Assembly (NCBI GenBank): GCA_002104905.1 | Contig: MCFE01000089.1 | Location: forward strand, 112,664 to 176,663 | From: Basidiobolus meristosporus CBS 931.73 | Lineage: Eukaryota; Basidiobolomycota; Basidiobolomycetes; Basidiobolales; Basidiobolaceae | DNA: 64,000 bases | Direction of reading: 5' to 3' | Shown: in pieces, positions 1 to 64,000 of the stretch | How the letters are laid out: each line of letters begins with the position of its first letter | How positions within the stretch are numbered: the first letter of the stretch is position 1 | Translations under genes and position numbers: made by a program | Notes under the pieces: generated by a model | Database searches by the model: none | The model's input: the letters and a program-made list of their open reading frames with translations, nothing else | What the model was told of the DNA's origin: nothing

Positions 1-1940
1 AAGTTGTAAATTCTGGATCTTTCACCTGTGTGTCACAATAGCAAAAGCAAAATAAAGAAATGAGTGCAATATTGGTTTTGAGATATTGTAGTAATGGAAT
101 ACTCTCCATTACCACAGCAACTAATGGGACAAAAGTGGAACTCAGGCAATAAAGTGTGGTACAACCAAACCATTGCAGGCCTCAAGTTTCCTCACAATTT
201 ACACCTCAATTGACTGGCTCTTGCACTGGTATTAGTTTGGACCATGGGCCAAAGTACACCATCTCCCTGAACAATAAGATAATCAGCAGCGTAGCACCAG
301 CCCATATGAAACTGTTTCATGATGATCCACCAATCATCACTGAAACCAAAGTGTGATTAAACAATTATCAGGACAAGGATAGAGGAAGACACTGGATACA
401 TACAAAGTTTATTAGAGGAGATTTTAGTCAATATAGGTACAAATGATATGCGCAAGGAAGTTTGCCCAAAAGGGAGAACAAAAGAATGCATATGGAAAGC
501 GCCAAAGGAAACAGTTCACCCAAAACTGGTGATACCCTCCCACCAGCAAGAACCAAGATGATATCAAAAACAAGACCAACCTGCAAGTGTTGAGAGATAA
601 GGTACAAGTGTTACATGCAACAAGAGCTATCTATGAAGAGTTGTTTGTTGGAGCAGTCATGTTGATACAAGACACAATCAGAGAGGGATGAGACAAGTTA
701 CCCATGCCAATACAAAGTATGGAGATACTACCCAAGAAGACTGTGCACCACCTGAGAAGAGGTTCCTTGATAATTAAGGAGAAGGATGCCGTACTCATTC
801 TCTATCCATACTGGACACAGTGAGACAGAAGATGCAAGGAATCAACTGTTGCACCCTCACAAGACCTTGGGAGCCCCCCTGTTTTGTTGCATACCTGGTA
901 TTAATATGTACAACAGTTGTTGAGGTATATGCAGACCTGGTACAAGCTGCAAGAGCACCAGAAGTAGAACTCCCAATTGAAGGACTCCTCTAAGAAGTTT
1001 GCAAACATCTTGAACTGCATTTCCAAGAAGGAACTATCCTAGAGAAGATACACAAATAGATTAAATGCACCAGCCAGTTAACCCATGCAATTGACCAAGC
1101 TGCTGTGTTACAACTATTACAGTGGGTTACCATAGGACAACTCAGGAACCAGTACAAAGCCCAACTCTAAGAAGCCAAAGAGACTGCAATGGACTCTGTA
1201 GAGACCATGAGGCAAGTGCAAAAGCGCCTTGATTGCACCACAGTCTCTACAGAAGAACTACACTATGACTTGGAAGAAGCAAAAACTTGCTATTGACAAC
1301 AGGTGACTGCCAACCAAGTGTATGCCTTCTTCAAAAGGTCCCCTTCTATCATATTGAACACAACAAGGACAAGCCCTGACAATATTTGCAAGCTAAAGAA
1401 GCAAGACTTTATTGTGTTATTGCATCTCTTCTTGTTCTCCAACCCTCCCAAGGATCTTACCCAGAACCCTATGGTTTGCCAATTATTTGGCACTGTGGAA
1501 ACATCCCCCAAGCAACACAAGTTGCACCGCACTCTGCTGCCAAATGGTATCATGTACTTGCCCATGACCCCCTTGCAAGTGACAACCAGCAATGGTACTA
1601 TGGTAACTCCCCATGCTCTATAAACAAAATTGACCCTGGAGAAGCAAGTTAGTCAAAGAACTTGAAGGACAAAGCTCCCTCTTAACCCCTGGGATATATG
1701 AGTACTAAATGTAGTACCCACTCTTTGCCCAAGAGTTCTCCCCAGAGTCCTACCCAAGTCCACCAGTATCCTCCCTATGAATCCCCCACATGTCCTCCCT
1801 CCTATTCCTGCCCTTATCTGGTTAGAACACTTACCATAACAGGAAGGTGTTCACACCCCTATTTGATAACACATTATCTATGATCAAAGCCCCCCAAGTG
1901 ATATATATATATATATATCCAATTGGACCAAGAGAGAGAA
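1..1940. other. AT-rich region without an intact gene
   Basis: No intact gene is recognisable. Short open frames exist on the plus strand, notably 1303-1623 and the stretch before it (about 1080-1300), which reads as a Gln/Glu-rich, coiled-coil-like peptide interrupted by stops. This looks like a decayed transposon-associated reading frame rather than a host gene. The family is not identified. Confidence 0.5.
1901..1918. repeat. (AT)9 microsatellite
   Basis: Nine uninterrupted AT dinucleotides, lying 22 bases left of the candidate terminal inverted repeat at 1941. Confidence 0.9.
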
Positions 1941-2418
1941 CCCTATGAAAAATAATTTGGTCCCACAGCTGGATCCAATCCAGATCATCCGTCAAGATCC
2001 AGTTTGGAGACCATCACAATAACAGCAGCTTGGAATTAGTGACCCTCCTGGCAATCATATAACAAGATTATGACGGTGTTTTGCAAATTTTACAGCCAAA
2101 TAAAGGAATAAAACTTGATGATTTTTTATTGGTGCTGTGACAATATTTGCATGGCATTGTTGCAGTCTTTGAGCGCTCTATTACTATTTTAAGTGGATCC
2201 TGTTGGCCAGGACTTCCAATTGCCTTATATGGCAAGAAACTTGATGGTATTTTGACGGCCTCACAGCAAGACTTTGATGGATTTTTCTTGGCAGTACAAT
2301 GGCCTGATGCTGGTTCTGTATAATGCTACAATACCAATTTACCAAATGGTATTTCCTTTTTCTACCTCCTCTTGTTCAATTCATATATTCCACTGTAGAA
2401 TCACCTTTCATTATTTGC

Positions 2419-5099
2419 TTACCCACTACTCCCTTGGGTATTCCACATATAGTTCAGATCAAAAAAAAATATGGCCTCCAGCTTACTAACCTCTACAAAT
2501 GTGCACACCTGCTGCAATTGACATACTTCTATTGCCTCAACTTTACGGCTTTTTAGTGTGATACTTGCAAAGTTGCCATATACCTTGTACTGCTGGTAGC
2601 ATATACATCTTGCAAACATAGGCTTGGATGTTGCCACTTCTGCCATGAATACCTCCTGAATATTGGCAAAGAACTTCTTGGTATTTAGCCAATATATTCC
2701 TTCTCCCTGCTGGATTCTAGTCCCACTTATAGGTGCACTCCGGCTTTTGTTTGTGTGAATTCTGTATTGAATGGTGTAGAAGTTGGTTTGTGACCTCAAG
2801 AAATCCAACATATCTTGGTGGAGTTTTCTTGATAAAAATTAGATGCTTGTTGCACCCAACCCAAATTTGCATTACTTAACTGATTACCCATGATTTGGGG
2901 CTGCTTAGCTTCTTAATGCCATAGGCATAGGTGTCTCCTTGTGCACATTTGACCTCAGTATTTTCCAACTCTTTCTGGCTGTCCTCCATGTGCCAACTCA
3001 TCACATCCATGATGGACTTAAAGGTAATATTCTTGATGAGATTGGGGTATGGTAGTACCTGCAACTTGACTTGTCTTCCTATCTCCCCACACATCTGCTC
3101 CATAGGAAACTCCCAAAAGGTGAAGCAAGGCCCCATATTCTCCACACACCATGCAAGATGGAGTAGAGAATGGATACAGTAGCGGCAGAGAGCTACATGT
3201 TCAGCTTTATGTTCGTAGTATAGCCGCTCAAATCCTGTCACAAACTCCTTGCACAACAGCTGTAGATGTGTCAAGGCAGCATTGGTGATCTGCTTCTGGA
3301 TAAATATTCCTGCAATGTCCACATATGACTCCCAATGCTTCCAATGTACTCTTGGTAGGAATAGCTTCAGAACACCACTTGAATAAATACACATCCAGTT
3401 CATCCAGTCTTTGCATTTGTATTGTCACATATGCATATGAGTATTAATTGGAGCCAATGAGAAGTACTTAGGGTAGCAGATACTCTGTAATATCTTGCCA
3501 ATTTTTTCAAATATCTCTGGTATTTCAAAGAGCTCATTTGGCTTGAAATGCCCCATGTACAACTGGTCATGAGTATATGGATATTACTGAAAAGCAAATG
3601 CATTGCTCCCAGTGGAAAGCTTTTACTCCAACAGATACCCTCTATCTTAAGTATCTCCAGTTTCCAATTGATTCTATATTCTGGCCAATGGCTTATAGCC
3701 TGCTAACTTTGCTGCAATTGCATGCATACTTCTGTATGTTCTCTCTGTGAAAGATGATGTTCTTAGTGCTGGTGTTTGGGTAATAATAATGTGTGTGAGT
3801 TATGGAGTAAATCCCTTGGATCTCACACATTTGACAGCAATACCGTCCATTGTGCCCGGAAAAACCTGCTAACTTGCTGATGGCTGGGGTATCTCCAATG
3901 CAGATAATAATATGCGCTGTTACATGACAGCCATTTACCGTTGGAGAGCATAAAAAATTCATTCAGCAATGGATACAGGTAGCTATTCAGGTTGGACGGT
4001 GATTTAGGCCCAGATACCAGTGAGACTACCATCAGATTATTGCTCTGATGCTGTAAGATGGGCGGCAGATTAAGATTGATGAGAATCAGTGGCCAGCAGG
4101 ATTTGCTGGTAGAGTACTTGTTTAATGAGAATCCATCAAGTGCTAAAGCAAAGGCATGGTCATACATACCTTCAAAGTAGCCCTTGCTTCTTAGCTGTTT
4201 GTCATGTTTGCCATCAAATATATTGGATATATTTGCGCTTGATTGATACTGAGTGTGGTGCTGTATAGCTTTGCAATATTTGTCGGACTGCATCAGCTTC
4301 CTCAGACAGGGTATGACTGGATTATATCCGGAGTGTGAACAATGTTTTCCCTCTATGGTGGTGGATTCCTGACAATTTGGACACATTGCAATGGCAGCAT
4401 TTTTGAATGTGAATGCCATGAAACTGTTAGCACCTGCTGGAATCAGGACAGTCTCTGGATCATATGTTGCCAGCTGCATGATGGTTGTCTACTTGTACCA
4501 TGTACATGGTAAGTTGCATCCTGGTGTGATTTTGGCAAGAAGTAGTAATAAATCCTTGAAGCCCTCATTACTGATATTAGTGGAAATGCGCCACTTCTCT
4601 AGCCATAACATTACATCATTCACCAGTAGATGGATTACTGGGCTCACTTGGCTCCATTAAGTATCCTTGGCATTTGTTTCAGTGGGTGTTGTCTCATTGC
4701 ATATAGGGATTTGACCGGGCTCATATGTGGTACTGTTGTTAGGGGAGATAGGCCCAAAATCCATCAGTGAGCCTTCTTTGTCAGAGCTATCACTCTGCAT
4801 GCCTATTCAGAAGGCTGAGGTGAGCCTAAAGGCATCACAAACTCACCTGACTTGGTTTGCACAAGGTGACAAAGACAGCCAGGTGCCAATATAGAAGTAT
4901 CAACTGGCCGGCAAGATAATGTTGGTACAGTAGTGACCAATGAATTGTCAAATATGACTTGGGTGGCAAAACACTGGCCATGATTTTTGTAGTACTTCCT
5001 ATGCTGTGTGTGTGCTTCATGGCTGAGAGGCTTGCCACAATAGCCACATGGTCTTTTTTCTCTTCTCTTATGGCGTTGAGTCAAAGTAGTCTTGTCCAT
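2419..5099 (-). pseudogene. Tnp2/Transposase_21-type (CACTA/EnSpm) transposase, broken
   Basis: The minus strand carries consecutive fragments of one transposase in shifted frames: 5099-4803, 4479-3823, 3962-3693, 3603-3400, 3403-2876 and 2811-2419. The N-terminal piece has a cysteine/histidine motif (CGYCGKPLSHEAHTQH) typical of these proteins. The central piece has the family signature around LALDGFSLNKYSTSKSCWPL, then NLPP and SGPKSPSNLNSYLYPLL, followed in the next frame by ISKLAGFSGHNGRYCCQMC. The 3403-2876 piece resembles the DUF4218-like C-terminal region (HLAWCVENMGPCFTFWEFPME). Several frameshifts and stops make it non-functional. The protein would cut and paste the element through its terminal repeats. 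The family assignment rests on recalled motif order. Confidence 0.72.
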
Positions 5100-5322
5100 G
5101 GGGCAAACAGTTTGACCTTCAACAACGTAATGCTATTATATCACTTTTTGGTCAATACTCATGTGAACTTAAGACAGTCTTGTATTTGAGACATTGCACC
5201 TACGTGAATGTGAGATTCAATGATGACCCACCATAGTAAGCATTATAAATAAAGTTGTGGCACCATATACACATGTATATGTAACACTATTATCCCCTTT
5301 GGTTTGACTCACTTCCATATAT

Positions 5323-5793
5323 ATGCTGCCAAAAAATATAGCAAAGTTGTCTGGTTCTCAACCAAACCCCACCGCTGATGGCAACAGAAGAATGGTTGGA
5401 CAACAGCTTGCTTTGGCATTCAGTGCAACAAGCGGGTCTACATCCAAAAAAGACCCTGTGGACAGTGTTCCCATTGAAGGTAATAATGCAGACTCCTCAG
5501 GCTCTCAGTCAAGTAGGCAATTGAGAACCTCTGTAGAGCCACAAGTTGACCATTATGCTCAGGCAGATGAGAATATAGCAAATGCAGTACCCTCTGCTGA
5601 AGATCAGTAAGTGGCCATGATAACATCACCACAACCCATATTAGCAAGTATGTTGTCAGCTCATACCAATGTATTAATGAAGCAATTAGGTGCAGTGGCT
5701 GATAGGATATATGTAATGGCCCAGAGAAATCAGGAAGTAGCCAGAAACAGGATGAGTGGATATTTTCTTGCTGAAAAGAAGGAACTCAAGTAG
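5323..5793 (+). pseudogene. unidentified ORF divergent from the transposase
   Basis: A plus-strand frame starts at 5323, about 220 bases from the transposase start and in the opposite direction. It is interrupted by one in-frame TAA at 5608 and continues to 5793. The first half is Ser/Gln/Pro-rich. The second half is helical (LMKQLGAVADRIYVMAQRN). The stop sits inside CAGTAAGT, a perfect splice donor, but the nearest acceptor would give only a ~38-base intron. It may be the accessory ORF of the DNA transposon. No function can be assigned. Confidence 0.35.
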
Positions 5794-6119
5794 TTCAGTG
5801 TCACAGCCAAGAATTGGGCCATTTCCCAATGTAACAGCAGAGGAACACTATACAGTCTTTGAAGCACAACAACAGTGCCCAAAGATAAAGCCCACAGAAA
5901 AACCTATCACAGCATGGGAGGGAGACATTGTGGTGTTTATACCAAAGCCTAAAAACCAAAAGACATTGAAAATCTGTGAAGCTGTTGAGTGCAATAATGA
6001 AGAGTGGACTAATAGACTTGTTCCATTGTGCCATAGATCATAGTGCCAGAAAGTGCTGTATATTTTGTTTTTAATTTGATATTTTAGGGTCATATGCATG
6101 TCAATTTTGATCCCAAATT

Positions 6120-6199
6120 GGCACTGTATGGCACCATCTGGCACTCTGTGGCATGATCAGGCACCATCTGGCATGCTATGGCACTATTGGGCACTATGA
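6120..6199. repeat. eight-unit, 10-bp-period GGCA repeat
   Basis: Eight consecutive decamers each begin GGCA: GGCACTGTAT, GGCACCATCT, GGCACTCTGT, GGCATGATCA, GGCACCATCT, GGCATGCTAT, GGCACTATTG, GGCACTATGA. The phase is kept exactly over 80 bases although positions 5-10 of each unit vary. Confidence 0.85.
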
Positions 6200-6394
6200 T
6201 CAGCTGGAATGATGGAACAAGTCCAATATACAAGAGGCCATTGTGGTGGTGTATAAGTCCAAGGGCGAGATACGTCCAACACTTCTCAAGTGTTTTGTGT
6301 GTGGGGTGTTCACTGGGTGCGATAACCTCTGGCAAAAGCTTGCTAGGAATACTTGGGTTCTGTCTCTAATCTAATGTGAAGGGGAATAAAGCCA

Positions 6395-7050
6395 CAAGCT
6401 TGTCAAGGGAAAACTATTGAGCTACAATCCCCAACTTAGTTGGCATCTTAACAAAAGTATGTGCTGGGTTCAGCGTCCTTTGAGATGACAATGTACTAAA
6501 GCTTCCAAAGTCAAAACAACTGTAAACTCCACCAGCAGGGACTTGATAAGAATGCAGCTTTGGTCAATAGTTACAAAGACAGAAAAGTATCTTTGCCTGT
6601 ACAAGAACAAACTTGGGAAAGAATCAAATATAATAAAAGATACCTACTCTGAGTATTCCTCACAAGTAGTGCCTCCAAGGTCAGTTGGCTGTCAGCGCAG
6701 TTTCCTGGGAGTGTCCTGTGGTCTAGGGTTGGAAGTTCAGGTAGCAGAAGGTAGCAGTGATCACACTAATCAACAAGTTGGTATATTGATAAAAGGGATG
6801 ATGACTTATTGTTGAGGGATAGCCTCCCTTATATACTTTTCTTACCGGCTAAGTGATTACTAATCATGGTGTTCCAGAAGGTTCCGGAGATCAATAGAAA
6901 TCTTAATGACATCAGAATGACCTAAGAATGTTCTAAGTAGGTGCCAGAAGGTTCTAAGAGGCACAGCACATCCAACCAATCAGGAATCAGTATTCTGAAA
7001 CCTGTGTAACATGGGGATACCATATATGGTATGGAAATGGTAGGGATGGT
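6395..7050 (-). mobile_element. Ty3/gypsy-type LTR and leader fragment (same family as 56760-57602)
   Basis: The stretch from about 6400 (ACTATTGAGCTACAATCCCC) through the AACTGTAAACTCCACCAGCA block at about 6520 and on to the GTTCCAGAAGGTTCC block at 6871 matches 56770-57535 with many substitutions. In the second place it lies upstream of a gypsy gag gene on the minus strand, so this copy is taken as a solo or truncated LTR plus leader in the same orientation. It contains heat-shock-element-like motifs at 6872-6884, 6926-6933 and 6947-6954. Exact boundaries are uncertain. Confidence 0.55.
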
Positions 7051-7289
7051 GACACAGGCTGATCATGTGTCACGGGTACTGGCGTGGGTACTTGCCTAAT
7101 ACAGAAGTACTTATAGCTAGTAATCTTACATAAAGTGAGGGGTAACTTATGCAATAAGGTAAGCAGGTGTGATTGTCAACCGGCTTATGGGATAGTACTG
7201 ATTGGGCAAGACAAATGGATAAAACTAAAATAAGTGTAGTAGAGATATAGGGAAGTAGAAAATAAGGGAATGAGCACATCTGTCAGTGG

Positions 7290-7841
7290 GTGTCACTGTC
7301 ACCCCACTACACCGTCAAAAGTCTAGCACACCATCACCTTAAGGCCGGCATACCATGGGACCATCAGGAACTCAAGGCCAAGCAGAATGCACTTGACTTG
7401 TTCCATGGGCATTATCCTGGATTCAAATGGGCAAACAGATTTTGGGCCAGCACTGGTATGCTAAGAAAGTATCTTAAGAATAGCAGAAACTATCAAAGGC
7501 AGAAGAACAAGGGTGCCATGGCTAAAAACCAGCAGCTTCCTCAAGAGCCCATTACAAGTAGGGCCAAAAGCTCCAGACAAGCGTCAAAGAGACGTCAGGC
7601 AGCTGGAAGAGTGCCAATTAAGGACAAGCAGGCAGATATGGATGCACCAGCACAACATTTATCAAGTGAAAAGTGTAGTACCACTCAAGAAGTACCCAAT
7701 CAAAGTAGCAGTGAAAGACCTGGCAGTGATAAAGGTAAAGGGAAAAATGTCTACACAAGCCTGAGACAGGGAGGCATGCAAAAAAACTGCAGTTCCTGCC
7801 AATTAATGCTGCTAGCCAGGAACAGACTGAATACCTCATAG
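7290..7841 (+). CDS. hypothetical ORF in the transposon-rich region
   Basis: An open frame of 183 codons. It is basic and low in complexity from residue 70 onward (Lys/Arg/Gln/Ser-rich, with RAKSSRQASKRRQAAGR), so the product could bind nucleic acid. No family is recognised. The surrounding sequence to about 8430 has further interrupted plus-strand frames (for example 8206-8424). It is more likely a remnant of a transposon accessory protein than a host gene. Confidence 0.3.
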   Translation: MSLSPHYTVKSLAHHHLKAGIPWDHQELKAKQNALDLFHGHYPGFKWANRFWASTGMLRKYLKNSRNYQRQKNKGAMAKNQQLPQEPITSRAKSSRQASKRRQAAGRVPIKDKQADMDAPAQHLSSEKCSTTQEVPNQSSSERPGSDKGKGKNVYTSLRQGGMQKNCSSCQLMLLARNRLNTS

Positions 7842-8757
7842 CCAAGAAGAATTACCAACAAGAAAACAGCTGTTTTTACAAGGGTTGGAAGTGCAGCCAG
7901 TTGAGCTACACTCCAGCAAGGTAGATGAGTTTGCAGAAAAAGGCAATTTGTCTACCTCAGCCTCCACATCCTCCATTGTTGACAGAGTGGAGATCCCACT
8001 GACAGACAAGGCTACAAGATCAAGAACTTAGGAGTCTAACACAATGCCTTCAATGGAATTTTGGAACATTAATAGGCACAGCAAGAGGTTGCAGCACTTC
8101 TTCATAAGCAGTGCTCAGGAAAATGCACTTAAATATTGCAAGGATTTATTGCAAAGTCTGGCAGATGAGGTGCTAGACCTTGCAGTGCTGGCTGAAGACT
8201 AGGGGATGTGGGAACCAATGAAAAAACAGTGGCATCAAGCCATTGGGTTCCTGCCAAAGCTGTGGAAGCAGAGAGCTACAGCAGAAATACTTATTAAGTG
8301 GTGGATTTTAATGGAGTTACTTGCTGAGTCAGGGGTTGGGCTTAATGTTAATTTAGGGTATAGGGACTTGTATAGGTCACTACAATTGGCAATTGAGGTA
8401 CAGCTGAAGTTTCAATGGAAATAAATCAATTTGTATGCATGAAAAGTGAGGGAAACAGTTGAGTCTGGTAGTAAGGAGTGTGAAAAAGAGGCAATAGCCA
8501 ATCAATGAACACAAATGTAAGAGGTGATAGAGTGTCTGGGATCAGAAAGTGAGCAAATTGGCAGGGAACCAATCATTAGCCACTGATACTGTGATGTGAT
8601 GAAAAATTCTGACCAAGTTTTTTGTGAGATCTGGGGTGCAATTATTTTCAACAGTCTCTGGACAGTGTCCTGACAGGATCAGTACCTCTTAGTCACTGGA
8701 CTTTAACTTTGTGACAGTCTTTTGACAGGAGCATTACAATAATTTTTCATAGGGCAT

Positions 8758-9002
8758 GTTCTAGGCTCCACCCAAGCCTAGCATATCTAGCATCCCCAAG
8801 CATACCAAGCCTAGCCTTCATACAAACAAACTCTGTTTCCTCCAAGCTAAACCCAGCTATACACAAGACCAATATTAGACCAGAATCTCTCTGCTAATAT
8901 TTCCTCCACTCTCTGACAATTTTAAGATTCTGCCCTTAGTTGTCCTTTAGGTTCAATTAAACCATTCAAGAGTTTTATCACACATTTCTCTTGGATTTGA
9001 CA
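8758..9002 (+). mobile_element. solo LTR fragment (family also at 55577-55766)
   Basis: From about 8820 to the end this matches the reverse complement of 55577-55740. Shared blocks are ACCAATATTAGACCAGAA, CTCTGCTAATATTTC, TTAAGATTCTGC (with one change), CATTCAAGAGTTTTAT and TTCTCTTGGAT. The right end is near ...TTTGACA. The left end (TGTTCTAGG) is a guess from the TG...CA rule. No coding sequence of this element is attached here. Confidence 0.5.
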
Positions 9003-10844
9003 CACCACAAAGAGTGAATAAAGCAACTCAAGTATAATCCTGAGAAATCAAAGTGCTAATTAGCAGGATTAACATTAATTAACTCCTACTATTGGCCAAT
9101 ATTACAGGCAATTAGAGAGCTAGGGCTATTTCAAACTTATGCATGACCATGCATTTGCCTTGATACACAATGGATTATCATTGCGCAAGTGCTTTTGTAG
9201 GAAGTTTTGTTGGCCATTGACTATTATCAGCTTGCATCTGCCACCTAATCCCAAAGTTTCAAGTTAGGTAGCACCTGTGCTCTATCTACCTTAGTCACGC
9301 ATATGAACTTTTGACCTTATTCCTGCATACAATGCTAACACAATTAGTAAGGCTCAAAAATACTGAATGCATGAAATCAGTACCTGAAATCAATGGCACT
9401 CTAAATATACCTTTGGGAGTCTATAGTATACTGCAGAAATTCATGGTACTATTCTGGTCCATGAACACTATCTGGTGGTATTATTAATTATTTGCCTTGA
9501 AGTAGAATCCATGTAAAGCACTGATTGTGCCTTCAAATGTGGATTAACCCACTGTGCTAAATTTGAAAAGTCCTTGAGCAAGGTAAGCTTAATAACTGCC
9601 TTGGGCTCTAGGTATTAATATAGAGCAAAGCTTCTTGTGCCAATTGATACAAGCTAGTAGTAAGATTTATTTGGATTTTCAACAGATAATAGTGAAAGAG
9701 TACATTGCAAGTGTAATAGCTCCAGTGCAGTAGTAGGTGATAAATGAAAGTACAAGGTAAAAGTCAGTTGAGGTGGAAGCTTATAGGAGGAAATAGAGTG
9801 TCAGGGATTGAGCAGTAATAGTGGAGGCAGAGAAGTACTGTAGGAAAAAATTGAGAAAAGGCCTGTAGCACACCATCATAATATTAGCTGAATTCTAAAT
9901 TTTGCAAAACTGGCTACTCTAAGTATTGCAGGTACTAGCTGTTAGGCAGGCAAACTGGCATATTCTATAGGAGGAGGCTATGCCAGCCTGCATTCACACC
10001 ACAATTGGCCATCTTCTGTGCAATACTGCCACAAAAAATGCAACTGAAATAATGAGGGAAGAATACTTGATGAATGCCAGCAAAATACCATTGGAATATC
10101 AGCTGATCATCAGATGTATGTCAGATGAACTCTATGTTTGTATTTTTTGATAGGGGCAAGGATCAGAAGCTTAGAGACTATTGGGGCGGGAGATCTCAGC
10201 TAAGGCTTCCTCAGCATTCATTATGTAGTAAATACATATTTTGGACAACAATAATCTTACTGCAAACTGGAGCAGAGCACAGCGAGTATTAGCCAATATC
10301 AATAATGCGTGTAAACTGCTAAGGAAGTATTCATCCCGTCATATTTCCTGGCTATTGGTATATGGTTAGACCTCAGTCCCATTGCGGGCATCATGAAAGG
10401 AGCCATGGTCAGACTGTGAATTGAAAGAAAATTGGGGCAGTATTTATTGGTGGAATTCGCACCATCTCAACCAGGTTTGTCATGGCTGATCAACACACTT
10501 GCTTATATCCACCAATTCTGAATGATTATTCTCGATATCCTTGCTAATTGCGTTGAGCATCTAGATGCTGCGCTGTTAATTCTTTGATGTTTATATTTAG
10601 GCCATCGTGAACTGCTGGGTTTGTACGCAGTTTGACAGTAGCATGCATCAGTATCTCCATTTGCAACGTTTGGTTTATTGGACAACTATAAAGGGCCCAA
10701 CACACGAGTATAATATGGCATCTTGAACAGAAGGTAATATTCACTTGGGACTAGAATACCAACAACGGACTACTAAGGAATTCTGACTAATGAAACGGGA
10801 TCAAATAATGTTGGCGTGGTATTCACGCGGCAACCTATGTTTAA
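9003..10844. other. gene-free AT-rich stretch
   Basis: No open frame of convincing length or known family is present. The longest frames are about 60-66 codons on the minus strand near 10503-10744. No RNA gene or repeat structure was recognised. Confidence 0.5.
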
Positions 10845-12146
10845 TTAAGATTTCTCCATCTCAACCTTCTCGCCATCCTCCTCCGAAGTATCCTTGATAC
10901 CTCTGGCTACAAGGTAAGCAAACGGAAGTGAGGCTGTGCATAGCACCCAGTTGATGATTAACTGAGTCAAGAAAGGAGTACTCTTAGCATCGATATCCCA
11001 GGCAATAGCTGCACCGGCAGATTGGAGTCCTTTGTAGTACCCAGCATAGCGAGCAAGAACGTGGCTGTCATTGGAAAGGGCACCCATCAGCCAATAAGCA
11101 TAGGTTTGCAAAACGGCATCCAGAAAGCCGTAGAACAGATACAAGACAAACTTTGCTCCCCATCCTGGGCCGTTGATGAAATCGATGTCTTTGGGATGAT
11201 CTTCCCGAGTGTATTGTACCTGAAGACCAAGCCCACCGCCCCAGATAATCATTGTTAGGACAGCCACCAGGGCTAGTCCGTACAACGCACGAGTGCGACG
11301 GTGAAGCTTGGCATTGTCAAGCAATAGACCTACACCATAGGCACCAATCATTTGCGCACCCCAGTAGAAGGCACTGTTGAAAGAGCGGGTACGAACGTTG
11401 AAAAGAACACCATTCACAGCACCGAACTGATAGGAGTAGAACCAGTTGGAAGTCACGCACAAGGGAAGGAGCAAGAGCATGTTCTTGTTTTTGAACAACT
11501 TCAGGATCTCAATGATCTCGCCGCCTACATTCTCGAATTTGGAGACTTGCACGCGGGAGCCGTCCTCACGCACCACCTTCTCGGGAGGAATTAAGCCCAA
11601 GCCAAGCAGAGCGCCAATAACCATTAGAGCCATCAATACGTAGTATGTGGCGGTACTCACCTGGCCAGCTGACGAGTGGAAGTTGAGGCCGAAAGGAATG
11701 AACGAGCCAAGAACAGCACCCATGTTGAAGATAATCCAGAAGATTCCGACCGCACGGCCTTTTTGATTTTCGGATGGGTAAGACATCATGATTGTACCCT
11801 GAGCAGTCCAGAACATACCGGCGCCAATACCTAGAATTGCACTAGCGACAATGACAAAGGTCGGCTCCTTGGTATTGCTGTAGTATACAAGGGAACCGGA
11901 GTAAAGGGCGTAGGTAAGGCCGCCGCTGACCATAGTCCAACGTCCACCAAGGACATTGTGGATGGCACCACCGAACACGCCGAACACTGAGAAGCAGGCA
12001 TAGAGGGCAACATTTCCATTCTTGGTGGTGTTGTCATCCATCTGACCTCCAGCACCTAGACTGTTGATGACATTGTACATGCCCGGGCAGCAGAAACATG
12101 CAAAGCCAACTAATATGACCTGCATCATTGGTGAATTGAGCCTCAT
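10845..12146 (-). CDS. UNC93-like (DUF895) major facilitator protein
   Basis: A single uninterrupted frame of 433 codons encodes a polytopic membrane protein. It begins MRLNSPMMQVILVGFACFCC, followed by GMYNVINSLGAGGQMDD, which fits the start of fungal UNC93-like/DUF895 proteins of the major facilitator fold. About 11-12 hydrophobic segments are visible, with a charged cytoplasmic loop after the sixth (PPEKVVREDGSRVQV) and an acidic C-terminal tail (TSEEDGEKVEMEKS). Conserved pieces include LGIGAGMFWTAQGTIMMSYP and GRAVGIFWIIFNMGAVLGS. Substrates of fungal members are mostly unknown; ion or small-solute transport or a regulatory role is possible. The start is the first ATG of the frame and leaves the first membrane segment complete. 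No close neighbour gene exists on either side. Confidence 0.85.
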   Translation of the reverse strand: MRLNSPMMQVILVGFACFCCPGMYNVINSLGAGGQMDDNTTKNGNVALYACFSVFGVFGGAIHNVLGGRWTMVSGGLTYALYSGSLVYYSNTKEPTFVIVASAILGIGAGMFWTAQGTIMMSYPSENQKGRAVGIFWIIFNMGAVLGSFIPFGLNFHSSAGQVSTATYYVLMALMVIGALLGLGLIPPEKVVREDGSRVQVSKFENVGGEIIEILKLFKNKNMLLLLPLCVTSNWFYSYQFGAVNGVLFNVRTRSFNSAFYWGAQMIGAYGVGLLLDNAKLHRRTRALYGLALVAVLTMIIWGGGLGLQVQYTREDHPKDIDFINGPGWGAKFVLYLFYGFLDAVLQTYAYWLMGALSNDSHVLARYAGYYKGLQSAGAAIAWDIDAKSTPFLTQLIINWVLCTASLPFAYLVARGIKDTSEEDGEKVEMEKS

Positions 12147-13499
12147 TGTGAAAGTATCTTTGGGATGGACAATCCTTGAACATGGCTAGCCATATTTATA
12201 CTTGACGCGAAGCAAATATAACCATTTTGGTGAGGAGCTGAGTCTACCATTTAGGAAGGGCAACACACTGTGCCACAGCATAGCGCTCAGCCGGATATAT
12301 TGATCAAGCTGGTGGCACAATGGCAGCATTAGAGTTCGGATGAAACCTTGCAAATCAAGTGAGAATCCGGGTTTGGTTCTGGTATGATTCTGCTATGATT
12401 TCGACCAGGTTCCAGCAAAATACCTGTTGGGCGACAACGGGAATGTTTCTTCGTATTCGATAGGACAGCTGAAATGGATAAATGAAAGCGGACAAATATT
12501 ACACAATGCCCGCTTCTATATACTTGGACACTCTTTCAACGATGTTGATCACTATTGTTCCCCTAGATATTGGTATGAAGAACAACAGCTGGATGGTGAT
12601 ACTCAATGGTGGTGTGAAGAATAGCAGCTAGATGGTGTTACTGTGCACTTTATTTAATCCGCGGTCTAGACTCTGACTCATACAGCACTTATTCTTGTCA
12701 TCATTTCTGTTACTTGACAGTTGGCAAACGATGCAATAGATGCCAGGATCTTCATTCACCGGTTCGAGCGCTTTGTTCAATGGTGCCACCTTCCTTCTGG
12801 CGCTTGTCTATAAATCACATATTCTGGAGATTGGCTATGCTCCCTTGGTGTTACAGTGATTTTCGCCACGAGAATGACCAACCTCTCAGAGGAAAGTATA
12901 GGATATTGCAGCAGTCATTCTTGTGGTTAGCACAATCCAGTATTCTAGCTGGCAACCTCTAAATGTATCCGATGGCGAGACTGATGTTCTACTATAAAGC
13001 TACTAAGATTTGATACACAAAGCTAAGCCAATAGTAAGTTCTAGCGTTGCTTTTATTCCAAATGACTACGTACTACTGAGAGTTGACCTTTGATTAAGTA
13101 TGCGAACTGACAACGGTCTGAAGCTTGTTATCGGCCATTGATGCTACGCAAAGGTATTCCAATACAATCGTGAAGAATTGAGCGGTCTGAGTAGTTTGAA
13201 TTTGAGAGGAGCTTAGGGAAATTAGCAACCAGGCTGAGTCAATAAAACAAGTCCGTATCAAGCAAATATTTTAATTCTCCCAATTACTTTTAGTATTCCC
13301 CAAAAAAATCTTTCTTCACTGTAATTATATCTTAGTAAATTGATACTCCCGGCAGATCTTGGAAAAGTGGTGTGAGTATTATCATAATTATGGGTGGAAG
13401 ACTGGACTTGGGTGAGCAGTTAATAGTGTTATATGATCAATTACAACCACTAAGCTATAGCAAGCATATCGAGAGTACTTATTTGGAGCTGTTAATGAG
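12147..13499. other. intergenic region, no gene seen
   Basis: Only short frames occur (12427-12624, 12714-12962), without recognisable domains. A ~25-base motif (CAGCTGGATGGTGATACT and a variant) occurs twice about 40 bases apart near 12580 and 12620. The segment 12147-12260 should hold the promoter of the UNC93-like gene. Confidence 0.45.
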
Positions 13500-13908
13500 C
13501 TTAAAGCTTTTTACGCTTGGTGTATGTAAGCAAGTTTGCACATATAGAGTCAGCATTTTATAATATCAGCAGAGAGCCAATAGCTAAAATTCATCCTTTG
13601 AATACTAATATGCTATGCAGACATATATACTGCACAAGTCTTTATGCGCTAGGGTAAGTTCTACTCCATGTAATAATTGGGTTTACTATCTAACTTTATT
13701 CCTGTCAATTGCATAGCTTTATCCAAGTTAGGTTAGTGGTGGGGAGATATATTGGGAATTTGTATTTGTTGGAAATATAGAGCTTGGCACTAAGGGAATA
13801 TGTATTTGGTGGAAATATAGAGCTTGGTACATATACTATTAGTGGAAAAGTCCATATTTCTGTAGACCTTCATTGCAACTTTATTTGCAATACCACTGCA
13901 GCATTTCT

Positions 13909-14252
13909 TGTTATGAAGTTTGTAATTCCCCTTGAATATTCACCTAAATTAGTCACCTGAGTGATCACTCACAAATCATGGAGAAAACCCACTAAGTTCC
14001 TTACTGGGACTTGCTTAGAATAGCTTCACCAAAAAATCAGGCACCCAGAACATGACATTGCAGAAAGTTGACCAAATAGCCCCAATCTCTGCTCATATGT
14101 TGTTGGGACCATTCTGAACATGTTCTGTATGTTTGCATTGCCAAGACTGTATAAAAGACTAAATATTACCTTTACATATAATAAATCATAGAGTGAAATC
14201 CACATAATTTACTTGCCCTACAATCACTTCCAATATCTCCAAAACTCTTATA
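13909..14252 (+). mobile_element. Ty1/copia-family LTR
   Basis: The LTR runs from TGTTATGAAGTTTGTAATTCC to CCAAAACTCTTATA. It contains a TATA-like TATAAAAG at about 14150 and an AATAAATCA polyadenylation-like motif. It is the inverted counterpart of the LTR at 14301-14644. Confidence 0.75.
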
Positions 14253-14300
14253 TTATATTATGAGCCCCAAGCTGTCACTCTCTGCAGTGCTTACTACTGT

Positions 14301-14644
14301 TGTTAGGGTCTTAGAGATAATGGAAGTGATTGGGAGAATAAGTAGATTATGTGGTTTTGCTTAGTAATTTATTGCATGTTGAGGTAGTGTTTATACTTTT
14401 ACATGATCATACCATAAAAAACACATAAAATATATTTAGAAGGGTCCCTAGATCATGCAGGCAAAGATTTGGGGTGCTTGGCCAACTTTGGAACTTTTAT
14501 GTTCTGTGTACCTGATGTTTTGGTGAAGATATCCTAATTAAAATCATGACAAGAGTTTGGTAGATATTCTCCAGGATATGTTGGTAGTCACTCAAGTCAT
14601 TGAGTAGGGTGAATATTTAGGTGGAGTTACAAACTTTTATAACA
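14301..14644 (-). mobile_element. Ty1/copia 3' LTR of the deleted element
   Basis: Reverse-oriented copy of the same LTR family, ending ...TTTTATAACA. To its right (14645-14960) lies decayed copia RNase H sequence on the minus strand, so this is a 3' LTR with its internal region to the right. Together with 13909-14252 it forms a palindrome with a 48-base spacer. Confidence 0.75.
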
Positions 14645-14963
14645 CTCCTGCTCAATTAAATCTGTTCAATTAAATATTCATACCAACTAGTCCCAATTGT
14701 GACCTAAGAAATTCAAATTTGTCCCTAGCTGATGGTCTGATAAATATGTCAGCCATCATTTCACCAGTAGGACAGAGGAATAAATAGCCAAGTTACTCTC
14801 TATAACGCATCTTTAATATCTGCAAGCTTAGTTGTAGCATGAATATTTGAATTTCTACCAAATTGTATACATCCTTGATTAGATTGAAACCAAATAATAG
14901 GAGCTTTTTGACATATGCCAACATCTTTGAGAAGCTTTCATGGCCATACTTTTTCTTTTTACA
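14645..14963 (-). pseudogene. Ty1/copia RNase H remnant
   Basis: The stretch parallels 17502-17830 and 54485-54800, which encode the end of copia RNase H. It is heavily mutated; the longest frame is only 14793-14987. It is cut off on the right by another LTR at 14964. Confidence 0.6.
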
Positions 14964-15284
14964 TAGATATTCACCTAAATTAATCACTTAGATCATTACC
15001 TTCAAATCCTAGGGAATACTGACCAAATTCCTTGTCAGGATTTACTTGGAGTATTTTCACCAAAATACCAGGTACCCAGAACATGAAAATTCTCAAAGTT
15101 GTCCAAACAGCCCCAATCTTTGCACACATGCTCTTGGGACCTCTCTTAGCCTATTCTACATGTTTGTAATGCCAAGACCATGTAAAAGTATAAATACTAC
15201 TTTTACATTCAATAAATCATTAAGTGAAATCCACATAATCTACTTGTTCTCCCAATCACTTCCAATATCTCCAAGACTCTTACA
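14964..15284 (+). mobile_element. Ty1/copia LTR, 5'-truncated
   Basis: Starts within the LTR at ATTCACCTAAATT and ends CCAAGACTCTTACA. It is in plus orientation, opposite to the copia sequence on both sides, so it is a separate insertion or the product of a rearrangement. Confidence 0.7.
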
Positions 15285-15289
15285 ACACA

Positions 15290-16046
15290 TGAGAACCTTC
15301 TGAGTTGGAATATCTATGTATTGGGTGAAAAGTTATTCTGGTGTGTAAAATACTGAGATGCTCCAAAGTCAAAATACCATGTCTGAAAATTCTTGTTTGT
15401 GGTCATGTTTATTGCAGATATGAATAGTCTACCTTGAGTTGTGGCAGCATTCCCTTGTTCAGGCTTTTTCTGCTGATTTGTCTTTTTGGAGGCATTGGTC
15501 TGATGTGTGCCCTTTCCTTTTGCAGTAGTTGTGAAGCAAGTTGCTGTTGACTCTAAAGGGTATTGAGTACCCCTTTTTTTGTTTTCATTGCCTATTGTGC
15601 CATTTTTGTACTCCTTCTTATTGGCACTTGATTTTCTTAATTCTTCATCCAGGAGTCAGCATCTTAGTAGTAATAAGTTTTCCTGTAAGCTACACTTTCT
15701 TAGCAGCTGAACATGGCAGGTGGGTGTCTTCTAATGCCTTCTAGGAGTTCTTTGTGATTTTTGCTCTTGAGCATTGAATCAGCAATTTGTCTTTAACATT
15801 AAGGCAAATGCAGTTAATGACACTTTGTTTTTTCTTGTGGTACTTTAAGGCTTCTGCTCCTAAATTTTTGGGAGGGCATTCTTCTCCCATAACAATACTG
15901 CAAAGACCTCTTTCCTGTAGCAGCATATTCATCTTCACCTTCCAGACTTGTTAGTTAGTTCCTTCCAACTTTTCAACAGAGGAAAAATTCCAGTAATACT
16001 GGTAGTGAACATTGCAAAGAGTGACAGTTTAGGACTAATAACCTAT
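15290..16046 (-). pseudogene. Ty1/copia gag and protease remnant
   Basis: On the minus strand, 15938-15741 encodes a gag-like stretch (LLQERGLCSIVMGEECPPK, then SVINCICLNVKD). Further on, about 15400-15340, the frame reads TWYFDFGASQYFTHQ, matching the copia protease signature W-x-x-D-S-G-A-S-x-H with the Ser after Asp replaced by Phe. Stops interrupt the rest. It lies directly behind the 5' LTR at 16047-16391, as expected for gag. Confidence 0.6.
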
Positions 16047-16391
16047 TGTAAGAGTCTTGGAGATATTGGAAGTGATAGGAAGAGCAAGCATCTTATGTAG
16101 TGTGCACTTAATTACTCATTGCATGCAAAGGTGGAATTATACTTTTACCTAGTTTTGTGATCAAAAGCATATGAGATAGGTATTGGATTGTCTTAAGAAC
16201 ATGTTTGCAAAGTCTGGCGCTGTTTGGACAAATTTGAGAATTTTGATGCTCTGGATATCTGGTCTTTTGGTGAAAATATTCTAAGTAAATCCCAACAAGG
16301 AACTTGGTCAGTATTCTCTAAGATTTGTAGGTTATAATTTAAGTGAATAAGTTAGGTAAGTATTCAGATGGAATTACAAACTTTTGCAACA
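16047..16391 (-). mobile_element. Ty1/copia 5' LTR of the deleted element
   Basis: Minus-oriented LTR from TGTAAGAGTCTTGGAGATATT to TTTTGCAACA. With the gag/protease remnant to its left and the 3' LTR at 14301-14644, it defines one copia element (14301-16391) that has lost most of pol. Confidence 0.7.
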
Positions 16392-16768
16392 TTAATAAAC
16401 TCTGAGCTTTTACTCTTGGTGTATATAAGCATGTCTGTACATATACAGTCAGCATGCTTTTAGTATCATCAGAGTACCAATAGAAAGACTGCATCCTTCA
16501 AATGCTAATATGCTTTGAAGACATATACAGTGCACAAAGCTTTATGCACTAGGGTGAGTTCCACTCTATATTATACTTAGGTATGCTATCTAACTTTTTT
16601 CTCTTCAATTGCTTAGCTCTATCCAAGATAAGTTAGCAGTGGGGAGATCCATAGGGAATATGTATTTGGTGGAAATATAGAGCTTGGTACCTATACTATT
16701 AGTGGAAAAGTTCATATATCTGTAGACCTTCATTGCAGCTTTATTTGCAGTACCACTGCAGCACTTCT

Positions 16769-17112
16769 TGTTATAGAGTTTGCAATTCCCCTTAAATATT
16801 CACCTAAATTAGTCACTTGAGTGATTGCCTGCATATGTTAGAGAAAACCCACCAAGTTCCTTGCTGGGACTCACTTAGAATAGCTTCACCAGAATATCAG
16901 GTACCCAGAACATGACATTGCAGAAATTTGACCAAACAGCCCTAATCTCTGTGCACATGTTGTTGGGACCATTCTGAGCATGTTTTGCATGTTTGCATTG
17001 CCAAGACTATATAAAAGATTAACTATTACCTTTACATATAATAAGTCATAGAGTGAAAGCCATATAATCTACATGTCATGAGATCACTGGCAGTATCTCC
17101 AAAGCTCTTATA
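16769..17112 (+). mobile_element. Ty1/copia-family LTR
   Basis: The LTR runs from TGTTATAGAGTTTGCAATTCC to CCAAAGCTCTTATA in plus orientation, inverted relative to the LTR 46 bases downstream. Confidence 0.75.
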
Positions 17113-17158
17113 ATAGATTATGACTCCCAAGCTGTCACTCTCTCCAATGTTCACTACT

Positions 17159-17501
17159 GTTATTAGGGTCTTGGAGATATTGGAAGTGATTGGGGGAACA
17201 AGTAGATTATGTGGTTTTGTTTAATGATTTGTTGCATGTTAAGGTAGTGTTTATAGTTTTACATGGTCTTGGCATAAAAACACATAGAATATGCTTAGGA
17301 AGGGTCCAAGAGCATGTGGGCAAAGATTGGGGCTGTGTGGACAACTTTGTGAATTTTCATGATGTGGGTACCTATTGTATTGGTAAAAATATTCCAAGTA
17401 AATTGCAACATGGAGTTTTGTAAATATTCTCTAAGATTTGTTGGTAACCACTCAGGTCAAGTTGGGAAAATATATAGGTGGTATTACAATCTCTTATAAC
17501 A
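17159..17501 (-). mobile_element. Ty1/copia 3' LTR
   Basis: Minus-oriented LTR ending ...CTTATAACA, immediately followed on its right by copia pol sequence read on the minus strand. Confidence 0.75.
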
Positions 17502-18488
17502 CTCCTACTCAGTTAAATGTTCATACTAACCAGTCCTAATTGAGACCTAAAATATTCAAATTTGTCTCTAGTTAATGGTTTGGTAGATATGTCAGCAATC
17601 ATTTCATCCATAGGACAGTAAGCAAAGTTAACTAAGTTGTTTGCTATAGCTTCATGTGTGATATGATGCCTAATATATTTGTGCCTATTCCTATCATGAG
17701 AAGTTTGATCTCTACCTAATTGCATACATCCTTGAATGTCTTGAGTTAAAGTAATGAGTATTGTTTGACATAAGCCTAAAACCTTAAAAAGCTTTCTTAA
17801 ACACATTGCTACTTTTGCAGCCTCACAGGCTGCCATACACACTACTTCTGTGGTGGAATGTGCTATGGCTGGCTGCTTTCTTGAATTTCATGAAATTCCT
17901 CTTTTACAGTAAAGAAAGGTGTAATTGGTTGTGGATCTTTGGTCTTTAGATTTGTCCCCAATCAGCATCAGAATATCCCACAAGATTTTGTTTAAGTCCT
18001 TACAGGTGAGCCTTGAGCAGTTATCAGTAGTTCCTTTTATGTATCTAAAAATCTGCTTAACTTCCACAATATGATCAGATACACAGTTTTGATTATGCTG
18101 GCTGACAACTTGCACAAAATTGGAGATATCTTGACATGTTTCAAGCATTATATACACCAAACCGTCAATCATAGATTGATAAGGGAATTCTGGGATTTCA
18201 GATGGCACCAAGCTCTGTTAATTTGGTTGAGTTTTGACCAAGTTAAGGTTTGTCTACATTGGGGGTGGCTACCAGTTTACAGTATTTCATTTGGTACTTC
18301 ATTAGTATATTTTGATTATACTTGGATTGGCTTAGAGTGGTAGTCTGGGTACCTCTGTCTATGGAGAACTTTATTCCTAAGTAGTAACTGAGTTCTCCTA
18401 GATTGGACATCTTGAACTCCATAAATAGGCTGGACTTAGTCACTTCCAATGTTTCTTGGCTATTGGTGGCTATAATAGAATCATCCAC
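17502..18488 (-). pseudogene. Ty1/copia reverse transcriptase/RNase H remnant
   Basis: Minus-strand frames 18488-18243, 18211-17888 and 17842-17513 are successive pieces of copia pol. They show LGELSYYLGIKFSIDRGTQT (RT), IFRYIKGTTDNCSRLTCK and HNQN..., then MAACEAAK...WLRK-like RNase H sequence and a terminal STKPLTRDKFEYFRSQLGL. Frameshifts and stops separate them. The collinear, less damaged copy at 54485-55576 shows the original order. Confidence 0.75.
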
Positions 18489-18489
18489 A

Positions 18490-18915
18490 AGGAACTATCC
18501 AAGCTAATCTCAGTAGCAGTGAAGGAAACAACATACTTACCTTCCAAGATGTACTCTATGTACCAGAAATTGCCAAGAACCTACTATGTGTAATCAAGGC
18601 CACTGCAGAAGGACTCAGTTTCAGTTTTGACAATTATGAATTTGTGCTTGTATTGCTTTGGGCATCAGAGATCAGAATCTATACAAGTTGACTTATATTC
18701 CATCATATCTGGAAGCCAATATATGTAACCTAAATGAAGAAACACCAATGCTTTGGCACAGGAGATTTGGACACATCAATTTTGATTATTTGCGCAAAAT
18801 GATCAAAGATCAGCTGATTTCCGGAGTAAGAATTGATCCCTCTTTGATGCCTCTGAAAATTCTCGATTGTTACCCGGTTGAGATCAGGTCGGTTGATTTA
18901 ATTAATCTAGAGTGA
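18490..18915 (+). pseudogene. Ty1/copia protease-to-pre-integrase fragment
   Basis: Plus-strand frames read FQDVLYVPEIAKNLLCV and then, in 18658-18915, ETPMLWHRRFGHINFDYLRK, the gag-pre-integrase zinc-binding motif of copia polyproteins (LWHxRxGH). It is in the opposite orientation to the RT remnant on its left, so two copia pieces meet head to head at about 18489. The frame decays after about 18860. Confidence 0.65.
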
Positions 18916-21900
18916 TCGATACTTCAATGAAAATCATCTTGACGACCTTGGAGGCCTCTGCCTGCTAACCTCTCTACCCATCTTTAAAGGTGTGAACCAT
19001 CGATGATCCACTGACTAATGGTTAGGCTGCAACAGACGGTTGAAGAGTAGGATGGTGAAACTGGGGCTACATCGGACAACCTTGTTAACATTCGCACTGT
19101 TGCTGAGCACACCATGATTCAGTAGCATGAAGTGTTGATCCACCAAACAGGTCACAACCCATCTCCAGCAAGGTGCGTAGGAAACAGGGGGTGGCGTAAA
19201 CCGAACGGTTAACGGAAATTTCAAACGTGTAAGGCGCTGATGACACCTCGTCTAGACTGTGGGAATCCCGAAGAGACTGGGATTGGCAACCTGATCCAAT
19301 GACCACCCAACCAACAAAGATTCCGTGCAGAATTGATTCGGACCACCATTTTACAAAATAGCGTAATTGAGAAACCTCAGCAGACGAGTATGCCCAATAG
19401 CCACAGGGACAGGCCGGTCAGGGGATACTAGAGCGTTGGAAAGTGGAAATGGGTTTCGTTGCTGTCAAACTCCACACCCGAACCAGCGATAGCGAATTGT
19501 CAGCAACAATACCAGAAAACCCCCCGGGATCGTCCATGGAGCTATGAGAATTCCACGGAAGAGCCCGCGCCATATATCTCTGATCACCACAATACGGAGA
19601 AACCAATGCACATGTTTGATAAGGGAATTATTCCCAGGTGATCCCAGCCACCGTACGTCGGTCATACCTAGAAGGGGTTAATACAGGCCTACTCGAGCTT
19701 CATCCCGTACACATAGAGCCACCAGCTTGGTAGAACATCCAAAAGACTGGCTTACGTTCACTTGCATACTCACGGTGCTGCACCATATGTAGGCAGCGAA
19801 ACCATGCCCAATGGGAGGATTGATTGATCAAGGCTGCAATTTGCCACGGGAACAGGGGACCGAGCCACCACCACAAGTATACAGAATCCCTCGGCGAACA
19901 CAGTTTATCCACCATGGCTGCATGAGCATTTGCATCAACCTGATGGCGACAACCAACGTGGTCTCCCCATGGCCAACAACCGGAAAAATCCAGATTGGGA
20001 GTCGATCCATGAGCATCTTCATTACGCAATGCATCTGTGCATCTGTGCATGACCAAGTATCCTTTAGTAATCAAGATCGTACGATGGGATCTTTGGATCC
20101 CCACCCATGACACGACGCCTATCACCCAACAGGAATATTTGCCATGGAACATGGATTTCCGTGTCGACTCTACCGACTGCTAAAGAAATCCCCACATCCA
20201 GCATGAGGATGGGATCAACCAAGCGGCGGAGCTACCACCGCTACCGTTCACCTCGTTGTACCCGAGAGCCACCACCTGAACGATCGAAGGCGCCCCTCCC
20301 CCTCCCCCCACACCCCGCCCATGTAACAACTTGGCAACCCTAGTGACTACGCAGCAGGATCGCAGATGAGAGTGCGGCCAAAGAAGGAAACCAGCGCTGG
20401 GGAAAGAGCTTATTACTCTCAACATCCAGCGAATCCGATGGGTGGATTCGAAAATAAGAGCTAGGTATAGCCAAGTGGCGGTTGGATAAAGAACACATGA
20501 TGTCCCATCCAATCGACCGATATACCGCATTCGGGGATCCTTTGTCTCGACGTTAAGAATCAATTTCGATGAGCTCGATAAATGGGTAGCAACTCTAACT
20601 CTGATAGTATTCCCATAACCGGCGATGGGTTCGTCGATTGGGCCAGGAGGTTAAATCGCCTTCCATATGAGGCAGGCCCATCCCACTCTTTGCTTTCCAC
20701 TGTTACTCGATGGTCCCCATCGGCGCCATGCAATGCAAAGATATAGCCAAATGTCCTATGGTAGGGAATTACCATGTTAGGTTGGGCTCGGCCACGGTTC
20801 CATCCACCTCCATCGTTTAGAGGGCATTGCTTCAATGAATGCGCCAAGGGGAAGCTCAACTACACTACCACCATCGCCCGCAGAGGCGGACTGCTGATGG
20901 TATCTGGTGATCCATGATTTTCAGGGAGAGTTTGCTGTGCTTATTCAGCATGGAGGGAGCAGGCGATTCACCCAAATAGGCCACTGGCCATTCATGTTGC
21001 CAGTACGATATGGAGTTATCTTGGCAATCACGCACTCGAAACGGGCCACCCCACCAGCAATACCTAGTGCCACCGTAGTGCGTGTCACTCACCCTTGGAC
21101 TTGCATTTGGGTATCCAATTATGGCCGCCAGGTGGCCTAACAAATACAGATTGCAATAATGGGAATGCTCAGGATAATCCGGCCTATTGTGGCCATCATA
21201 GGCATTTTGTGGAACATTACGGGATCTATTGGAAAGGAAGTAAGCCTGACGTACTCCCATCCAATGGCCAGAGTTGCCTTTTTCGACGGACGGATTTTCT
21301 TTTAATGCTGGAGGGCGGTTTTGATCCCTTGATGGTATCCTGATCGGCACAAGCTCCCAAGGCCGCTCTCGATGCATACCGGCGATTCAACAGGTTTCCG
21401 AGAGGGTTCGAGAGATGAACGGCTCAGCAATGGATGGTCAACCTTTAGTCAAGTGGAGGGGCAGATTGTTTTCAAATCCGCTACAGTAAGAGCTGGGCAA
21501 GCCGGGCGTATTCTGGAGAGATCCACGATGCACTTGCCTCTGAGCGAACATGTTTGGTCCGCATCAATGGCAAATCCCAATGCAGCTGGACACTGTTTAC
21601 TCGGAGGGATGGGTTACACAGCATTCGGGGTAGCCTCTTAGGAAATTGCCGGAGAGATTCCATCCCCATTTTCGGCCTTCTAACAAGAACACCTCAATCT
21701 CAAGGTAGAATACTGCCAGCATACAAGGCCAGATGACTGGAAACCTTGACACAGATCACAAGCCTCACCAATATGAACACTTCTCCACTCTGGATGCTGT
21801 TGAAGACTAATTGAGAAAGGAGTCGACTTGTGCATCACATGGGTTGGTGCCCAATTTAACTCAAAGATGGAGGCCCTAGATCAATGATCGATAACTGATA

Positions 21901-22840
21901 AACGGTGTTTAACATAGGTCGGCTGATGATCTATTCGAAATCAAGGCCTGGATAGCCATCGATATCAAATGGCATTCAGACCGCGTAAGGCTATCCTGGA
22001 GTAATCAAGCTTCCTGTGTTTAAGCATGTCAGCTCGCACGCACTAACCCGGCAAGCAGGGAAATATGAAACCAACCGTAAGGCTATGGCCGTGGTAACGA
22101 GTGGGGCAATTCGAGGTATGATCGTGGCTTTGGATTCGAATACGGAAAATAGGGCGGCAAACCTTGGCACTGTCCGGCCAAAGGAACATTTATGGCCAGT
22201 TCTCGCAGATCTGCTTCCAATGCCTAAGTAACTCCGTATTGAGGCTGAATTGAGTCACAATCCGAATGACATTGCTTATTGCATTGCTGAACTCAGTTAC
22301 GTAAAGATTGGCTGCTCTATTGCCAAATCAAGCCATCAACCAACCTGGTTGGTCATGATGCTGAAAGAGGGATTTCTAGTAATGTGGAAGGCCTGGATGA
22401 ATCCGTGTGGGCTTTATTAGGGGGATTTGGTGACTTGAGAATGGCTATGCCATTGGTGTTGTAAGGTCTGGTCATAGGGATTGAGAGAAAAGGCGCATGT
22501 GGGAATACATAACCATCCTCTGGATTTCCCACAATTGCAAAGAATGATGATAACTCGTCTATTTGGAGATCTTGAGTCACTGGACAATTTGACAAATGTG
22601 CCAAATTAGCCAGGTATATCGATCATGTCTGACAATCTGACGATTGAAGTGAAGTGCCACATAAGGGTTATATGGGTTTCCCGTTTGGTAGGACCAGAAT
22701 AATTCAGCCGAGGCTTGTTGAAATTCTCCGTTTCCGGTATTTTATGGGATTGGAATAGAGGTCAATATAGTCGAGGCATTGGCAGGGTAGGGTGATTCCC
22801 AAAATCCATCGCTAGTTGTGGAGAGGCGACGGTATCACCA
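18916..22840. other. 3.9-kb region without recognisable genes
   Basis: Both strands carry several medium open frames (for example 20152-19700, 20563-20180 and 21377-20865 on the minus strand). None shows a known domain, a consistent frame or convincing splice sites, and many overlap each other. Base composition looks more balanced than in the flanking AT-rich transposons. It is probably intergenic sequence or a very old relic. A pyrimidine-rich tract (CCCCTCCCCCTCCCCCCAC) lies near 20295. Confidence 0.4.
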
Positions 22841-22845
22841 GTGGA

Positions 22846-22851
22846 TATAAG
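22846..22851 (+). promoter_or_regulatory. TATA-like box of the first PTR2 gene
   Basis: TATAAG lies 115 bases upstream of the ATG at 22961. The second PTR2 gene has a similar box at a similar distance, although the surrounding upstream sequences are otherwise unrelated. Confidence 0.4.
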
Positions 22852-22960
22852 AGCGGGTTGCGCCCAGCTCAAGATTTGCAATCATTTGAGGTTTTACTTT
22901 CTTGTTCTCTGTACACTTCTCAAAAGTTTTGTAACATTACATCCACATCCATTCATAATT

Positions 22961-24687
22961 ATGGCCGACAAAGACCTGAAAACTGATAATCGGAACGTTG
23001 TCCATGAGGAGTTGGCACCGCATGACCCTCAGGATTTTACTGGTCTACGACGAGTAGCTAGTGGAATTCCAATCGCCGCTTGGTTTATCATCATCAGTAA
23101 GTGCCTCTTGCCTCATTCCTCACTCTCCTGGAGTAGTCTCTTACCTCTGCTTTCCCTCTTCTAGACGAGTTCTGTGAACGTTTTGCCTACTACGGTGGCT
23201 CAGCACCATTCACCAACTATATACAGTTCCCACCCAACGATCCAAACCAGGCTGGTGCACTAGACAAGGGCCAGTCTGTTTCCACAGCACTGAAGCAGTT
23301 CTTCACCTTCTTCTGCTACCTGACTCCGCTTGTTGGCGCTGTGATCGCAGATCAATACCTTGGAAAGTACAAGACCATCCTCATCTTCTCCATTATTTAT
23401 ATGCTTGGATGGCTCATCGTCACTGTAACCGCCATTCCCTCCATCATGTTTACTGCCGGCTATCCAGGCTACATTGTTTCATTGATCGTAATTGGTCTGG
23501 GCACTGGTGGTATCAAGCCTCTGGTTTCTCCCATGGCTGCTGATCAATACAACCAGACTGAGCCAGAGATTCGCGTGATCAAGGGCGAGCGTGTAGTGGT
23601 GGACCCAGAGCTCAACGCCCAGCACTTGTACAATTGGTTCTACTGGGCGGTGAATGTCGGATCATTGATTGGTGGTATCGTCACACCTCAGATCGAAATC
23701 AACGTTGGCTTCTGGCTTGCATATCTTATTCCTACCTGCATGTTCGTCGTTGCCATCGTCGTCTTTGTTGCTGGTAACAAACTCTATCGCAAGGTCCCCC
23801 CATCTGGAGACTCCGCCATTGTCAAAGGATATCGCTGCTACAAGTATGCCTATCAGCGCGCTTCCAAGGCCAGCGTCAAGCCTGCTAACATTCTGGACGC
23901 AGCCAAGAGTAGCTGCGAGGGGATCCCGGCCGAGACCGAGTCCGAGAGAGCCTCCAGGGTTTGGGATGATCGCTTCGTGGATGATCTGAAGCAAACCATC
24001 ATGGCCTGCAAGATCTTCATTCCCATGGCCATTTACTGGACTGCGTACAACCAGATCACATCCAACTTGATTTCTCAAGCCGCCGCCATGGCTCTCCCTA
24101 AGAACATTCCTAACGACATTATCACCAATATTGATCCTATTGCGTTGGTCATCTTCTTGCCCTGCATGGACCTGTTTGTGTACCCCGTCTTGAGAAAGAT
24201 GAACATGAACCCTCGTCCCATGACTCGTATCACCATTGGCTTCTTCCTTGGTGCCCTCGCCATGGCCGCCTCCGCCATTGTCCAGAACGAGATTTACAGA
24301 CGTCAGGACCACGGCTTGCCCCTTCTTAATGTCTGGTGGCAGATTCCTGCCTACGTTCTCATCGCGTTGTCTGAGATTTTCGCTAGTGTCACATCCTTGG
24401 AGTACTCCTACACCCATGCCCCCGATTCCCTCAAGGGCATGGTATCTGCATTGTCCCTCCTACCCAATGCCATTGCCGCGTTGATTGGTATCGCCCTCTC
24501 ACCAGTCTCTAAGGATCCCTATCTCACCTGGCTGTATGCTGGGATTGGTATCGCGTGCTTCGTGGTAGGCGCCCTCTTCTGGTTCTTCTTCAAGCACTAT
24601 GACCGTCTTGACGACGAGATCAAACTGCAACGGATGAACAGGGGGAATGGGAATAAAGCCGAGGTCAGCGACCAAGTAGATATTTGA
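22961..24687 (+). CDS. PTR2/POT-family proton-coupled peptide transporter, copy 1
   Basis: Two exons: 22961-23096 and 23165-24687, with a 68-base intron (GTAAGT...TCTAG). Product about 552 residues, usual for fungal PTR2. The exon junction creates the family signature NEFCERFAYYGGSAPFTNY (the ExxERFxYYG motif used in proton coupling). Further signatures are GAVIADQYLGKYKTI, FYWAVNVGSLIGG (PTR2 family signature 2) and a large central loop (KLYRKVPPSGDSAIVKG...). About 12 membrane segments are visible. The protein imports di- and tripeptides with protons at the plasma membrane. The N-terminal ~40 residues are hydrophilic and acidic. The 107-codon frame that reads through the intron is not the gene. 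A paralogue lies 1.9 kb downstream in the same orientation. Confidence 0.92.
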
Positions 24688-26609
24688 CGGGCTTCAGCAA
24701 GATTATGATCATCTCGTTTTTGCCAAGCTTCAGTCGAGATGCCAATTAAATCCTCCTAATAAGTTACATATAACCTGATCACTGTACCACCACGGTTTTT
24801 CTCACAATAAAGTCGGCCATTTCTAGTTGATATCCAACATTAAACACTGCTCCACTGTATAGTATCCCGGTTCGCCTGCTTCTGCCACCATTCAACCACC
24901 CGCAGTCGACTGGTCCGTAGGGGTTTCATGTATGCTGCGATTTTCCCATACACAGACACCATACCCGCATGGTAGATCGAAGTAGCACCTATCATGGCCA
25001 CACCCAAGGGTTGTGATATTTGCAGGAGATAAATCAAATTTATGGGATTAGTATGGCAACCTCAGTCTCACCAGGCCAATCGGGGCTCCCACCAAACCGT
25101 TCATCTCAGAAATATCCCTATTACTCCGGCGAACGCTGGCGTGAGAACTCCCCCCCCCCTCACAAGACCCCACTTCCTCAAAGAACCGTATCATCCACGT
25201 CGCGTGCTCTGGGATGGCCATATCTGCCTTAATTTCGACCCCTAGTGGCAACGCGATGGATGATTGGAGGTTGATTTAGATTTGGGTTTGGAGCTTCGAT
25301 CAATCGATTAACCGTTCGATCCCCAGCTTCCAAGGCGCGGTTGTCAAATGTCATTTACCTATGTGACTAACGAATGTCTATAGAAGGGGTGGAGCTCGTG
25401 CGCGGACATAACAAAGTGCTGCTTAGTTTAGGTTTAGCTACTTTACCGGAGGCCTGTGAAGGCAGTGGCTGGAACGGCATATTTGTGTCCAGACGACATG
25501 GTAGAATCCGACCCATCCAGGACGAAACTGGAAGAAGCTTATGCCTTCGAAGGATACATCTCTGCCAATTTTCTTCAAAAGCCTCCGGACCAATCCCTCC
25601 GTAGATTGGGCCATACGAATTGGGATCCATGGTTACAGGAGTGTATGGCGAAAACTACCATATCGGGTGGGGATTCTTTTCGTACACAAGATAACGTGCT
25701 GAGAAATCCCAGTTCGGCGTCGCTTTGAAACTGTGTCTCTCCCACTTACGCGACCCTATCTCGTCACCGCCATGGTTTTGTCACCGATCCGGTTTTCAAC
25801 TCTGGAGAATAACTTTTGCCCGAGGCCGACCGAGTGCTACAGTGTGAATACAAGGATCGTTTTGCCATCTAATATCCTGTGAGCACTCTTTCCATAAACA
25901 TCTGAAATTACACAACCATATTTGGAGCAGACCAAGTCACTGAAATGTCGACAAGGTCATATGGACAAGTTACAAGCGGGTTGACCGAGATGAGCAGATG
26001 GGATCATAATGGACATTTGGCCATGATTAGTAAAGCAAGTGGTCCAATGGGGATCGATGCATTTATTTTAGGCTCAAGTAGAGTTTGCCTTGCATGCCCA
26101 GATCTTACTCCATCGATGCACTAGCGCAGCGCTGTGGATTTGGCAGATGTGGGATTCGGCCATGGATGGTCGAGAGTAGTAGAGCATGGTGTCAGGTGCT
26201 GGTTTCGGCGTAAGGAAACACCCGTCCATGGCCAGGCGCTCGAATGATGTAAATGCCTTGCGCTCAAATTTCCATAGGTGTTGTCAGTCTTCCTGGATAC
26301 ACAAAGATCCCAAGCAGTCAGAATAGATGGGTTGAAATGTAATCCCATTAGTTTCTAAAATAGCAACCTCCAGAGGATAGGGAAAAAGTTTTCTGATAAG
26401 CCTTATGTCAATTTGAAATTAAAGTTTCACAAATGGATAGGTATGATTCTTGCGAATCGCCTGACCACAAATTCGTCGAGCCTTGCCAGTATAAAGCTAA
26501 GCCCAACCCAAGAGTCAAAAACCAGCAACTTGCGATTTCCGTTCTTCGCTTTACTTCCACTCCCACTTCCACTTCTGCCTTCAGCTGCTCCTGGTAGTTC
26601 CGCAACATT
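24688..26609. other. spacer between the two PTR2 copies
   Basis: About 1.9 kb without a recognisable gene. Overlapping small frames occur on both strands (25367-25728) but lack domains. It contains a run of ten C at 25150-25159. The upstream regions of the two PTR2 genes do not look homologous beyond a TATA-like box, so the duplication appears confined to the transcribed part. Confidence 0.45.
26490..26496 (+). promoter_or_regulatory. TATA box of the second PTR2 gene
   Basis: TATAAAG lies 120 bases before the ATG at 26610. A CT-rich leader (TTCCACTCCCACTTCCACTT) follows at about 26550, common in fungal 5' leaders. Confidence 0.45.
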
Positions 26610-28333
26610 ATGACAGATAAGGACGTAAAGGTGGATAACCGTGAAATCGGCCACGAGGAAGGCTTAGCTCAGTCTTATCCAAAAGAGGACATCCAAGGGC
26701 TTCGACGAGTAGCTGGTAGAATTCCGATCGCCGCTTGGTTTATCATCATCAGTAAGTGCCTCTTGCCTCATTCCTCACTCTCCTGGAGTAGTCTCTTACC
26801 TCTACTTTCCCTCTTCTAGACGAGTTCTGTGAACGTTTTGCCTACTACGGTGGCTCAGCACCATTCACCAACTATGTACAGTTCCCACCCAACGATCCAA
26901 ACCAGGCTGGTGCATTAGGCAAGGGCCAGTCTGTTTCCACAGCACTGAAGCAGTTCTTCACCTTCTTCTGCTACCTGACTCCGCTTTTTGGCGCTGTGAT
27001 CGCAGATCAATACCTTGGAAAGTACAAGACCATCCTCATCTTCTCCATTATTTATATGCTTGGATGGCTCATTCTCACCATCACCGCCATTCCCTCCATC
27101 ATGTTTACCGCCGGCTATCCAGGCTACATTGTTTCATTGATCGTAATTGGTCTGGGCACTGGTGGCATCAAGCCTCTGGTTTCTCCCATGGCTGCTGATC
27201 AATATAGCCAGGCTGAGCCAGAGGTTTGTGTGATCAAGGGCGAGCGTGTAGTGGTGGACCCAGAGCTCAACGCCCAGCACTTGTACAATTGGTTCTACTG
27301 GGCGGTGAATGTCGGATCATTGATTGGTGGTATCGTCACACCTCAGATCGAACTCCATTCTGGCTTCTGGCTTGCATATCTTGTTCCTACCTGCATGTTC
27401 GTCGTTGCCATCGTCGTCTTTGTTGCTGGTAACAAACTCTATCGCAAGGTCCCCCCATCTGGAGACTCCGCCATTGTCAAAGGATATCGCTGCTACAAGT
27501 ATGCCTATCAGCGCGCTTCCAAGGCCAGCGTCAAGCCTGCTAACATTCTGGACGCAGCCAAGAGTAGCTGCGAGGGGATCCCAGCCGAGACCGAGTCCGA
27601 GAGAGCCTCCAGGGTTTGGGATGATCGCTTCGTGGATGATCTGAAGCAAACCATCATGGCCTGCAAGATCTTCATTCCTCTGGCCATTTACTGGACTGCG
27701 TACAACCAGATCACATCCAACTTGATTTCTCAAGCTGCTGTCATGGATCTCCCCAAGAACATTCCTAACGATATTGTTAACAACATCGATCCTATTACAT
27801 TGATCATCTTCTTGCCTCTCATGGACCTGTTTGTGTACCCCATCTTGAGAAAGATGAACATGAACCCTCGTCCCATGACTCGTATCACCATTGGCTTCTT
27901 CCTTGGCGCCCTCGCCATGGCCGCCTCCGCCATTGTCCAGAACGAGATTTACAGACGCCAAGACCACGGCTTGCCCCTGCTTAGTGTCTGGTGGCAGATT
28001 CCTGCCTACGTTCTCATCGCGTTGTCTGAGATTTTCGCTAGTGTCACATCCTTGGAGTACTCCTACACCCATGCCCCCGATTCCCTCAAGGGCACTGTAT
28101 CCGCATTGTCTCTCCTACCTAATGCTGTTGCCGCATTGCTTGGTATCGCCCTCGCACCAGTCTCCGAGGATCCCTATCTCACCTGGCTGTACGCTGGGAT
28201 TGGTATCGCGTGCTTCGTGGTAGGAATCCTCTTCTGGTTCTTCTTCAAGCATTACGATGCGCTCGATGACGAGATCAAGCGCCAGAGAATGTTAGCAGAC
28301 ACCGGTGACGACTTCAAGGGCAACGACCTTTGA
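26610..28333 (+). CDS. PTR2/POT-family proton-coupled peptide transporter, copy 2
   Basis: Two exons: 26610-26751 and 26820-28333, with a 68-base intron that differs from the intron of copy 1 at a single base. Product about 551 residues. It has the same signatures as copy 1 (NEFCERFAYYGG across the splice junction, GAVIADQYLGKYKTI, FYWAVNVGSLIGG). The first ~35 residues and the C-terminal tail differ clearly from copy 1, as does a block around 27735-27845. The middle (about 27400-27690) is almost identical at DNA level. The role is peptide uptake. The different promoter and tail suggest separate regulation. Confidence 0.92.
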
Positions 28334-29046
28334 TTCTCACATCATGGTGATTAATTTTTGTCCCATCCATCTCCATCAAGTATATAATAATTCAGAACGA
28401 CCTGGGATCATCTTCCGCTTAAAATCTTGCAAAATAAATTTCATTTATCAAGCCTAATATCTTATTGCTCCGCGCATGTTCGGGACATACCATATAGCTA
28501 CACTCCACCCTATTTGGGTCCTTCTGATGGATGACTTGGGCTCTAACCACGACCAGCAGCGCTGTACCATACGATTATTCAAATACAGGGATATCAATAT
28601 TGGGCTTTTTTATGGTTTTCATACAAATACCTTTGCAGTACGGTCTTGTGATGGTATTCCACCCCCAGATACAACCATGAATTCTGGACTGCTCATAACT
28701 TTTCGGAAGACTTGGTTTGCCTAGGAATAGTGCATGTATTGGGCTACATTATTGCATGTAGTATTAAACTTAGATATGGGCCCAAGTTGTGAGCTTAGTC
28801 CAAGTTGGATTTCTGCTGATTTTCATATGGTGTTCTGATGGTGTCCATCAGACATTTCTGGATGTATACATAGACTGGGTGAACTGAAAGTAGTTGGATG
28901 CCAGCGGTGCATGAGAAAGACTTCGAGAGCTGAATAGGTCATGAACTTCAGGGACATGATTACTGCAATATTTAATGAGGATCATAGCCACAGCTGCACA
29001 CATCACTAATGAAAGTAACATTTATAGAAGACTAAGAAATCCGGGG
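28334..29046. other. intergenic region
   Basis: Between the convergent 3' ends of PTR2 copy 2 and CWH43. Only an 82-codon frame (28476-28724) without domains is present. It should hold both terminators; TATATAATAATTCAG-like AT-rich sequence occurs at about 28381. Confidence 0.5.
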
Positions 29047-32000
29047 TTAATTGAAATATCTGGGTTCGTCGAAGACGTGGTATCTATGCTTTCGCACACC
29101 TTGACCATAGAATTGAGGTGGATAGCGATGGTCTAAAGGTACTTCGGACTCAGGGACACGGCGGTAGATATCCTTGGGCAAGTCCGCCTCATCGACGATT
29201 TGGAATTTGCCCGACTGGATCTCGGTGTCGGTGATCCCCCCGTGGGAGATTCTGGCGTAGCCGATACGCTTCACTCCACGGAATGCCACATACTCGCACC
29301 ATCTATCGTCATCCGTGGGATCGATATCGTTGACGTTACCGTCATCGATGAGGATGTGGTAGTTGCCCATATGTGGCTTGGTCACCACATAGCCTAGGAA
29401 GACGAATGGGTTTGACGACTCGCGCATAATCCTGGCAATCTCGGTGGTTTGCAGTTGACGATCCAATGGATCCTCTTCTTGGCCGTTGTGCGAGACGATA
29501 ACATCTACATATTTGCCGTACACGTCAAGGGTAGCATGGATGGCGCAGGCCAGCTCTCCCACGGGCGAGGGGAGAAGATGGTGAGTGGAGTTGACTATGG
29601 GGAACTTCGAGAGCAGTGTGCATCCCCATGTATGGCTGGTGGGACCTGGTCCGAAATCTGCATACATGTTCAAATCCTCGGCCAAAGATTGAGTAAGATC
29701 ACGGTTGCCCATGATGATGCGTTGAGTGTCCGATTCGAGCAAGCCGATTACGTCTAGCTCAAGCTCACGAATAGCATCCCGCATTCTGACTTCACTGGCC
29801 CACATATCGTTGTCAAGGGCAAAGTGGATGGTCCAGATGCCGGCAGTCATAATCTTGCTCTCGGGGTGATATGGCTGAGGCTTCTGTAGTGGAATTCTGG
29901 ACACATAGGCAAGGCCACCTGCCACAACCAAGCCAATGAGCTTCCAGTTGAGGATCTTGCGACGAGCCTTGAACAAAGGAGAGTCCTGCTTCTTGTGGTA
30001 TTTCTCATCAGCTGGAGGCATGCTTACAAGCCCAATGCCGATCAATCCCATCATAACGATCAGAATGATATGGGTGCTTTCACGCAGGTAAGGTCCACCG
30101 GGAACAAATGCATATGCAACCACCCAGACATGCATGAGATCCAAGATGTTGTAGGTAAGCATTGCGAGGAACAACGTACGTCCAGGTGGGCAAACGCTGA
30201 TCGCGCGGATGAACGAGGGGAAGATGGACATGGTGTAGATAGCAAACACTAATCCAGCAGCAAACCCAGGGAGCTCTGGGACGTAGTACAAGCCAAAGAC
30301 TGAGCCAGTGCCAAGGATCCACCACACAAAGCTGGTGACAAACGACTTGCGAGAGAGTCCATATCCTACTGCCAAGGCAGCAATCACCAAGGCTCCCCAA
30401 GGAACAGGGGCTGGCTCGTGTTGTGAATATCCACGAGCAATCCAACGAGAGATAATTGAAGAGTCGGACAACATGCTATGCAAGATAAAGAATATAGCAC
30501 CGAAGCCAACGGAAACTCCGCTCCAACGGACGCTGGAGTTGACGGCGACGATGCGCTTTTGACTGGGCGAGACATCGGTGAAATCTCTAACAATCAATGC
30601 CAAACAGGCCACAACGCCTATGATAATCCCTGTCTCATTGGCACCCCCGTTTTCTGCTCTCATGATTGGCCAGATAGGGTTGTTGCTCTTCCACATAGCT
30701 TTCGCAACATTATGGGCAACGAGACCAAGTGCCAATGTTCCGATGTCTCTGTCCAATCGGCCGGTCTTGTCGTGCTCTTCATACCAAGTAGCAGCCCAAG
30801 TGGTCAAACTGATGCCACATCCGATAGCAGCATAGAAGAGCCGATCAACTGGGCTGGTCCACGTGTATGAAGCAACGCCGATAAGGGAGATAAGGTGGAA
30901 GAAGCCTCTATAAGAGCGAATGAAGCTACGCAAGAACGAGAACCCAAGGACGACCGGAAGAAGGGTAATGAACAAGAAGGCTTCGTATCCAGAGATGCCC
31001 ATGTCCCACAGTGGGAAATACCAGATGAGTAGGGGTAGTGCAGTGAGCATAGACCAGAACACAAAGCCAAGGTAAATGTCGGCGCTTAGATAGATGATGT
31101 TAGAGAACCACCCAGGGTTGGCAGCTGCAATCTCCTTTTTTACTGGGCTCTTCTCCACGGCACTGTAGGCCCCATCACGTAGCTGCTTCTCCATGATGTT
31201 TGCGTCCAGCACCTGAATGTGAAGATTTTGGAAGTCGAACATGGAGATGCTATCGAAGGCGATATCGTATATGATAAGAGACCACTCGAAGAAGGCATAT
31301 ATGGTATAAGCCCCAGGAACCTTGTCGACCTTGTGCTTAACAAAGAAGTAGGCCAAGGGAGCTAGGGTGAAGATGAACAACCCACAAATAGCTCTACGAA
31401 GTCTATTGGCTCTCAGGGCGGATGTCTGCTTACTGCTGAGAATACTGGACGAGGAGGTATAGATGGTTCCGAACATGTAAGGGAAAGTAAGCAAGATGTA
31501 TAGAAGCATTCCAACATCATGAATCAAGTGATCATCGGTAGAAGTGATATATACAAAGACGCCACAGGACACGGTACGAACAATGCCTATTGCGAGAAGA
31601 ACCTTCTTGAAGAGAGTCGAGGAGCCGCGTTGGGTAGTGACAAAGTACCAGAGGAATAAAAGTAGGAATCTAGGAGCTAATGCCAATTAATTAACCGAAC
31701 ATCCCCAGCAACAGGTAGGCACTTACTTGCGGTTGCAGCAATAAAAATCTGGAAGACGGCTCTGGCCGGATATCTATCGCCAACAGTAGCACTAACACTA
31801 GGGAACCATTCCTTTGCGAAAACGTTAGCTATTGAAAGATGACAAGTAACGGACGTGACAAGCTTACATCTGGATAGCCAAAATACTCGTTTTCGACTAT
31901 TTTGTGGTAGTGTGTCTGACAGCCAATAGCTAAAGCGACCAGGAAGGCGCCTAAACGAGAGGGTGTGTATTAGGCCAGGTACCTTCTTACAAGCAACAAC

Positions 32001-32197
32001 AGACGTACCAAGAGCGAGTACGGTATGTAGATACGAGACATATTTGCCGTTAAACTTGAGAAAAACATTAGTGGGAAAGCACGTGAGGGCCGCAAAGTTC
32101 TAGGGCTACATACCCCTCCAAGCACGGCTTGGTCTGTAACCTCAGCCGAGGCCTCAGAAACAAGAGGTTCACGTTTCGGACGTCGCGAAGTAGCCAT
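29047..32197 (-). CDS. CWH43: CWH43 GPI-anchor lipid remodelling protein
   Basis: Five exons on the minus strand: 32197-32114, 32054-32009, 31950-31868, 31811-31727 and 31676-29047. All introns are GT-AG and 49-59 bases long, and every junction keeps the frame. Product about 975 residues, close to yeast Cwh43. The N-terminal ~690 residues hold many membrane segments (Frag1/DRAM/Sfk1-like region, then a long polytopic part). Residues ~707-950 form an endonuclease/exonuclease/phosphatase-like domain ([55 protein letters not shown]). Known role: replacing the diacylglycerol-type lipid of GPI anchors with ceramide in the secretory pathway. The N-terminal exons rest on splice-site reading; the terminal exon is certain. 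The start at 32197 leaves a short cytoplasmic tail before [10 protein letters not shown]. Confidence 0.9.
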
Positions 32198-32649
32198 CTT
32201 GAAGAATACTTTTCACCTCAGCACTAAGCTATAGAGTGTGAAGAGGGGCAAGACAATAGGAGGATAATTTTTGCGTACGCCGCTTTTATTGTGCCAATTC
32301 AATGGTAGCATAGATTTTCGTGGAACTTGACGTAAGATAAATAGAAATCCATCCCAATGCCAATCCTAGTTATCATGCCACTGCTAAATATCCAGGAGCA
32401 ATCCGATCATTTAACGCACCATGGATCATGCCATGGATTTTCGTTCGGGTAATCCCTGATACGTCCAGTGATGCCAAAGTCAATTAGGATTGAGAAAGAG
32501 CCGGGCATGATGCATAGGGTACGCAGACTTGGTTTGATTCTAGTTGGCACACCTCCTGGCATAGCAGCCGTGTTGAAGACCACCGGCACTACGACGCCGC
32601 ATCGTGGACTTCACTCGTCAAGCAGGCTCTTTGTCAGATCACAAGCTAA

Positions 32650-33021
32650 ATGGGTTGGAGTGCCCTACAAGCTCAGCAGCTACAGCAAGGAACAAAGCTC
32701 ACTTATTGTAGAAGAGGGTATACCATACAGACACAGAATGAAGGACATTTCCATCACGGCCTCACAGACTCCTCGGAGAATTTACTTCTACTCGCCAGGC
32801 CGATTATTCGATCCCCTGTAATGAGGATTAGAAATTCATTATACATGCACGAGCAACTCCACTGTACAATCCAGTCTGAATATCGAAGCTTGGATGTGCC
32901 GATAACAATTCATGATCTTCTATTGTGCTTCGTGATGCATCCGCCGCTGCAGATTCCCAAAAGCACAATGCCAGATCGCTACTACGAAATGGTGGAGCGG
33001 AAGTGGCTACCTGGTATTTAA
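32650..33021 (+). CDS. hypothetical protein upstream of the chitinase
   Basis: An open frame of 123 codons. Its second half reads like a real protein (VPITIHDLLLCFVMHPPLQI, then PKSTMPDRYYEMVERKWLPG) and ends 68 bases before the chitinase ATG. An overlapping frame (32468-32821) is probably a shadow or an upstream exon in another frame. No family is recognised. It could be the last exon of a small gene starting near 32470 or a relic. Confidence 0.35.
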   Translation: MGWSALQAQQLQQGTKLTYCRRGYTIQTQNEGHFHHGLTDSSENLLLLARPIIRSPVMRIRNSLYMHEQLHCTIQSEYRSLDVPITIHDLLLCFVMHPPLQIPKSTMPDRYYEMVERKWLPGI

Positions 33022-33088
33022 GAAGTCGTCCATCCTTTCGGTATGAAAGTATTCGAACTGCCTTCTTTTAACTGATCAGCAATTCTTC

Positions 33089-34484
33089 ATGAAAATGATC
33101 AAAGTCGTCGGCCTTCTCTGCTTGCTCTCTTCTGTCATTGTGGATTCAAAGATCCTACTTGGATACTACACCGACTACGCTGCAGACCTCTTTCCACCCT
33201 CCGCCGTGACCTACAAGGACTTGACCCATATCAACTACGGTACGTTTGTAATAACCAAGCGTCTTTTAAAGGGTAGCTAATAACGCTTGCATTTGTTATC
33301 CAGCCTTCGCGATGTTTGATAACATCAACTATACTCCAACCATCAAGTCCGGAGCTGTTCTTACCGATTTGGTCACCAGAGCTCACGCGAATGACACAAA
33401 GGTGTTGATCTCTATAGGCGGCTGGGGCGGGTCGATGCACTTCAGCAGCATGAGTATGTTCAATCACACGCGCACCATGTTCATCGAAGGGGCGATTCAA
33501 TTGCTGAGAACGTATAACTTAGACGGGATAGATATCGACTGGGAGTTCCCGGGACGCCTTGGGGACGTCATGAATGAAGTCAATGTGCAACTTGATACGT
33601 CGAACTTTCTGGTGCTGTTGAAGGAACTCAAGCAGGAATTGATCAAGCGTTCGTTGGGAGACAAGCTGGTAACACTGGCAGTTCGCCAGGAGCCATTCGA
33701 TGGTCCTGATGGACCCATGAAGGACGTATATGAGTTCGGTCGAGTGGTGGATTATGTTGGAATCATGGCTTACGATGTTTTCGGCTCCGAAGTGCCAACC
33801 ACCGGGCCCAACGCACCGTTGCACTCCGTCCCTGGCCAAAACCCACCTCTTTCGGTTAGTCAGGCTGGAAACGCATGGAACAAAGCAGGGATCCCCAGGG
33901 AGAAGATTGTGCTTGGAGTGCCGTTCTACGGACGTTTGTCCACGGTTGATGTGGATATGAGTCTAAGCGATAACATGTTCGTCCCACATTCAAGTCGCTA
34001 TGCAAAAGGCATGGGACCCTCTCAGAAAATCTTACCTTCGATCCAATACAAGTCTCCTGATGCAGCACTGCAGATTTTCGAACGTCGTACGATGATTCCC
34101 TGGTCGTATCTGATGACATATCAAGTATTGACCACCCCCACTGTAGCCAACGGAACGGCAGGCTGGATCCGTAAATTCGACAACGCCACTCAAACTCCGT
34201 GGCTTTTTCACGTGGGCACCAAGACCTTTGTCTCCTATGATGACCCACAGTCTCTAGAGGCGAAGGCGGCTTATTCTTGTAGAGAAGGATATGGGGGGCT
34301 TATGATTTGGGCTCTGGATCACGACAACGGCCATCTGTTGAGCTCATTAAGTGCAGCAAGCCAGTGTCAAGTGCGGCCAATGAACGAGCGCACGCTTTCC
34401 TCCAGCCCTTCACGTGTCCATGCAAGGTGGATGTTGTTCAACGGAGTACTGGCCACCTTGCTACTGAAATCCATCGTTTATTAA
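33089..34484 (+). CDS. GH18 class V chitinase, secreted, possibly GPI-anchored
   Basis: Two exons: 33089-33239 and 33304-34484, with a 64-base intron. Product about 443 residues. It starts with a hydrophobic signal peptide (MKMIKVVGLLCLLSSVIVDS). The GH18 fold is shown by KILLGYYTDY, LTHINYAFAMFD across the splice junction, KVLISIGGWGG, and the catalytic DGIDIDWE motif at about residues 124-131, with Glu131 as acid/base. YVGIMAYDVFG and GLMIWALDHDNG follow. It hydrolyses beta-1,4-linked N-acetylglucosamine in chitin by a substrate-assisted mechanism. Several N-glycosylation sequons (NDT, NHT, NGT, NAT) fit secretion. The C-terminus is a Ser-rich stretch followed by ~18 hydrophobic residues (MLFNGVLATLLLKSIVY), like a GPI attachment signal. 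No chitin-binding module is seen. Confidence 0.9.
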
Positions 34485-34731
34485 TGGCCCCACCTTCACG
34501 GAATTGAGGGGTGGCACCTCCCCCTCCGCTAGAATAGACTTAATATTATATTTTACACTATACCCCGAGTTGTATAAGAATAAACACCGTCTTACATTCT
34601 GTTGACCCACAACCTTCTGTAACAAAATAGACTCAAAATATGCACCAAGCCCCATTGGCTGGCTACCAACTGGCCGGGCAGCCAGCCCCGGTAGCACTTC
34701 GAAGCCCAGGAGCCAACCAAGGCCCGCTACA

Positions 34732-35094
34732 TTGGTACTTCATCGCATGCCTGCAATGCCGCTTGCTAATCACAATCACGTCCATGGTGGAGCCGAAATC
34801 CGCCAATTCGTTGCCAAACCTGTACCTTCCACAAACACCAAAATAACCCATATCCATGGAAATTACCAGAACACCACCAATACCCTAGGAACCGTCACGG
34901 TCGATGACGCCCTAACAGGCGACCTTTTTATGGAAATCGGCTCAAAAATAGCGGGGACCTCTCTCCCCGTAGGGATTGGCTCAGAAGTACAAATAGAAAA
35001 CGGCGCTGTGTGTACTTGCCAAGAATGTTTATACATGGAAGTTTTGAAAATACATGAAGCAAGTGGCTCGGGCTACAAAGGATCTGTGAATTAG
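34732..35094 (+). CDS. hypothetical small ORF
   Basis: A 120-codon frame between the chitinase and the PP2C gene. The N-terminal part is His/Asn-rich. The later part (TVTVDDALTGDLFMEIGSKI, then VCTCQECLYM) contains a CxCxxC cluster. A second frame (34640-34846) opens earlier with MHQAPLAGYQLAGQPAP and could be a 5' exon, but the splice combination I tried did not join them in frame. No family is recognised. Confidence 0.3.
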   Translation: MVLHRMPAMPLANHNHVHGGAEIRQFVAKPVPSTNTKITHIHGNYQNTTNTLGTVTVDDALTGDLFMEIGSKIAGTSLPVGIGSEVQIENGAVCTCQECLYMEVLKIHEASGSGYKGSVN

Positions 35095-35378
35095 AACAGC
35101 GGGAAATATACATTGATCTGGGCATGACTCATTGGGACCGATCAATGAGTAGTATATCAAGCCATTCATAGATTACTAGGATCGTGTGAATATTAGACCA
35201 AACGGAGGCACCTGTACATTAGTATGTGCGACTACAGACGGGAGAAGGAAAATAAGAATAAATTTATCAGGTGCATGAGGCGAAGCTTGTCCAAGTGCTT
35301 TTAGAGCCTTGGTATACTACCAGGGCATAGGTACAAGCTTCATGCTGATAAGGATCTATTGGACGGCAGGGAAATCCT

Positions 35379-36680
35379 CTAATTCGTGCCAGCCTCATTA
35401 AAGAAGATCACCATCACTGTGATATCATCGCGAGTGCTCCTCGAGTAAGGTGGCCTGGGCGCCAGCTTGTAAGTAAGGCTTCGTTGATTACTTCCTCCAA
35501 AAGCGTTGCGGATGAGGTGAGTAGAGGCGTTTTCATCCGTGAAACACCAGCGCGATTCGTCTTGGCGCGGATGTTGACGGAGATGAGATGCGACAAGTTG
35601 AACTATCTGGTCGTTGTTCAGCTCGTCGTAGAGTCCGTCCGATGCCAAAATCAGGAACCGGTCGGAAGAAGTAAGATGGCGGTGCTGGACTTCTGGTAAA
35701 GAGGAGATATAGGGTGGTGAGTGATAATGCTCCAAGCTGGCACGGACATCTGGGAAATATTGGTTGGGAATGCCAGATTGTGTGTCATAGTCCCACTTCA
35801 AGTCGTAATCACCTGCGAAATAGGTTGAAACATGTTAATAACCGGACTACATGCTACGCATTCCAAACGTACGCTTACCAAATGCTCTGGTGGGTGCCAA
35901 CAGCCCCAGAACACGATCCAGACTAAATAGGGTCTCATGTTCATTGGGATGCTCCTCATGCATCCGCTTTTGCTCATCAAGATTCTGTGCAGTATGATCG
36001 TTGCTCATGGTCTCAGCACGCCAACCATTCTCGTCACACACTCCGATGACTGCTCTTGAATCGCCAGTGTTAGCGATATAGAGGTCGCTGTTGACGGTGT
36101 CGATGTAGGTGAGTAAAGCACATGAGCCCGAAACGGCGGCCAAAAAGTCCTCTCCTGGTTCCTCTCCAGTCCCGGTAACTATCTCTTGAAGAGCTTTCTT
36201 CGAAATGTCCTCGTCCAGGTCAACAAAACAGTTCTGGATGGAGCGGGTCACCGCTTCGACCCGGGAGGCCTCAGTCTCGAGAGCATGAATGTCCAAGGCC
36301 TCGATTCGCTCCAAGACTTTGTTCGGTAAAATATTACGTACAATCTCGGCACACTCTGGCCCCCCGTGGCCATCAAAGACGCCAAACAAAAGAGAGTTGG
36401 GATCCTCCACCTTAAAACAGTGTTGATCTTCGCCCGGATCGTTCGAGGCAATATGATTGATATCAAAACGCTCGACGACCTTGTTGTCCAGGGTGTGAGA
36501 GACTTCATTTTGTACAAGCAAGGTTTTGATTTCAGGCCAAGTCAGGTCATCATCCTCGTACTCTTGCTCATCATCGGTAAATATATAGTTATTGAGCTCA
36601 GGGTAGTTGTCTGAAGACATGCAGTAGGAAGTAGGTGTGGTAGAGAGGAGGTTTGGAACAGCAGCGCTAACTAGACTCAT
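35379..36680 (-). CDS. PP2C protein phosphatase (Ptc5/pyruvate dehydrogenase phosphatase-like)
   Basis: Two exons on the minus strand, 36680-35879 and 35812-35379, split by a 66-base intron (GTAAGC...TCGCAG). Product about 411 residues. PPM/PP2C motifs occur in order: DPGEDQHCF, FGVFDGHGG, LYIANTGDSRAVIG, LAPTRAFGDYDLKWD (formed across the splice), ILASDGLYDEL and RDDITVMVIFF. The acidic residues that bind two Mg/Mn ions (in ED, DGHGG, SDG, RDD) are present. The LAPTRAFGDYDLKW form and the ETLFSLDRVLG spacing favour the Ptc5/PDP branch, which dephosphorylates mitochondrial pyruvate dehydrogenase. However, the N-terminus is acidic (FTDDEQEYEDDDLTW) rather than a clear mitochondrial presequence, so location is open. 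The frame ends convergently towards the chitinase. Confidence 0.88.
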
Positions 36681-39600
36681 GTTTGTGCAGAGGTAGGAGT
36701 ATTCTGTAAGCTTGACTAGATGAATGGGTGCTTAAAGCGTCTATTTGATGTTGAGTAATACTGGAAGGATGTTCCGTATGGCTACGTGGGTAGAAGGTAG
36801 GAGAAGCGATATTCCCGCAAGAGAAAAGCGAAAGCGATAGATAAAGCTAAGATGAAGCAAAGCTGAAGTAGTTCATCCTCAGGAGCATGCCCAATTTATG
36901 TGATCCGGAGGATAATTTGCGGATCTGAGGAACACTTCCAAGGGATGTATGGATGATTAGAAATCTGAAAATTTTTAGCTTTTAGTGACATAATATATGG
37001 TCAATATTCAAACGGAGTAAATCAATTTGGAATTATATGGAAAAATATCGAATGAAATCAAATCCTCCGGCAATGGGGATTGAGTGGAGCTAGGAATCAA
37101 GAAGAAACACCATAGATAAAACCATCGACGTTGGCGGATCAGGGATAGCCACCAGGTGTGACGCAGTATTAGTCTGAAGCCCGCTTGGTGGGAAAGTCGA
37201 CACTTCCTAAGCTCCCTCCTTCAGAAGCTCAGAAACCAATTGCCTGTTCTGCCGAAAATAGCCTGTGACAAAAGATCGCTGCCCGACCGTTTCATTGGTC
37301 AGTTTCAGCGGATGTTTCCGAGATTATATTAGTAAGGCTCATTGGCATCAGATTGAACCTCGAGTCCATTCCAGGCAGTGATTTCTGCGATATGAGAGGG
37401 CTGCTAATTGTCTTAGCAGCCCCTTGATAAGTCATTATGACTGATTGGTGAGGACGAATCAGAGGGAAATCTAGGATCTCCTGAAATCGATAGTGTATTT
37501 AATTTATTCATCATCCTATTCATGACGTCTATACGCGTCAAATCCTCGCCCTCACCCTTACGAGTAGCCAACATCCACCAGGACCATTCCTAATGAGGCT
37601 GTCATTCAAAACCTGCAGCAACCAGATAATCTAGATTTCTTCGCAGCAAATGAGCACCTGGTGGGTTCCATTTTTCCATGCTGGAAGCTCCCGCCCGCCG
37701 ATGGTTGGCTTAATCAACCCGCATTCTACTCAACAATCCATTTTGAGGAATCCGACTTAGCAGGTCAGACAGTCTCCACTTATGTTGCTGTCTCATATGA
37801 GGTTTCATGTGTCTCCTCAGATCGCTACCATCTTTACCACCTGCTGCATGCTCGAAAAGCTATGCCTCAGGTGTGACATGGCACTATGCCCCAATCGTTG
37901 CTGGCACTCCTTGGTCAATAGATCTAGGCTTGCAATGAGCGCGGCTATTTGGTGCTGGTGGGGTGCGAATGCTGTCCAAATGGATCCATCATTAGGATGC
38001 ATTCCGTGTCCATAGCTTGACCAGTGTGGGGTAGGCGAAACTAGAACTGCAGGTGGCTAATTAACCAGTAATGTATCCCCAATAGACTGGAATTGCCCTT
38101 GATGTGCAGAATTAAATATGAAATATACGTACGAAGTATAAACTGGCTGCAATCTAACTCCAAACTAGGCCATCTGGATTTGTATTGTCTGTAAGAGGAT
38201 TACCGGAAACACCAAGTGGCTAATTGAATATAGCTAGCCTACTGCATCCAGGATATGTTAGTCTGATATGCTACAAGTCGAGCAGAAGTAGCGCTCTAGT
38301 TGGCTGTGCTCCGACAGACACTTCTGTTGGTTTACGTTTACACACCACAGAAGTCTTCGAGATAGTTGGTTGAACTGAAGGTCCTTGTGCCAGCGTCCTG
38401 AAATTGGCACGAACCTTCCACCTATGCAAAGCCCTCAACAACCATTTAATCGCTGCTTGCAACCTGGGATTTCCAAGAATTCTGAACCAGCCAGCATTTC
38501 AAGGCTAAGGCAACGTCGAAGCCACCACTTACCCAGTTAAGGATTCTCGCAGGACGACGCCCAGCCTACTTTCAAGATTCTTGGGGACCTGACGAAAGTG
38601 GAGGCCTAAAATGGGGCGCCTTGCACAAGACAACTGAAACATATTAAATTTGCTGCTGGTTTATCCAATTAAGCTAAATACTGATTTAGTCCATCACGAA
38701 AATGGTTAAAGCAGCCGTGTCATACTTGGACCAAACTTCAGGTATGGCCATCAACCTCACGTTGATCGACCCTTCGACAAAATATAGGGAAGGTTTGATT
38801 GCATCTAGCTCCAAGTCAGCATTTGTAATGCGATGGGTGATAATTGGGGGCATTAAGCCCTTGGCTGAGATTGTTCAGGCTTCTGTGCAGTGCACCAGGT
38901 ACACGTTAGGGCTATGGATTCATAGATTCCAATTCCGTGGTCAGATACACATCCTGCAATGACGAACAATCATCGATACTGCAGATACATGTATATTACA
39001 TAAAACAGGCCCATATAGGAGATAACGATAATAACTGGCTTTCCATTACTGTGCTTCATATACGTATTTTCTGCATCATTAATCAACCACATCTCGCTTG
39101 GATTTTGCCCAGTTTGGGAAGGCGCGTGAATGGAGTAAGTCGACAAGCTCGAATTGATGGCAACTATAGTCTGCTTCTCTGATGTGATATCGGGCATAGA
39201 TCATACTCAGCTACTTCCAACACCGAGCATTGTGATATTGCGGTTCCACTAGCTTTGCCGCTTTGCTAGGGAGTTGAGCTTCAAGGACCTAATGAGAGAG
39301 AGTTTCTACCATCCGCAAGAAGGGGGCGAGCTATGCCATCCTCTTTGCATGACTAACGGAGGATATCTGATCTGGCTGAAGCTTGGCCTTGCTAAGGCTG
39401 GATAGCCATGATGGCGGAGCCATACCATTGCCATATTCTGTTTGTGGGCAATATAGCTGTATTGGAAACGCCAGGTTTCACGGGAAGGGGAAGCGGCAAA
39501 ATATTGATGGCTATTTAGGCCGAATATCAAGCCCCTACAAATCCATTACGTCGCATTGTCATCCACAGCTTTGCTGCCATTCTTGGATGTTATCTCCCCA

Positions 39601-40643
39601 TGCTTTCACTAGTACGACGCCGTCTGCTTATTTCTCTGAAACTGGCTGAATGAGCACCCATGTCTAATCAAGCTCAGCAACTTGGATGCTGAGTGGCCCT
39701 ATTCATCCTAATTCTGGTAGGCAGCGTGTATGATGTTGGCACACCACCTGCATATACTCATCAATTGGGGAGATTACTAAGTCTTGGTGGCTGATTTTCC
39801 AGGAATATCAACAATGTGTCGTAACCCCCAACCCACACAACCGCTCAAGAGCATGCAGCATCATTGTAGCTAACAATGTAGCCTGATCGCCCAACAAGTA
39901 TCGCACGTCAGGCTCAGGTATGGAATACACCTGAAATAGATCCGTGAGCGCGCAGTAGAGTCAGTGGAGCATAGCACACATCATGAGGTTTGGCCCGATT
40001 CGTTGGCTGAGTGGCATTGTAAAACCACTGAGGTTTCAATGAGGTCCTCTGACATCATGGATATGAAAACCAGGATTTCCAGGCTCGATCTGGTAGGGTT
40101 GACATCAATTGATGCATTGGATCTCTCCCTGAGGCGGGGCATAGTAGATGGACATGCAGGGTGAGTATGAGAAAGAGTGCATTCCATGAGCACCTGGAAG
40201 GTAAGGTGCAGTGCGTCCTGAGGAATCAGAGGACTTTTCAGGAGGCTGCATCGGCTACGTTCATTTCATTTCAACCTAGCCAGCCAAGCACTGCTATTCT
40301 CCTCCCAAATGAGATATGGTACAAACAGCACACACAGATAGGCTGGAACAGTGAATGAAACTGCAACAGTAATACAAGGGCAGAGTTCTAGTTGATCCTC
40401 GATCAAACGCGTGATGCACCAGTAGGTCAATGACATAGCACCACAAGGTAGGCACACCTCCGAAGATTGCTGTTGCTCTCCTCATTGATGCTATGCATGC
40501 CCTAATATCTCCGATCCATGGTTATTGATGTCTCAGTATTGTAGAGGGGATTTCCTGATTCTCCTTGATCACTGTCGGATTTTAGGTTGCATTTGCTCAT
40601 ATAAAGCCTGATCTGAGGGACTGTCCCAAATAATATTGTCTAC
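36681..40643. other. 4-kb region without recognisable genes
   Basis: Only short scattered frames (for example 37661-37876, 38702-38962, 39964-40164) are found, none with a domain or consistent splice structure. The first ~250 bases probably form the PP2C promoter and the last ~300 the DED1 promoter. No repeat or RNA gene was recognised. Confidence 0.4.
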
Positions 40644-42905
<2,262 letters not shown>

Positions 42906-43031
42906 GCTAGCTCTTAGGGAGAGAAAACGGAGAGGGGATGGTGGTGTATTATATTTTCAACATATTTTCTTTTATCTGAAAAGGTGGAATTAATTCATAA
43001 TTGTTTTGTATATGTACATTGATACCATTTA

Positions 43032-43044
43032 CCCCCCCCCCCCC
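43032..43044. repeat. poly-C run (13 C)
   Basis: An uninterrupted run of 13 cytosines in the 3' flank of DED1, about 130 bases after its stop codon. Confidence 0.85.
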
Positions 43045-43444
43045 ACAAGTTCCTTTTTACATTTCATTAGTACACGCTTTTTTTGTACAGACTGATCCTC
43101 TACCGAACTAGAATATATTTTTATAGGCTGCGAACTGCTAGATACCTCTTACACAGCGTCAATACGAGGTGTGTGCTGACTCAATAAATTATACATACAG
43201 TTTATCGATAGCTATGTCTATGCGTCATGGGATGCGACTTGGTAGCGCATTAGCAGATTATCCGAGAAGAATACTCCTATGTTCCCATGTAGGACCAAAC
43301 AAATATTTAGTGTAGTTCTGGGAATTGCTGGAAATATCCCAAATTTGATTGCCAATTAGGAAAATATTGGTAAGTATCAACAATACCTTATATTACAATA
43401 AGGGTTTGTTTGATTTCTTTTATTTCCAGATTTATCTGCTCAAC

Positions 43445-44421
43445 ATGTCCAGCTGCCCTGTAGCCCGAGCACTTGAGGTAACGCAAGCAGTTAGAATCCA
43501 AAGCTGACTTTCATAGAAATCTCACGAGAGGCTATTCTAGGCAGGAGTGGAATTCTACGACGCTCTGGAGGAAGAATTTTTCTCTCTAGAGTGAGTTCTT
43601 AGCACCCATCTTGGTACTCGACATCTACTAATCTGGCTGAATCGGTTTCGCTTCCAGAGACGACAAATTGCTTCTGAAATGGTTCACTGTTCAAAATCTA
43701 CCGGAGAGCGTTCGGGACTGGACCTTTGATCTGGTTAAGCGAAACATGGAGGCTATGTAGGTCACGTTCACAGGCGATTTTCCATAGCAAGTGTTGACGT
43801 TTCCTAGGTATCGCCAAGCCAAGTGTGGTTGGTCAGACGAAGAGAAGTGGGAGGAAATGTTTGACGATGAAACCAACCGCTTCTTGGTCGTATTTGACCA
43901 GCTCAACAACGCGCCTGTTGGGTTTATTATGCTTCAATTTTGTTACGAAGAAGACGCTAATGAAGAAGAAGTGGCAGTGGTGTATTGGTACTCAAACATG
44001 GAAAAGTTGCCAAGTAATTATTTGGTCTAATAATTGATGCATTTCTAGTATGGAAATCCAGATTGAAAAGGAATGGCGTGGTAAAAGAATCGGCCAATTC
44101 TTGATGTCACAGCTTGAGAAGGTTGGGAAGAAGTGGAATATGACCAAATCAATGTTAACCGTATTCATAAGTAAGTGCGTAGTGTGCTATTCATCCATTT
44201 CAAGTACTCACCGACCTCAAACCTGCTTTAGCCAACCAGCCAGCATATCGTTTTTATATCCAACTAGGGTAATACGTTTTATGAACCTAACTTCTTTTAC
44301 CTGACACTCAAAGAAACCCCATGTTAGTTACAAGCCGGACGAAGTTTCGCCAAGTCAGATCCTTTCACGATCGGAAGCACAAAAATATGATTATGAAATC
44401 ATGAGCAAATACCTAGGATAG
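43445..44421 (+). CDS. NAA40: N-alpha-acetyltransferase 40 (NatD/Nat4), GNAT family
   Basis: Seven short exons: 43445-43477, 43541-43590, 43658-43756, 43808-43987, 44049-44170, 44232-44268 and 44328-44421, all GT-AG. Product about 204 residues. The splice choice at 43987/44049 gives VVYCMEIQIEKEWRGKRIG, which matches the NAA40 core (VLYCYEVQLE in the human protein, as recalled) and contains the acetyl-CoA loop RGKRIG. Further family matches are YRQAKCGWSDEEKWEEM, FLVVFD, MLTVFITNQPAYRFYIQLGY, DEVSPS and the C-terminal YDYEIMSKYLG. Known role: acetylation of the N-terminal Ser of histones H4 and H2A. It follows DED1 in the same direction, about 540 bases after its stop. Confidence 0.88.
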
Positions 44422-44978
44422 AAATGTATACCCATAGAGTGTGGGCGCAACACTTAATTCTAATTAGTGTTCGATGTATACAATTAGACAGTTCAATACA
44501 GAGCAACCACTGTACTCTGGAGCTTGTTCATAGTGTGACGTGACATATTAAACGTACGAGTACTCTGTTCATAAGGTATTTCTTTACATGATGATGGGGA
44601 GTACTTGGCGATTCTTGTCATTGAACAGGCCATGCCGCAGGATGCTGTTGTAACGTTTTTCTCGAGCTACATTATATCCTTCAATCTATATTGTGAAATA
44701 GGCAAATTCACTTAGTCTGAGCAATCACATTGTGTTCAATTAATGTTTAGTGACTTGATTGCTGGTGCGGAATTGAGTGTCAAAGTGTTGGCGACGTACA
44801 GATGCAGCATGTAGTTGTTGTTGAATGTTACGATGTTCTGTGGAGCTTACACTTTAGTTATCCTCATCAATTATGGGTCAAGGTAGGCACCGCTACCTGT
44901 GAGCACAAGAATTCATAACAAAGGTTGCTTGGCTATACCACATGCAGAGATGAGTTTATTGAATTGAAATTCCATTAA
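44422..44978. other. intergenic region between convergent genes
   Basis: About 560 bases between the 3' ends of NAA40 and the Nit-type hydrolase. No open frame or structural motif was recognised. It should hold both polyadenylation regions. Confidence 0.5.
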
Positions 44979-46228
44979 TCAACCAAAAATATCTTCGCGT
45001 CGATGATTCAAGACCGGCATGGAGCGACGAACCTTCTGTATCCAGTCAGAATCGATCTCTGCAATGGCCAGAAGTGGCTCGTTAACCTCAGGACAGCGAG
45101 CAAGGATTGTACCCCAGGGGTCGACGATCTGTTGGGTTAAATCCATTAACCATGCAACACGCGGATGAGGATATGGAGCATTCTTACCATAGCATGTCCG
45201 TAGCTCTCTCGCTTTTCGTTGTGCTTTCCGATCTGGGCGGCTGCCACCACGTATGTCTGAGTTTCAATGGCTCGAGATCTAAGCAGCATTTCTAGTTCGA
45301 TAGTAAGCCAGCTTGTGAGTTTGTGAATATGGGGTAGCAAAACGTAGTGAATCCAGTGTACCCCAGTGCGCCTGCCCAGTTTTCACTGTAAACGCGGATG
45401 GATATGTGATAATCTCTGCTCCCTTTTTGCGTAAGCTTTGACTGAGCTCGGGGAATCTCAGGTCGTAGCACTATCACAGGTTCTTTAGTGTCGTGCAGAA
45501 TCAAGTGCAATGTTGCTGAAATCTTACGATAGCGAGGCCAACTCTTCCCACTGGTGTTTCCACTGGATCGACCACTCTATTTCCAGCTAGGGTGTTTTCA
45601 CTTTCCAACAATCTAGGGCCATTTTTGATGTCCTAGGTGAACCAAGGTTAGCTGCAACCCTAGTAAATATATGTCCAAGTGCCCAGAAATTTACCACATC
45701 AAACAGGTGTATCTTATGATAGGTTTCCACTACATTGCCGGCATCGGAAATGACAATGTTCGAATTGTATAATTTGCGCTCTTCCGAGGTCTGGTATTTA
45801 AGTGTTTCCATGTTTTTTAGTAAGCCTCGGAATGTCTTATCAATTGATATTCCAAACGAGGAACAAGCCCACCTTTTGATGAAGCCCAATGGATACCCAC
45901 ATGTTATGCTCAGTCGCTGCCTGTTTTATCCCATCCAGGAAGGAGGCCTCCCAGTTTTTCGTCAATTCAAAAGCCACGTCTTTTGAGGGTGCAATAAAGT
46001 CGGAGGCCTCAGGGAAAAACACCATCTTCGTGGCAGAGGGGCAAGTAAAAGGTGAGTTTCGCGAATTCAAATCAAAGTAAGAATGGCTAGAACGACATTT
46101 ACTTTTACCCCACGTTCATTAGCTTGCCGTATCAAATTAACACAGGTGCTCAAGTTATGCTCTACTTGGGAAGTGGCACAGAATTGGGCAACTGCAATAA
46201 GTTGTCGTAGCTTTGGAAGAGTTGACAT
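44979..46228 (-). CDS. Nit-type carbon-nitrogen hydrolase (deaminated glutathione amidase-like)
   Basis: Seven exons on the minus strand: 46228-46103, 46025-45873, 45790-45695, 45632-45528, 45470-45362, 45291-45188 and 45128-44979; introns are GT-AG (57-82 bases) and all junctions are in frame. Product about 280 residues, normal for Nit1/Nit2 proteins. The nitrilase-superfamily catalytic triad is visible: Glu48 in [11 protein letters not shown], Lys119 in YHKIHLFDV and Cys161 in [11 protein letters not shown] (the last formed across an intron). Other family matches are [14 protein letters not shown] at the N-terminus and [26 protein letters not shown]. The likely activity is hydrolysis of an omega-amide or of deaminated glutathione in cytosol or mitochondria; the exact branch cannot be settled by eye. 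Single-exon readings of this locus give only fragments. Confidence 0.87.
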
Positions 46229-46880
46229 GAGTTGATGATTCTTTATCAGCAGGTATGGGGAATAGCCTCGTCACTTCCACTCTGGTTGGAAAACACTGTC
46301 CAATAGACAAATTAATAGATTCTAGCCTGCAGCCACGAATACGCCTACGGTTCATGCTAGTGTGGGGATAATCTTGTCAATTTCCCTGAATGATGGATGA
46401 TCATTCAGAGTCATATATTGCGTCATACTTGCTATTAATTGTGAATATTGCAGAGCTACTTTCAGTGGCAAAACTCCTCCCAGCGCCTTAAATCTCGGAT
46501 TATTGAATAAGCTGGGTTTGGAATGTAGCTAGTTTCTATTCTCCACAAAGCAGCGCGTTGTCGGGAAAGATCAAATGACGAGAGTCGCAAATATTTGATT
46601 GTAAATATCAACGACTTCCGACCAACACAGTTAGGGGCCACGATATTGGAGGGCCCTGAAAATCACCGATAAGCCATCGACGTGACTACCCAGTTCAACC
46701 CAAATCAAATATGTTTTTAATATTAAGCAATGACAGCTACATGATTGAGATAATCGGAAAAGCTTTGTATAAGCCATAGTGCTCACAAACTGTATACTTC
46801 AGAATACTCATATTGGCGAATGGATATAGTTGCCTCTCTACAATAAGAATTGACAACGTGTTGCTGGCCTAGGGGATGGT
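46229..46880. other. intergenic region
   Basis: Between the 5' end of the Nit-type gene and the 3' end of the TspO-like gene, both on the minus strand. No recognisable gene. Holds the Nit promoter. Confidence 0.45.
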
Positions 46881-47669
46881 TTAACCCAACAAGGGTGCTT
46901 GCTCTGCCTCCGATGCTCTTCCGGAAACCAAAGGCTTGACGCTGTAAATAAGCACTGCAATTGATAAACCCAACGCGGTCCAATGGATGGCAGGCTCATG
47001 CTGTTGAACAAATATCGCAAGTAGAGACCATGCAATAACAAATGCTCCAACCAGATCGCCCTTCTTGTATTCGGTATATCCAATACCAGTCGATCCTAAG
47101 AATACCAATCCGAAAATGACGAAGATGACTTGGAGTGTGGAGGGCCCATCTACATGAGTGCGGGTGAATGCAGCGAAGGCATTGACAACTGCGACGACGA
47201 CTATCCAGGCATGGTAAATAGAGAAAGGTGCATGGACAAACAAGGCGTCTGCCCAATTGCGCACTGCGAAGTCCGACTTCAAGCGATGATAGATGCTAGA
47301 AATAATGCCAGCAATGAAGAGAACAATCAACAAGGAAGTAATACGATGACCTTGCTCCCATAAATGAAGCCACAGACTGTGTAGAATAGCACTGGAGGCG
47401 AACCACCAGCCAACCCCGTCCTTAACAACGTCATCTGCAGTGTCAAACCATTGGTAAATGATGAATCCGAGTAAGAGGAAGTGAGTGAGTCCATAAGCAG
47501 CGAAGGCGAAAGGAGCAGGAGTTATGTAAGTAGGATGCTTGGCATCAGGAGTGTACGGTCCGTTGACGTTTTCTGGTCCAACAACAGCGTATATGTTGTC
47601 ACTTAAGAAATAGAAATAGACAATCACGTTGACTACTTTGAGCCAAAGGTGCTCTTTAGAGAAAGCCAT
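46881..47669 (-). CDS. multi-pass membrane protein resembling TspO/MBR-related proteins
   Basis: The chosen start (47669, MAFSKEHLWLKVVNVIVYFY) gives about 262 residues. The frame is open upstream to 47756, but those 29 codons look like leader sequence (Ser/Pro-rich). About 7-8 membrane segments are visible. The motif HPTYITPAPFAFAAYGLTHF, followed by LLLGFIIYQWF, resembles the FTPxxYxFxIWGLIY...YQ core of larger TspO/MBR-related proteins found in bacteria and fungi. Trp-rich loops (GWWFASSAILHSLWLHLWEQ) fit this too. The C-terminus ends with an acidic/dileucine-like tail (EAEQAPLLG). The function is unknown; a tetrapyrrole or lipid ligand is only a guess from the family. Confidence 0.65.
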   Translation of the reverse strand: MAFSKEHLWLKVVNVIVYFYFLSDNIYAVVGPENVNGPYTPDAKHPTYITPAPFAFAAYGLTHFLLLGFIIYQWFDTADDVVKDGVGWWFASSAILHSLWLHLWEQGHRITSLLIVLFIAGIISSIYHRLKSDFAVRNWADALFVHAPFSIYHAWIVVVAVVNAFAAFTRTHVDGPSTLQVIFVIFGLVFLGSTGIGYTEYKKGDLVGAFVIAWSLLAIFVQQHEPAIHWTALGLSIAVLIYSVKPLVSGRASEAEQAPLLG

Positions 47670-49407
47670 TAGTAAGTCAATGAAGAGAGGTGGAGATGAA
47701 GGTGACAATGCATTGAGTGAAGACGTGAGGCCAATATATACATGAATCAACGTCACGAGATTCTAGAATTGGGATTGCATTTCTATTGAATAAAGCATTT
47801 TATGACATTGCCTTGTATTACATATGACATAATAAAGCTGACCCTTTGGTTTCATTTCGAACTACACATTTCACTTACGAATCCTACCAACTTCATCTTC
47901 CTAGCTAGTATATATTAATGACGTCCACTCAGTCGTATGCATTGTAGATTAACTGGATAAAACCAATCAATTCGGATGCTGGTGTTGCTGATTGTCTAGT
48001 CCAATCCAACCTGTATTAAAATAGAAAACCTAGTAAACACACGCTCAACTGTGGTCCCCCTATCGCAGTAGGGGGTCCTCGCCTGTGCTGATAATTTGTA
48101 GATCCAGTATGAATGATGTCTAAGGGATCCAGGAGGTTTGTTTATTGAAAAGCAGAACAGAACTGCCTACCGGCAATCTAAATCCTAGGATAGCATTGCC
48201 TAGTTCATTGAGGGCATAGGAACGCAGCTAGAATACAGTTGGCTGTTTCACTGTGCAACCACTCGCGGGCAGTAATAGCCGCTGGTGGTGAGCCTGAAGT
48301 CAGGTAACAATCCACCTTCCAAATCGAGGGTAGTCCATACATCAGAGATCATACCTCACTCAATGACTGGCAATTCCCAATCGCTGTTCAATAAGAATCA
48401 TGTAGTAGGGGCAGCTGGATGATGATCCTGGAAGCATGTCTCATAGCTACTTCCTTAAGTAATCAAACAAAGTAACGTGGTGATGCTACTAGCTAAAAAC
48501 CCCATTGCGGTTCATTCTCATTAGATATGTTGGTTGTTGCCTAGCATTGATGTTGGCAAAGATTGCGACTGGGCAATGCGCAGCCCCTAGCTTTTAAGGC
48601 CAAATTCAAGGCTGGATGATACGTGATGGCGCGTGAGAAACGTCGCCCCCTGAGTTCGAAAAGTATCGCCATATCATGGATAAAAGGTTAGAGTTCGTAC
48701 TCTAAAATCAGTGCATTGTTGGCAAAGCAGTTCAGAATACTCCGCTCTATATCCATTCTAGGTTGGGCCCTCCAACTAGTGGTACAGTGCCATGATGATA
48801 ATCTCTGGTGCTATGCCTATCGCTGATAGATGGGCACGGTTGATGGCTTAGCTAACAACTACATTGCGGGATTGGTTTTTCAGAATATCTTTTGCATGCC
48901 AATACCCAGAATGTGAAAGAACTATCAGCGGTCACGATACATTGGTACAAGAGGATTCTGACGGCTCCTTCATCACCATGCGGGCCTACAATAATTTACG
49001 TAATCCTAGTCTGCTGAATGCCTGGCCTTTTACCAAGTTCCTGCTCTTGCAACAGGTGGTAAATCATAGTATTTGCTAAATCTAGTTTACTAAGTATCAG
49101 TGCCGGTTATCAATCTCCGCTGTGTGAGTAAATACTAGTCAATCAATTTTACGTACTCTGCTACTCTGAGTCAAGGAATCTGCCTCATGTTTTTAGAACT
49201 CTCATCTTTGTAATGATGGACATCTTGGCCTGGGATATTGACGCATCATTTACTATTATGGCATGTCTGGTCACTCTTCACAACCAATAGGGTCCATCCA
49301 TGTATCGGCTGGTCCATATTGGTATGCGTCATTACTTGCGGAAACCTAAATGTGCCCAAAGCGAACAGGACGGTATATATATACATGATCATGTCCGCTC
49401 TCTCCAT
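47670..49407. other. intergenic region without recognisable genes
   Basis: About 1.7 kb between two divergently transcribed genes (TspO-like on minus, NAT on plus). One 71-codon frame (48864-49079) has no domain. A small inverted repeat (GGTCCCCCTATCGCAGTAGG with GGGGTCC) lies near 48053-48078. No TE similarity was noticed. Confidence 0.4.
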
Positions 49408-50271
49408 ATGACACTAATGCCAGTTTCCGAGATTTCCAGTTTTTCTTTACAAGAATATTTCAACCGTATTGGGTTTGAAAGCGACGGAAACCCGCCACCA
49501 ACTTTGGAGACTCTTCAAAAGCTGCACTACCTGCATAGACAGAGCATCCCATTTGAGAACCTCGCCCTCCATTATGGTCCTGAGAAGGGGATTAGCATTG
49601 AGCCCGAGAAAATATTCCATAAATTGGTAACAAAGAGACGTGGAGGATATTGTTTTGAACAAAACAGCCTATTTAGCAGAGTTCTAAAAGAACTTGGATA
49701 CACATTATATACTGGTATGGCTTCTGTTGCTGAAGAGCTTGAAGGCGAACTTCGCTATCTGGGACGTAGCCATATGTTAATATTTGTGAAGTACGATGAA
49801 CAGTTGTACTTGGCGGATGTAGGTTTTGGCTCACCTGGAACTGGTGCAATACTTCCAATACAGGAGGACCTCTCCTTCAGTGCCATAGGAAACCAAGAAT
49901 ATCGCTTCAGGCGCATTTGCCATCCAGAAGGCGCACGGCTCGATTTGTGTCCAACCGGTCTTCTGCTGGAACATCGCTATACGCAACCGGAAGTGTCCCC
50001 ATGGAAGCCTATGTATTTCTTAACTTTCACTGAGTTTACCCACCTTGACTATGAACTAGCCAACTATTATACGTCAACTAATCCTAAAACCATTTTCCTT
50101 CGCCATAAAATCGTCGGTATTCCAACATTGGATGGTCGAGTCACCCTGCTCGACAAAGAATTGAGAATACGAAAGCACAATGGCGAGGTGACTAGAATCA
50201 CCCTAAAGGATGAAGATGAAGTAAAGTCCGCCCTCAATGAGCATTTTGGCATTGTCCTTGATGAAGAATAA
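49408..50271 (+). CDS. arylamine N-acetyltransferase
   Basis: Single exon. The frame is open from 49300, but ATG at 49408 (MTLMPVSEISSFSLQEYFNR) gives the usual ~287-residue length and starts just before the conserved N-terminus. The NAT catalytic triad is visible: Cys82 in RGGYCFEQN, His122 in GRSHMLIFV and Asp137 in LADVGFGSPG (numbering from 49408). HRQSIPFENL is another family signature. It transfers acetyl or malonyl groups from CoA to arylamines and hydrazines in the cytosol. In some fungi NAT detoxifies plant-derived aminophenols or anthranilate. It is convergent with a DAL5-type permease 550 bases away, which might import a related substrate; that link is only inferred. Confidence 0.92.
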   Translation: MTLMPVSEISSFSLQEYFNRIGFESDGNPPPTLETLQKLHYLHRQSIPFENLALHYGPEKGISIEPEKIFHKLVTKRRGGYCFEQNSLFSRVLKELGYTLYTGMASVAEELEGELRYLGRSHMLIFVKYDEQLYLADVGFGSPGTGAILPIQEDLSFSAIGNQEYRFRRICHPEGARLDLCPTGLLLEHRYTQPEVSPWKPMYFLTFTEFTHLDYELANYYTSTNPKTIFLRHKIVGIPTLDGRVTLLDKELRIRKHNGEVTRITLKDEDEVKSALNEHFGIVLDEE

Positions 50272-50825
50272 AGGTTCCAATCTACAACCGCGGGGGTCAA
50301 TAAACAATAATTATTCCAACCAAGCTTTCTGGCCACATATGGGCGGTGCAATGATGATATTCCAAATCAAACCCACACAAGGAGCAACACCTGTACATCG
50401 TAACCTTGGTGGAACACATGGCTGCCCTCTGACTTGTGTGGGCTATATTTGGGAGACTGTGTGGACATTTGTACCAGGAATTTTCAGTAGTCATTCTAGT
50501 AAAACTATTTTGGACATGCGGCTAGAATTGTATCATAAAGGTCAGACATGTTTAAGCTTCGCCTAACCCAAACTGGAGGGCGACCTATGGACAAGCACCT
50601 GTAGGCGAAGGTTGTGCACTGGACTCGACAAGAGTGCTCAGCGGATTTACAACCGGGGTGAGAAGTCTTTCGTCTTTGGCAAGCATAGCCAATGTGTGAA
50701 TTATTGGATACCGGAGACGGTTATTTTATAGGTAATGGTATTTTCACAGTAAGAGGGCTTAGTCATTCACTTGATTCGATCCATACAGTGAATTCCAATG
50801 TGGCTTTGTGCGTGTCCTGGTAGTA
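50272..50825. other. intergenic region between convergent genes
   Basis: Between the 3' ends of NAT and the MFS gene. A 109-codon frame (50237-50566) overlaps the NAT end and lacks a domain, so it is ignored. Confidence 0.5.
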
Positions 50826-52361
50826 TTAATAGGAAAATCGAAAATCTAGGCGGTCATTCCCAACGTGGTGTGTGGTTAGAGCGTAGTGTTTTCTTTCCTC
50901 CTCAGTCATGGAGTTCCAAATCCTATCCCTCTTACGATCTAGATACACATAATGGTGCCGCTGGGCGAGAAAAAGAAGTATGGAGAAACTAGCGATACCA
51001 ATGTTGATCCAATTTCCTCTATGGAATCTCGGTTTGTCGTCATCTCTGTAAATTTGACTGCTGATAAGTCCATTGATGTTGACTGACATGATGTACATAG
51101 CTAATGCGATCGATCTTTTGCCCATCGGTGCAACATTTTCCGTGAGCCAGGCTGCATTGATCGGATGCCAGTACGGCCAACCGACAGTGAAGATCACCAC
51201 AGCATAGAGTGGCCATTTGCCAACAGAATCTGGTAAAAACTCCAACAGGAGCACTCCAAGCAGAAACCAGGTCATCCCAAACACCCCGTGCCACGCGCGA
51301 TCTTTCACCCGATCACTGTTGCGCGTCAGGGCAAGCATGAACAGGAGCTTGAGGAGATGCGCAGGAACTGTCAATAGGTTACTAGTGACAGTGTTGAATC
51401 CGAAGCCCTTGATCATCAGTGGCATATATGAGGTGACAGGAGCTGGGGCCATCAGGCCAAAGAAACCTATCAGAACATGGCCCCAAACCCGCGAATCCTT
51501 CAGCGCACTTGTTAGATCTCCCAGATTCGCACCTTTTCTTTGGCCATTTGCCTTACTAGGGTCATCCCGGATCAAGCGAGTAACGAGAATCTTGACCTGC
51601 CTATCATTAAACCAACCGTCCTTACCTCTTAGGAGCCCCTTAGTCTTGGAAGGTCCTGCTGGGAGATAAAAGAATGAAACTAGCGCCACTATCACCGTGC
51701 CTACACCATCGATTAGAAATAGCCATTGCCATCCTTTAAGACCGCACACACTGCGGAGTCTAAGAACACCAAAAGCAATGAGCCCAGACGAAGCATCGGC
51801 CAGAGCTAGAACGCCCCAGAACCAAGATAATCGGGTAGCCAGCTCATCCCTAGTGTAGTAGGTAGTCATATACAGGATAATGCCAGGTATGTAGCCGGCC
51901 TCAGTTAGGCCAAGAAAGAATCGCGAGAGATAAAAGGTTGTCCTGTCGTACATAAACGTCTGCGCCCAACTCACGGTGCCCCACAGAAACATCAGAAAAG
52001 GAATCCATCTCTCCGCACCAACCCGCCGAATGACCATATTCGAAGGGATTTCTAAACTGACAAATGACAGGACAAAAATGATTGTTCCAACATTCACCTC
52101 GTTAATGGTCATTCCAAGGTCCTCGGCGAAATTATCAGTCATTGCATTGGACAAATTGCCGCGGTCCAGTTGAAGGAAAAAAAACATCAGCCCAATCCAT
52201 GTCATCACACGAAGATCCACCTTACGGACAAGAGCTTTCTCTTCCTCTGCTGTCCATGTGATGCTGGGGTCACAGTTGTCAATGTGATCAAATTGCGCAT
52301 GCTCTACATACCGCGACTTCGGGGCACCTTCGAGTAGCGCCTGTTTCTTTTCAAAGACCAT
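50826..52361 (-). CDS. MFS anion:cation symporter (DAL5/TNA1 allantoate-permease family)
   Basis: Single exon, 511 residues, with about 12 membrane segments in two halves of six. The family start is clear: TAEEEKALVRKVDLRVMTWI, then FFFLQLDRGNLSNAMTDNFAEDL. Next come SLEIPSNMVIRRVGAERWIP, FFLGLTEAGYIPGIILYMTTYYTRDELATR (loop 4-5 signature) and GWQWLFLIDG. The central loop is hydrophilic (PAGPSKTKGLLRGKDGWFND). Relatives import organic anions such as allantoate, nicotinate, pantothenate or biotin with protons at the plasma membrane. The substrate cannot be told from sequence. The start MVFEKKQALLEG leaves a typical ~45-residue cytoplasmic tail. Confidence 0.9.
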   Translation of the reverse strand: MVFEKKQALLEGAPKSRYVEHAQFDHIDNCDPSITWTAEEEKALVRKVDLRVMTWIGLMFFFLQLDRGNLSNAMTDNFAEDLGMTINEVNVGTIIFVLSFVSLEIPSNMVIRRVGAERWIPFLMFLWGTVSWAQTFMYDRTTFYLSRFFLGLTEAGYIPGIILYMTTYYTRDELATRLSWFWGVLALADASSGLIAFGVLRLRSVCGLKGWQWLFLIDGVGTVIVALVSFFYLPAGPSKTKGLLRGKDGWFNDRQVKILVTRLIRDDPSKANGQRKGANLGDLTSALKDSRVWGHVLIGFFGLMAPAPVTSYMPLMIKGFGFNTVTSNLLTVPAHLLKLLFMLALTRNSDRVKDRAWHGVFGMTWFLLGVLLLEFLPDSVGKWPLYAVVIFTVGWPYWHPINAAWLTENVAPMGKRSIALAMYIMSVNINGLISSQIYRDDDKPRFHRGNWINIGIASFSILLFLAQRHHYVYLDRKRDRIWNSMTEEERKHYALTTHHVGNDRLDFRFSY

Positions 52362-53265
52362 CTGACAGCACTAGATAAGCTGGCTGGAAAAAGATATACC
52401 ACCTCCGAAGGATATCACCCTCTATTTAAATCCTACATTCAACATGTTTGAATCCCTGCTGTCTCAAACAGCTTGGATTCCATCATAATAGAACTATAGT
52501 GGCTGTCATTCGTACTCTTGGAGTGTGACACCCACATGACCTTGTCCGGATCAGTCCACACTTCACAGGTGTAATGCTTCTGCCTGCAAGCAAGTAGTCT
52601 CCACCATGGGAAGTTGTGGGATAGAGCAAAGTACGGAACTTCAAGAAACAATATACAGTGGCGGATGCTACATGGCGTGACTATCATCTGGTCCTCAAAA
52701 GGGTAACCAGCCATAGCACTTACCAGTCGGGATCTTCTCTCCAACCCGTCGCCATCTATTCGATCTCACAAGGTAGGTTTAGAATTAACCATATCGAGTC
52801 TCTGCCTTACGGCCACTAACAGGCGCCTATTAAAGCCAACCATCACGGAATCCACCCGATTCACCTCAACTGAGCGGGACAAAGCCTCCCTAAATGATGG
52901 CGTTGATATATGAGCAATGGATCACATCCAGGTTTAAATGGTGCAAACCAACTTGCGCGTCTTGTGCCATTATTTCATCATATGCGCTAAGAATTTCCTG
53001 ATGCCAATCCACACACGCAACTTGACTCAAAACCACTGTTGAATTTCGAAATATTTCCCAGAATGATGCAAACCGTTTAAGCCTACAGGGTCGTCATGAT
53101 CAGGGCTTAGCCATTCAACCACCCATACTGTTTGGATTTGGCTTTATCCCACTCCTTGTCACAAAAAACTCAAGATTTCTCCCGAACCAATCTTCCCTGA
53201 CAATATTCTCGCTGCTCACTAAGCTTATGCCAATATTTTTGATACAATGTCAAAGGATACGCTAA
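52362..53265. other. intergenic region, boundary of the subtelomeric repeat zone
   Basis: No recognisable gene; the only longer frame (52744-52439, minus) has no domain. The first 100 bases should hold the MFS promoter. Right of 53266 everything is transposon-derived. Confidence 0.45.
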
Positions 53266-54137
53266 GGGTTAGGGGGGAGACAGTCACCAACAGGTGAAAT
53301 CTTTATTTCAGTTGAAACAAAGAAGCCAGTGCTACTGTTGTATCTTTGATACAAGGGTGTGTAGCTGAGGGAAATCTATAGGTAAGTTAATAAGAAGTGA
53401 TGATAGTTCTTCAGTGCTCAAGATGCTGTTCATTGGGAAGGGGGGTAGCAAGAGGGGTAAGAACTATTAGTAAATAACATTGATAAAAGGAATATGATAA
53501 GGATTGATATTCATAATAAAGGGAGTGTGCTGCTTCAGATATTGCTGCTAAAGGTCTGTCAAGTACTTCAGGTAGGCCAGCCTGCATTTTTCCAACTGCA
53601 GAATATAATGAGCAAACTTCTTGACTTCAGGATCTCCAAGTATAGTTCTCCAGCAGGAGCCAGGTGTAGTGTGGTGTGTTCTCTTCCATGCCTTAATCAG
53701 TGGGTTGTTGCAGTGGTGAAGTCTGAGATATAATCTGGTTCTGAGGTAGAGAAGTCTGATCTTATAGGGCATAAACCCAAAAGCACCAAGAATAGCATGT
53801 CTGTAGGGGCATTCAGGCAAATGAGGCACCAAGGAGGTAATGCACCATACTGCAAATTTGTCAAGCTTAGTGCAGTCTCTAGTAGTAAGAGAGAGAAGTG
53901 GTAAGCCAAATTCCAGGACAGGGAAGACAAACTGCTTGAGTAGAAGGAGGCAGCTGGGAGCTGAAGTTGTAGGAGGAGTAACAGCCAGTAGCTTGTGGAG
54001 TGCCTGTCTTGCCAGGATAATTCTCTTCTTCAGGTGTGCTCCAGAGTCTAGTCCAGTAGGAAGGAAAGGAAAGCCAAGATATGTAGCAGAAACTTGAGCA
54101 AGTAGAGTGCAGTTCTCTAAGTTGATAGGACAGCCCT
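53266..54137 (-). mobile_element. LINE copy A, 3' part (telomere-tailed family)
   Basis: Collinear with 59503-60372 of the terminal LINE. The 3' end on the minus strand is the same GGGTTAGGGGGGAGACAG block (53266-53283). Frame 54180-53548 matches the end of the terminal copy's reverse transcriptase protein (YLGFPFLPTGLDSGAHLKKR, CPYRHAILGAFGFMPYKIRL) with scattered changes. It is interrupted on the right by a copia LTR at 54140. Confidence 0.85.
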
Positions 54138-54139
54138 GC

Positions 54140-54484
54140 TGTAAGAGTCTTGGAGATATTGGAAGTGATTGGGAGGACAAGTAGATTATGTGGTTTTCAC
54201 TTAATGATTTATTGAATGTAAAAGTAGTATTTATACTTTACATGGCCTTGGCATCAAAAACGTGTAGCATAGGTTAAGGAAAATCCTAAGAGCATGTGTG
54301 CAAAGTTTGGGGCTGTTTGGACAACTTTGAGAATTTTCATCTTCTGGGTACCTGGTATTTTGGTGAAAATATTCTAAGCAAATCCCAACAAGGAATTTGG
54401 CCAGTATTCTCCAGGATTTGAAGGTAATGATCCAAGTGACTAAGTTAGGTGAATGTTAAGGTGGAATTACAAATTTTTACAACA
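54140..54484 (-). mobile_element. Ty1/copia 3' LTR
   Basis: The LTR runs from TGTAAGAGTCTTGGAGATATT to TTTTTACAACA. It belongs to the same family as the LTRs at 14-17.5 kb and is followed by a purine-rich tract (on the minus strand GGGTGGGAGTG), the expected polypurine primer site, and then copia pol. Confidence 0.8.
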
Positions 54485-55576
54485 CTCCCACCCAGCTCAA
54501 TGTTCATACTGACTAGTCCTAATTTTGACTTAAGATATTCAAACTTGTCTCTAGCTAATGGTTTGGTAAATATGTCTGTAATCAGTTCATCTGTAGGACA
54601 GTAAACTAAGCTAGCTAGGTTATTCTCTGTAGCTTCACATATGAAATGATATCTAATATCTATGTACTTAGTTCTAGCATGAAAAGTTGGATTTCTACCT
54701 CATTGTATACATCATTGATTATCTTGAAATAAAGTAATAGGTGTTTTTTGACATTGGCCTAAATCTGTAAAAAGCTTTCTTAACCACACTGCATCTTTTG
54801 TGGCTTCACAGGCTGCCATGTACTCTGCCTCTGTGGTAGAAAGTGCTACAGTTGGTTGCTTTCTTGCTCCTTTACAGTAAAGAAAGATGTATCCTATGGT
54901 GGATCTTCTGTCCTCTAAGTTTTGTCCCCAATCAGCATCAGAGTATCCCACAAGATCCTGTTGTGAATCCTTATAAGTGTATCTTAAGCAGATATCAGCA
55001 GTTCCTTTAAGGTATCTAAAAATCTGCTTAACTGCTGCAATATGATCAGATCCATAGTTCTGGTTATGTTGGCTGACAACTCCCACTGAATATGAGTTAT
55101 CTGGACATGTTCCAAGGATGATATACATTAGACTGCCAGCCATAGATTGATCAGGAAAGTCAGGGCTTTCAGATGGCACCAAGTTCTCTTGATTTGGTTG
55201 AGTTCTGACCAAGTTAAGGTTTGTCTCTGTTGGAGTAGCTGCCAGTTTACAGTCTTCCATTTGGTACATCTTTGTAGATCTTGAATATACTGGGACTGGC
55301 TTAGAGTGATAGTCTGGGTACTTCTGTCTATAGAGAACTTAATCCCTAAATTGTAACTGAGCTCTCCTAGATCAGACATCTTGAACTCCTTAGATAGGCT
55401 GGACTTAGTCTCTCCCAATGTTTCTAGGTTGATGGTGGCTATAATAAGATCATCCACATATAGAGCTAATAGAACTGGATTTGCTCTATCTGGCTTATAA
55501 TATATACTATAGTCAGCATTACTCCTTTTGAAACTCAAAGATTCCAAATAACAATCTATCTTGCAATTCCAGGCTG
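54485..55576 (-). pseudogene. Ty1/copia reverse transcriptase and RNase H, 5'-truncated
   Basis: Minus-strand frames 55586-55128 and 55269-54712 encode the second half of copia RT (LALYVDDLIIA, the YVDD active site, then MSDLGELSYNLGIKFSIDR) and RNase H (YSDADWGQNLEDRRSTIGYI, LSTTEAEYMAACEATKDAVWL). A frameshift at about 55200-55260 separates them. Everything upstream of RT (gag, protease, integrase, 5' LTR) is missing. The left boundary is intact through the 3' LTR. Confidence 0.82.
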
Positions 55577-55766
55577 TTGTATCCAAGAGAAAAGTGTAAT
55601 AAAACTCTTGAATGAGTTAACTGAACCTAAGTGATAACTAAGTGCAGAATCTTAGAATTGTCAAGGGTGACAGAAATATTAGCAGAGAAGTTCTGGTCTA
55701 ATATTGGTTTTGTATATAGTTGAGTTGGGCTGTAAATGCAACAAAGTTGGTTTGCTATACAGGCTA
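55577..55766 (-). mobile_element. LTR fragment of a second family (also at 8758-9002)
   Basis: Reverse complement matches 8820-9000. Its outer end (TGTATCCAAGAG on plus) touches the copia RT sequence, and its other side touches the gypsy remnant, so it lies between two other elements. Confidence 0.5.
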
Positions 55767-55768
55767 TG

Positions 55769-56707
55769 TTATGAATAGACACAAGGCAGGAGAGTAGAGC
55801 TAGGCAAGGCAGGACCAGGAAAGGACTTCTTGTTGGGGCAGGACTTGGCAAAGTGACCTGGTTGGCCACAGTATAGACAGAGGTTGGCTTGTTGACGTCT
55901 GGACTTTTCACTCTTTGATAGTTTCTTGTATTTGGCACTATCAATCTGCATAGGATCTTCTGGAGTGACTTGGGGAGCAGGAGGGGCTGGGACTGCAACA
56001 GGAATGTGTCTTTGACGGTTCTTTTGCTTCTTCTGGAATAGTCTGTTATCACATCGGATTGCTTGGTGCATAGCTTCAACCAATGTATCTGGATCTGGGA
56101 GTGTGAGTAGCAGATCACAAACTTCATCATTGAGGCCATCTTGGAATTGGCTAATCAAGGCTGCTTGACCCCAGGAGCTGAGGTCACTGGAGAGTTGTCA
56201 GAATTCTGAGGCATAGACTGATACTGGTTTGTTCCCTTGCTTGAGGGTCTTGATCTTGTTGGCAGCAGTTCTGGCTTGGTCAAGGTTGCCAAATGTTAGC
56301 TCCATTTCAGTGAGAAAAGCTTGGTAGTCTCTGAGGAGGGGAGAGTTGGTCTCCACTAATGGGGAGAACCACTTGAGAGCTGTACCAGTAAGCAGGTTGG
56401 AGATGAAACCAACTTTGGACTGGTCAGTGGGGTACCAGTTTGGCTGGAGTGCAAGATTGTTCTTCACCATATTGATGAAGCCACGGAATTCATTCTGAGA
56501 GCCTTTGAACTTGGTAGCAGGAGAATACTTGGGTTCTTGGTAGACTGGGACATGGCTAGTTTGCTGGACACTTTGGTTCTGGAACTGAGCAAGAGTATTT
56601 CTGAGGTCTGCATGGTCTTGCTGCAGTTGGGTAAAGGCAGCCATGAGCTGGGCAAAGTTCAGCTCTAGGTTGGACATGGTAGCAGAGGAAGGTGGATGAA
56701 CTTGCAA
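55769..56707 (-). pseudogene. Ty3/gypsy gag with one in-frame stop
   Basis: A single frame from 56707 (or the later Met, MSNLELNFAQLMAAFTQLQQ) to 55769. It is interrupted once by TGA at 56198-56200, between YASEF and QLSSDLSSWGQAALISQFQD. The retrotransposon gag domain is clear (FINMVKNNLALQPNWYPTDQ, VGFISNLLTGTALKWF). A CCHC zinc knuckle, CLYCGQPGHFAKSC, follows near the end. The stop sits where relatives commonly have Arg, so a CGA to TGA change is likely. The product would coat element RNA in virus-like particles. Confidence 0.75.
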
Positions 56708-57498
56708 GGAATACTGGAATATACTAAACTAGGCTGTGGGTTTGTAAAGCCACTAGTATGTCAAGAATACAACTATTGAGCCACAATCCCCAACTTAAAT
56801 AAGTTAGCATCACTTCAGAAGGTACTGGTTTCAACGTCCTTTGATAGAGTATTGTACTAAAGCTTCTAATACTGTAACAACTGTAAACTCCACCAGCAGG
56901 GTAATAAAGTGAATGCAGCTTTGACCAATAGTTTTACAAAGATAAAGTATCTTTGCCTTTATAGGACAAGACTAGGGAAAGATGATGGGTGATACTTACG
57001 GTGAGTATTCCTTTTACAAGTTTTCTTCAAACTTTGGGCAGAAGGCAGGGATCCACAGGTAAGTCAGGACAGTCTAATAAAACTGTTATGAATAGACACA
57101 AGGCAGGAGGTAAAGCTAGGCATGGCAAGAAAGGACTTAGGTGTGGACCATCAAGGCAAGGCAGGATTCAAGGCAAGGCTGTTTATTCAAGACCTGTGTT
57201 TATCAGACTGAGGAATACTTAAGGGGGGATAGGACTATATATACTTTTTGGCTATACTGATGCCGAGAGATATTAGCTAATACTAATGGGGTTGTGGGGT
57301 GAGGCACAGCAATGGTGCTGGGGATAATGACATAGATGACACAACACTGAGACAGGATGGGGAAATGGATTGGGTCACCTGATCATGTGACTAAGTCATG
57401 TGACCTGGTATTTCCATATATGGTACTGGACTATGAAAAATACAATGGAAAGCTTCCATGGAATGTTCCATTGTGTAACAATGGTTTGGAATGGTCGG

Positions 57499-57531
57499 GA
57501 ACTTTCTGGAAGGTGGTAGAAGGTTCCAGAA
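57499..57531. promoter_or_regulatory. two heat-shock-element-like motifs in the gypsy LTR
   Basis: GAActTTCtgGAA at 57499-57511 and GAAggTTCcaGAA at 57519-57531 are both perfect three-unit nGAAn arrays, the binding pattern of heat shock factor. A related LTR at 6872-6884 has TTCcaGAAggTTC. Function in this fungus is inferred. Confidence 0.5.
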
Positions 57532-57602
57532 GGAATCTCTTAGAAATTGAGCTAGGAAGCTGAAACTTGGCATGAGTGTTCATGGTTGTCATGTGATCAT
57601 GA

Positions 57603-57995
57603 CAGCTGTTCTGTTGAAGGTAACTTCCTGGAAGAGGGCCTCATTGCCCTGTAGAGTCTTGACACTGTTCTTGTTATAGAGTTGGAAGATTGCAGAGGCA
57701 AACAACTCAAAATAGGGTCCCAGAGCTGAGTATGCAGAGTGTGGTGAATTACCTTGGAGTGGTGTCTGCCTGTCAGGAGGAGTTTTGCTGTTTTTGGGTT
57801 AGGGAAACTCAAGCAGCTTTGTTGCAGGGCTGATACAATAGATTCACATTTTCTTGAGGTAACAGCAACAGTCTTACATGGCAATGAGAGAGAGGTAGAG
57901 ACCAGAATCAGATGCTTCACAAAGAGCCAGGCATAGTTGAGATCATCTGGCAGAGAAAGTAGCAAACTGGCAAGCTTCAAGTAGTTCCCAAAGTT
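57603..57995 (-). mobile_element. LINE copy D, ORF2 middle fragment
   Basis: Collinear with 61245-61644 of the terminal LINE. Frame 57980-57597 runs without a break from the endonuclease C-terminal side (LASLLLSLPDDLNYAWLFVK) into the RT N-terminal linker (HTLHTQLWDPILSCLPLQSS). It therefore shows that the family's ORF2 is a single frame here. The left end is cut by the gypsy element. The right end joins TTAGGGTGTAGG at 57995. Confidence 0.8.
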
Positions 57996-58038
57996 AGGGT
58001 GTAGGTGTTATAGTAAGGGCTAGGAAAAGGTTAGAAGA

Positions 58039-58108
58039 GCAGGGGGTCTGGGGGATGCAGTCCCCTAGAGAATAAAAAAGCAGGGGGTTTGGGGGATGCA
58101 ATCCCCCA
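58039..58108. repeat. two-copy G-rich repeat with internal inverted repeats
   Basis: Two ~30-base units, 40 bases apart: AGCAGGGGGTCTGGGGGATG at 58039 and AGCAGGGGGTTTGGGGGATG at 58079. Each continues into CARTCCCC. Each unit contains two G5 runs and a GGGGGATGCA(A/G)TCCCC(C) hairpin. Confidence 0.85.
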
Positions 58109-58305
58109 TACTGCTCCCATACTCTTTGAATTCCCTTTGGATTACTTTTTTCTATTCTTGGTTCTGGTCCCTTAGGGTAGGGGAGGGAAAGTCACCAAGG
58201 TAGGTGAAATCTTTATTTGATTTCAGACAAGTCTAACTACAAATAAAGAAGCCAGCTGGGAATAGAAGATTCCCAAAGTAAACACTAAGTTGAATATGAA
58301 TAAAT

Positions 58306-59034
58306 CTAAGCTAAAGTTAAGGCAGTATCCCAGAGTACACTGGAGTTCAGGTTCATGGGGGAGTGAAGTAGATAAGCTTGAGAGATATAATAATCTTTTA
58401 AGAAGTGGGTAACAGCAGGTGAAGGGGAGTTTTTGATAAGTGAAGTGAATCTTGAGATCAGAGATTCCTCTAATGAGAAGGTCTTGTAAACTGGAGAATC
58501 AGGAAACTCTTTGAAGGCATGGTCAGTAGGTTCCCAGTAAAACTGGTCAGAGACATTTTGAGAGAATTGTTTAGCAATACTTTTGTCAAGTACTACCTCC
58601 AGAGTGTGATGGTTGATAAATCTCATGTTGACAATCTTGGATAAGTTGTAACCTTGTTGCTTGAGATACATCCTATGCTCAGATATAGGAATAAACTCCA
58701 CATTGGCAAAGTAGCAGACAGCCCAGTCAGTAGCAGGAGGCAAATCAGAAGTGGCAGGAAACTTTCTTTTGGTCTTGGGAGGAGCAGCAGGATGTCTTGA
58801 GGAAGCAGGAACAGACTTTTTGACAACTTCAGAGTAGGAAGAGTGAGCAGGAGCAGATGATTCTTGGGGAGTCTTGTTGGCAGGAAGAGTTGGCTCAGGG
58901 ACAATAGATTCTTGCAGATCAGAGAAGGCGGAAAAGAGTTTTTGAACTTGTTTCTTGAGTAGAGCATTTTCAGCTTCAACAAGTGCAAGCCTTTCCTCAA
59001 GGAAAGAAATCTGAAGGGAATGGAGTGAAGGCAT
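58306..59034 (-). CDS. LINE ORF1-like protein
   Basis: About 242 residues from MPSLHSLQISFLEERLALVE. The frame is open back to 59109, but those residues come from the 101-bp repeat. The N-terminal ~40 residues form a coiled coil (LEERLALVEAENALLKKQVQ). A Pro/Ser/Ala/Lys-rich linker follows, then a domain starting DLPPATDWAVCYFANVEFIP. That domain aligns in pattern with NLPPASTWTVVYLKQVPWTP of the terminal LINE's ORF1, with further similarity at LSKIVNMRFINHHTLEVVLD versus LSRIVNLAWRKGKILEVILD. It is probably an RNA-binding chaperone. The frame is intact. It ends in TAG, with no ORF2 behind it. Confidence 0.7.
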   Translation of the reverse strand: MPSLHSLQISFLEERLALVEAENALLKKQVQKLFSAFSDLQESIVPEPTLPANKTPQESSAPAHSSYSEVVKKSVPASSRHPAAPPKTKRKFPATSDLPPATDWAVCYFANVEFIPISEHRMYLKQQGYNLSKIVNMRFINHHTLEVVLDKSIAKQFSQNVSDQFYWEPTDHAFKEFPDSPVYKTFSLEESLISRFTSLIKNSPSPAVTHFLKDYYISQAYLLHSPMNLNSSVLWDTALTLA

Positions 59035-59076
59035 AAGAAATAAGAAGAAGAGGGTAAGATGGGGTGGGTGGGTGGG

Positions 59077-59503
59077 AAAATTAGCAGGGAGAAGAGAAGG
59101 AAGGAGCAAAAATTCCAGAAGTCAGAATTTATAGATGGATGGACAAGGGTAGATGGATGGATTATTCCTGGGTTAGGAAAATTAGCAGGGAGAAGAGAAG
59201 GAAGGAGCAAAAATTCCAGAAGTCAGAATTTATAGATGGATGGACAAGGGTAGATGGATGGATTATTCCTGGGTTAGGAAAATTAGCAGGGAGAAGAGAA
59301 GGAAGGAGCAAAAATTCCAGAAGTCAGAATTTATAGATGGATGGACAAGGGTAGATGGATGGATTATTCCTGGGTTAGGAAAATTAGCAGGGAGAAGAGA
59401 AGGAAGGAGCAAAAATTCCAGAAGTCAGAATTTATAGATGGATGGACAAGGGTAGATGGATGGATTATTCCTGGGTTAGGAAAATTAGCAGGGAGAAGAG
59501 AAG
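59077..59503. repeat. 101-bp tandem repeat, about 4.2 identical copies
   Basis: Units begin AAAATTAGCAGGGAGAAGAG at 59077, 59178, 59279, 59380 and (partial) 59481. The full copies appear identical. Each unit contains CCTGGGTTAGGAAAA, with eight bases of telomere-like GGGTTAGG. The small plus-strand frames inside it (65 codons, repeated every 101 bases) are artefacts of the repeat. Confidence 0.93.
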
Positions 59504-59568
59504 GGTTAGGGGGGAGACAGTCACCAACAGGTGAAATCTTTATTTCAGTTGAAACAAAGAAGCCAGCG

Positions 59569-62337
59569 CTACTGTTGTAGCTTTGATACAAGAGTGTGTA
59601 GCTGAGGGGAATTTGTAGGTAAGTTAATAAGAAGTGATGATAGTTCTTCAGTGCTCAAGACACTGTTCAGTGGGAAGGGGGGTAGCAAGAGAGGTAAGAA
59701 TGACTTGTGAACAACATTAATGAGGGGAATGTGATAAGGATTGATATTCATCATAAAGGGAGTGTGCTGCTGCAGATATTGCTGCCAAAGGTCTGTCAAG
59801 TACTTCAGGTAGGCCAGCTTGGGTTTTTCTGACTGCAGAATAAATTCTGCAAACTTCTTGACTTCAGGATCTCCAAGTATAGTTCTCCAGCAGGAGCCAG
59901 GTGTTGTGTGGTGTGTTCTCTTCCAGGCCTTAATCAGTGGGTTGTTGCAGTGGTGAAGTCTGAGATATAATCTGGTTCTAAGGTAGAGAAGTCTGATCTT
60001 ATAGGGCATAAACCCAAAAGCACCAAGAATAGCATGTCTGTAGGGGCATTCAGGCAAATGAGGCACCAAGGAGGTAATGCACCATACTGCAAACTTGTCA
60101 AGCTTAGTGCAGTCTCTAGAAGTAAGAGAGAGAAGTGGTAAGCCAAATTCCAGTACAGGGAAGACAAACTGCTTGAGTAGATGAAGGCAGCTGGGAGCTG
60201 AAGTTGTAGGAGGAGTAACAGCCAGTAGCTTGTGGAGTGCCTGTCTTGCCAGGATAATTCTCTTCTTCAGGTGTGCTCCAGAGTCTAGTCCAGTAGGAAG
60301 GAAAGGAAAGCCAAGATATGTAGCAGAAACCTGAGCAGGTAGAGTGGAGTTCTCTAAGGTGATGGGAGAGCCCAAAGGTACTGTCTTTGCAATGGAAAGC
60401 TGGAGATTATTCTTCTGCAGATACTGGTGGATGGTCTGGGAGTCTTGTTGCACATTGGAGGAGGATATTCTGATGTCATCAGCAAAGAGAGTAACCAGGC
60501 AGTCAGCTGAGAGTCTTGGGAAATCATTCAGGAAGATGGCAAACAGTATAGGACCAAGCACAGAGCCTTGAACCACTCCATTAGGAACTGAGAACACAGC
60601 TGATTGCTCACTTGGGTGCAGAATTCTTGCTTGTGGATCCAGAAACAGGGACCTGACAAGGAGGGTGAGAGAGGTACTGGAGAAGCATTGCAACTTGGAC
60701 CAAAGCAGATTTCTGTCAACTGAATCAAAGGCCTTAGTAATATCAAACAGAACTGAGGGATACTTGCACTGGAGAGAGTGATCTTGGCTAAGTATGACTG
60801 CATATTCCAAGGAGAGGCCAGGAACAAAGCCAAACTGTGCAGGATGAAACTTGAGGGAGTCAGAGTAGAGCTCCTGAGCAAGCAGAAGCTCAAACACCTT
60901 TCTGCAGGTGGGCAGCAGAGATATTGGCCTGTAGGAGCTAGGATCCAGGTGCTTTCCTTTACCCTTGTACAGTGGCAGAACATTTGCAAAGGACCATTCC
61001 TCAGGAGTAGAAAGCTGGGCTGAGCATTGCTGAAACAGTGGAAGCAGAAGTGCAGACATGGCCTTGGTACTAGTCTTCAGAAGCTCATAGGAGATTGTGT
61101 CCACACCTGGAGCAGTAGAGTTGGGAAGCCTCTTGAGCACATTATGGATTCTCCTTTGATCAAGTGCAAGTGGGATGGGCAGAGTCTTGAAGTCAGGATG
61201 AAAGCCAGGAGTTGAGTACTGCTTTGTAGAGAAGAAGATGTTAGCCAGCTGTTCTGTTGAAGGTAACTTCCTGGAAGAGGGCCTCATTGCCCTGTAGAGT
61301 CTTGATACTGTTCTTGTTATAGAGTTGGAAGATTGCAGAGGCAAGGAACTCATAATATGATCCCAGAGCTGAGTATGCAGAGTGTGGTGAATTGTCCTTG
61401 GAGTGGTGTATTGCTGTCAGGAGGAGTTTCTCTGTTTTTGGGTTAGGGAAACTCAGGTAGCTTTGTTGCAGGGCTGAAACAATGGATTCCCATTTTCTTG
61501 AGGTAACAGCAGTAGTCTTGCATGGCAGTGAGAGGGAGGCAGACACCAGAATCAGATGCTTCACAAAGAGCCAGGCATAGTTGAGATCATCTGGCAGAGA
61601 AAGTAGCAAACTGGCAAGCTTCAAGTAGTTCCCAAAGTCTTTCTTCTGATTCTTGGTAGCTTTGTGGGTGAGCACAGTAAGTTTTGGCAGCTTCTTCTTC
61701 ACAACTGGTTGCATAGAAAGGGACCAGGCTGGGTGGTCAGAGGCTCTCAAGGATCCTAGCTCAGCTCCAGAGAATTGCTTAACTTCATCCACAGAGTAGA
61801 GGGCAGCAGCAGAAGGGCAGATCCAGTCAACACATCTTTTCTCAGATTGAGCACCTAGTGCTAGCAGATGGCTTTCTCTCAGGAAGTTCAGTAGGAATGT
61901 AGACCTTGGCTTCATTCTTGCAGTCAGAGTAGTCTTGTTCTCAGGATGGGGAATGTTGAGATCTCCAAGCAAGATAATAGGTGTTGATATAGATTGCTGG
62001 TATTGCTGAACTTTCTGGCATATAACTTGCACTTCCTGAAGGGCAAGACTTGGAGGCAGATAGCAGAGCACCAGACTGATAGTTGGCAACTGGAGAGCAG
62101 CACAGTAAGGGGAGTAAAGAGGAACACAGAGCTGAGGAGTATTATGGTAGAAGAGATGAAGCAGATAGAGGAGGTATTCTTTGTTCTAGGAGTAGAAAAG
62201 CAATATAGATTAGTCAAAAGTATAGAGGGTAGCTGAACATCAATCAAACACAGGAGGGAAAATCTTGAAAGAAGTCTCTCTAGAGTTGGTCTTGATGGCT
62301 GTATGCTGTTGCAGTTAAGCAACAGAACTTCAGGTAG
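59569..62337 (-). pseudogene. LINE ORF2: APE endonuclease plus reverse transcriptase, two frameshifts
   Basis: ORF2 sequence begins directly after the ORF1 stop (LPEVLLLNCNSIQPSRPTLE). The endonuclease continues in another frame after a shift near 62200 and shows PIILLGDLNIPHP and RASDHPAW. The catalytic Glu expected early appears replaced (LIDVQLPS). A second shift at about 61395 is an extra base compared with copy D. The reverse transcriptase frame (61353-59569) is intact: SYRPISLLP, HPAQFGFVPG, LFDITKAFDSVDRN, NGVVQGSVLGPILF, LFADDIRIS (FADD active site) and a C-terminal region with CPYRHAILGAFGFMPYK. No RNase H domain is evident. Confidence 0.85.
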
Positions 62338-63393
62338 TCAGGCAGAGGTTGTAGCTTCTTCAGAGGCAGCATTGACAATGTGACCTGCAGAGTCCCAGAG
62401 CTCTTCAAATGGTGCATCACTTAAGTCAGCAAGGAGGGAAATGGCATGGTTCTTGAGGAAGTATGCCACATCATAGGAGGGGGCTTGTCTCTTGATGGCA
62501 GCAAAGAAAGACAGAATGGCAACATGGGCTGGAGGCTTGTTGAACAGTAGAGAGTCAGAGGATTCAGATTCTTCAGGCACTATCTTGAAGTCAGTTTTCA
62601 GCCAGTTAAGGTTCTTCTCCACAAAGGCAACAAATGGGTCAGCAATGTGTTGGTCTAGGATAACCTCCAGAATCTTCCCTTTTCTCCAGGCCAGGTTGAC
62701 AATTCTTGAGAGCTGAATATTGCATGCCTTGAGTGCTTTCCTGATGTTGGAAATGGGAGTCCAGGGAACTTGCTTCAAGTACACCACAGTCCAGGTAGAA
62801 GCTGGTGGTAGGTTTGCTGGGGGCTTGTAAGTCCTTCTGTGTGGCAATGGAGCTGCAGTAGTCAGATTGGAGTCCACATTCTCAGTAGAGGGTTTTCTTG
62901 ATGTGTCTTGCTGAATGGTACTGGAGCTGGATGTGTTGATAATTCTTGCTAGAACCTTGCCTGCATAAGTCTGAGGTATAGCTGAGGTGACTGTAGAGGT
63001 GGTGGCAGCTGGTGCAGGTGGAGAGGCAGAAACTGAAGCAGGAACTGAGGTCACCTGGGAGAAGGCAGTAGAAGCAGGTTTTCTGGGAGGAACAGAGTTC
63101 ACTATCCAGTTGTTCTGTAAAACACTGGAGTAGCTTTTCTGTGGAACAGGATCTTGCTCTTGAACAGGAACAGAAGCAGCAGGCTGGGGCTGAGCAGTAG
63201 TGGTAAGGCAGTGGCACTCCAAGGAAGCTTTTTGCAAGGCATCTCTGGCAGTTTTCAGGGCAGTATTGGCTTCATTCTTGAGCTTCTTGCATTGGGCATC
63301 CAGTCTCTTGTTTTCAATAGTCAGGGCAGTATTGGCAGCCTCTAAATCAGCAATTCTCTTCTCAATTGCAAGGAATCTCTTGAAGAAATGCAT
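62338..63393 (-). CDS. LINE ORF1 protein (coiled coil, RNA-binding-like domain)
   Basis: About 351 residues from ATG at 63393-63391 (MHFFKRFLAIEKRIADLEAA). This start lies just before the coiled coil (LEAANTALTIENKRLDAQCK), as in the related protein at 58306-59034. The frame is open back to 63582, but that part is a Leu/Pro-rich shadow of ORF0. A Ser/Ala/Pro-rich linker leads to a domain beginning NLPPASTWTVVYLKQVPWTP, shared with the neighbouring element. The gene overlaps the end of ORF0 by 32 bases in another frame. It ends in TGA followed by CTA, with ORF2 continuing in the same frame. Expected role: RNA-binding chaperone of the retrotransposon particle. Confidence 0.75.
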   Translation of the reverse strand: MHFFKRFLAIEKRIADLEAANTALTIENKRLDAQCKKLKNEANTALKTARDALQKASLECHCLTTTAQPQPAASVPVQEQDPVPQKSYSSVLQNNWIVNSVPPRKPASTAFSQVTSVPASVSASPPAPAATTSTVTSAIPQTYAGKVLARIINTSSSSTIQQDTSRKPSTENVDSNLTTAAPLPHRRTYKPPANLPPASTWTVVYLKQVPWTPISNIRKALKACNIQLSRIVNLAWRKGKILEVILDQHIADPFVAFVEKNLNWLKTDFKIVPEESESSDSLLFNKPPAHVAILSFFAAIKRQAPSYDVAYFLKNHAISLLADLSDAPFEELWDSAGHIVNAASEEATTSA

Positions 63394-63847
63394 CAGTAGA
63401 AGTGCTGGCATCTGGGAGAGCAGTGGCAGGAATAGAGTCCATTGACAGTGGGCTTCTTGGAGGCAAGGAAAGTGGACTGGCAGATTCAGGCACAAAAGGA
63501 GATATCCTGGCAGGAGGAGAAGGAGTATCCAAGGCAGTAACAGAGGCAATTCTTGTTGGTGAAGCAGCAGCAGGGGAGGCAAGCCTGTTCAGAAACTGGG
63601 CAGGAGAGAGTGCTTGAGGAGAGGGAGTCTTCAGCTTGCCAAGCATGTCTTCCATCAGAGTGATACCAATATTCCTGGTGCATTTGCAGAGAAAAGTAAG
63701 CTTCCTGAGTCTGCCAGCTCTTCCATTCCTTCTGATAGTTCCTTTGTTTCCACAGTTGGGGCAAGAAATCTTCTTGATAGACTTGTCAAAGCAATCAAGA
63801 ACCTTCCTTTCGGGTGTAGTGGGCTCCTGTTGAGGTTTTGGTGGCAT
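63362..63847 (-). CDS. LINE ORF0, zinc-ribbon protein
   Basis: 161 residues, starting 34 bases from the telomere repeats (MPPKPQQEPTTPERKVLDCF). Residues 29-56 form a Cys cluster, CPNCGNKGTIRRNGRAGR...FLCKC, resembling the small zinc ribbons (CPxCgs...NGk...ykCk) found at the start of some transposases. The rest is a Ser/Pro/Ala-rich tail. The stop codon (63364-63362) overlaps the ORF1 start region. It may be a nucleic-acid- or telomere-binding accessory protein, or the N-terminal half of ORF1 if a frameshift joins the two. The neighbouring ORF1-only element lacks it. Confidence 0.65.
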   Translation of the reverse strand: MPPKPQQEPTTPERKVLDCFDKSIKKISCPNCGNKGTIRRNGRAGRLRKLTFLCKCTRNIGITLMEDMLGKLKTPSPQALSPAQFLNRLASPAAASPTRIASVTALDTPSPPARISPFVPESASPLSLPPRSPLSMDSIPATALPDASTSTDAFLQEIPCN

Positions 63848-63881
63848 ATCCAGAGTTTCAGCTTCAATTCAATTTTGAGAT

Positions 63882-64000
63882 TTAGGGTTAGGGTTAGGGT
63901 TAGTTAGGGTTAGGGTTAGGGTTAGGGTTAGGGTTAGGGTTAGGGTTAGGGTTAGGGTTAGGGTTAGGGTTAGGGTTAGGGTTAGGGTTAGGGTTAGGGT
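63882..64000. repeat. telomeric TTAGGG repeat array, chromosome end
   Basis: About twenty TTAGGG units run to the last base of the window, with the G-rich strand on plus, so the chromosome terminus is to the right. One unit near 63900 is shortened (TTAGTTAGGG). The array starts directly behind the 5' end of the LINE. Confidence 0.97.

Follow-up and report, generated by a model that had tools for sequence, protein, structure and literature searches.

Many chromosome ends of Basidiobolus meristosporus carry head-to-tail stacks of transposable elements, apparently added one on another and capped with TTAGGG repeats; the genome thus seems to unite telomeres of the Drosophila type with those of the telomerase type. 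LINE A, a member of these stacks, is a non-LTR retrotransposon with an APE endonuclease. The arrays are probably explained by sequential terminal target-primed reverse transcription combined with telomerase capping.

The terminal locus

The window, the whole 64,000-nucleotide stretch of DNA analysed, has its right edge at the end of contig C1190. There, a minus-strand copy of LINE A directly adjoins the terminal TTAGGG array, and a separate element B and an LTR element sit between the two LINE A copies of the window. The features are as follows.

53266..54136, minus strand: older LINE A copy, 3′ piece (94.6% identity), 3′ block the same as in the terminal copy
57603..57994, minus strand: older LINE A copy, 5′ piece (93.6% identity)
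58178..59504, minus strand: element B, 1.33 kb, ORF1 only, 3′ module as in LINE A, short CCCTA tail
59075..59504, minus strand: 101-bp monomers, 4.3 copies (tandem-repeat search), the 5′ UTR of element B
59503..63881, minus strand: LINE A copy, 5′-truncated within the 5′ UTR, 3′ end proximal
59503..59520, minus strand: telomere-like 3′ tail, CTGTCTCCCCCCTAACCC in sense
59521..59560, minus strand: 3′ module, stem-loops at 59537–59560 and 59521–59534, folding z −4.1
59569..62337, minus strand: ORF2 region of LINE A, APE-type endonuclease then reverse transcriptase, frameshifted in the window copy
60304..60942, minus strand: reverse transcriptase domain (Pfam RVT_1, E 1.5e-25), FADD motif
61856..62077, minus strand: partial endonuclease domain (Exo_endo_phos_2, E 2.1e-4, under the curated cut-off)
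62338..63847, minus strand: ORF1 of LINE A, frameshift-broken in the window copy (161 aa), terminating in UGA-CUA
63882..64000, plus strand: TTAGGG telomere array (Tandem Repeats Finder), reaching the contig end

The original prediction described a LINE that adjoins a TTAGGG array and carries a telomere-like 3′ tail, and this description holds: 59503–63881 abuts 63882–64000, and the 3′ end reads GGGTTAGGGGGGAGACAG on the plus strand. The same block is present in the copy at 53266, as had also been claimed. The junction with TTAGGG was taken to be the 5′ end of the element; instead, the window copy is cut short within its 5′ UTR at position 63881, as the other 29 of 30 fetched LINE A 5′ loci extend farther upstream. 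In copies that reach it, the 5′ UTR spans at least ~190 nt, with monomers of roughly 100 bp.

Coding capacity of LINE A

Among the 30 fetched 5′ loci, 18 carry an ORF1 of 502 aa. A new ORF0-ORF1-ORF2 layout, proposed from the window copy, was rejected, because the apparent 'ORF0' is the first part of this ORF1, split by a frameshift in that copy. ORF2 lies in the same frame as ORF1 past the UGA, and readthrough of this codon is probably the route to the ORF2 product. In the L071 copy, 922 codons of ORF2 are open.

Within ORF2, an APE/exonuclease III-like endonuclease lies N-terminal to the reverse transcriptase, and structure modelling of the complete endonuclease domain from the L071 copy gives an APE1 fold. 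The LINE A endonuclease keeps the invariant residues G125, D126, N128, D171, D201 and H202, and has Asp in place of the usual catalytic Glu. R1 and TRAS1 endonucleases are among the fold or sequence matches, which do not decide the clade of the reverse transcriptase; the ORF2 profile matches the TRAS1 endonuclease in PDB with an E value of 3.3e-11. A motif search of ORF2_A and P0004–P0007 found neither of the restriction-like endonuclease motifs CX1-3CX6-8HX3-4C and RHD..E..R/KPD.

Six families with one 3′ module

One 3′ module, comprising two predicted stem-loops and followed by a C-run with CCCTAA, is common to six families: two with ORF2, three with ORF1 only (one of them based on a single copy) and one SINE-like. 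The nearest protein match upstream of the module is ORF2 in families A (51/53) and B2 (4/4), and ORF1 in families B (9/9), D (3/3) and E (1/2). Gag-only members thus occur alongside reverse transcriptase-bearing ones, as among the Drosophila HTT telomeric retrotransposons.

The small element has the shared LINE 3′ end and no coding capacity, as expected of a SINE. No LINE protein match lies within 500 nt of 28 of its 34 tails; the other six, with such a match 86–414 nt away, are interpreted as lying next to truncated copies. Its head gave no match in Rfam up to E 5 (two loci) and no tRNA with ARAGORN (three loci), so the element is termed SINE-like only, and the reading of its head as a proven tRNA was dropped. 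A/B-box-like words in the head were seen by eye only. Given the shared 3′ module, the gag-only and SINE-like elements may borrow the reverse transcriptase of an autonomous member.

The 3′-end scripts detect only hairpin-bearing 3′ ends and would miss other types. A 35-base pattern of the LINE A 3′ end occurs 787 + 79 = 866 times across the whole assembly with up to 2 mismatches, and its reversed control 0 times; the matches are therefore beyond chance. Among exact 26-base matches, TTAGGG stands 0–3 nt ahead of GGAGACAG in 448 of 642. It is missing within 3 nt in the remaining 194, so that priming at some ends did not involve a complete repeat. At LINE A joints, the run is exactly C6 in 38/52 and TAA continues it in 47/52; the favoured register is GGG/TTAGGG, with the joint at the slash.

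Position and orientation at contig ends

The assembly comprises 89 Mb in 1311 contigs. Among the pattern matches listed (approximately the first 100 places, hence low contig numbers), 54 LINE A 3′ ends fall in contigs of at least 100 kb (32 contigs). None of these is more than 18,238 bp from a contig end, and 53 of them face 5′-outward. The sole inverted one is a 58-bp piece in C355, where the rest of the array is normal and TTAGGG-ended. SINE heads, counted in contigs of determined size, are outward in 25/25 cases (18 contigs, one of 88 kb; among 100 matches listed). Among LINE A places in contigs of known length, which hold a minority of the ORF1 starts, the only one known to be interior is a fragment of ~250 bp at C746:88609, which lacks the 3′ end. 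Together with the frequent TTAGGG at the 642 exact 3′ ends, the 54 terminal positions bear out the predicted telomere-targeted APE-type non-LTR family; wherever position could be tested, full-length copies mostly in non-telomeric DNA with target duplications were not the pattern found.

At the end of C2, four consecutive truncated LINE A pieces (118, 124, 1003 and 2754 bp) are followed by TTAGGG. The right ends of 19 fetched A-bearing contigs lie in TTAGGG (7), inside telomeric elements (9) or in neither (3); with C1, C2 and C1190 added, 10/22 end in TTAGGG. Of 20 sampled telomeres, 15 rest on a telomeric element, always in sense, and the other five showed none of the searched elements; among the 13 telomeres not chosen for absence of LINE A, 12 rest on one, again all in sense. 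The array-start pattern overlooks arrays with G before them. Terminal head-to-tail arrays with the 5′ side outward are a further feature shared with the Drosophila HTT elements.

Contig ends also mark points at which assemblies break in repeats. Collapsed repeats at contig ends could produce false arrays and a false orientation, and such an artefact would fit the fragmented assembly, the marked strand asymmetry of its contigs (TTAGGGx3, 8002 versus 103) and the 12 of 19 fetched right ends that are not TTAGGG. It is nevertheless highly improbable, as joints vary among contigs, orientation is consistent relative to the end, and in contigs C424 and C291 the elements at one end mirror those at the other in orientation.

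Truncation and TTAGGG caps

LINE A copies are mostly 5′-truncated, since exact ORF1 starts number 53 and exact 3′ ends 642, a difference to which copies cut by contig ends also contribute. A defined, common 3′ block combined with 5′ truncation is characteristic of LINEs. Direct TTAGGG-LINE A junctions fall at many different points among the copies. A TERT RNA-binding domain, split into two pieces (profile positions 48–133 of 133), scores above its cut-off; one of the pieces holds an internal stop compatible with an intron. With this domain and TTAGGG caps present, the replacement of telomerase seen with the Drosophila HTT elements does not apply.

Joints between elements

Junctions were counted after removal of L003–L008 (overlapping duplicates of L002), duplicate junction strings and 3′ ends with insufficient flank; loci L009–L068 were chosen by LINE A matches, and joints without LINE A are under-sampled. 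Of 101 distinct 3′ junctions, 87 have a telomeric element in the same orientation as their proximal neighbour; the other 14 flanks have no match in the element library. None of the 101 has an antisense proximal neighbour, and nested insertion was rejected on this basis. Uninterrupted TAACCC units number 0, 1, 2, 3, 4 and 7 in 27, 59, 9, 4, 1 and 1 joints, respectively, whereas terminal TTAGGG arrays measure 97–242 nt (nine contig ends). The TTAGGG at joints is thus too short for random insertion inside long arrays, and end addition is favoured.

The joints also bear on cutting of the kind attributed to SART/TRAS elements, in which the APE endonuclease would cut within a TTAGGG array, leaving remaining target sequence as the distal repeats 5′ of the element. 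The APE-type endonuclease with most catalytic residues retained, its match to that of TRAS1 and the preferred 3′ joint register are consistent with such cutting. However, it predicts a broad spread of proximal remnants, whereas 86/101 joints hold at most one unit, so that the elements are not flanked by repeats on both sides; moreover, elements join one another's truncated 5′ ends. SART/TRAS-like cutting is therefore rather unlikely to have built the arrays.

A single reverse transcriptase might instead copy successive RNAs at one chromosome end and generate an array in one event. LINE reverse transcriptases can jump between templates, the geometry is consistent, and many joints contain nothing beyond a tail that could be encoded in the RNA. 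By contrast, 2–7 full TAACCC units in 15/101 joints suggest telomerase action between additions, and array members may differ in age: the inner LINE A of the window is 93.6–94.6% identical to the terminal copy. Template jumping is thus a minority possibility; it is compatible with end addition, and the likelihoods given to the two are not exclusive.

Only 2 of 102 distinct joints (loci from 55 contigs) occur in more than one contig. Both join a SINE end to a full-length LINE A start, and independent recurrence is possible. For MoTeR arrays in Pyricularia telomerase mutants, it has been proposed that interstitial TTAGGG tracts recombine, or serve break-induced replication, and that arrays enlarge in this way (PMC8381367), and TTAGGG-like motifs occur at most joints here. 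As copying would yield shared joints, this route is very unlikely. Microhomology is weak, with a mean of 1.4 nt at 17 A-to-A joints versus 0.7 nt in a rough control, and carries no weight in the argument.

A model of terminal addition

In the favoured model of sequential end addition and capping, ORF2p would bind the 3′ module of the RNA, whose tail (...CUCCC-CCCUAA) would pair with a repeat-depleted G-strand 3′ end in TTAGGG-OH. The reverse transcriptase would then extend the chromosome end, the cDNA becoming the new G-strand. The 5′ truncations observed on the outward side may arise from an early stop in copying or from later end erosion. Telomerase would place TTAGGG straight onto the truncated end; the junctions and the TERT domain are observed, and the order of events is proposed. 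After loss of the cap, the next element would join the old truncated end, giving a head-to-tail array with approximately one TTAGGG unit per joint. Conservation of the endonuclease domain argues against end-priming alone, as pure end-priming would not need an endonuclease. Also counting against the model are the 194 3′ ends with no TTAGGG within 3 nt, the inverted 58-bp piece, the interior fragment, the five telomeres with none of the searched elements, the three right ends in neither TTAGGG nor a telomeric element, and the 14 joint flanks that matched nothing.

Comparison with known systems

5′ truncation is frequent among the Drosophila elements HeT-A, TART and TAHRE. These elements form terminal head-to-tail arrays in one orientation with the 3′ end centromere-ward (PMC10088271, PMC5537684), and HeT-A, described as having no enzymes, relies on reverse transcriptase-bearing partners (PMC5537684). 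LINE A arrays are likewise terminal, head-to-tail and in one orientation, and the ORF1-only members resemble HeT-A. Drosophila is described as having no telomerase and priming on poly-A (PMC5537684), whereas in Basidiobolus a TERT domain is present, TTAGGG forms the caps and the joints read CCCTAA.

In Giardia, GilM, GilT and GilD form head-to-tail arrays with 5′ truncations, as in Basidiobolus, between the subtelomere and telomeric repeats (PMC5537684). GilM and GilT have been assigned to the CRE clade, and long 3′ UTRs are described for Gil elements (PMC10088271, PMC5537684); LINE A, in contrast, has an APE endonuclease and, in the window copy, a 3′ UTR of 66 nt. The SART/TRAS elements of insects share with LINE A an APE-type endonuclease, a telomeric target and a host with telomerase (PMC5537684), here represented by its domain. 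They insert within telomeric repeats, and these accounts report only full-length copies at telomeres (PMC5537684, PMC4700185); LINE A joints, by contrast, are end-to-end and its copies mostly truncated.

Among fungal elements, FoTeR is telomeric, with a TAACCC-type 3′ junction and upstream VNTRs (PMC12857005). LINE A resembles MoTeR, FoTeR and Cnl1 in being fungal and telomeric with such a junction, and FoTeR also in its upstream tandem repeats. These three have a C-terminal restriction-like endonuclease with a CCHC motif (PMC12857005), whereas the endonuclease of LINE A is N-terminal and APE-type, and the motif search found no restriction-like motifs. Athena, a Penelope-like element described without an endonuclease domain, has a short telomeric stretch at its 3′ end and 5′ truncation, and endonuclease-independent L1 priming at uncapped telomeres is described in DNA-PKcs-deficient cells (PMC5537684, PMC4700185). 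LINE A is similar in its 3′ telomeric stretch, 5′ truncation and proposed chromosome-end priming, but differs from Athena in having an endonuclease domain and in not being Penelope-like.

Implications

How chromosome-end maintenance is shared or exchanged between retrotransposons and telomerase is an open question. The described cases found come chiefly from insects, Giardia, rotifers, a green alga and a few fungi (restriction-like endonuclease elements); titles and abstracts of the open-access literature searched contained no description of telomeric LINEs in Basidiobolus. In Basidiobolus, an early-diverging fungus with telomerase, APE-type LINEs have apparently been added at termini hundreds of times. 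The division of labour recalls that of HeT-A and TART; a SINE-like passenger joins it here, and the 3′ module with its telomere-complementary tail is common to all members. The distinct joints form a record against which the order of end addition, and its mechanism, can be tested.

It is tentatively suggested that Basidiobolus possesses a hybrid telomere system, in which the consortium of LINE, gag-only and SINE-like elements would provide the bulk extension of eroded ends and telomerase the thin TTAGGG cap. If true, the telomere-targeting device would be ORF1p or the shared CCCUAA tail, and the system would be a living intermediate, with telomeres maintained by telomerase on one side and the retrotransposon telomeres of Drosophila on the other.

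Structure of LINE A in the window

The APE-type non-LTR element LINE A was followed through the assembly (G000; 89.0 Mb, 1311 contigs), in which the window forms the final 64 kb of contig C1190. The features discussed are:

59503..63881 (-), LINE A copy adjoining the telomere
62335..62340, UGA-CUA dividing ORF1 and ORF2
57603..57994 and 53266..54136, pieces of an older LINE A copy
54137..57602, LTR element within the older copy
50826..52370, 514-aa open frame with a match to an MFS transporter (Pfam MFS_1), separated from the telomere array by about 11.5 kb

The original prediction of a telomere-anchored LINE with a telomere-like tail holds for the copy at 59503-63881: TTAGGG touches its outer end, its inner end is GGGTTAGGGGGGAGACAG, and an identical block is present in the copy at 53266. 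Position 63881 had also been taken as the 5′ end of the element, and this needs correction, as 29 of 30 fetched 5′ loci (all but the window's own, L009) extend further upstream. The 5′ UTR comprises monomers of roughly 100 bp and an internal CCCTAACCCTAA, and the window copy is joined to TTAGGG at ATCTCAAAA, inside this UTR. Other loci are joined to TTAGGG at or near the start of the 5′ UTR as known here (L011, L014, L022 and L027), elsewhere within it (L024 and L031) or within the ORFs (L025, L026, L056 and L069).

The proposed ORF0 is not a separate gene, because the gag-like ORF1 is a single, uninterrupted 502-aa frame in 18 of the 30 fetched 5′ loci and stops at 161 aa in the window copy through a frameshift. 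ORF1 and ORF2 (endonuclease and RT) lie in the same frame and are divided by UGA-CUA, both at window positions 62335-62340 and at 35 matched places. As the first Met of ORF2 is residue 142, its translation apparently depends on readthrough of the stop or on initiation at a non-AUG codon. The older copy is broken by the LTR element, which is copia-like by motifs in its ORFs, and about 870 bp of LINE A are absent there.

Genomic location and orientation

A 35-base 3′ pattern of LINE A, with up to two mismatches, occurs at 787 forward and 79 reverse places in the whole assembly, and a control pattern at none. Three tandem TTAGGG units are found 8002 times forward and 103 times in reverse; contigs are thus oriented non-randomly, mostly with the telomere at the right, and orientation was for this reason measured relative to contig ends.

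Location was assessed for every LINE A 3′ place in contigs of at least 100 kb among the matches listed (54 places, 32 contigs). The predicted telomeric location is borne out: none of the 54 is more than 18,238 bp from a contig end (median distance 4.4 kb), with the caveat that assemblies also break at repeats, and 53 point 5′-outward. The lone inverted 3′ end is a 58-bp piece in C355 (locus L154, G000:C355:154000-157610), in an otherwise normally oriented, TTAGGG-ended array. Exact ORF1 starts occur at 53 places, 52 of them on the minus strand. The sole place known to be interior, C746:88609, is a 5′-end fragment of ~250 bp that lacks a 3′ end (L155, G000:C746:87600-93600); interior position was judged where contig extent was established, a minority of the remaining 52 contigs.

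The right ends of 19 fetched LINE A-bearing contigs consist of TTAGGG in seven cases, lie inside telomeric elements in nine and are neither in three; TTAGGG also terminates C1, C2 and C1190. Mirrored LINE A copies occupy the left ends of C80 and C291, while C424 begins with CCCTAA repeats followed by the head of a SINE-like element, with mirrored SINEs near its right end. C424 (312,558 bp) and C291 (160,813 bp) carry mirrored telomeric elements at both ends, and might each represent an almost entire chromosome of very small size.

Sampling from the telomere side used an array-start pattern built without LINE sequence. It found 108 TTAGGG array starts in forward and 3 in reverse orientation, of which 100 were listed. 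Among those listed, 17 forward starts fall in contigs up to C302, and an exact LINE A 3′ end is present in 10 of these contigs. Twenty arrays were read ~700 nt inward, namely the seven of 17 lacking an exact LINE A 3′ end and 13 taken at intervals from the remaining list. The telomere adjoins LINE A, the ORF1-only element B, the SINE-like element or a more distant ORF1 relative in 15 of 20, always in sense orientation (12 of 13 interval-picked arrays versus three of seven picked for lacking the exact end). The LINE A positions meeting the telomere in this sample, 401, 1065, 2251 and 3138, are all different. At L161 (G000:C249:11980-12711), the telomere is joined to sequence resembling, by eye, the 5′ portion of a tRNA gene (GGCTAGCTCAATCGGTAGAGC), and the joint may be a healed break.

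Element families sharing a 3′ module

One 3′ module is common to six 3′ ends: TGGCTTCTTT...AAATAAAGATTTCACC-loop-GGTGA, followed by a C-run and usually CTAA. It is predicted to fold as two stem-loops (z of -4.1 for A and -3.7 for B), and by eye the inner pair of the longer stem varies by family, being C-G in A and G-C in B. Moving upstream from the module, the first protein match is ORF2 for A (51/53) and for B2, a second LINE related to the matched protein P0007 (4/4). It is ORF1 for the gag-only elements B (9/9), D (3/3) and E (1/2), with 61-91 nt between its end and the tail pattern.

The SINE-like element is about 530 bp long. No LINE protein accompanies 28 of its 34 copies examined; the other six, with a LINE protein 86-414 nt away, are read as neighbours of truncated copies. 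Its head is preceded by CCTAA at 164 places in the assembly. It contains words that resemble the pol III A and B boxes, and neither Rfam nor ARAGORN gave a tRNA match in it.

In protein searches, the best hits included B. meristosporus CBS 931.73 records: P0001 matched 41% of the query at 97% identity, and P0003 matched 69% at 64% identity. This was the only fungus named among the best 120 of 339 hits, and the host is very probably this strain. In P0001, which the public record gives as a predicted protein, the LINE A C-terminus occurs three times in succession, so that a head-to-tail array has here been annotated as a single gene. ORF1 relatives of only 33-60% identity adjoin telomeres at four loci (L159, L160, L165 and L167), and metagenomes hold ORF2 relatives of 50-79% identity (P0002, P0004-P0007); these relatives suggest that further LINE families of this kind may exist.

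Joints between elements and a proposed mechanism

Joints, where the 3′ end of one telomeric element meets its proximal (centromere-side) neighbour, were sampled in the fetched loci at 101 distinct 3′ ends for which the proximal flank covered 150 nt or more. The flank is another telomeric element in 87, always in the same orientation and never antisense (SINE-like, 33; A, 25; A 5′ UTR, 17; element-B region, 12); the other 14 flanks had no match in the small element library used. Joints enter the neighbouring A at many different internal points, so these neighbours are 5′-truncated. Only 53 exact ORF1 starts accompany 642 exact 3′ ends in the assembly, and thus roughly 8% reach ORF1, contig ends having cut some others. 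At the end of C2, successive A pieces of 118, 124, 1003 and 2754 bp precede TTAGGG, a row that shows the addition process.

Of the 642 exact LINE A 3′ ends, 448 have TTAGGG no more than 3 nt away. LINE A joints are strongly phased, with six Cs (CTCCC plus CCCTAA) in 38 of 52 and continuation into TAA in 47 of 52. Across all 101 joints, the C-run is followed by 0, 1, 2, 3, 4 and 7 complete uninterrupted TAACCC-like units in 27, 59, 9, 4, 1 and 1 cases, respectively; terminal arrays span 97-242 nt (nine contig ends). The loci, drawn from 55 contigs, contain 102 distinct joints, only two of which recur on more than one contig; in both, a SINE end meets the beginning of the A 5′ UTR.

These observations agree with terminal target-primed reverse transcription and subsequent capping by telomerase, given the orientation (the cDNA strand is the G-strand, with the 3′ end inward), the phased TTAGGG|GGGAG joints, the minimal TTAGGG remnants, the frequent truncation and the direct TTAGGG caps. 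The assembly also encodes a TERT RNA-binding domain. In such a process, ORF2p would bind the 3′ module, the RNA tail would pair with the chromosome end, end erosion and element addition may follow one another in order, and elements may help one another in trans. The endonuclease may trim or nick the end. Template jumping could operate alongside this end addition, the two not being exclusive.

Comparison with known telomeric elements

In PMC12857005, MoTeR, FoTeR and Cnl1 are members of a clade whose endonuclease is restriction-like, and passages of PMC5537684 and PMC4700185 describe SART/TRAS as APE-type elements that insert inside the repeats, with telomeric copies reported there only as full-length. 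LINE A lacks one tested feature of each, and is therefore placed with neither. For MoTeR arrays, growth by recombination upon telomerase deletion is proposed in part of PMC8381367, while terminal head-to-tail arrays are described for Giardia Gil and Drosophila HTT in part of PMC5537684. Our searches of one open-access library listed no paper on telomeric LINEs of Basidiobolus.

The telomere-associated LINE is thus real, and belongs to something larger than first described, a multi-family terminal retroelement system. It splits into RT-bearing and gag-only members in the same way as TART and HeT-A in Drosophila, and it works most like the HTT or Gil arrays, but with telomerase present.
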